The notes under the pieces: model-generated | Seen by the model: only the letters and a program-made list of their open reading frames with translations | Database searches by the model: none | What the model was told of the DNA's origin: nothing | Position numbers and translations under genes: made by a program | Shown here: piece after piece, positions 1-29,987 of the stretch | Layout of the letters: every line of letters starts with the position of its first letter | How positions within the stretch are numbered: the first letter of the stretch is position 1 | Source of the DNA: a virus | Reading direction: 5' to 3' (one strand) | Length of the DNA stretch: 29,987 nucleotides | IMG/VR virus record: IMGVR_UViG_3300042691_002918 | Location: 1-29,987 of that record

Positions 1-36
1 CATTATTTGAACAGCTACCTAATGACAAAGCTGGAG
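1..36. repeat. Terminal direct repeat, left copy (circular closure)
   Basis: These 36 bases are identical to 29952-29987. An open reading frame continues without interruption through the joint, so the repeat most simply marks a circular or circularly permuted genome of 29,951 unique bases, not a biological terminal repeat. The short length fits an assembly overlap. Confidence 0.93.
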
Positions 37-557
37 AATTAATTAAATTCATCTTTGCTTACGTAAACGATGAGAATCCAGAAACGGAAGATTTAATTAT
101 TAACTTGGCATTTACTCCAATTAAGCAACAGCTTAAACGTGACCTAATTAAGTTTGAAGAAACGAAGGAAAAAAGAAGCGAAGCAGGTAAGGCAGGTGCT
201 AACAAACGATGGCAAAATATAGCAAACGATAGCAAACGCATTTCTGATATAGCAAAAATAGCTGTTAATGTAAATGATAATGTAAATGTAAAAGAGAAAG
301 TAATAGATATTAATATACGCAAACAGGAGTTTGCTAATTCCCTAATTCCTTTTGTTGATGTTTATGGTAAGGATATGATTAGAGAGTTTTATGATTATTG
401 GAGTGAAACGACCTTAAACAACAAAAAAATGAAGTATGAATTAGAAAGAACATGGAGTGTAGAAAGAAGGTTAAAAACATGGTCTAAAAATTCTGCTAAA
501 TTTGGAGGTGCATTACCTAAACAAGAACAAGAAAAATTTAAAGCACCATGGCAATAG
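1..557 (+). CDS. DUF6291-type phage replication protein, 3' part (starts at 29906 across the circle)
   Basis: This is the downstream part of a 200-residue protein whose start is ATG 29906. Joining 29906-29951 to 1-557 gives one frame with no break. The N-terminal half (KKGFILYADQK, then LPNDKAGELIKFIFAYVNDE and PIKQQLKRDL) matches my memory of the DUF6291 family found in replication regions of Bacteroidetes phages. A basic linker (EKRSEAGKAGANKRWQN) follows, then a C-terminal part (VYGKDMIREFYDYWSE...WSVERRLKTW) resembling the ends of primosomal DnaD/DnaT-type proteins. A role in loading the helicase encoded next (overlap of 10 nt at 548-557) is inferred from position. The TTG at 105 is internal, not a start. 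Confidence 0.85.
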   Translation, partial: LFEQLPNDKAGELIKFIFAYVNDENPETEDLIINLAFTPIKQQLKRDLIKFEETKEKRSEAGKAGANKRWQNIANDSKRISDIAKIAVNVNDNVNVKEKVIDINIRKQEFANSLIPFVDVYGKDMIREFYDYWSETTLNNKKMKYELERTWSVERRLKTWSKNSAKFGGALPKQEQEKFKAPWQ

Positions 558-1543
558 AGGGATATAAAATAACGGAGCCAAGCGACGTTCTTAAACAACT
601 AAAAAAACACAGAGACAACTATCACGATAGAGGTGTTTATTTAGGATTTGAGCAAATAGATAAATATTACTCAATGCAGTTAGGAGGATGCACAGACTGG
701 ACAGGTTTCCCAATGAGCGGAAAAACTCAAGTATTAATGGAGTTGCTTATGAATACTTCTATGTTTTACGGGTGGAAGCATTTAATATATTTTCCGGACG
801 TTGGAAATAACGTTGAAATACTTGCTGACTTTATCCACAAAAAGACGAATAAAAGTTTTGATCCTAAAAAACCTAACACTATTACTGATTCAGATATAGA
901 AAGAGAAATAGAATGGGTAACGGAACATTTTAAAGTATTGACTAAAATAGATGTAAAAGCTAAACTTACTCCAATGCAATTTTGGGACATGGCTGCTGAA
1001 ATAAAATCTAAAGGAGAATTACATACTGCAAGTATTGACAGTTGGAAAGACATGAGTCATCCTTATGATGAATATGGCGGATATGCAACTTATTTAGAAT
1101 TTTGTTTGCCATATAGAAATCATATTGCTGAACAACATAATTTACATTTACATACTATCATACATCCAAAACTAACTGAAAAAGTAAATGGGCAAAGAAC
1201 TCCCCCATCTCCGTATGATTTAAAAGGAGGTTCTGAATGGTTTAATTCTGGAAAGTCTATGATAACGGTACATAGACCTGACGTTATGCATAACATGGCT
1301 GAAATATATTTTAATAAGATTAAGCCACGTAGTGTGGGTTCTATTGGTAAAGCTGAATTACATTTTGATATTAACTCTTTAACGTATTATGATATAGATG
1401 TAGTCTCACCAAATGACCATAAACATTTATATGCTGCACCAAAAGGAGAGATAAAAACAAAAAATGTCTTATCAAATGAAATGCAAGAATTTTACAAGCC
1501 TTTAAATGCAAATGTTAAATTTGACGATCAATTACCTTTTTAA
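548..1543 (+). CDS. DnaB/RecA-type replicative helicase-like ATPase
   Basis: 331 residues. A Walker A motif GFPMSGKT is at residues 53-60, preceded by the GFEQIDKYY segment typical of the DnaB/RecA-like fold. A Walker B-like hydrophobic strand (LHTASIDSW) lies near residue 160, and a conserved block KGGSEWFNSGKSMITVHR follows near residue 230. It probably acts as the phage helicase or an ATPase of the replisome; it lacks the N-terminal domain of full DnaB and is shorter. The last residues are FDDQLPF, resembling the acidic -PF tip of single-strand binding proteins. The start overlaps the DUF6291-type gene by 10 nt, indicating translational coupling. Exact activity (helicase or recombinase) cannot be settled from sequence alone. 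Confidence 0.8.
   Translation: MAIEGYKITEPSDVLKQLKKHRDNYHDRGVYLGFEQIDKYYSMQLGGCTDWTGFPMSGKTQVLMELLMNTSMFYGWKHLIYFPDVGNNVEILADFIHKKTNKSFDPKKPNTITDSDIEREIEWVTEHFKVLTKIDVKAKLTPMQFWDMAAEIKSKGELHTASIDSWKDMSHPYDEYGGYATYLEFCLPYRNHIAEQHNLHLHTIIHPKLTEKVNGQRTPPSPYDLKGGSEWFNSGKSMITVHRPDVMHNMAEIYFNKIKPRSVGSIGKAELHFDINSLTYYDIDVVSPNDHKHLYAAPKGEIKTKNVLSNEMQEFYKPLNANVKFDDQLPF
831..839 (+). promoter_or_regulatory. Perfect DnaA-box match TTATCCACA
   Basis: The 9-mer equals the consensus DnaA box. It lies inside the helicase-like gene, and the phage encodes a DnaA domain IV-like protein (27429-27848). A single 9-mer can occur by chance in 30 kb, and I saw no cluster of boxes, so its role is uncertain. Confidence 0.25.
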
Positions 1544-1552
1544 ACACGAACT

Positions 1553-1816
1553 ATGATTGATTACACATTAGCATTAATAAACATAGACCTAACAATAAAC
1601 AAAATGTTGTTCAGGCTAAAATTAGAAGATTTAAGCGAGAAAAAACGAAAAGGAATACAAACTATCATTGATGACCTTAAAGTATCGTCAGAACTCGTTA
1701 AAATGCAAAACAAAGCTATTGAGGAGCAGATTCAGATAAACTCGAAATTATATTTAGAGAATCTAAAGCTAAAGAGAATGGTAGAAGAACTAACAAAAAC
1801 AGGACTTGAATTATAA
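1553..1816 (+). CDS. Small coiled-coil protein of unknown function
   Basis: 87 residues, start ATG 9 nt after the helicase stop, preceded by AACACGAA. It is almost entirely helical, with leucines at heptad-like spacing (for example LYLENLKLKRMVEEL at the C-terminal end), which suggests a coiled coil. No motif I recognise. Position at the end of the replication block suggests a partner of the replication proteins, but this is only context. Confidence 0.65.
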   Translation: MIDYTLALINIDLTINKMLFRLKLEDLSEKKRKGIQTIIDDLKVSSELVKMQNKAIEEQIQINSKLYLENLKLKRMVEELTKTGLEL

Positions 1817-1818
1817 CG

Positions 1819-1837
1819 TTATGTGTTATACGATGCC
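1819..1837. repeat. Left arm of 19-bp inverted repeat bounding a two-gene module
   Basis: TTATGTGTTATACGATGCC is the reverse complement of 2239-2257 at 17 of 19 positions, including a perfect 12-bp core (1823-1834 against 2242-2253). The arms enclose a promoter and two small genes. The G|TT at 1818-1819 also resembles a recombination core of an integron cassette boundary. Confidence 0.8.
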
Positions 1838-1867
1838 TTTTATTTTTTTAATTATTTTTTGAAAAAG

Positions 1868-1898
1868 TTTGTATATTCAAAAATGAGTTATATATTTG
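1868..1898 (+). promoter_or_regulatory. Bacteroidetes-type promoter
   Basis: TTTG at 1868-1871, a 19-nt spacer and TATATTTG at 1891-1898 match the Bacteroidetes -33/-7 consensus (TTTG ... TAnnTTTG). Transcription would start near 1904 and the next ATG is 1925. It lies inside the inverted-repeat-bounded module, giving the module its own expression. Confidence 0.75.
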
Positions 1899-1924
1899 TA
1901 AACGAAATCAAAAAATTAATAAAA

Positions 1925-2083
1925 ATGAAAAAAGTATTTATGAGTGTATCTTTTGGAAAATTTAAAAGAACACGTTTTACAGAAATTGCAGAAGCGATAG
2001 CTTTTGTGCGAGAAAATAAATTGTCAAACACTAGACTGAAACTTAATAAAGTTAGTTCAGTTGAAGAATGGGATAACTTTTAA
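1925..2083 (+). CDS. Small basic protein of unknown function, first gene of the IR-bounded module
   Basis: 52 residues from ATG 1925 (MKKVFMSVSFGKFKRTRF...). The frame is open back to 1823, but the promoter at 1868-1898 lies within that extension, so 1925 is the credible start. It has a beta-like N-terminus and a helix TEIAEAIAFVRENK, and ends VSSVEEWDNF. No known family recognised. The next gene starts 3 nt after the stop. Confidence 0.6.
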   Translation: MKKVFMSVSFGKFKRTRFTEIAEAIAFVRENKLSNTRLKLNKVSSVEEWDNF

Positions 2084-2085
2084 GT

Positions 2086-2250
2086 ATGAAAGCAAAAAAA
2101 CAAGGAGGAAAACGAAAAAACGCTGGCAGAAAATCTGCTTTTAATGAGCCGACAAAAACTGTCAGCTTTCGTTGTCCATTGTCAAAAATAGAAGAATTAA
2201 AGTTATATGTTACCGCTAAACTTTCGGAGTGGTCACAAGGTATCGTATAA
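2086..2250 (+). CDS. Small basic DNA-binding-like protein (ribbon-helix-helix-like)
   Basis: 54 residues. The Lys/Arg/Gly-rich start (KKQGGKRKNAGRKSAF) followed by PTKTVSFRCPLSKIEELKLYVTAKL fits a short beta strand plus helices, as in ribbon-helix-helix proteins of phages and plasmids. A regulatory or DNA-binding role is inferred. The last codons (GIV, stop) are encoded by the right inverted-repeat arm, so the C-terminus may have been set by the recombination that created the module. Confidence 0.7.
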   Translation: MKAKKQGGKRKNAGRKSAFNEPTKTVSFRCPLSKIEELKLYVTAKLSEWSQGIV

Positions 2251-2257
2251 CACAAAA
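2239..2257. repeat. Right arm of 19-bp inverted repeat
   Basis: Partner of 1819-1837, with 17 of 19 positions complementary. It overlaps the last codons of the 2086-2250 gene and runs directly into the hairpin at 2248-2291. Confidence 0.8.
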
Positions 2258-2291
2258 GCAGGCGCAGTATTATTGCGCTTGCTGACTGTTA
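2248..2291 (+). repeat. attC-like imperfect palindrome
   Basis: Outer TAACA (2248-2252) pairs with TGTTA (2287-2291). Inner AGCAGGCGCA (2257-2266) pairs with TGCGCTTGCT (2274-2283) with one G-T pair, around a 7-nt loop. No T-tract follows, so it is not an intrinsic terminator. The TAAC ... GTTAG ends with an inner palindrome resemble integron attC sites, but the core boxes do not fit RYYYAAC/GTTRRRY perfectly. Confidence 0.5.
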
Positions 2292-2329
2292 GAAAGCCGT
2301 TTTAATGGCGTAAAAATTAAACTTAGATT

Positions 2330-2869
2330 ATGAAAAAGTGCCGTAACTGTCAAGAAAGATTTAATCCTATACGTTCAACTTTGGAAAAATTTTGCCAAAA
2401 AGACGAATGTATCATAGCAATGGTCTGCGAAACAAAAGAGAAACTTTGGAAGCAGAATAAGAAAAAGATGAAAGAGGATATAATGACTGTTCAGGATTAT
2501 ATGAAGATAGCACAGCAAACTTTTAATAAGTACATCCGTCTTCGTGATCAAGGAAAGAATTGTATTTCATGTGGCAAAATCCCAAAGAAAGAGAACGCAG
2601 GACATTTCTATTCCGCAGGAACACACACAGCAGTAAGGTTTGACGAAAGGAATGTGCATCTGCAATGTGAACATTGTAATTCTTTTCTTTCGGGAAATTT
2701 ACTTAATTACCGTGAAAAACTATTAAATAAACTAGGATTTGAGGAATTTGATCGTTTAAGCGTTGACGCTATGAAAACACGAAAATACACACGAGAAGAG
2801 TTAAAAGAAGTTATAGAACTATACAAACAAAAGATAAAAGATGTATCTAATAGCTCTAATAACAGTTGA
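2330..2869 (+). CDS. ninG: NinG-like recombination nuclease
   Basis: 179 residues. The N-terminal zinc-binding start (CRNCQERFNP, then FCQKDEC) is followed by the KKCR..W/K-rich helix and by NCISCGKIPKKENAGHFYSAG and VHLQCEHCNSFLSGN. This is the signature pattern of lambda NinG (Rap), a Holliday-junction/structure-specific nuclease family with HNH-like metal binding. It would act with the ERF annealing protein and YqaJ-like exonuclease in phage recombination. The 3' end overlaps the next small gene by 29 nt. Confidence 0.88.
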   Translation: MKKCRNCQERFNPIRSTLEKFCQKDECIIAMVCETKEKLWKQNKKKMKEDIMTVQDYMKIAQQTFNKYIRLRDQGKNCISCGKIPKKENAGHFYSAGTHTAVRFDERNVHLQCEHCNSFLSGNLLNYREKLLNKLGFEEFDRLSVDAMKTRKYTREELKEVIELYKQKIKDVSNSSNNS

Positions 2870-2990
2870 AGGTATAATAACCAAAGGAAATAAATACAAG
2901 TGCATAGGCGAAACTGAAAACTACTACGTAATAAAAAACGATATTAACAAACACGAGTGCATAAGAAAGCATTTTTTTATAAAAGAATAA
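2841..2990 (+). CDS. Small conserved-type phage protein
   Basis: 49 residues starting inside the ninG-like 3' end. The body GNKYKCIGETENYYVIKND followed by IRKHFF looks like a compact beta barrel, like the short SH3-like proteins common in Bacteroidetes phages. Function unknown. Confidence 0.6.
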   Translation: MYLIALITVEGIITKGNKYKCIGETENYYVIKNDINKHECIRKHFFIKE

Positions 2991-2993
2991 TTT

Positions 2994-3001
2994 TATATTT
3001 G
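2994..3001 (+). promoter_or_regulatory. Promoter -7 element (TATATTTG)
   Basis: TATATTTG fits TAnnTTTG and sits 16 nt before the ATG at 3018. The -33 position shows only a T-run (2972-2978) and not TTTG, so the promoter is incomplete by consensus. Confidence 0.5.
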
Positions 3002-3017
3002 ACAAAAAAATAACACT

Positions 3018-3326
3018 ATGAAAGATTACGACAGCTTTAGAATTTACGACTTTACTGGATTCGAGAAAGAGTTTGAATTTAGCATGAAAGTAGATGGCAA
3101 ATGGCAAGAGTTTAAATGCACGGCTGACTTCCACGTTAAGTACGAAGCACCTGAGGATAAGTTAGAAATGATCTTAGATAAGGCAGATGTTCTTATGTAC
3201 GATAAGACTAAAGAAGATTACGTAAGCTACAGCCTAACGAAAGACGAAATAGAAACTTTACAAAGTTGGATGCAAGATGCTACCCACTGGGATGAGTACT
3301 ATGAGTATATGAACTATCATAAATAA
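3018..3326 (+). CDS. Hypothetical protein
   Basis: 102 residues, acidic and rich in aromatic residues (FRIYDFTGFEKEFEFSM...). It has no recognised motif, signal peptide or membrane segment. It is the first gene after the -7 element at 2994 and is followed 3 nt later by a small membrane protein. Confidence 0.6.
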   Translation: MKDYDSFRIYDFTGFEKEFEFSMKVDGKWQEFKCTADFHVKYEAPEDKLEMILDKADVLMYDKTKEDYVSYSLTKDEIETLQSWMQDATHWDEYYEYMNYHK

Positions 3327-3329
3327 GAT

Positions 3330-3500
3330 ATGATTCTTTGTTTATTTATAATCATGTACTTTAGCTTAGTGTTTTCATATCTTGCATATAAGACAGAAAA
3401 GATTAACTTTGCGTACACTTTGCTTATTATAGCAGGTTTAAATTTGATTGGTTTAACTTTATTGCTAATAGATGGAGGTAAATATAACGTATTCGAGTGA
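3330..3500 (+). CDS. Small two-helix membrane protein
   Basis: 56 residues with two hydrophobic segments: ILCLFIIMYFSLVFSYLAY (residues 2-20) and an alanine/leucine-rich one (about 27-47, FAYTLLIIAGLNLIGLTLLL). A short charged turn (KTEKIN) separates them. Two-helix topology is seen in holins, but the lysis block is elsewhere (24404-25301), so the function stays open. It overlaps the next gene by 29 nt. Confidence 0.55.
   Translation: MILCLFIIMYFSLVFSYLAYKTEKINFAYTLLIIAGLNLIGLTLLLIDGGKYNVFE
3382..3411 (+). promoter_or_regulatory. Candidate promoter inside the small membrane-protein gene
   Basis: TTG (3382-3384), a 19-nt spacer and TAACTTTG (3404-3411) fit the Bacteroidetes consensus. It would feed 3472 onward, including the sigma factor. 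It lies within coding sequence, so it could be fortuitous. Confidence 0.4.
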
Positions 3501-3693
3501 TGATATGCACGAAGCAATTAATGCTTTGAAGGTTACCTCGTGGATTTCAGCCATGTTTGAATTAGATCAGTATCTACGATCTGAAACAAAATATAACGAT
3601 AATAGAGAAGAAAAAGAGATAGACGTTATATATGAGGTTCGTGAGAAGTTACGTGATTTAATGCATGAGTATAATATTAGCTTCGATGAATAA
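3472..3693 (+). CDS. Hypothetical protein, predicted helical
   Basis: 73 residues (MEVNITYSSDDMHEAINAL...). Acidic and helical; no recognised domain. Its start overlaps the membrane-protein gene and its last 8 nt overlap the next gene, so it is part of the dense small-gene operon leading to the sigma factor. Confidence 0.6.
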   Translation: MEVNITYSSDDMHEAINALKVTSWISAMFELDQYLRSETKYNDNREEKEIDVIYEVREKLRDLMHEYNISFDE

Positions 3694-3826
3694 GAAACAA
3701 TACCTAAACTACCTACATAAGTACAGGGCGCATCGAAGGTCAAAAGACTGGGTGCGCTCTTGGCTTTTTACGGCTGATCACACTTGTCCTTATTTTCAGT
3801 TTATAAGACTAAACCCTGAAGAATGA
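3686..3826 (+). CDS. Small basic protein
   Basis: 46 residues, rich in Arg, Lys, His and aromatics (KKQYLNYLHKYRAHRRSKDW...). It overlaps both neighbours by a few bases (ATG at 3686 before the 3691-3693 stop; stop 3824-3826 overlaps ATG 3823), which supports translation as part of the operon. Function unknown. Confidence 0.5.
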   Translation: MNKKQYLNYLHKYRAHRRSKDWVRSWLFTADHTCPYFQFIRLNPEE

Positions 3827-3897
3827 AGAGACTTTATAAGGTTATAGGCTTAATTTGGATATATGTTATTAACCGAGTGTATAGGAATGTCGACTGA
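3823..3897 (+). CDS. Possible 24-residue membrane-associated peptide
   Basis: Short frame coupled by ATGA overlap with the gene before and by an 11-nt overlap with the preferred sigma-factor start. It contains KVIGLIWIYVINRVY, a single hydrophobic stretch. Supported only by position and overlap pattern; it may be a leader controlling sigma-factor translation rather than a functional peptide. Confidence 0.3.
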   Translation: MKRLYKVIGLIWIYVINRVYRNVD

Positions 3898-4423
3898 CTG
3901 GCTAAATAAAGTGGCCAAACATCACAAGTACTTTGTAAATGTGGTTGAAGGATTCGGTGAAAAGTTCTATGCTGAAGATATAGTTCAAGAAATGTATCTA
4001 CGACTTCATAGGTACACTACATGGGATAAGATAGTAAAAGACGGAGAGGTAAATAAAGGCTTTGTATGGTTTGTTCTAAGAAATATTTATGTAGATTTCT
4101 GTAAGCAAAAGAGCAAAATAAATAAATGTGATTTAAACGAAGCTATTTATGTTTTCGATGACAACCAAGAAAAAAACGAAGCGTTAGCAAAGAACACTAT
4201 AGACAATAAAGTAGAGCAAGAAATAAACAGATGGCATTGGTACGATAAGATGCTATTTGAATTATACCGAGATTCAGGAATGTCTATGCGTGAACTAGAA
4301 GCAGAAACTAAGATTAGTCTGACGTCTATATTTCACACTATAAAGCATTGTAAGCAGCGTTTAAAAGAATCAATAGGCGAAGACTACCAAGACTACATGA
4401 ATGGCGATTATGAGTTATTATAA
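3887..4423 (+). CDS. Phage RNA polymerase sigma factor (sigma-70/ECF-like)
   Basis: 178 residues from ATG 3887 (MSTDWLNKV...); the frame extends to 3863, but the shorter start fits relatives I recall. Region 2 is seen as AEDIVQEMYLRL with FVWFVLRNIYVDFCKQK, the DNA-melting and core-binding helices. A linker with acidic residues follows, then a region 4 helix-turn-helix: ELYRDSGMSMRELEAETKIS followed by the recognition helix LTSIFHTIKHCKQRL. Such proteins redirect host RNA polymerase. Placed directly before packaging and structural genes, where I find no clear host-type promoter, it is the best candidate for a late-gene switch; this is inference. Confidence 0.85.
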   Translation: MSTDWLNKVAKHHKYFVNVVEGFGEKFYAEDIVQEMYLRLHRYTTWDKIVKDGEVNKGFVWFVLRNIYVDFCKQKSKINKCDLNEAIYVFDDNQEKNEALAKNTIDNKVEQEINRWHWYDKMLFELYRDSGMSMRELEAETKISLTSIFHTIKHCKQRLKESIGEDYQDYMNGDYELL

Positions 4424-4592
4424 CATGGATAACGAATACTACAGCAAACAAGAAGCTAGAGAACTAATAGCTTATTTACGCAGGGAGATAGAGAATATAC
4501 TTCGTGAGCATAATGAGTTATTAGATAAACACGAAGCCTTACAAGAAGAATTTAACCAGTTAAAAGAAAGATATATTAACTTAGCACGATGA
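4401..4592 (+). CDS. Small coiled-coil protein
   Basis: Up to 63 residues; starts at 4401, 4410 and 4425 (one base after the sigma stop) are all possible. The sequence from SKQEARELIAYLRREIENIL to the end is one long amphipathic helix with heptad leucines. Function unknown; it could be a partner of the sigma factor. Its stop overlaps the next ATG. Confidence 0.55.
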   Translation: MAIMSYYNMDNEYYSKQEARELIAYLRREIENILREHNELLDKHEALQEEFNQLKERYINLAR

Positions 4593-4771
4593 AGACAATA
4601 AGAGCGTATTTAGAAAACCAAAAGGAGTTAGCCTACGTTGGGTATGCAAACAGCCTACAGAAAGAAAGTGTAAATTTATTAGATAGTAAGCATTTTTTAG
4701 AAAGAATAGTACATTTAGAATTATTGATAAAAGAATTGAACAATGGAAAAGAAAAGAGGGAGAAAGCGTAA
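4589..4771 (+). CDS. Small helical hypothetical protein
   Basis: 60 residues (MKTIRAYLENQKELAYVGY...). Helical and charged at both ends; no known motif. It is coupled by ATGA to the previous gene and overlaps the following gene by 29 nt. Confidence 0.55.
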   Translation: MKTIRAYLENQKELAYVGYANSLQKESVNLLDSKHFLERIVHLELLIKELNNGKEKREKA

Positions 4772-5198
4772 GATAGTAACGGAGGTTACGGAAATAGTAA
4801 AAGACGAAGCCAAGGAGTTAGTACAAGACGTAAAGAAAGAAGTTTCTGAAGGTCTAGGCGATACGTTAGAGAAAGTGTTTAAAGCTACAGGAATAGATAA
4901 AGTTGCTAAATGGGTATTAGGAGAGGACTGCGGATGTGATAAACGCAAGGAGAAGCTAAATCAAATGTTCCCTTACAGAAAGATTAACTGCCTAACGGAA
5001 GACGAACACGGAATCCTTGAAACATTCTTTAATAAAAAAACGGCAGAGATAGCACCAAGCGATCAACACGCCTTACTTCAAGTTTACAATAGGGTGCTTA
5101 ATGTAAAACAACAGCCAACCTCATGTGGTTCATGTTGGAGAGATATAGTAATGCAGTTAAGAAAAATATATAACGAGTACGACGATGCCAATTCCTAA
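4743..5198 (+). CDS. Cysteine-containing conserved-type phage protein
   Basis: 151 residues. A basic start (KKRGRKRKIV) is followed by a helical region, then GIDKVAKWVLGEDCGCDKRKEKLN, and CGSCWRDIV near the C-terminus. The two Cys pairs (CGC and CGSC) could bind metal. Similar proteins with the CGCDxRKEKLN block occur near terminase genes of Bacteroidetes and crAss-like phages as I recall, but without an assigned role. Its position before the terminase fits a packaging or head-related accessory. Confidence 0.65.
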   Translation: MEKKRGRKRKIVTEVTEIVKDEAKELVQDVKKEVSEGLGDTLEKVFKATGIDKVAKWVLGEDCGCDKRKEKLNQMFPYRKINCLTEDEHGILETFFNKKTAEIAPSDQHALLQVYNRVLNVKQQPTSCGSCWRDIVMQLRKIYNEYDDANS

Positions 5199-5361
5199 GC
5201 CAAGCGGATCAGAAACGGAGAAAGAATTTATTAGACGCTGCATGGCTGATGATAAAATGGTTTCTGAATATGAAGATATAGATCAACGTTTTGCGGTGTG
5301 TAGAAGTTCTTATGAGCAGTTGCAAGGTGAAAAACACGAACAGGGAAAGGATAACAAGTGA
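5185..5361 (+). CDS. Small conserved-type phage protein with PIPKPSGSE start
   Basis: 58 residues (MPIPKPSGSETEKEFIRRCM...), with a second half containing FAVCRSSYEQL. This pattern (PKPxxxExxxxFIxRCM ... RxAVCxSxW/Y) is common in short phage proteins near terminase and protease genes. Role unknown. It starts within the previous gene's last codons and overlaps the next frame. Confidence 0.65.
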   Translation: MPIPKPSGSETEKEFIRRCMADDKMVSEYEDIDQRFAVCRSSYEQLQGEKHEQGKDNK

Positions 5362-5539
5362 CTACTATATAGTATTCATTAATCCTGAACTACACAAGAA
5401 AGCATGGAACGCTTTAAAGCTATTGCTTCATATAGCAGAAGCTCACTATGTACTTTACCATGATTACGAAATAAGCCTTATGGAGCTTCACCCGGTAGAC
5501 GAAGACGAATTCTACGACTATAATTACAATCCTAACTAA
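5312..5539 (+). CDS. Hypothetical acidic protein
   Basis: 75 residues from ATG 5312; a TTG at 5291 would add 7 residues but overlaps more. The body (YYIVFINPELHKKAWNALKL...) has one amphipathic helix and ends in a run of Asp, Glu, Tyr and Asn. No family recognised. Followed by AACACGAA and the small terminase gene. Confidence 0.55.
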   Translation: MSSCKVKNTNRERITSDYYIVFINPELHKKAWNALKLLLHIAEAHYVLYHDYEISLMELHPVDEDEFYDYNYNPN

Positions 5540-5551
5540 ACACGAATAACA

Positions 5552-5989
5552 ATGGGAAGACCTAATAAGATACACAGCCCAGAGCATCTATGGGAGTTAT
5601 TCCAAGCGTATAAGAAAAACACGAAAGAAAATCCTTTTATTGTAAAAGACTACGTAGGCAAAGACGCCGAAATGGTATATAGAGAGAAAGAAAGACCTCT
5701 AACAATAGAAGGCTTCGAAAACTATTGTGCAGATGAAGGTATAATTCAAGACTTGTCTAATTACTTTGCAAATTCGAGGGGAAGATATAAACGCTTTTCA
5801 ACCATCTGCTCACGTATACGTAGAGAAGTGCGTACTGATCAAATAGAAGGAGGCATGGCAGGTATGTATAATCCATCTATCACGCAGCGTCTAAATAACC
5901 TTGTAGAGAAGACACAGACTACAATAGTAGAACAGCCGTTGTTTAACCTGGAATCAGAGGAAGACGAAGAAACCGAAGATACAGAATAG
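5552..5989 (+). CDS. terS: Terminase small subunit (DNA packaging)
   Basis: 145 residues. The N-terminal MGRPNKIHSPEHLWELFQAY, central RPLTIEGFENYCADEGII and the block FSTICSRIRREVRTDQIEGG plus MYNPSITQRLNNLVEKT match the small terminase family of Bacteroidetes phages. This subunit recognises packaging-site DNA and regulates the large subunit. The C-terminus is strongly acidic (ESEEDEETEDTE), fitting contact with the large subunit. The large terminase frame begins 81 nt later. Confidence 0.88.
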   Translation: MGRPNKIHSPEHLWELFQAYKKNTKENPFIVKDYVGKDAEMVYREKERPLTIEGFENYCADEGIIQDLSNYFANSRGRYKRFSTICSRIRREVRTDQIEGGMAGMYNPSITQRLNNLVEKTQTTIVEQPLFNLESEEDEETEDTE

Positions 5990-6071
5990 GAATCCAATAA
6001 TTAAATTCAGTGTTTATGGGATACTACCCCCGTAATTTTTAAGACTAAAACAACCATAGGAATACAATAAT
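5986..6071. repeat. Imperfect 16-bp direct repeats bounding a 54-bp spacer
   Basis: ATAGGAATCCAATAAT (5986-6001) recurs as ATAGGAATACAATAAT (6056-6071), 15 of 16 bases alike. The first copy covers the small-terminase stop, the second the large-terminase start. The spacer contains no credible gene. The arrangement looks like a duplication of the stop-start junction around inserted DNA. Confidence 0.6.
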
Positions 6072-7269
6072 GTTTAAAGTAACTACATCAATTAGGAAGA
6101 TTCTCGCCCTGAAGAATCGTATTAAGATTATACAGGGTGGAACTTCCGCTCTTTAGTCCCCTCTGAAGATAGTAGGAGGGGACGACCATGCAGGTAAGAC
6201 GTTCGGTATTCTACCGATACTCATAGACAAAGCAGCAAGACACTCAGGACTTGAGGTAAGTATAGTTGCTGAAACTATCCCACACTTACGTAGGGGTGCT
6301 TTAAAAGACTTTCTAAAGATAATGAAGTGGACAGGTCGCTATAATGACGAACACTTCAATAAGTCTCTTTTACGTTATGAATTTGGAAACGGAAGTGTAA
6401 TAGAGTTTTTTAGTGCTGATGATTCATCTAAGCTACGTGGTGCTAGACGTGACGTGCTTTACATAAACGAGTGCAACAACGTGACATTCGAATCTTACAA
6501 TGAATTAGCAATACGTACAAAAAAAGAGGTTTATTTGGACTTTAACCCTGCAAATGAGTTTTGGGTGCATACGGAACTGAAAGACGAACCGGACAGCGAC
6601 TTCATAATTCTAACTTACTTAGACAATGAAGCGTTAGATCAATCCATAATAGACCAAATAGAAAAGAATAAGGAAAAGGCGGAGACAAGTTCTTACTGGC
6701 GTAATTGGTGGAATGTATATGGTCTAGGTTTAGTAGGTAGCTTAGAAGGTGTGGTATTTAATAATTGGAAAACCATAGACACTATACCAAAAGATGCAAG
6801 ACTGATAGGTATAGGCTTAGACTTTGGTTATAGTGTTGACCCTACGGCAATAGTAGCTATATATACATACAACGGTTTACGAATTGTAAAGGAATTAGTT
6901 TACAGAAATGGAATGTTAAACACAGATATAGCAAGGGAACTGCCTAAAAATGTTGCTGTTTATGCTGATAGCTCTGAACCGAAAAGTATTGAAGAAATAA
7001 GAAGGCAAGGAATAACGATTAAAGGCGTTACAAAGGGTAAGGATTCTATCAACTATGGTATAGACGTAATGCAGCGTCAGGAATATTTAGTAACGTCAGA
7101 CAGCACTAATCTTATCAAAGAACTTAGGGCGTATTGTTGGGATACGGATAAGACAGGAGTAAGATTAAACAAGCCTATAGGTACAGATCACGCTATAGAT
7201 GCTTTTAGGTATCACGAAATGGAAACTTTAGGACTAAATACAAGTTATGGAACATACGCCATCCGTTGA
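6070..7269 (+). CDS. terL: Terminase large subunit, interrupted in Walker A by a 42-nt stop-containing segment
   Basis: From ATG 6070 the frame reads MFKVTTSIRKIL ... IKIIQGGTSA, then CTT and TAG stop at 6154. It reopens in the same frame and continues GKTFGILPILIDKA to 7269. Without 6151-6192 the protein has 385 residues and an intact ATPase P-loop GGTSAGKT (residues 23-30). The rest is complete: Walker B-like VLYINE, coupling segment YLDFNPANEFWVH, and RNase H-like nuclease acidic residues in GIGLDFGYSVDP, YADSSEP and GTDHAIDAFRY. It is the packaging motor and headful nuclease. With no other terminase in the circle, the gene is probably functional, which requires bypass or another recoding. 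If not, translation could only resume at weak starts such as CTG 6163 or ATG 6322, the latter losing the ATPase P-loop. Confidence 0.85.
6151..6192 (+). other. Candidate translational bypass element inside the terL Walker A motif
   Basis: Fourteen codons long and in frame. It follows GCT (Ala, 6148) and ends with GCA (Ala, 6190). TAG (6154-6156) is two codons after GCT. GTCCCCTC (6156-6163) pairs perfectly with GAGGGGAC (6176-6183) around a 12-nt loop. An SD-like AGGAGGGG run (6174-6181) lies 8 nt before GCA. Matched take-off and landing codons, early stop, hairpin and SD-like run are features of the T4 gene 60 hop. The segment is GC-rich against an AT-rich gene. Bypass is inferred, not shown. 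Confidence 0.55.
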
Positions 7270-7420
7270 GGAAATGATAGCAGTTGTACAAGAGTACATA
7301 AAAGAACGCACAGGAAAGAACGTACGTATAGTCTTTGACGATATGTTTAATATAAGGAAGCACATGATAATGCTAAATGAAGCGTATAATCATGTTATGA
7401 ACTACAGAAACACGAAATAA
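7247..7420 (+). CDS. Small hypothetical protein overlapping the terL 3' end
   Basis: 57 residues (MEHTPSVEEMIAVVQEYIKER...), starting inside the last codons of terL in another frame and ending 13 nt before the tail chaperone gene. The helical, mildly charged sequence has no known motif. Its length, position and clean stop support it as a real gene. Confidence 0.55.
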   Translation: MEHTPSVEEMIAVVQEYIKERTGKNVRIVFDDMFNIRKHMIMLNEAYNHVMNYRNTK

Positions 7421-7433
7421 AAGTTAGAATATT

Positions 7434-8120
7434 ATGAAGTTAGAATTGTTAATACCAACAAGTTTAGACGAAATACCATTAAGAGCCTACCAAGACTTCA
7501 GAAAGACGGTAGACGGTTCGAATGATGAGGTATTCATATCTGAAAAGATGGTTTCTCTATTCTGCGGTATAGAGCTAAAAGACATAGTTAAAATAAAAGC
7601 TACTGACTTAGCCGATATGGTTGAACACTTTAACCGCTTATTTGCAGCGAAAACTCCATTTAAACAACGCTTCAAAATAGGAGACATTGAATTTGGATTT
7701 GTTCCCAATTTGGAAACAATTTCATGGGGTGAGTATATAGATGCTGAGAAGTATCTGAGCAGTTGGGAAAATATGCATAAAGCTATGGCTGTACTTTACA
7801 GACCCATCACAAATACGAAAGGAGACAAGTATGAGATCATGGAATATGAAGGAACGGCTGAATTTTCCGAACTCATGAAGTTCACACCTGTAAGCATAGC
7901 TATGGGTGCGTCGGTTTTTTTTTGGACTTTAGGACTCGAATTATTGGAGGCTTTAGCGCACTATTTGGAGAAGGAGACGAAGAAGATGAGCAAAACGACT
8001 ACAGCGAAACAGCACAATTTGCCAAACAGTGGGGATGGTATCAGTCAATCTATGCAGCAGCTAAAGGAAACATTCTTGAGTTCGATAGAGTCACAAAGCA
8101 GCCACTTGTTAAAATATTAA
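7434..8120 (+). CDS. Tail assembly chaperone, short (zero-frame) form
   Basis: 228 residues. It begins MKLELLIPTSLDEIPLRAYQ, with middle block FGFVPNLETISWGEYIDAEKY, and ends with a region containing GDGISQSMQQLKETF. This matches tail assembly chaperones of Bacteroidetes siphoviruses, equivalent to lambda gpG. Such proteins coat the tape measure during tail assembly. A run of nine T at 7915-7923 allows -1 slippage into the frame ending 8194, giving a 253-residue GT-like fusion. It lies upstream of the tape measure gene, although unusually far (about 4.6 kb), with tail completion and tip genes between. Confidence 0.8.
   Translation: MKLELLIPTSLDEIPLRAYQDFRKTVDGSNDEVFISEKMVSLFCGIELKDIVKIKATDLADMVEHFNRLFAAKTPFKQRFKIGDIEFGFVPNLETISWGEYIDAEKYLSSWENMHKAMAVLYRPITNTKGDKYEIMEYEGTAEFSELMKFTPVSIAMGASVFFWTLGLELLEALAHYLEKETKKMSKTTTAKQHNLPNSGDGISQSMQQLKETFLSSIESQSSHLLKY
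7915..7923 (+). other. Programmed -1 frameshift site (T9)
   Basis: In the zero frame the run reads GTT TTT TTT TGG, a T-TTT-TTT slippery heptamer. Slippage by -1 gives TTT TTT TTG GAC and enters the frame ending at 8194, which has no ATG upstream of its conserved part. This is the classic tail-chaperone arrangement. Confidence 0.8.
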
Positions 8121-8194
8121 CCTTCTTGACATTTGAGAAGCAAAAGACGGAAATAGAAATTAGACAGATTAAAAAACAGCAACAGAAATGGTAG
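7922..8194 (+). CDS. Tail assembly chaperone, frameshift extension (gpT-like)
   Basis: 90 residues read only after -1 slippage at 7915-7923. The conserved core FAKQWGWYQSIYAAAKGN, then FDRVTKQPLVKILTFLTFEKQK, recurs in Bacteroidetes phages next to the chaperone. The first possible independent start is TTG inside the slippery run and no ATG precedes the core, so fusion is the most economical mode of expression. The gpT-like part is expected to contact tail-tube protein. The stop overlaps the next gene (ATGGTAG). Confidence 0.78.
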   Translation: MDFRTRIIGGFSALFGEGDEEDEQNDYSETAQFAKQWGWYQSIYAAAKGNILEFDRVTKQPLVKILTFLTFEKQKTEIEIRQIKKQQQKW

Positions 8195-8643
8195 GATTTT
8201 ATAGCGTAACCGAAGTATTAAAAAACGAATTGATTTCAAGCCCGTTCGTAAACACGGTTACAGAAGGAAGTATATTTGAAGTAGACTTGAATAAGCAGAC
8301 TATATTCCCTTTGTCACATATAATGGTAAATAACGTGACAGTTGATCAGACAGTACTTAGATTTAATATTAGCGTAATTGCTATGGATATAGTGGATATT
8401 TCTAAGAGTGAAACCACAGACGTATTCAGAGGGAATGACAATGAACAAGACGTATTAAATACTCAGTTAGCTGTACTTCAACGTTTGGCTGCTTCCATGT
8501 ATAACGGTGCTTTGAGTGACTTAGGCTACGAGATTGAGACTTCGCCAAGTTGCGAACCATTTACAGAACGCTTTGAGAATTTATTAGCTGGTTGGACTAT
8601 GACATTTGATTTGGTAGTGCCTAACGAAATGAGTATTTGCTAA
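8188..8643 (+). CDS. Tail completion/terminator-like protein
   Basis: 151 residues. The sequence FEVDLNKQTIFPLSHIMVNNVTV, then FNISVIAMDIVD, FRGNDNEQDVLNTQLAVLQRL and CEPFTERFENLLAGWTMTFDL, is a strongly conserved pattern of Bacteroidetes phage tail genes. By position (between chaperone and a gp10-like protein) and alpha/beta make-up it fits a tail terminator or completion protein. Stop and next start overlap by one base (taATG). Confidence 0.7.
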   Translation: MVGFYSVTEVLKNELISSPFVNTVTEGSIFEVDLNKQTIFPLSHIMVNNVTVDQTVLRFNISVIAMDIVDISKSETTDVFRGNDNEQDVLNTQLAVLQRLAASMYNGALSDLGYEIETSPSCEPFTERFENLLAGWTMTFDLVVPNEMSIC

Positions 8644-9173
8644 TGCAAAAAGACGAAGTACAAAAGGCTTTAGAACGCTTTAGAGACCATGTAGTAAACC
8701 AAGCTAAACGCAACCTTACACAGAAGGATAAAAACGTTTCTAAAAAGCTACATCAATCTATTAAGGGCGATGTTAAGGCTATGCCTAATTCTATCTCCAT
8801 GTATTTTTCTATGGAGGAATACGGAGCGTACCAAGACCAAGGGGTGCGTGGTAAGAGATCAAATGCCAAAGCGCCTAATTCACCTTTTAAATTTGGTAGT
8901 GGCACGGGCAAAAAAGGCGGACTTACCGAAGCAATGGAGAAGTGGGTGCAAAGACGGAGGATTCAGTTTAAGAATGAAAACGGTAAATTTATGAGCTATA
9001 AATCTACTGCATGGTTAATGACTAAAAGTATATACTCAAAAGGAATTAAACCGAGTTTGTTTTTTACTAAGCCATTCGAAGCAGCATACAAAAACTTACC
9101 TGACGAGTTAATAGATAAATACGGATTAGAAGCCAGTAAACTATTTTTTGATATAATTAAACAGCCGAAATAA
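8643..9173 (+). CDS. Head-tail/tail completion protein (HK97 gp10-like)
   Basis: 176 residues from ATG 8643; the TTG at 8637 is a less likely start. The protein has a helical basic N-terminus (ALERFRDHVVNQAKRNL), a beta region with MEEYGAYQDQGVRGKRSN, a Gly-rich FKFGSGTGKKGG segment and a C-terminal helix. The YxxxxxxGxRG pattern followed by an LFFTKPFEAAYKNLP end recalls gp10-type joining proteins. It is linked to both neighbours by one-base taATG overlaps. Confidence 0.65.
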   Translation: MQKDEVQKALERFRDHVVNQAKRNLTQKDKNVSKKLHQSIKGDVKAMPNSISMYFSMEEYGAYQDQGVRGKRSNAKAPNSPFKFGSGTGKKGGLTEAMEKWVQRRRIQFKNENGKFMSYKSTAWLMTKSIYSKGIKPSLFFTKPFEAAYKNLPDELIDKYGLEASKLFFDIIKQPK

Positions 9174-10249
9174 TGCCTAATATATTTGCACGTTCACCTT
9201 TCATAGTAGAAATAAACGAAGCGTCACAGATTGAAACTAAGGTAGAGTTAAGAATTTGGAATGGCACAGGGTCAGCTCCTACAGCTCCAACTTATACCTT
9301 AAGCAAGTTGATACCTTCTACTACAAATAGACGAACCACCTATAATATATCACCTTACATCAAAGAGTTCTTATCACACGAGAATTTTCTAAATGTGTAT
9401 AACGTATATAATACAGCGCTAACTACTACAGAATGGTGTAATGTTCAAGTAAAGAGATATAAGAAATTAACTTCTTCTTTTGTACTTATAGACACTACGA
9501 CTTACAAAGCCTTTGACGGCTATGGATTGTATACTGAAGGCTATAATGAGGACTTAGGAGACTATCTATTAAAGCCAAAGACGTATTATTACTATTACGA
9601 TCCTACGGCTACTTTGTCAACTCAACCATTAAGAAGGGCAGGTAGTGTTTCATGGGTTAATCCGGGTGGTTACAAAGTAAAACTAACTAACTATAGAACA
9701 GGTGCAAATTCAACAAGTCCAGCTATAAGTACGGCAGGTGTTTATATGAGTTTAAGAGTAGACACGGGTTATATGGCTGACGGCTGTATATTTCAGATTC
9801 TAAATGGTTCTAACGTTGTTCAGTACGAATCTACATTCTTACCAAAGACGGAATGCAAATACACTCCTATTTGCTGTGACTTTATAAATAGATATGGCGC
9901 ATGGCAAAGAGAATTCTTCTTTAAGGCTTCTAAAAATTCTATTAACTTAGAAAACTCCGAATACAATCTATTACAGAATAATCTTGTTAACTATGATGTA
10001 TTAGAAGGACAGCGTAAGATATTTAACACTAATTACCAAGAAACAATTACTGTAAATACTGATTGGGTAAAAGAAGACTTTAGCGACAACCTGAGAGAGT
10101 TAATGACAAGTGAAAGAATCTTGCTAGATAATAGGCCAGTTAAGCTAAACACTAAATCAATGGAGCTTCAGAAACAGATCAACACTAAAATGATCAACTA
10201 TACTTTAGAATTCCAATACGCTACTGATATAATTAACAACGTGGTATAA
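9173..10249 (+). CDS. Tail structural protein (minor tail, beta-rich)
   Basis: 358 residues. It begins MPNIFARSPFIVEINEASQIETKVELRIWNG and is beta-rich throughout, with an Ig-like appearance in the first 110 residues. The C-terminal part (NTKSMELQKQINTKMINYTLEFQYATD) resembles distal tail proteins recurring in Bacteroidetes phages. Inferred role: tail tip or baseplate protein acting with the 782-residue protein next to it (one-base overlap). No enzyme motif seen. Confidence 0.6.
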   Translation: MPNIFARSPFIVEINEASQIETKVELRIWNGTGSAPTAPTYTLSKLIPSTTNRRTTYNISPYIKEFLSHENFLNVYNVYNTALTTTEWCNVQVKRYKKLTSSFVLIDTTTYKAFDGYGLYTEGYNEDLGDYLLKPKTYYYYYDPTATLSTQPLRRAGSVSWVNPGGYKVKLTNYRTGANSTSPAISTAGVYMSLRVDTGYMADGCIFQILNGSNVVQYESTFLPKTECKYTPICCDFINRYGAWQREFFFKASKNSINLENSEYNLLQNNLVNYDVLEGQRKIFNTNYQETITVNTDWVKEDFSDNLRELMTSERILLDNRPVKLNTKSMELQKQINTKMINYTLEFQYATDIINNVV

Positions 10250-12597
10250 TGCGTAAAGTACAGATATACATAGAAGGACAACGCTTAGAATTATTTGACG
10301 ACGAGACAATACAAGTAACCTCATCGGTTCAAAACGTTCAGGATATAGCTAAAGTATTTACTGATTTCTCACAGAGTTTTACCGTACCTGCTTCAGAGCG
10401 AAACAATATTATCTTTCAGCACTTCTACGAAAACGCGGTAGATACTACGTTAGATTACCAAGTAAGAAGAAGCGCTACAATAGAAATAGATTTAATACCG
10501 TTTAGAACTGGAAAGATTCAGCTTGAAAAGTCTAATCTAAAAAAAGGCAGGGTTCAGAGTTACACTGTAACTTTTTATGGTGATGTTAGAACGCTTCAGG
10601 ATTACTTTGGAGAGGATAAGTTAAACACGTTGGATATGTCTCCTTATTCGCATTTATATACGGGAGCAGAGGTGCAAACACGGATAACTAGTTCTTCAAG
10701 TTATGATGTTAGATATCCTTTGATTAGTTCGGATAGGGTTTGGGTTTATGGTGGTGGTGGTCAACAAGACATCTCTCAGAATTCACACCATATTCATTAT
10801 ACTGAATTATTCCCTGCTGTAAGAATAGCTAGAGTATTTGATGCAATAGAAACGAAATACGGAATAGACTTTCAAGGATTGTTCTTATCTAACAAGCGTT
10901 TTACCAACTGCTATCTATGGTTAAAGAATAAAGATTCATTTGATTTTTACAGCGATAGAAAGCCTTTAGATATTACAGGTGGATATTCTCCGACTGGGGT
11001 AGGTTCGTTTGTAAACGTCGCGAACAATTCAATAGATATTGTATTTGACCCTACAGATCTATTAGGGATTTTAAGTTCATCAGGTTTCGATACAGCTATT
11101 AAAATATATATTAACGCTTATGGATATATAGGTGCTTTCCCATCTACAAATATAACGTACATAGACGTTTATGAAAATGGAAGTTTAATCTCTACTGTTG
11201 AAGCACCTGCTGGAGAAGTAGCTGAGTTTACATTGATAGTTCCTTATGATAATAGCACAGACAAGATATATACTTTTCAAGGTAGAACGACAGAGGATTT
11301 TACTGTTCAATATTGGGGTGATTTAACAGTATTGGTAAACGGCTCGGAAACAAATCCTTCTGGTGCTTTTTATGATTACAACCCAATATATATAGCGGAC
11401 AATGTATTTGTTAAGAATATAGATCTGTCAAGCAATATGCCTGACATGAAGATAGCAGATTTTGTTTCGGGTGTATTTAAGCAGTTCAATTTAACGTGTG
11501 TGCCTACTAATCCTACTACGTTTAGAATAGAGCCGTTAGAAGATTGGTACGCACAAGGAAGGTTAGTAGATGTAACCAAACATATTGATATAGACAGCAT
11601 AGATATTGAACGTGTCAAGCTATTTAAGAAGATAGACTTTAAACACCAAAAAGGAGAAACTATTTTAAGCCGTCAATTTGGAGACGCTAACTTCCGTGAA
11701 TATGGAGATTTACAGCAAGTATATGATTACGATGGTACAGACTATACTATAGAGCTTCCATTTGAAAATATCTTACATACAAAATTCACAAACACCAACT
11801 TACAAGTAGGATATTCACTAGATAAGAATTTACAACCTATAATACCTAAGCCAGTATTGTTATACATGAATGATCAAAAGTCCTGTTCATTCTATTTTAA
11901 CAATGGTTCAAGCACCAATCACATTACTACTTATATGCCATTCGGTCAAGATTTAGTTTTTAACGGTGCGAATTATACTTTGAATTTTGGGTGGGATAAC
12001 AGCTCATATCATTTAACACCTATTCAGAATAATATCTTTATAGTTTACTACTATAATTATCTATCTAACCTATATAGTAAAAAGCAGCGTTTAACATATT
12101 GTAAAGGATTATTCCCTACCCCTATACTTACGAGTTTAAAGATGAATGATAGACTTATCATTCGTGACAAGAGGTATATCATAAACGAGATAAAGACGAA
12201 CTTAAACACAGGAGACGTAGATTTAATTCTATTGCATGACTTTAGACCTTTAAGAAATCAAAGTTTAGGCAGGGTAGGAAAAGGAGTAGGGTTGGTTAGT
12301 ACTTCAATATCTTTAGGCAATGGAGTTACAAAGATAGATTTAGACATGGGTACTACTGGAGTTATAGCCAGTACATTGTCCATTACTTCAGATACAGACG
12401 TTACCTTTACTTTTCCTTCCACAATACCTAGTTATACAATTATAGCTGAAAACTCAGACGATTTAATTACTGAGAATAATTTAATTTATTTCAGATCAGA
12501 AGAAAATAATGCCATTGTTTACGATATAAACCTAACCTATACTTACGACAATGGAACAACGGAAACTGAAGTAATGACATTAACACAAGACATATGA
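10249..12597 (+). CDS. Large tail tip/baseplate protein
   Basis: 782 residues. The N-terminus (MRKVQIYIEGQRLELFDDET, then FTDFSQSFTVPASERNN) resembles distal-tail or tail-hub proteins of Bacteroidetes siphoviruses. The middle contains IADFVSGVFKQFNLTCVPT and FRIEPLEDWYAQG, fitting a gp27-like hub fold. The end (about 690-782) is an Ig-like beta domain (VTFTFPSTIPSYTIIAENSD...). Probable role: hub connecting the tube to fibres. It overlaps the next gene by 4 nt (ATGA). Confidence 0.65.
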   Translation: MRKVQIYIEGQRLELFDDETIQVTSSVQNVQDIAKVFTDFSQSFTVPASERNNIIFQHFYENAVDTTLDYQVRRSATIEIDLIPFRTGKIQLEKSNLKKGRVQSYTVTFYGDVRTLQDYFGEDKLNTLDMSPYSHLYTGAEVQTRITSSSSYDVRYPLISSDRVWVYGGGGQQDISQNSHHIHYTELFPAVRIARVFDAIETKYGIDFQGLFLSNKRFTNCYLWLKNKDSFDFYSDRKPLDITGGYSPTGVGSFVNVANNSIDIVFDPTDLLGILSSSGFDTAIKIYINAYGYIGAFPSTNITYIDVYENGSLISTVEAPAGEVAEFTLIVPYDNSTDKIYTFQGRTTEDFTVQYWGDLTVLVNGSETNPSGAFYDYNPIYIADNVFVKNIDLSSNMPDMKIADFVSGVFKQFNLTCVPTNPTTFRIEPLEDWYAQGRLVDVTKHIDIDSIDIERVKLFKKIDFKHQKGETILSRQFGDANFREYGDLQQVYDYDGTDYTIELPFENILHTKFTNTNLQVGYSLDKNLQPIIPKPVLLYMNDQKSCSFYFNNGSSTNHITTYMPFGQDLVFNGANYTLNFGWDNSSYHLTPIQNNIFIVYYYNYLSNLYSKKQRLTYCKGLFPTPILTSLKMNDRLIIRDKRYIINEIKTNLNTGDVDLILLHDFRPLRNQSLGRVGKGVGLVSTSISLGNGVTKIDLDMGTTGVIASTLSITSDTDVTFTFPSTIPSYTIIAENSDDLITENNLIYFRSEENNAIVYDINLTYTYDNGTTETEVMTLTQDI

Positions 12598-12749
12598 TAA
12601 AAAACATTTTAGACCTACTAAAGATAGATGACTTCTACGGAAAGTCGGAATTCATAGACATAGCTAAAGGTAGAAATGAAATACCTAAAAGCATTAAGGC
12701 AGCATACAAACAAGGCAGACGCAAGTTAAAAGAAAAAGACTATAAGTAA
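12594..12749 (+). CDS. Small basic protein between tail tip and tape measure
   Basis: 51 residues (MIKNILDLLKIDDFYGKSEF...), ending in a very basic helix (YKQGRRKLKEKDYK). Both ends overlap neighbours (ATGA at 12594, taATG at 12749), strong evidence that it is translated. Function unknown; possibly a tail assembly accessory. Confidence 0.6.
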   Translation: MIKNILDLLKIDDFYGKSEFIDIAKGRNEIPKSIKAAYKQGRRKLKEKDYK

Positions 12750-14569
12750 TGGCTGAAAAGAAAGTAATAGAGTTAGAGATAAAGACGGAATCCATTGGCA
12801 GCTTAAAAAGCCAGTTAAGAGAAGCACAGGCCGCCGTCGCCGAACTATCTGAAAAGTTTGGCGCGACATCTCAGGAAGCCATTAACGCAGCGAAAAGAGC
12901 AGCCGAACTAAAAGACGCTATTGGCGATGCTAAAGCCTTGACAGATGCATATAACCCAGATGCTAAATTTAACGCATTAACTCAATCTTTAGGCGGTGTG
13001 TTAAATGGCTTTCAAGCTTTTGAGGGTGCATTAGGTTTAGTGGGTGTAGAAAGCGAAGCAGTACAAGAGCAATTACTAAAAGTTCAGTCTGTCATGGCAC
13101 TTGCTGAAGGTGTTAACGGAGTAATGGAATCCGTTGAAGCTTTCAAGAACTTAGGTGCAATGATTAAAAACGTAACCGTTGTACAGAAGCTTTTAAATGT
13201 AGTAATGAAGGCAAACCCAATAGGGTTGCTTATTGCTGGTATTACTGCTTTAATTGCCGCAGGTGCTGCTTTAATTTCATGGTTTTATGATTCAGCCGCA
13301 GCCACTGAAAAGGCGAATGCAAGTATGGATAGACATACTAAAGCGTTAGAGCGTCAAGAAAAGCAAATAGCAAGATCGTCTAAAGTTTTAAAAGATGCTA
13401 ATCAATATCAATATGATTACGCTAAGGCGGCAGGAGCTTCAGCTGAACAATTACGAAAACTTGCCCTTAAACATCAAGAAGAAGAGTTAGCACTTGCTAA
13501 AAAGAATCTTGAATTAGCTAAATCAACTTATTTACGTGAGCAAGATATTTTAGCTTCTTACCGTGCAAATGATGCTAGTGAGGAGTTAATGGAGCGCCAA
13601 ACTGAAATTGTAAAAAAAGCAAGGGAAGCTACAGCAAATGCAAGACAAGCATTAATCGGTGAATATGATGACTTAAAAGCTTTACGTAGACAACAAAAAG
13701 TAGAGATTCGTCAAGAAGAAACAGATGCTAATAAAGAAGCTAAAGACAGAGCAAAAGAAGCTTCGCAAAATAGAAAGCAGATAGCCAAAGAAACAACAAA
13801 AGCAATTATAGAAGAAACACGAAAGCAAGGTGAAGTAACCGAAGAGCAAGAAGATTTCTTTACTCAAATGCTTCTTGATGCAGATGCGGAAAGAGAGGGG
13901 ATAAGACAAGAATCAATAGCTAAACAAGAAGAAGACGAATTAGCTTTAATGCAATTTAAAGGCGATATATATAAACAAGATATAGATAATGTAGAACAAG
14001 CTGAATTAGAAAAACAAGCAAAACGAAAAGCCAATATTGATTTAGCTTTAAAATATGCTCAAGAATTTGGTAATACAATGAGCGCATTAAACAACTTACT
14101 AAATGCAGGTGATGAAGAACGACTCAAAAAAGTAAAAAAGGGAAGTGCAGAAGAACAAGCTATACGCAAAAAAATGTTTGATCGCGAAAAGAAAATGCGT
14201 ATTGCTCAGACTATTATAGATACAGCATCAAATATTATTCAGTCAGTAAGAAATGGTGGTGGTATTCCTACAGGTATTCCTTTTGGAGTTATAGCCGCTG
14301 CACAAGGAGCAATACAAATAGCAGCAATTAAAAAAGCCACATTTGGAGGCGGTGATCAATCAGGCGGTGGCGGTGGCTCAGAAACACCAAATGCACCAAG
14401 TGGAAATTCTGTAATCACTCCAAACTTTAACATAGTAGGAAATGCACAAGCTACGAATCCTCTTGCAGGTTTAGGCGGTCAACCTTTACAAGCATACGTA
14501 GTAAGTGGAGAAGTTACAACAGCTCAGAGTTTAGATAGAAACAGGGTTAATTACGCAACATTTGGATAA
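12749..14569 (+). CDS. Tail tape measure protein
   Basis: 606 residues. It begins with a coiled coil (LKSQLREAQAAVAELSEKFG), has a hydrophobic membrane-like segment near 155-180 (PIGLLIAGITALIAAGAALISWFY), a long charged coiled-coil section (200-450) and a second hydrophobic Gly/Ala/Ile section near 500-530. It ends in a Gly-rich low-complexity region. This make-up is typical of tape measures, which set tail length and insert into the host membrane. The length predicts a rather short siphovirus tail. No peptidase motif seen. Confidence 0.82.
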   Translation: MAEKKVIELEIKTESIGSLKSQLREAQAAVAELSEKFGATSQEAINAAKRAAELKDAIGDAKALTDAYNPDAKFNALTQSLGGVLNGFQAFEGALGLVGVESEAVQEQLLKVQSVMALAEGVNGVMESVEAFKNLGAMIKNVTVVQKLLNVVMKANPIGLLIAGITALIAAGAALISWFYDSAAATEKANASMDRHTKALERQEKQIARSSKVLKDANQYQYDYAKAAGASAEQLRKLALKHQEEELALAKKNLELAKSTYLREQDILASYRANDASEELMERQTEIVKKAREATANARQALIGEYDDLKALRRQQKVEIRQEETDANKEAKDRAKEASQNRKQIAKETTKAIIEETRKQGEVTEEQEDFFTQMLLDADAEREGIRQESIAKQEEDELALMQFKGDIYKQDIDNVEQAELEKQAKRKANIDLALKYAQEFGNTMSALNNLLNAGDEERLKKVKKGSAEEQAIRKKMFDREKKMRIAQTIIDTASNIIQSVRNGGGIPTGIPFGVIAAAQGAIQIAAIKKATFGGGDQSGGGGGSETPNAPSGNSVITPNFNIVGNAQATNPLAGLGGQPLQAYVVSGEVTTAQSLDRNRVNYATFG

Positions 14570-14587
14570 AACAAAAGTTAATAGGTC

Positions 14588-15511
14588 ATGAGAATTATAG
14601 AATTAATCATAGACGAGAAAGACGAAATGAGCGGTATAGATGCCGTTTCAGTCGTTAAGAATCCAGCAATAGAGGAAAACTTTATAGCACTAAATAAACA
14701 TGAAGTAGAGCTAAAAAAGATAGATGAAGAGAAGCGTATCTTAATGGGTGCTGCTCTAGTTCCTAACAAACAAATTTACCGAGTAAACGAAAAGAAAGAA
14801 GAGTATTACATTTTCTTTAGTGAGCAAACGGTACGCAAAGCATCCGAATTATTCTTAATGCGTTCAAATCAGAATAACGCTACCTACGAACACAAAGACA
14901 AATTAGAAGGTCTAAGCGTTGTTGAAAGTTGGATTATTGACGATGAGAAATCGGATAAATCCCGATTATATGGCTTTGATTTGCCGAAGGGTACTTGGAT
15001 GATTTCCATGAAGGTTAATAACGATGAGGTGTGGAGCGACGTTAAAGAGGGTAAGGTTAAAGGGTTTTCTATAGAAGGTTATTTCGCTGACAAGTACGAG
15101 ATGAGCTTGAAAGAAACTACGACTGAGCCACAAGACGAAGACGAAGTTTTATTAAATGCTATCCGTAAGATCATTGTAGACGCTGAAAGAATGGAGTTAC
15201 GTTCCTATACTGACTATCCAAAAGCAGCCGTAGAAAATGCAAAGATAGCTGTTCGATATGCAGAAGAGAACGGATGGGGTTCTTGTGGCACTTCCGTAGG
15301 AAAAATTCGTGCTAGTCAGCTTTCTAATAACGAACCCATTTCAGAAGAAACGATTGCTAAAATGGCAGCATTTGAAAGACACAGACAAAACTCACAGAAA
15401 GAGTTAGGGGATGGATGCGGTAGATTAATGTGGTTAGCTTGGGGTGGAGATGAAGGAGTAGAATGGGCGCAACGTAAACTTCAACAGATAAGAAATGGCG
15501 AAGCAAACTAA
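14588..15511 (+). CDS. XkdF-like prohead protease with C-terminal accessory domain
   Basis: 307 residues. Residues 1-180 (GIDAVSVVKNPAIEENFIAL, ATYEHKDKLEGLSVVESWI, GTWMISMKVNNDEVW and GKVKGFSIEGYF) match XkdF-type serine proteases that mature phage heads (Peptidase_S78_2). Likely active residues are the His of TYEHKD and the Ser of GFSIEG. Residues 205-307 (YTDYPKAAVENAKIAVRYAE, NGWGSCGTSVGKIRASQLSN, AFERHRQNS, CGRLMWLAWGG) form a separate domain often fused to phage head proteins; its role is unknown to me. The scaffold and capsid genes follow. Confidence 0.8.
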   Translation: MRIIELIIDEKDEMSGIDAVSVVKNPAIEENFIALNKHEVELKKIDEEKRILMGAALVPNKQIYRVNEKKEEYYIFFSEQTVRKASELFLMRSNQNNATYEHKDKLEGLSVVESWIIDDEKSDKSRLYGFDLPKGTWMISMKVNNDEVWSDVKEGKVKGFSIEGYFADKYEMSLKETTTEPQDEDEVLLNAIRKIIVDAERMELRSYTDYPKAAVENAKIAVRYAEENGWGSCGTSVGKIRASQLSNNEPISEETIAKMAAFERHRQNSQKELGDGCGRLMWLAWGGDEGVEWAQRKLQQIRNGEAN

Positions 15512-15632
15512 CATTACCAACTTTCTTAAAAAACCAAAGGTTAAAAGACCGGGTGTTCATGCAAAGAGTAAGACAAGTAAATTAAAGTCAAGTAAAAACT
15601 ATAATAAATCTTATAAACGACAAGGCAAATAA
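15495..15632 (+). CDS. Small very basic protein
   Basis: 45 residues (MAKQTNITNFLKKPKVKRPG... then HAKSKTSKLKSSKNY), nearly one third Lys/Arg. The KRPGVHAKxKTSKxKxSKNYxK pattern is familiar from small Bacteroidetes phage proteins between protease and scaffold genes. It could bind DNA or act in head assembly. It overlaps the protease gene by 17 nt in another frame. Confidence 0.65.
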   Translation: MAKQTNITNFLKKPKVKRPGVHAKSKTSKLKSSKNYNKSYKRQGK

Positions 15633-15702
15633 TGAACAATATATTAGTCATTAAACGATAAAAAGACGGATAGTGATTAATATATTATACAAAATAATAG
15701 AT

Positions 15703-15903
15703 ATGGCAAAGAAACAAAAAACATTAAGTAAGACATCACCGAAAGGCGGTAGAAGAGGTTGTTTATGTGATGACGGAACATATAAGGCAGAATGTTGTGA
15801 TGGAACATTACAAGCGCAAGGTGTAGGGAGCATGATTTCACAAGGCACAGCGGTAATAAACAACTCAAATACACAAAGAACTATAACTGGAACTAACGGT
15901 TAA
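15703..15903 (+). CDS. Small Cys-containing protein (RRGCLCDDGTY)
   Basis: 66 residues from ATG 15703; upstream in-frame codons back to 15673 lack a good start. The motif GRRGCLCDDGTYKAECCDG has four Cys and may bind metal. The rest (LQAQGVGSMISQGTAVINNS) is Gly/Ser/Gln rich. This type of protein recurs near head genes of Bacteroidetes phages. Role unknown. Confidence 0.6.
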   Translation: MAKKQKTLSKTSPKGGRRGCLCDDGTYKAECCDGTLQAQGVGSMISQGTAVINNSNTQRTITGTNG

Positions 15904-15950
15904 AAATACAACAACTAAAACACGAAAGAGTTAAATAGAAAAGTTTAAAC

Positions 15951-16574
15951 ATGAAATCAAACGTTCTTAACCAAATTAAACAACTTCTAGGAATGGAAGT
16001 GAAACTAGAGCAAATGAAACTTGCTGACGGAATGACTGTAATCGAAGCGGATTCTTTTGATCCTGAAATGGCGGTAGTTATCGTAACAGAAGACGAACAA
16101 AAAATTCCTTTGCCTGTAGGCGAGTACGAATTAGAAGATGGTCGTGTTCTTGTTGTTGCAGTAGAAGGTATCATTTCTGAAATCAAAGAAAAAGAAGAAG
16201 AAGCTCCTGAAGTTGAAATCGAAGTTGAAGCTCCCGAAGCTGAGATGCCTGAAGTAGAAGTTGAAGCTGAAGCTGAAGTAGCTACTCCTAAAAAGACGGT
16301 TGAATCTATCATTAAAGAAACTTTCTTCTCTGAGATGGAAGCATTGAAAGCAGAGAATGAGGAATTAAAAGCTAAACTTGAAACATTTTCAAAAGTTGAG
16401 CCTACTACAGAAACTACTACTGAAGAAGTTGCTGAAGAAACAAAGGTTGAACTTGAAGAGGTGAAGCCAATCACTTTTAATCCCGAGAAAACTAATCCAA
16501 CAGAGTTCACAAAATTGGCTTCTAAAAGACCAAGAACTACTATGGATTCAATCATTGAAAAACTTAATAAATAA
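15951..16574 (+). CDS. Capsid scaffold-like protein
   Basis: 207 residues. The N-terminal part (VLNQIKQLLGMEVKLEQMKL, LPVGEYELEDGRVLVV) is followed by a strongly acidic Glu/Val/Ala/Pro repeat region (about 85-118), a coiled coil (FFSEMEALKAENEELKAKLE) and a C-terminal KRPRTTMDSIIEKLNK. Acidic, coiled-coil protein directly before the major capsid gene is the usual scaffold layout. The protease at 14588 would degrade it during maturation. Codon use is shifted to that of the capsid gene. Confidence 0.75.
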   Translation: MKSNVLNQIKQLLGMEVKLEQMKLADGMTVIEADSFDPEMAVVIVTEDEQKIPLPVGEYELEDGRVLVVAVEGIISEIKEKEEEAPEVEIEVEAPEAEMPEVEVEAEAEVATPKKTVESIIKETFFSEMEALKAENEELKAKLETFSKVEPTTETTTEEVAEETKVELEEVKPITFNPEKTNPTEFTKLASKRPRTTMDSIIEKLNK

Positions 16575-16599
16575 TACTAATAATTAAAAACGTAAAAAG

Positions 16600-17553
16600 A
16601 TGCCAACTACAACATCAATTACTACTACTTACGCTGGTGAATTCGCAGGTAAGTACATTGCAGCAGCGCTTTTGTCTGCACCAACTCTTGAGCAAGGTGG
16701 TCTTACTATCCACCCTAATGTAAAGTACAAGCAAGTTATCCAACGTGTAGCTACAGACGGAATCGTTAAGAATGCTACTTGTGACTTCGATGCTACTTCT
16801 ACAGTTACTCTTACTGAAAGAGTATTGAACCCTGAAGAATTCCAAGTGAACCTTCAACTTTGTAAAAAAGACTTCCACCAAACTTGGCAGGCTGCTGAGA
16901 TGGGGTTCGGAGCTTTCGATCAGCTTCCTAAATCTTTCGCTGACTTCCTTATCGCTCACGTAGCTGAGAAAGTTGCTTCTCATATGGAAGGTGTTATTTG
17001 GGAAGGCAACAACGCATCTGCTGGCGAGTTCGCAGGAATCATGAGACAACTTGCTGTTGATGCTACTTTACCTGCTGCACAAGAGGTAGCTGGTACAACT
17101 GTAGACGCTGGTGATGTTATCGCTGAGCTTGGTAAAATCGTTGACGCTATCCCTACTCGTTTGTACGGACAGCCTGACTTGAAATTGTATCTTTCTTCTA
17201 ACATCGTACGTGCTTATATCCGTGCTTTGGGTGGATTCGGTGCTTCAGGTCTTGGTGCTAATGGTACTAACAATCAAGGTACACAGTGGTACACTAACGG
17301 TTCTTTAAGCTTTGACGGTATTCCGATCTTTATGGCTCCAGGTTTGGATGATAATAGAGGTTTGGCTACTACTGCTTCTAATCTTCATTTTGCTACAGGT
17401 CTTCTTTCTGACTTGAATGAAGTTAAAGTTATTGACATGGCTGACCTTGACGGTTCTCAAAACGTACGTGTAATCATGCGTTTCACTGCTGATGCTAAAT
17501 ATGGTTTCGCTGGAGATTGTGTTACTTACGGAGTAACTAACTCAGCTAACTAA
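16600..17553 (+). CDS. Major capsid protein
   Basis: 317 residues. Order of features: N-terminal TTTYAGEFAGKYIAAAL, CDFDATSTVTLTERVLNP, CKKDFHQTWQAAEMG, HVAEKVASHMEGVIWEGN, then PTRLYGQPDLKLYLSSN and a C-terminal IMRFTADAKYGFAGDCV. This fits HK97-fold capsid proteins of Bacteroidetes phages. Leu is often CTT here, whereas most of the genome prefers TTA, a sign of selection for high expression. A strong terminator follows at 17574. Confidence 0.85.
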   Translation: MPTTTSITTTYAGEFAGKYIAAALLSAPTLEQGGLTIHPNVKYKQVIQRVATDGIVKNATCDFDATSTVTLTERVLNPEEFQVNLQLCKKDFHQTWQAAEMGFGAFDQLPKSFADFLIAHVAEKVASHMEGVIWEGNNASAGEFAGIMRQLAVDATLPAAQEVAGTTVDAGDVIAELGKIVDAIPTRLYGQPDLKLYLSSNIVRAYIRALGGFGASGLGANGTNNQGTQWYTNGSLSFDGIPIFMAPGLDDNRGLATTASNLHFATGLLSDLNEVKVIDMADLDGSQNVRVIMRFTADAKYGFAGDCVTYGVTNSAN

Positions 17554-17573
17554 TATTAACTGACTTAATAAAC

Positions 17574-17604
17574 AGGGAGGGCGGTTATTCTCCCTCCCTT
17601 TTTT
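17574..17604 (+). terminator. Intrinsic terminator after the capsid gene
   Basis: GGGAGGG (17575-17581) pairs with CCCTCCC (17592-17598), extended by A-T at the base, with a 10-nt loop and six T. It ends the capsid message. Confidence 0.92.
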
Positions 17605-17626
17605 ATAACATTTAAAACTTAAAATT

Positions 17627-18175
17627 ATGTCATGTGATATATCAAACGGCGTAGCTGAACCATGTAAATCAGCGATTGGTGGACTAGATGCTATCTATAT
17701 TATCAACTACGGAGATTATGCTGCTACAGATATTACTTATAACAATACTAACACGGATCAAATAGACGATATCAATGGTGTTGCTACTGTTTATAAGTTT
17801 GATTTGAAAGGAGCTAATAGTTTCGAGCAAACGATTACTTCAAGTCGTGATAACGGAACTACTTTTGTTGAGCAAACTTTGACTGTTAACCTTAAACAAC
17901 AAAGCGCAGTTAAACACAAGTTGGTTAAGTTGTTGGCTTATGGACGTCCGCACGTCGTAGTTAGAACTCGTGCAGGTCAATATTTCCTTGCTGGTCTTGA
18001 GCGCGGAATGGACTTGACTACAGGTGTTATTTCTAACGGAACGGCAGCTGGTGATATGAATGGATACACGCTTACTTTTGTAGGTCAAGAGAACATTCCA
18101 GCTAATTTCTTGAATTGTTCAACTGAAGCAGGACTTGTTACAGTTCTTTCTTCAGCTTCTATTGTCACTTCATAG
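17627..18175 (+). CDS. Major tail tube-like protein
   Basis: 182 residues, beta-rich (ATVYKFDLKGANSFEQTITSSRDN, then VEQTLTVNLKQQSAVKHKLV, VVVRTRAGQYFLAGLERG). The start MSCDISNGVAEPCKSAIGGL and this body fit the tail tube family of Bacteroidetes phages. Its own strong terminator (18201) and capsid-like codon use suggest an abundant virion protein. Unusually for a tube gene, it lies after the capsid rather than beside the tape measure. Confidence 0.7.
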   Translation: MSCDISNGVAEPCKSAIGGLDAIYIINYGDYAATDITYNNTNTDQIDDINGVATVYKFDLKGANSFEQTITSSRDNGTTFVEQTLTVNLKQQSAVKHKLVKLLAYGRPHVVVRTRAGQYFLAGLERGMDLTTGVISNGTAAGDMNGYTLTFVGQENIPANFLNCSTEAGLVTVLSSASIVTS

Positions 18176-18194
18176 TGTTTCTTTCATAGTGTTT
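18169..18194. repeat. Short tandem duplication at a stop codon
   Basis: TTCATAGTGTTT occurs at 18169-18180 and 18183-18194. The first copy contains the TAG stop of the tube-like gene. The second copy is noncoding. It looks like a recent 14-bp slippage duplication. Confidence 0.7.
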
Positions 18195-18200
18195 AGATTG

Positions 18201-18227
18201 GGGAGGCTTCGGTCTCCCTTTTCTTTT
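18201..18227 (+). terminator. Intrinsic terminator with TTCG tetraloop
   Basis: GGGAGGC (18201-18207), loop TTCG, GTCTCCC (18212-18218), then T-rich tail TTTTCTTTTT. Includes one G-T pair. It ends the tube-like gene message. Confidence 0.92.
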
Positions 18228-18262
18228 TAAAAACAATTTCCATAAACATAAGTTAATAGTAT

Positions 18263-18595
18263 ATGATTATCTTACAAGAGACGGCAACAGCGCAGACTTT
18301 TAGTTTTATTCCTCGTCAGGATACTTATAATACTTTGCAGATAACAGACGAGCAGACGGGCGTTACAACAAACGTAACTATTACTACAAATGTTATAGGT
18401 CAGTATTACAATACGATCACAGCAACTTTCTCTTTAAAGCAAAATCATTTCTATACTTTAACACTTAAGCAAAACACGGACATAGTTTACAAGGATAAGA
18501 TATTCTGTACTAATCAGTCTATCCCTACATTCAGTGTAAACAACGGTCAATATGTAGTGAATACGTCAAATAACGACTTTATTTTATATGAGTAA
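18263..18595 (+). CDS. Beta-rich hypothetical structural protein
   Basis: 110 residues (MIILQETATAQTFSFIPRQD...), composed of alternating Thr-rich beta strands (TNVTITTNVIGQYYNTITATFSL). It resembles small Ig-like or tail-associated proteins that precede portal genes in Bacteroidetes phages. It overlaps the portal start by 8 nt. A virion role is inferred. Confidence 0.6.
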   Translation: MIILQETATAQTFSFIPRQDTYNTLQITDEQTGVTTNVTITTNVIGQYYNTITATFSLKQNHFYTLTLKQNTDIVYKDKIFCTNQSIPTFSVNNGQYVVNTSNNDFILYE

Positions 18596-20462
18596 TGTAC
18601 ACGTACTAAAGCTGGCTTCTTACGAACCGCCAGTAATAGAGGAATCAAAGAAGAACGAATGGGTAACTTATGGTGAGAATAACTCTTACTATACTTTCCT
18701 CATGCAGCGTTACAAAAATTCCACAACTAATAACGCTATAATAAACAACATCTCACGCCTTATCTACGGAAAAGGGTTGAGTGCTACCGATGCAAACAAG
18801 AAGCCTAACGAGTACGCTCAAATGAAAGCTATGATCAGCGCAGAAGATTTGCGTAAGGTAGTATTAGACTTTGAGATGTTAGGACAAGCAGCATTCCAAG
18901 TACATTACACAGCAGACAGAAAAAAAGTTCAGAAGCTATATCACATTCCTGTTCACTTATTAGCACCTGAGAAGTGCAATAAAGACGGAGAGATAGAGGC
19001 TTACTACTATTCAAATAACTGGGAAGACATAAGAAACTATGCACCCGAAAGAATCCCCGCATTTGGATTTGGTAACGAGAAAGTAGAAATACTAATCATT
19101 CAGCCTTACTCTGTAGGGATGAAATACTTTAGCTACGTAGATTACCAAGGAGGTATTCCTTACGCAGTGTTAGAAGAAGACATATCGAATTATTTGATAA
19201 ACGAGGTGAACCGAGGCTTTTCTGGACGTATAGTCGTAAATTTCAACAATGGAATTCCGACACCTGAAGAGCAAGATATTATCAAATCAAAGGTGTTAAG
19301 CCAACTTTCAGGAACAGACGGACATAAGGTAATTGTAGCATTTAATAACAACTCTGAAAGCAAGACTACGGTAGATGCTATGCCTGTTAACGATGCGCCT
19401 GACCTTTACAATCAGTTAAGTGAGGAATGTATGCGTAAAATCATGCTGTCTCATAATGTTACTTCACCGCTTCTTTTTGGTATTGCCACTACTACAGGCT
19501 TCAGTGCAAATGCAGACGAGTTGCAGAATAGCTTTATCTTGTTCGATAACATGGTTATTAAGCCTAAACAAGAGGTTATCTTGGAAGCTATTGACCAAGC
19601 GTTAGCATATAATAACGTTAGTTTAGATTTAAGATTTGAAGAACTACAGCCATTGGATGCTGAAGGAGACTTGACAAAAACGGATGAAGCTGAAAAAGTA
19701 ATCACAGCTATTAACTCACTTTCTCCACTTGTAGCTAATAAAGTTCTTGAATCAATGACACCTAACGAGATTCGCTCTTTAGTAGGATTGAAGGCAGAAT
19801 CAGGTGGTTCAGATATTGCACCTATTCAAATGAGCGCAGAAGCTACAGATGAAGAGTTAGACATCTTGCTAAACGATCTTGAAGGCGAAGTATTAGGTGA
19901 CGAATGGGAGCGTGTTACAGAGCGTGAAGTAAAGGAGGACAACATAAGTACTGAAGAGTGGGTAAATAATGCGTTAAACCCAAAGAAAAGCGTATTAGCG
20001 AAACTTGCTTCTATCATTAAATCTGAACCTAGCAGAGAATCTAATTTAGACAAGTCTGTTTATAAAGTTCGTTATGAATATTCGGAGCGTTATTCTAAGC
20101 CTAATTCAAGGGACTTTTGTGTTAAAATGATGTCTCGTACTAATAATGGAGTAGTGTATCGTTTAGAAGATATTGATAAGGCAAGTAGAGCCGGAGTAAA
20201 TAAAGAGTTAGGCCATAAAGGACAGGCATACGATTTGTTTAAATTCAAAGGTGGAGTTAACTGCTCACACTATTGGAAAGAGGTTCTTTACAAGCTTAAA
20301 CAAAAAGACGGAAAGTATGTAGAGGATAAATCTTTGAGTTCTTCTAACGAGGTTAATTCTATACCTAAATCATACCAACCAAGACCAACAGGAAACGCGC
20401 AAAGCAAAGTAGCACCTATTGATATGCCTAATAACGGGCATCACCCTAATTACGGAAAATAA
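18588..20462 (+). CDS. Portal protein with MuF-like C-terminal domain
   Basis: 624 residues. The first 400 residues carry portal-like features: NNAIINNISRLIYGKGL, LRKVVLDFEMLGQAAFQV, GIPYAVLEEDISNYLINEV, EECMRKIMLSHNVTSPLLFG and GFSANADELQNSFILF. The last part (about 490-600: YEYSERYSKPNSRDFCVKMM, VYRLEDIDKAS, DLFKFKGGVNCSHYWKEVLY) resembles the C-terminal domain of Mu gpF-type head morphogenesis proteins. The portal ring is the DNA entry point and terminase docking site. The fusion would attach the minor head protein to the portal. Confidence 0.82.
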   Translation: MSNVHVLKLASYEPPVIEESKKNEWVTYGENNSYYTFLMQRYKNSTTNNAIINNISRLIYGKGLSATDANKKPNEYAQMKAMISAEDLRKVVLDFEMLGQAAFQVHYTADRKKVQKLYHIPVHLLAPEKCNKDGEIEAYYYSNNWEDIRNYAPERIPAFGFGNEKVEILIIQPYSVGMKYFSYVDYQGGIPYAVLEEDISNYLINEVNRGFSGRIVVNFNNGIPTPEEQDIIKSKVLSQLSGTDGHKVIVAFNNNSESKTTVDAMPVNDAPDLYNQLSEECMRKIMLSHNVTSPLLFGIATTTGFSANADELQNSFILFDNMVIKPKQEVILEAIDQALAYNNVSLDLRFEELQPLDAEGDLTKTDEAEKVITAINSLSPLVANKVLESMTPNEIRSLVGLKAESGGSDIAPIQMSAEATDEELDILLNDLEGEVLGDEWERVTEREVKEDNISTEEWVNNALNPKKSVLAKLASIIKSEPSRESNLDKSVYKVRYEYSERYSKPNSRDFCVKMMSRTNNGVVYRLEDIDKASRAGVNKELGHKGQAYDLFKFKGGVNCSHYWKEVLYKLKQKDGKYVEDKSLSSSNEVNSIPKSYQPRPTGNAQSKVAPIDMPNNGHHPNYGK

Positions 20463-20992
20463 TGGCAGAAGCTTTATTAATAACGAGAACAGACGTAGTT
20501 AAGTTTACTGCGGTAAATGGTAACGTTGATACAGATAAATTTATTCAGTTTGTAAAGATTGCTCAAGATGTACACGTTCAGTCTATCTTGGGAACTGATC
20601 TACTAAACAAAATCAAAGCTGATATCGTAGCGAATACTTTGAGTGGCAACTATCTTTCTTTGCTTACAAACTACGTTAAGCCTATGCTTATACATTGGGC
20701 AATGGTTGAGTATTTACCATTTGCAGCTTATACGATAGCGAATAAGGGTGTGTATAAACACGAATCTGAAAACTCCACTACAGTAGATAAAGTAGAAGTG
20801 GATTTTTTAATTGAAAAGCAGAGACAAATAGCACAGCACTATACACAACGCTTTGTTGATTACATGAGTTTTAACAACAACCTATTCCCTGAATACAACT
20901 CGAACTCTAACGGGGATATGTATCCAAGGACGGATAATAACTTTTTAGGGTGGGTTTTGACTATTTTACCATTAATAATTTTTAATATTTAA
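20462..20992 (+). CDS. Head-tail connector (DUF6712-like)
   Basis: 176 residues. LLITRTDVVKFTAVNGNVDT, then VKIAQDVHVQSILGTDLLNK, YVKPMLIHWAMVEYLPFAAY and NKGVYKHESENSTTVD match the DUF6712 head-tail connector family of Bacteroidetes phages. The end ...NNFLGWVL continues with a hydrophobic tail (TILPLIIFNI) that looks foreign; the homing endonuclease gene starts 18 nt later. Stop/start overlap with the portal (taATG). Confidence 0.72.
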   Translation: MAEALLITRTDVVKFTAVNGNVDTDKFIQFVKIAQDVHVQSILGTDLLNKIKADIVANTLSGNYLSLLTNYVKPMLIHWAMVEYLPFAAYTIANKGVYKHESENSTTVDKVEVDFLIEKQRQIAQHYTQRFVDYMSFNNNLFPEYNSNSNGDMYPRTDNNFLGWVLTILPLIIFNI

Positions 20993-21009
20993 CATTTAAT
21001 TTTAAGCGT

Positions 21010-21423
21010 ATGCAAGAAGAATGGAGGCCAATTAAATCGTATGAAGGCTATTATGAAGTAAGTAATCTTGGAAGAGTTAGAAGTTTAACCAGAAAGATAG
21101 AAAGAACTGATCCTAAAATAACAACTAAAAAGAGGTTGTTTACATATTATGGAAAGTTAATACCTTTTTGGATTGCTAAAAAAGGATATTTAAGACTTAC
21201 TTTAAATAAAAATGGAGTTAAATCAAATCATTTAGTGCATAGATTAGTAGCACAAGCATTTATAGAAAATGAGAATGGTAAAGAACAAGTAAACCATATC
21301 AATGGAATTAAGTGTGATAACAGAGTTGAAAATTTAGAATGGGTAACTAATTATGAGAATTATGTACATTCTGTATTAAATGATTTACAACCTCGTAATA
21401 AAAATTATAGCAAGTACCTATGA
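21010..21423 (+). CDS. Free-standing HNH homing endonuclease (NUMOD4-HNH)
   Basis: 137 residues. Residues 3-28 (EEWRPIKSYEGYYEVSNLGR then VRSL) are a NUMOD4 DNA-binding motif. The C-terminal half (HLVHRLVAQAFIENENGKEQ, VNHINGIKCDNRVENLEWVT) is an HNH_3 nuclease with the His pair and Asn. Such genes are selfish mobile elements that cut alleles lacking them. It is visibly more AT-rich than its neighbours and sits between a connector and fibre genes. Its stop overlaps the next small frame (TGA at 21421). Confidence 0.9.
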   Translation: MQEEWRPIKSYEGYYEVSNLGRVRSLTRKIERTDPKITTKKRLFTYYGKLIPFWIAKKGYLRLTLNKNGVKSNHLVHRLVAQAFIENENGKEQVNHINGIKCDNRVENLEWVTNYENYVHSVLNDLQPRNKNYSKYL

Positions 21424-21548
21424 AGAAGTACAAACCGAAAGACAACAATATAAAGAAGTTAAAGTTATACTTACAGAAAGCGGATAAAGATGGCGAACGA
21501 CATAGGATGGGGACAAGGTGTACTCAACACGATAGGATGGGGAGCTGA
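21420..21548 (+). CDS. Possible small basic protein overlapping the next gene
   Basis: 42 residues (MKKYKPKDNNIKKLKLYLQK...), starting by ATGA overlap with the endonuclease stop. The first 25 residues look like a known type of small basic phage protein. The C-terminal 17 residues are read from the start of the next gene in another frame. Either it is a dual-frame gene or its stop was lost. Confidence 0.4.
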   Translation: MKKYKPKDNNIKKLKLYLQKADKDGERHRMGTRCTQHDRMGS

Positions 21549-21714
21549 TGGAAGTAGCGGTGGTTTAGAGACTACTAACTTACTTGCTGAAAACTCAGAC
21601 TTCTTCGTTACTGAAGCATCTGACTTTCTAATAGACGAAACATTATTTAACAGCGGAGGATTTGGTGCTGTTTATGATGTTTCTTATGCAGGTGAGACTT
21701 TACTAGAACGATAA
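21490..21714 (+). CDS. GWG-repeat small structural protein
   Basis: 74 residues. DIGWGQGVLNTIGWGADGSS shows two copies of an IGWG motif, common in short proteins near fibre genes of Bacteroidetes phages. The end FGAVYDVSYAGETLLER is beta-like. Probably a fibre-associated virion protein. Confidence 0.6.
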   Translation: MANDIGWGQGVLNTIGWGADGSSGGLETTNLLAENSDFFVTEASDFLIDETLFNSGGFGAVYDVSYAGETLLER

Positions 21715-21724
21715 AAAAAATAAA

Positions 21725-22231
21725 ATGGCAGAAAAGAAAATAAGTCAGTTAACAGCGAAAGGCGCAGCATTAGCGACTACGGATTTAATGGTTATATCTG
21801 AGGTGTCGGGTGCATCTTACGTTACTAAAAGTGTCACAGGTGCAAATATTAAATCACTTGCTCAAAGTGGGCTGCCTGTCGAGTTTGTTATAGCTGCATC
21901 AGATGAAAGTACTGCACTTACTACAGGTACTGCAAAGGTTACTTTCCGTATGCCTCATGCAATGACCTTGACAGGTGTGCGTGCATCACTTTCTACGGCA
22001 CAGGCTTCTGGTTCTATCTTTACTGTTGATATCAACGAAGGAGGGACTTCTGTACTATCTACAAAGCTGACTATTGACAACACTGAAAAGACGAGTACAA
22101 CGGCAGCTACTCCTGCGGTTATTTCAGATAGTGCTTTGGCTGATGACGCTGAAATCACTATTGATATTGACCAAATAGGTGATGGCACAGCTAAAGGATT
22201 GAAAGTAGTATTGATCGGTACAAGAGCGTAA
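21725..22231 (+). CDS. Fibre-associated beta protein
   Basis: 168 residues. N-terminus MAEKKISQLTAKGAALATTD (a fibre-attachment motif seen in many tailed phages), followed by a domain TFRMPHAMTLTGVRASLSTA, TVDINEGGTSVLSTKLTIDN and ISDSALADDAEITIDIDQIG that recurs in tail fibre proteins of diverse phages. Likely a fibre shaft or receptor-binding component. It sits 11 nt after the preceding stop. Confidence 0.68.
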   Translation: MAEKKISQLTAKGAALATTDLMVISEVSGASYVTKSVTGANIKSLAQSGLPVEFVIAASDESTALTTGTAKVTFRMPHAMTLTGVRASLSTAQASGSIFTVDINEGGTSVLSTKLTIDNTEKTSTTAATPAVISDSALADDAEITIDIDQIGDGTAKGLKVVLIGTRA

Positions 22232-22235
22232 GACT

Positions 22236-23102
22236 ATGGGGTTTATAATTAATCCATATCAAGTACAGCCAGGAGTTCCTGCATTCACGGGAATTCTTGA
22301 CACATACACAGGAGCAGCTGTAGCTTATTCTGCTGCACGTAGATTAGCAACTGCATATACAGGGCCATTGATTCGTGTACGTAGGAGTTCTGATAATACA
22401 GAACAGGACATAGGATATACTTCGGGAAATGTACTTGACGAATCAGCGTTGACGTCTTTTGTAGGAGCAAATAATGGGTTTGTAACTACATGGTATGATC
22501 AGAGTGGAAACGGAAAAGATGCATCGCAATCAACTGCTGCTGCACAAGCACAAATAATTAGTTCAGGCACAGTAATTAAATTAACTGGAACTGGCACAGC
22601 TAAACCTTGTTTAGATTTTATATTCGGAAACTATTATTCTACATCTGATATTTCTATAAATGCAGGTCAAAAATTCACTTCTATCCACGTTGATCTAAGA
22701 CCCTTCCAAGGTAGAGGTTTTTGGATGAGTGGGGATGCTAATCCGTTTAATGTTGTTCATTATTGGGAAGATAATGCTTATATTACATCAAAAAACTACT
22801 CAGGTTCGTTAGACTTAATATATCAATATTATCCAACTAGGGTTTATAACATTGTTACTGGGTTATCGCTTGATTCTAATACATCTTCTTCAATTAGATT
22901 TAACGGAACGGCATTGAGTGGTGCATATACAACAATACCAGGTTTATCTTCAAATAATAAATTTAATACACTTGGTAGAAGAGCTGGAGGATCAGATTAT
23001 ACAGTTTCTAAAGTTCAAGAATTTATCTTATATCTAAGTGATAAAACTTCTACAATAAGTGGAATAGAAGGAAACATAAACACATTTTACGGAGTATACT
23101 AA
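22236..23102 (+). CDS. Receptor-binding/fibre protein with arabinofuranosidase-like lectin domain
   Basis: 288 residues. The segment AYSAARRLATAYTGPLIRVR RSSDN, GFVTTWYDQSGNGKDASQ and KPCLDFI is the LamG-like fold seen in the catalytic part of alpha-L-arabinofuranosidase B and in many phage tail proteins. The C-terminal LGRRAGGSDYTVSKVQEFIL YLSDKT fits the same jelly roll. It most likely binds surface glycan. I cannot confirm catalytic residues. It overlaps the next gene by one base. Confidence 0.7.
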   Translation: MGFIINPYQVQPGVPAFTGILDTYTGAAVAYSAARRLATAYTGPLIRVRRSSDNTEQDIGYTSGNVLDESALTSFVGANNGFVTTWYDQSGNGKDASQSTAAAQAQIISSGTVIKLTGTGTAKPCLDFIFGNYYSTSDISINAGQKFTSIHVDLRPFQGRGFWMSGDANPFNVVHYWEDNAYITSKNYSGSLDLIYQYYPTRVYNIVTGLSLDSNTSSSIRFNGTALSGAYTTIPGLSSNNKFNTLGRRAGGSDYTVSKVQEFILYLSDKTSTISGIEGNINTFYGVY

Positions 23103-23347
23103 TGCAAGTTACAGGATATAAATATACGACAGAACAGGCGGCTATTGACGCAAGAGAATCATGTGATAATTACTACGGCATACCTGTCTCACCTGATGAT
23201 GTAACACAGAACTGGGTAGAATATCAAACAGCTGATTTAAACACACCTATTTTTTGGTATATAAGACACGATGATTCACTTGATGTAGTTTTAGGAACAC
23301 CCGAAATATTTGAAGTTGAGACTCCGCCTTTCCCACCAATTAACTAA
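23102..23347 (+). CDS. Small fibre-linked protein
   Basis: 81 residues (MQVTGYKYTTEQAAIDARES CDNYYG...). The block YTTEQAAIDARESCDNYYGI followed by WYIRHDDSLDVVLGTP recurs after fibre genes in Bacteroidetes phages. Possible fibre chaperone or a short virion protein. A terminator follows at 23356. Confidence 0.6.
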   Translation: MQVTGYKYTTEQAAIDARESCDNYYGIPVSPDDVTQNWVEYQTADLNTPIFWYIRHDDSLDVVLGTPEIFEVETPPFPPIN

Positions 23348-23355
23348 CTTTAAAC

Positions 23356-23378
23356 GGGCAGCATGACTGCCCTTTTTT
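23356..23378 (+). terminator. Intrinsic terminator abutting the next start codon
   Basis: GGGCAG (23356-23361), 5-nt loop, CTGCCC (23367-23372), then six T ending at 23378. The next ATG is at 23379-23381, so downstream expression needs readthrough. Confidence 0.9.
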
Positions 23379-24407
23379 ATGCGAACTATATTTATAATAT
23401 TGATTAGTTTCTCGTCAATTTCTCAAACGTTGCTTAGGTATGACAACGTAGAGGATTGGAATTGGTTAGGCTATTGGTATGGCGTTAACGGGAACTATCA
23501 TACTAATGCTAAAGTGAGCGGCACTTTGTCTGCTTCAATTTACGGAGCTGGAAACGGAACTTCCGCTATAGAACAAGGTTGGTACACATTGCCAAACGTC
23601 ACTGGTTTAAATCCTTTGTTAGAATATGAATTTAGATTTAGATTAGGTTCGTATTTTTTTAGTAATTCAACCGCCACTACAAGAGGTGTGGACGTACCCG
23701 ATTTCATAGATGTTCAAGTTAGCAGAGATGGGGAGCTTACCTATACTTCAGAATTACGTATTACGGGCAATACTAATGCCTATTGGAACTATAATACTTT
23801 AGGAAATATAACGCATACAGCAAATGGTTCTTTCGGATCAGGAGACACTTACCAAAGTGCAGTTGGGAATAATAACGGATTAAACACTTCTTATTCGGTA
23901 ATACGCCTTAAAATAACTGGAGTTACTCAAATAGCAATAGATATTTTAGCAAGGGTTAACAGTGCAGGTGAGGAATGGTGGATGGATAACTTTGAGTTAT
24001 GGCAAATTACTCAGGCTTTACCGATAGAGTTTGTTTCTTTTAAAGGAAACTTAGACAGCCTTTGGTGGGTTAGTGCTTCCGAGTTTAACAATGATTACTA
24101 TACTATAAGCCATAGTAAAGACGGATATACATTTAATGACATAGAATATATAGACGGACTTACTTACTCTATAGAGCCTAAACGTTATTCTATCAAAAAC
24201 ACGGAAGGACAAGGGTATTTTAAACTATCACAAACAGACGTAGATGGGGTTAAAACTGAGTTAGATATAATATTTATCCAAGAAGAAAAACAACGAATCT
24301 TAATAAAGATAGTTAATATGTTAGGTCAGCAAGTAGAAACGCTTACAGATGGCCAAGTATATTTACTGATTTATTCGGACGGAACTATTCAAAAGATAAT
24401 TAAATGA
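23379..24407 (+). CDS. Secreted protein with T9SS type A-like C-terminal sorting domain
   Basis: 342 residues. A signal peptide (MRTIFIILISFSSISQTLL) is followed by a beta-rich domain (about 25-205). From about residue 215 the sequence LPIEFVSFKGNLDSLWWVSA SEFNNDYYTISHSKDG is the Ig-like module typical of Bacteroidetes surface proteins. The last 35 residues (KIVNMLGQQVETLTDGQVYL, SDGTIQKIIK) resemble a T9SS type A sorting signal. It would be exported by the host and displayed or released. In a phage it may alter the cell surface or serve in superinfection exclusion. Host origin by transfer is likely. Confidence 0.75.
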   Translation: MRTIFIILISFSSISQTLLRYDNVEDWNWLGYWYGVNGNYHTNAKVSGTLSASIYGAGNGTSAIEQGWYTLPNVTGLNPLLEYEFRFRLGSYFFSNSTATTRGVDVPDFIDVQVSRDGELTYTSELRITGNTNAYWNYNTLGNITHTANGSFGSGDTYQSAVGNNNGLNTSYSVIRLKITGVTQIAIDILARVNSAGEEWWMDNFELWQITQALPIEFVSFKGNLDSLWWVSASEFNNDYYTISHSKDGYTFNDIEYIDGLTYSIEPKRYSIKNTEGQGYFKLSQTDVDGVKTELDIIFIQEEKQRILIKIVNMLGQQVETLTDGQVYLLIYSDGTIQKIIK

Positions 24408-24655
24408 CACCGCAGATAGTAGCAGATTACACAAAGAAACATGGAACATCTTTCCTTTTGATTTGTGCTATATTTTGGCTTAATAACCGACTTTCAAATG
24501 TGGAATCTAAGTTGTATGATTGTTTAGATGACCAAATACAAATGAAGTCTTCGGATGTGCATAGATCATTACAGCACAAATACGAACCTATCTACGCTAT
24601 ATTACCTAAAGAAACGAAATACAATGGAAAATCTAAAAGAAAGATGGAAGGCTAA
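24404..24655 (+). CDS. Small single-helix membrane protein of the lysis block
   Basis: 83 residues. A hydrophobic segment (SFLLICAIFWL, residues 16-26) is followed by an amphipathic NNRLSNVESKLYDCLDDQ. The pattern recurs in small phage membrane proteins next to holins. It may be a holin partner or anti-holin. It overlaps its neighbour by ATGA and overlaps the holin-like start by 32 nt. Confidence 0.6.
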   Translation: MTPQIVADYTKKHGTSFLLICAIFWLNNRLSNVESKLYDCLDDQIQMKSSDVHRSLQHKYEPIYAILPKETKYNGKSKRKMEG

Positions 24656-24827
24656 AACGCCTGAGTTTTGGAAGAAAGTACAAAAAGTTGGCATAATTGC
24701 AGGAGCAATAGGAGGAGCATTGCTTACAGCTCCAATATCTTTACCAGCCACAATCATAACAGGCGCAACTTATTTAGTAGTAATCGGAACTACTGCGGCT
24801 ACACTTAGCCAACTTACCAAAGAGTAA
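24624..24827 (+). CDS. Holin-like protein
   Basis: 67 residues from ATG 24624. Basic N-terminus (MENLKERWKAKTPEFWKKVQ KVG) then two hydrophobic segments separated by a proline turn: IIAGAIGGALLTAPI and IITGATYLVVIGTTAATL. This two-helix form fits holins, which make the membrane lesion that lets the endolysin out. The endolysin gene follows 18 nt after the stop. Confidence 0.75.
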   Translation: MENLKERWKAKTPEFWKKVQKVGIIAGAIGGALLTAPISLPATIITGATYLVVIGTTAATLSQLTKE

Positions 24828-24845
24828 CTTACTAAAAAGTAACCT

Positions 24846-25301
24846 ATGAATTTGACTTTACACGTTAGCGTGGCTGAGTTTGAACGTTCAGACGCAGCTA
24901 TAAAGCATGGCATTTCTAATAAAATGAATGAATTTGAAAAAGAAAGAGCCATAGAATTATGTAAAAACGTATTTGAACCAATAAGAAGATACGTTGGTAA
25001 ACCAATTAAAATTAACTCAGGATTCAGAAGCGCAGCTTTAAATAAACGTATCGGTGGATCAAAAACAAGCCAACACGTTTTAGGTGAAGCTATGGATTTA
25101 GATTTACACGACAGAGAATTATTTGAGTGGATTTTGGATAACATTGAATACGATCAAGCAATTTATGAAGCAGGGAACGACGAAAAGGCGGATTGGTTTC
25201 ATATATCTTATAGAAAAGGTCGTAACCGCAAACAGGCTTTAAGAATGATAAAGAAAGGCGGAAAGACTATCTATGTACCTTACAAAAGAAAGAATGCGTA
25301 A
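24846..25301 (+). CDS. Endolysin, peptidase M15 family
   Basis: 151 residues. SGFRS (58-62), SQHVLGEAMDLD (75-86) and DWFHIS (116-121) give the zinc ligands His77, Asp84 and His119 of the M15 D-Ala-D-Ala carboxypeptidase-like fold (M15_3). It cuts cell-wall peptides. No signal peptide is seen, so release depends on the holin upstream. The C-terminus is basic (KTIYVPYKRKNA). It overlaps the exonuclease gene by 5 nt with the preferred start. Confidence 0.88.
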   Translation: MNLTLHVSVAEFERSDAAIKHGISNKMNEFEKERAIELCKNVFEPIRRYVGKPIKINSGFRSAALNKRIGGSKTSQHVLGEAMDLDLHDRELFEWILDNIEYDQAIYEAGNDEKADWFHISYRKGRNRKQALRMIKKGGKTIYVPYKRKNA

Positions 25302-26061
25302 GAGACTCTTTTTTGACCTTGAGACCTCATTTAATATAGGTTTCTTTTGGCGAAGTGGATATAACCAAACTATAACACCCGAACAGATACTGCACGAACG
25401 AGCAATCATTTGTGTGTGTTGGAAGTGGGAAGGTAAGGATGAGATTCATAGTTTAACATGGGATAAGAAGCAGTCTGATAAAGGGCTGCTTTCTGCTTTT
25501 ATTAAAGAGTTAAATAAAGCAGACGAAATAGTAGCGCATAACGGAGATAGGTTCGATGTAAAATGGCTGCGTACAAGGTGCTTAAAACATGGTATTGATA
25601 TGTTCCCCTCATACCAATCTATTGACACGCTTAAAACGGCTAAAAAGCTGTTTAATTTCAATTCTAATAAGTTGGATTATATAGCCAAGTATTTAGGTGT
25701 CGGTGAAAAGATGGAGACTGGCGGTTTAGATCTATGGAAAAAGATAGTATTTGATAAAGATCAAGAGGCCTTAAACCACATGGTAAAATACTGTTTACAA
25801 GATGTGGCTATTTTGGAAAAAGTATTTAACGTTATGAATAAATATGAAAAACCTAAAGTTAACTATGCTACTTTACATTACAACGAGAAGTATTCATGTC
25901 CTGAGTGCGCCTCTACCAATATACAACTCAGAAAAACTTACACTACTTCTTTGGGTACTATACGACATAACATGAGGTGTAAAGAATGTAGAAAGCCTTA
26001 TACTATAAACCAAAAAAATTATTCTGAATATATAAAGGATAGGTTACGGAATAAATTATAA
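25297..26061 (+). CDS. DnaQ-like 3'-5' exonuclease with zinc ribbon
   Basis: 254 residues from ATG 25297 (MRKRLFFDLETSF); a start at 25273 would overlap the endolysin by 29 nt. ExoI motif FFDLET gives Asp8 and Glu10; ExoII is VAHNGDRFDVKWL; ExoIII is YCLQDVAILEKVF. A C-terminal zinc ribbon, CPEC ... CKEC (about 208-233), follows. It is a DEDD-type nuclease probably used in replication or degradation of host DNA; the zinc ribbon may bind DNA. It is oddly placed after the lysis genes, directly before the main terminator. Confidence 0.82.
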   Translation, partial: RKRLFFDLETSFNIGFFWRSGYNQTITPEQILHERAIICVCWKWEGKDEIHSLTWDKKQSDKGLLSAFIKELNKADEIVAHNGDRFDVKWLRTRCLKHGIDMFPSYQSIDTLKTAKKLFNFNSNKLDYIAKYLGVGEKMETGGLDLWKKIVFDKDQEALNHMVKYCLQDVAILEKVFNVMNKYEKPKVNYATLHYNEKYSCPECASTNIQLRKTYTTSLGTIRHNMRCKECRKPYTINQKNYSEYIKDRLRNKL

Positions 26062-26101
26062 CTTTGAGACTTCATAGAGTTTTGTTAGGTGTAATATTTT
26101 A

Positions 26102-26125
26102 AAGCCCTCTCCGGAGGGTTTTTTT
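26102..26125 (+). terminator. Intrinsic terminator ending the late operon
   Basis: CCCTC (26105-26109), loop TCCG, GAGGG (26114-26118), then seven T. Weak A/G-T pairs extend the base. It separates late genes from the early promoter at 26188. Confidence 0.88.
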
Positions 26126-26187
26126 GTTTCTATAACCCCAATAAACACTGACAAACTAAAAATAATTTAAAAATATTTGTTCAAAAG

Positions 26188-26219
26188 TTTGCAGTTATCA
26201 ACAAAGTGCGTATCTTTGT
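26188..26219 (+). promoter_or_regulatory. Early promoter with overlapping dyad (operator candidate)
   Basis: TTTG at 26188-26191, a 19-nt spacer and TATCTTTG at 26211-26218 fit the Bacteroidetes consensus. ACAAAG (26201-26206) and CTTTGT (26214-26219) form an inverted repeat over the -7 box, which could be an operator. The ATG of the first early gene is at 26256. Confidence 0.8.
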
Positions 26220-26255
26220 AAGGTCAATAAGACGCAAAACACAAAACGAAACGTT

Positions 26256-26603
26256 ATGAAAACAAGAGAATTTATTAAAGCTGGATTGGTAAAAAATGGT
26301 ACAAAAGTAATGGTTAACAAAGGGGCAAGTTATGAATGTGGTAGACATAGTGACCATAGCATTGTTGGCTATGTGCGAGAAACATTTGAGGCAACTTGCG
26401 TAAGTACACCTAAAATATCTATTCATTCTGACGGAATTCAAGAATTTGAATATGCTCATTTGACGTGTGTTGACATTAATGGTATAGAGTATTGTATTGA
26501 CATTAGTCATTGTAAATATTCAAATGTTGATTCTCAAAAAGATGTTACCATTATAATAACAAACAACGAAGGGTGCGACTCGGTTAACGCACAATTTAAT
26601 TAA
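26256..26603 (+). CDS. First early protein, unknown function
   Basis: 115 residues (MKTREFIKAGLVKNGTKVMV...). Contains several Cys and His (YECGRHSDHS, THCVDINGIEYC-type segment, ISHCKYS) that could bind metal. No domain recognised. As the first gene behind the strong early promoter it is a candidate host-takeover or anti-defence protein, but only by position. Confidence 0.6.
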   Translation: MKTREFIKAGLVKNGTKVMVNKGASYECGRHSDHSIVGYVRETFEATCVSTPKISIHSDGIQEFEYAHLTCVDINGIEYCIDISHCKYSNVDSQKDVTIIITNNEGCDSVNAQFN

Positions 26604-26609
26604 ACACCT

Positions 26610-26852
26610 ATGAAAAAACAACTTAAAGAAGCTCGAATGCTTCACCTTAGAGCAGATCAACTGCTAGAGCTTTGTGAAGAAGCACAAAAGAAAGTAGATT
26701 CCATGTGTCGTTGGAATGTAGAACAAGCAATACCTAACGGATTTGATCAGCATTCAGACGATGAAATTGAATTTCAAGAAAGAGTAGTAGAACGTATATG
26801 GAGAAGCTACCAAGTATTAGTACACAAAATCAATCAAAACACAACGCTATGA
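26610..26852 (+). CDS. Early hypothetical helical protein
   Basis: 80 residues (MKKQLKEARMLHLRADQLLE...). Mostly helical and charged with a WN..Q...NGF.. middle. Unknown function. Its stop overlaps the next ATG (ATGA at 26849). Confidence 0.6.
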   Translation: MKKQLKEARMLHLRADQLLELCEEAQKKVDSMCRWNVEQAIPNGFDQHSDDEIEFQERVVERIWRSYQVLVHKINQNTTL

Positions 26853-27037
26853 AAGCAAACGCATTTAAAAAAGCAACACAGGCATTTAACCAACATATAA
26901 AGCCTACTACATTAGAGAATGAGTTTATACCTAACAACGGAGTGAGACACGGAGATTTAAAAAGATACTGGAACAATTACAATGCAGAGTTAGTAAATAG
27001 AATTTCAGAAATAAGAAGCTATGGAGAAAGAATTTAA
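26849..27037 (+). CDS. Early hypothetical protein
   Basis: 62 residues from ATG 26849 (MKANAFKKATQAFNQHIKPT...). The start is set by the ATGA overlap with the previous stop; the frame extends further up but would overlap that gene. Ends overlapping the following start by 17 nt. No family recognised. Confidence 0.6.
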   Translation: MKANAFKKATQAFNQHIKPTTLENEFIPNNGVRHGDLKRYWNNYNAELVNRISEIRSYGERI

Positions 27038-27206
27038 AAAGGGAGACAAAGTAAAAGTTAGAGGATGTTTCTCCGACTTTAAGCACAGACATGATCATGT
27101 TTGGTTTGAAGGTGAGTTTTTAGGAATGTGTTTAGGGTATGTATATAAATACCGAGTTAAAGTAAACGGCAAGTATTCAGATTGGAAAAATTGTGAGAAA
27201 GTATGA
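27021..27206 (+). CDS. Early small protein, SH3-like
   Basis: 61 residues. FKKGDKVKVRGCFSDFK then EGEFLGMCLGYVYKYRVKVN and WKNCEKV has the alternating strand pattern of a small SH3/KOW-like barrel. A nucleic-acid or protein-binding role is plausible. ATGA overlap with the next gene. Confidence 0.6.
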   Translation: MEKEFKKGDKVKVRGCFSDFKHRHDHVWFEGEFLGMCLGYVYKYRVKVNGKYSDWKNCEKV

Positions 27207-27346
27207 AAAGCTATAAAATAACGTACAAGGTAAAAGTAAAGGAGTGGGAAACTCGCTACTTGATAGTTCGTGCTTACACAAGTGAACACGCAAGGGAAAG
27301 ATTTAGTTTATGGAAAGGATTAATAACAGATATACACGAGATATGA
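27203..27346 (+). CDS. Early small basic protein
   Basis: 47 residues (MKSYKITYKVKVKEWETRYL..., RAYTSEHARERF). Beta-beta-alpha-like; unknown family. It is coupled at both ends by ATGA overlaps, so translation is likely. Confidence 0.55.
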   Translation: MKSYKITYKVKVKEWETRYLIVRAYTSEHARERFSLWKGLITDIHEI

Positions 27347-27432
27347 AAGAAAAAGAATTTGAAAAGAACGTTTTAATGTTCTGTATAATGGGAATATTTT
27401 TTATTTTATTAATAGCAAAACTAACACAATGA
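27343..27432 (+). CDS. 29-residue single-pass membrane peptide
   Basis: MKEKEFEKNVLMFCIMGIFF followed by ILLIAKLTQ: a charged N-terminus and one transmembrane helix. Coupled to both neighbours by ATGA. Function unknown. Confidence 0.5.
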   Translation: MKEKEFEKNVLMFCIMGIFFILLIAKLTQ

Positions 27433-27848
27433 GTTACGAGCTAAACACGATCAGAAACACGAAAAAAACATTCACAAAGAATACTAGATTTATGTTTGAA
27501 GATTTCCTTATAAGTTGTCCTTTCAGTATAGAGTATCTAAGACAGAAGAACCGTAAACAAGAAGTGATGCAATGGAGACAGATAGGGATGGCGTGGTACG
27601 CTATGGAGTATAACTCATTAACACAAGCTGGGGATTTCTTTAACCATGATCATAGCACCGTTGTACACGCTCTTAAATGCATTCAGGATAGGAAATGGAA
27701 TCCGTCTTTATCTGACAAGGTAAATAACATTTTAGAACTTATGGAAAACGAAATAATAAACGCGGAATCTATAGGAGAAAAAGAAGTTAATTCACTTATT
27801 TATTTAGAAAAATTAATCAGAACGAAACTACAATTAGTTGAAAAGTAG
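27429..27848 (+). CDS. DnaA domain IV-like DNA-binding protein
   Basis: 139 residues. RKQEVMQWRQIGMAWYAMEY and FFNHDHSTVVHALKCIQDRK (HDHSTVVHAL at 73-82) match the helix-turn-helix of DnaA domain IV, which recognises DnaA boxes. No AAA+ part is present. It might mark the phage origin or compete with host DnaA for boxes. One perfect box occurs at 831-839. It ends just before a -7 element at 27849. Confidence 0.82.
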   Translation: MSYELNTIRNTKKTFTKNTRFMFEDFLISCPFSIEYLRQKNRKQEVMQWRQIGMAWYAMEYNSLTQAGDFFNHDHSTVVHALKCIQDRKWNPSLSDKVNNILELMENEIINAESIGEKEVNSLIYLEKLIRTKLQLVEK

Positions 27849-27856
27849 TATATTTG
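27849..27856 (+). promoter_or_regulatory. Promoter -7 element (TATATTTG) before the ERF gene
   Basis: TATATTTG overlaps the end of the DnaA-like gene and lies 23 nt before the ATG at 27880. No TTTG is seen at the -33 position, so strength is uncertain. Confidence 0.5.
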
Positions 27857-27879
27857 TAAACACTTAAAAATTAAACACT

Positions 27880-28419
27880 ATGAAAAATTTATTTAAATCG
27901 TTAGCAGCGTTCCAACAAGACGTACCTGTTATTTTTAAAGGAACGACAGCAGGTAGCGGAAACTTTGCGTACCAATACACGGATCTTCCTGCTATCTTTA
28001 AAGTAATCAATCCGCTATTACAAAAACATGGATTAGGCTTTACTCAGGTGACAGAGTTCAAAGACGGACATGATTATTTAGTGACTATCTTATTTCATGT
28101 AGAAAGTGGAGAAACTATAGAAACACGGTTACGTTTACTTCCTGAAGTAGAGTTGAAAGGTCAAAATATATTCCAGTCTTATGGTTCACAACTTACTTAC
28201 TTTAGACGTTATGGAATTTCTCAGATTCTCGGACTTGTAACCGACAAAGACACGGATGCTGTTGGTGAGACTACAAAGAAGAAATCATTCCCTAATGAAC
28301 GTTTCGAGACAGGGATGAACATGGTATTTAAAGGTGAGATCACAAAGGATCAGTTCATCAAAGCTATAAACGGATTTACATTAACACCTGAGCAAACTAA
28401 ACAAATCGAAGCACTATGA
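27880..28419 (+). CDS. erf: ERF-family single-strand annealing protein
   Basis: 179 residues. FAYQYTDLPAIFKVINPLLQ, KHGLGFTQVTEF and YGSQLTYFRRYGISQILGLV with DKDTDAVGE define the ERF family of phage annealing recombinases. It would pair homologous single strands, working with the YqaJ-like exonuclease at 28664 as a two-component system. The C-terminal ERFETGMNMVFKGEITKDQF segment is a variable helical end. Overlap ATGA with the next gene. Confidence 0.9.
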   Translation: MKNLFKSLAAFQQDVPVIFKGTTAGSGNFAYQYTDLPAIFKVINPLLQKHGLGFTQVTEFKDGHDYLVTILFHVESGETIETRLRLLPEVELKGQNIFQSYGSQLTYFRRYGISQILGLVTDKDTDAVGETTKKKSFPNERFETGMNMVFKGEITKDQFIKAINGFTLTPEQTKQIEAL

Positions 28420-28667
28420 CACCGAAAGAGAATGCAAAACAATTGTTTGATAAAATGTATATGGTTGATGACCCGATGGGAAACTACCCGATGTGTTTTG
28501 ATACAGCTAAACAATGTGCCTTAATTGCAGTTGATGAGATATTAAATGAAATTCCAGAATTTTTTAAAGATTCAATACAGACTTTTAAAGGTGATATTAA
28601 AATTGACGTTCCAAATTGTAGTTATGATTTTTGGAAACAAGTTAAACACGAAATAGAAGCACTATGA
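28416..28667 (+). CDS. Small hypothetical protein between annealing protein and exonuclease
   Basis: 83 residues (MTPKENAKQLFDKMYMVDDP...). The part CFDTAKQCALIAVDEILNEI is a recurring helix in short Bacteroidetes phage proteins. Coupled on both sides by ATGA overlaps. Its role is unknown, perhaps linked to recombination. Confidence 0.65.
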   Translation: MTPKENAKQLFDKMYMVDDPMGNYPMCFDTAKQCALIAVDEILNEIPEFFKDSIQTFKGDIKIDVPNCSYDFWKQVKHEIEAL

Positions 28668-29335
28668 TAGTTAGATGTTCAGCAATAGGGAAACTCATGA
28701 CAGCTCCGAGAAATAAATCGGAGTTGTTATCTGAAACTGCAAAGACTTATATTCAAGACTACTTTAAAGAAAAGGAGCTAGGAATAGCTAAAGAGTTTTG
28801 GAGCAGATATACAGACAAAGGTCTACAAATGGAAGACGAAGCAATAGAGTTTGCAGGTCAAGTGTTAGGATGGGATTTTGTAGTTAAAAACACGGAGAGA
28901 TATAATAACGAATGGATTACAGGTGAACCCGATGTAATTACAAAAGACTTACTTGCAGACATTAAATGCTCATGGGATGGTTCGACTTTCCCAATGTTCG
29001 ATACTGAATTAAAGAATAAAGATTATTTTTGGCAGCTACAAGGTTATATGTTTCTAACAGGAATAGATAAAGCTGAATTAATCTATACCCTCATGAATAC
29101 ACCCCATCAAATAGTAGAAGATGAGGTACGTAGAGCGCATTGGAAAGCTGGTTTAATTGACGAAGATTTAGACTTACGTGAAGCAGTACAGAGCCAACAT
29201 AACTTTGATCACTTACCAAACGAACTGCGCATTAAAAGATTCATTGTAGAGAAAGACGAAAAATCTATTGAACAGATTAAAGAAAAAGTAGAGATAGCGC
29301 GAGACTATTACGAAACATTAAAAAGTATATTATGA
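28664..29335 (+). CDS. YqaJ-like exonuclease (PD-(D/E)XK)
   Basis: 223 residues. The nuclease core shows TGEPDVI (Glu88, Asp90) and LADIKCSW (Asp99, Lys101), then FWQLQGYMFLTGIDKAEL. This is the lambda Exo/YqaJ fold. It would resect double-stranded ends to give the single strands bound by the ERF protein. The C-terminus is a coiled coil (EKSIEQIKEKVEIARDYYET). Overlaps both neighbours by ATGA. Confidence 0.86.
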   Translation: MIVRCSAIGKLMTAPRNKSELLSETAKTYIQDYFKEKELGIAKEFWSRYTDKGLQMEDEAIEFAGQVLGWDFVVKNTERYNNEWITGEPDVITKDLLADIKCSWDGSTFPMFDTELKNKDYFWQLQGYMFLTGIDKAELIYTLMNTPHQIVEDEVRRAHWKAGLIDEDLDLREAVQSQHNFDHLPNELRIKRFIVEKDEKSIEQIKEKVEIARDYYETLKSIL

Positions 29336-29532
29336 AAGACACAATAGTAGAATCCGTTATTAAGCAATTTAAAGACCGCTCAGAGGTTGGAATAGCTAAA
29401 TACGGAGTAACACTTAACAGAGAAGATTTAAGCACGTTACAATGGCTGCAACACGCGCAACAAGAAGCCATGGATTTTTGCCTATATTTGGAGCGTTTAA
29501 AACAAGAATTTAATAACCAAAAACAAAAGTAA
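29332..29532 (+). CDS. Small conserved-type helical protein
   Basis: 66 residues. KDRSEVGIAKYGVTLNREDL STLQWLQHAQQEAMDFCLYL is a recurring phage motif (GxxKYGxxLxRxDLxxLxWLxHAxxExxD). The E..D arrangement resembles MazG-type nucleotide pyrophosphohydrolases, but the protein is too short to be sure. Confidence 0.65.
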   Translation: MKDTIVESVIKQFKDRSEVGIAKYGVTLNREDLSTLQWLQHAQQEAMDFCLYLERLKQEFNNQKQK

Positions 29533-29533
29533 A

Positions 29534-29779
29534 ATGAGTTACGACAACACGAACACAGCCGTTATTTTTAAGAATAACAAGAAAGAAAACGAAAAACATC
29601 CTGACTACCGGGGGACTATTAACGTAGATGGAAGAGAATTAGAAATAAGCCTATGGGTCAAAGAAGGTAAAGCAGGTAAGTTTTTCTCAGGTAAGATTCA
29701 AGAGCCATTTAAAAAAGAAACAGAGTTAAAAAGTTTCTCTGAAAAGGTTGGTAAAGATTCTTCAGGTTTACCCTTCTAA
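29534..29779 (+). CDS. SSB-like/DUF736-like protein
   Basis: 81 residues. NTAVIFKNNKKENEKHPDYR GTINVDGRELEISLWVKEG then FFSGKIQEPF is an OB-like pattern of the DUF736 type found in phage replication blocks. It ends DSSGLPF, similar to the -PF tip of single-strand binding proteins. It probably binds single-stranded DNA and partner proteins. Followed by the leader promoter at 29802. Confidence 0.65.
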   Translation: MSYDNTNTAVIFKNNKKENEKHPDYRGTINVDGRELEISLWVKEGKAGKFFSGKIQEPFKKETELKSFSEKVGKDSSGLPF

Positions 29780-29801
29780 AACAAATATTAAATAAAATAG
29801 T

Positions 29802-29809
29802 TATATTTG
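29802..29809 (+). promoter_or_regulatory. Promoter -7 element before the leader RNA
   Basis: TATATTTG fits TAnnTTTG. Transcription would begin near 29815, at the first base-paired stretch of the leader. No clear TTTG is seen about 19 nt upstream. Confidence 0.55.
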
Positions 29810-29813
29810 AAAC

Positions 29814-29900
29814 GGTGAGTCGCTGCACCAAGTAAAATATTAAAATACATTCCTTTGGGGGAGTAGGTAACAGCGACACCGAAACCTCAAAGGATTTTTT
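29814..29900 (+). ncRNA. Structured leader RNA with two interleaved helices (candidate attenuator or riboswitch)
   Basis: Helix A: GGT (29814-29816) plus GTCGCTG (29819-29825) with CAGCGAC (29871-29877) plus ACC (29878-29880), 10 pairs with a 2-nt bulge. Helix B: TCCTTTGGGG (29851-29860) with CCTCAAAGGA (29885-29894), 10 pairs including one G-T, followed by six T (29895-29900). The 5' strand of B lies in the loop of A and its 3' strand outside, so the two can form a pseudoknot. B plus T6 also looks like a terminator. The ATG of the replication gene is 6 nt on. Confidence 0.6.
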
Positions 29901-29905
29901 ATTTT

Positions 29906-29987
29906 ATGGCAAAAGACAAAAAAGGATTTATCCTGTACGCTGATCAGAAAGCATTATTTGAACAGCTACCTAATGACAAAGCTGGAG
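29906..29987 (+). CDS. DUF6291-type replication protein, 5' part (continues at position 1-557)
   Basis: Start MAKDKKGFILYADQKALFEQ, continuing over the repeat into 1-557 to make a 200-residue protein. It is the gene directly after the structured leader, so its expression is probably controlled by it. Confidence 0.88.
   Translation, partial: MAKDKKGFILYADQKALFEQLPNDKAG
29952..29987. repeat. Terminal direct repeat, right copy
   Basis: Identical to 1-36. It shows that the contig closes on itself. Confidence 0.93.

Follow-up and report, generated by a model that had tools for sequence, protein, structure and literature searches.

The gene for the large terminase subunit (terL) in the window, by which we mean the whole 29,987-nt stretch of viral DNA analyzed here, is interrupted within its Walker A codons by a 42-nt insert that is very probably a programmed translational bypass element resembling that of T4 gene 60, this being the best explanation of the sequence comparisons described below. 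The insert belongs to a large family, apparently not described before, of putative bypass elements in phage terminases, for which skipping at the level of translation is proposed from comparative evidence. No account of such a terL insert family was found in the literature searched, a coverage from which most subscription papers and preprints fall outside. If the proposal is correct, mobile DNA can hide inside an essential gene by way of the ribosome, and ordinary gene calling will report the insert-bearing terminases as truncated.

All features of the locus are on the + strand. The gene for the small terminase subunit, terS (5552-5989; phrog_606, E 1e-13; PF16677 GP3_package), lies directly upstream of terL, which starts at 6070. 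The 5' coding segment of terL (6070-6150; MFKVTTSIRKILALKNRIKIIQGGTSA) consists of codons 1-27 and closes with GGT GGA ACT TCC GCT, after which come CTT and an in-frame TAG stop (6154-6156). The last of the 27 codons, GCT (Ala, 6148-6150), is the putative take-off codon, so the TAG is the second codon after it. A gap of 39 nt predicted to be skipped (6151-6189) and the putative landing codon GCA (Ala, 6190-6192) together make up the 42-nt insert (6151-6192). At 6193 the sequence picks up with GGT AAG ACG, the start of the 3' coding segment (6193-7269), which extends from GKT to the stop codon and encodes 358 amino acids with the Terminase_3 and Terminase_3C domains. When 6151-6192 is removed, terL reads QGGTSA-GKT. 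The insert contains an exact 8-bp inverted repeat (6156-6163 and 6176-6183), and RNA folding extends the stem by one U-G pair. The resulting hairpin (6156-6183, arms 6156-6164 and 6175-6183), identified by folding and covariation, has a C-rich 5' arm, a G-rich 3' arm, and the loop core TGAAnnnAGTAG. The Shine-Dalgarno (SD)-like run AGGAGGGG of the G-rich 3' arm (6174-6181) ends 8 nt before the landing codon. RNA folding also indicates, tentatively, a weak 5' stem-loop formed by the Walker A codons (6134-6152), whose 3' arm includes the take-off codon. The division of GGTSA from GKT by this segment, and the positions of the TAG, the 8-bp repeat, the G-run, and the GCA, agree with the preliminary description of this DNA.

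The insert is not a chance pattern, since a search for the element core that tolerated up to 3 mismatches gave one occurrence in the window, where 0.02 would be expected, and many independent contigs carry it at the same codon. It is also not an assembly error, as the segment, which the preliminary description had wished to see verified in raw reads, is present in contigs from other metagenomes that are 100% and 99.95% identical (L123 and L108). A domain search of the record returned a single Terminase_3 match, and positions 1-36 and 29952-29987 form a 36-nt direct terminal repeat that fits a closed (circular) genome assembly; the earlier statement that this closed genome holds no second terminase was thus borne out.

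In the mechanism that we propose, the ribosome would translate the 27 terL codons and, with the nascent chain on tRNA-Ala at GCT, would meet the hairpin stem 5-6 nt downstream. The tRNA-Ala would then release GCT, the ribosome would cross the gap without decoding, and the same tRNA would re-pair at GCA directly past the hairpin. Decoding would restart at GGT-AAG-ACG to give an uninterrupted Walker A motif, GGTSA-GKT. The G-rich 3' arm, situated 6-9 nt before the landing codon in elements of the Ala type, may help to place the ribosome. Sliding in T4 is processive over up to 56 nt (PMC11194080), and the terL gap lengths are within this range and so fit it.

Among 80 terL homologs from IMG/VR, GGTSA-[GS]KT was uninterrupted in 76 and carried a 42-nt insert at the same codon in 4, which answers the proposal of the preliminary description that the closest homologs be inspected for the lack of exactly 42 nt. 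Scanning for the hairpin core without regard to gene brought up many more contigs, and the true elements were always at the Walker A site of terL; in these scans no element was found elsewhere, the other matches being unrelated. A second type of scan, which asked only for GGTSA and GKT at a distance of 30-54 nt and imposed no hairpin, added inserts with unrelated loops. Systematic extraction from this first terL family yielded 47 distinct inserts in 86 distinct sequence contexts, all at the same two adjacent codons, with 22 distinct inserts coming from the sampling that did not require a hairpin. Five further distinct inserts of 42-45 nt were found in a second terL family (P-loop GGAA-GGGK[ST]) that is ∼22% identical to the window TerL, and one of these is identical at 37 of 42 positions to an element of the first family. 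Two cultured relatives from the second family, Cellulophaga phage phi10:1 and Flavobacterium phage 11b, have an uninterrupted GGAAGGGKS. DNA searches with terL and with two element sequences returned no cultured phage carrying the element; protein searches did return relatives among named phages, and those that were checked had an uninterrupted terL. A pattern scan of bacterial genomes gave four matches, none with a terminase context, a sample of 395 bacterial genomes from one class contained no element, and relaxing the stem to CC..GG recovered unrelated sites only. The nearest cultured relatives of the window terL infect Flavobacterium, so Bacteroidota ribosomes may matter for the skipping.

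The 47 inserts of the first family were 32, 35-45, or 50 nt long and were distributed over the three frame classes as 27/9/11, that is, 27 were multiples of three and 20 were not. Each contained a single hairpin (47/47) with a minimum free energy (MFE) of -14.5 to -26.2 kcal/mol, and all z scores were below -2.5 in comparison to shuffled sequences. Without exception, C exceeded G in the 5' arm and the 3' arm was G-rich, an orientation that matters for the RNA strand only. In 41 of the 47, a spacer of 5 or 6 nt separated the take-off codon from the stem, and several of the folds displayed GNRA tetraloops. In an alignment of 14 elements of 42 nt, three stem pairs were changed on both sides and 99.2% of the cells were paired; the covariation score was matched by none of 500 shuffles and by no slid version of the alignment. 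On the basis of their flanking codons, 35 elements were of the Ala type, being preceded by GCN and ending in GCN (27) or GTN (8), as compared with a frequency of 6.6% for GYN triplets inside the gaps. The other 12 were of the Gly type, all of them located between GGN and a native GGN, two of these (the G35 elements) being also readable as Ala-type with GTA. The take-off and landing codons were synonymous in 39 of the 47 inserts and differed by C to T at position 2 in the remaining eight. A landing codon of GTA or GTT was seen in L213, L283, L286, L252, and others, always by the change of the middle base from C to T, and such a GTN codon would retain pairing with tRNA-Ala by means of a middle G-U pair.

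Of the 35 Ala-type elements, 34 had a G-run ending 6-9 nt ahead of the landing codon; in the Gly-type elements this distance was 1-10 nt. Stop codons varied in identity and position: one was directly adjacent to the take-off codon in only 3 of the 47 inserts and within two codons of it in 26, and L101 had no in-frame stop, so a stop right after take-off, which had been listed as a feature of the element, is not general. Just before the insert, insert-bearing terL genes favored CAG, TCY, and GCY among their Walker A codons, an over-use partly confounded by the scan patterns and by relatedness. This choice of codons allows a small stem-loop to form there, which had a mean MFE of approximately -5.8 kcal/mol versus -3.3 kcal/mol for insert-free genes; it may resemble the 5' stem-loop of T4 or may only reflect a co-transferred flank. 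Overall, the comparison of relatives that differ by the exact insert, with lengths in all three frames, a covarying hairpin, and matched codons, strongly supports the original proposal of a bypass element in the terL Walker A motif.

The sequence comparisons further indicate that the terL protein is made as if the insert were absent. The 359-aa protein encoded downstream is the same in locus L103, which has the insert, and in L002, which lacks it, and in insert-bearing phages the pN/pS ratios were 0.11 for the upstream segment and 0.125 for the downstream segment (the values for G32/35, whose sequences were not indel-aligned, were unreliable and were left out), so that both coding segments are under purifying selection, strong for the 5' segment. 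Because a stop codon inside a conserved gene usually points to a pseudogene or an artifact, both were considered. An assembly or sequencing artifact is contradicted by the independent contigs noted above, and decay of terL is contradicted by this selection on both segments, by the identical L103/L002 remainder, by the recurrence of the same insert class in many phages, and by the presence of no second terL in the record; we regard either as scarcely credible. Equally hard to credit is read-through of the TAG, or its reassignment, to give TerL with 14 additional residues. The 42 nt of the window insert are a multiple of three and the frame does reopen past the TAG, but 20 of the 47 inserts shift the frame, and the stop moves or, in L101, is absent. 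In addition, no tRNA gene was found in the 29,987 nt searched and the window terS itself stops at TAG. The same frame-shifting members contradict a divergent duplication of the P-loop, which the preliminary description had offered as an alternative on seeing the reopened frame.

Its other alternative, an altered start, is disfavored and fails in most relatives. Here translation would stop at the TAG and restart inside the insert, yielding a TerL with an insert-derived P-loop (GGDDHAGKT in the window; MKLVVGDDNAGKT from an ATG in L004), and the reopened frame of both the window and L004 does fit GxxxxGKT. However, in 37 of the 47 inserts the frame of GKT contains no upstream ATG, GTG, or TTG, and in nine loci (L288, L101, L121, L209, L352, L409, L433, L436, and L451) a stop in that frame lies 0-1 codon upstream of GKT. 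A restart is thus refuted for most members and is very unlikely as a general account. With read-through, reinitiation, and decay set aside, terL would consist of two coding segments whose function is restored only by joining them, and the frame after the insert is set by the putative landing site and not by the gap length, as illustrated by the 27/9/11 frame classes and by the 42-45 nt inserts of the second family.

The only serious rival to bypassing is removal of the segment from the mRNA before translation, either as a mini-intron of 32-50 nt or through transcription that skips the hairpin. Such a process accounts for the exact removability, the frame independence, and the hairpin equally well. 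Nothing in it leads one to expect flanking codons of the Ala..Ala/Val or Gly..Gly kind, the placement of a G-run 6-9 nt ahead of an in-frame codon, or the strict order of C-rich then G-rich arms, and it would call for a mechanism without known precedent. The length of 32-50 nt is far below that of self-splicing introns, the window gave no Rfam match to a self-splicing ribozyme or otherwise, and we know of no bacterial mRNA splicing of this mini-intron kind. We therefore consider removal at the RNA level improbable.

Bypassing itself has points against it. Signals known from T4 are missing or altered in the terL inserts: there is no conserved nascent peptide, few stops adjoin the take-off codon, and the stem begins past that codon. 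Moreover, the eight Ala-type elements ending in GTA or GTT allow tRNA-Ala to pair only through the middle G-U. T4 gene 60 undergoes programmed translational bypassing of a 50-nt gap and has a neighboring HNH gene, mobA (PMC3014915, PMC2988022); its bypass has been described as unique among T4-related phages (PMC3014915). The terL inserts share with it a gap, matched codons, a hairpin, an SD-like run shortly before the landing codon, and, in some loci, a neighboring HNH gene. They differ in their location at the terL Walker A site, in having many diverse members, in using Ala as well as Gly codons, in their shorter gaps, and in their much larger G-run. The terL hairpin is in every gap, covaries, and begins 5-6 nt after the take-off codon, whereas the T4 stem contains the take-off codon. 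T4 gene 60 also has a stop directly after take-off and depends on its nascent peptide, in which KKYK exerts its effect 25-30 residues away from the P site (PMC5009743), but the terL inserts carry no conserved signal of this type. The T4-like basic nascent peptide suggested in the preliminary description does not hold up, as the residues ahead of the insert in the second family are ...STEEVLYGGAA and the window chain is only 27 residues long at take-off.

Other candidates have been reviewed. The byp elements of Magnusiomyces capitatus mitochondria are short inserts skipped by the ribosome, some of them frame-breaking, with codons that are not always perfectly matched (PMC5009743). The terL inserts are likewise many and short, with frame-breaking examples and imperfect codon matches; the byp elements number 81 over 12 mitochondrial genes and are read by mitochondrial ribosomes with relaxed decoding, in contrast to the one site in one phage gene of a bacterial host described here. 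The statement that no such element was known in a terminase has to be amended, because the terminase gene of Streptomyces phage Hau3 was put forward earlier as a putative bypass candidate (PMC5009743). It too is a terminase gene proposed to need bypassing, but its gap is much shorter and surrounds a rare UUA codon, its SD-like sequence is 5' of the gap, no gap hairpin is mentioned in the review, and its proposed role is regulatory rather than that of an inserted element. The same review records a 29-nt hop, never pursued further, in Prevotella loescheii, which likewise belongs to the Bacteroidota (PMC5009743). Efficient bacterial bypassing has thus far offered one natural case, T4 gene 60, from which essential signals are hard to tell from accidents. 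The terL inserts supply more than 50 natural variants that differ in gap length, loop, stop position, and codons; among them are near-identical phages of which one has the insert and the other does not. They suggest that no dedicated nascent peptide may be needed where a short covarying hairpin at a fixed distance is combined with matched codons.

With less confidence, we infer that the insert spreads, or has spread, with a homing endonuclease gene at the terL start and shields its own terL from cleavage. A review puts forward the idea that the T4 gap gave protection against the endonuclease (PMC5009743), and our model extends that proposal to the terL inserts. On balance we favor the broader reading that hairpin mini-elements in terminase Walker A codons are widespread, are tolerated by bypassing rather than splicing, and spread with HNH/GIY-YIG genes, which would make them a translational counterpart of mobile introns and inteins. 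Many relatives have an HNH or GIY-YIG gene between terS and terL. Among the loci with enough upstream DNA, an endonuclease gene abutted or overlapped the terL start in 31 of 101 with the insert and in 2 of 55 without it (Fisher p = 2.8e-5), an excess that a mobile cassette would lead one to expect. When related sequences were paired independently on the tree, the pairs divided 4 to 0 (p ∼0.125); with phylogeny corrected for, the association thus loses significance and is suggestive only. An endonuclease gene was also adjacent in 2 of 6 loci of the second terL family. Three types were found at the terL start: HNH with NUMOD4, a GIY-YIG-like type (five loci, with weak Pfam support and a call that depends mainly on the motif), and a third, HNH-like type (L409, no Pfam match). 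T4-like phages have free-standing seg (GIY-YIG) and mob (HNH) genes that are intergenic, overlap their neighbors, and co-convert flanking DNA (PMC2988022). The terL-start endonucleases, known from sequence, are similarly HNH or GIY-YIG genes in intergenic positions overlapping their neighbors; unlike seg and mob, they adjoin a gene with a skipped insert.

The distribution of the inserts was sporadic and was confined to the terL Walker A site. On the terL tree, the element switches between present and absent at least 15 times, and well-supported branches force 10 of these changes; most of the insert-bearing genes had been found by pattern, so the sampling was non-random. Nucleotide identity between L103 and L002 was 89-98% downstream and 74-85% in the short upstream segment, and similar one-sided divergence was observed between the window and L001. 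This pattern resembles that expected after one-sided gene conversion with a co-converted flank. The upstream-segment pS was reduced in two insert-bearing groups (0.25 versus 0.55 and 0.23 versus 0.43) but not in insert-free genes (0.49 versus 0.53).

Bypassing could also be correct with the insert serving as a regulatory device that limits TerL, and not as part of a homing cassette. TerL is required in modest amounts, and 70 of the 101 insert-bearing loci, like the window terL, have no adjacent endonuclease gene. Against this role are the sporadic gain and loss among near-identical terminases, the divergence confined to the upstream side, and the three endonuclease types at the terL start, and we judge it possible but the less probable of the two.

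The terS-terL junctions varied among the relatives. The window has an 80-nt spacer (5990-6069) that is also present in L103; in L100, L120, and L001 terS and terL are joined directly instead, and in L098, L099, and L084 the place of the spacer is occupied by an HNH gene. The stop codon of the L098 HNH gene (∼1465-2022) overlaps the terL start (ATGTTTAA), showing that the insertion kept that start intact. L059 and L065 have an insert-free terL with an HNH gene at its start; synonymous differences in their Walker A codons could offer a different means of resisting cleavage. A DNA methyltransferase gene adjoins terL in some Gly-type loci (e.g., L309). The window itself contains a NUMOD4/HNH_3 homing endonuclease gene among its structural genes (21010-21423), which is homologous to the endonucleases at the terL start of insert-bearing relatives.
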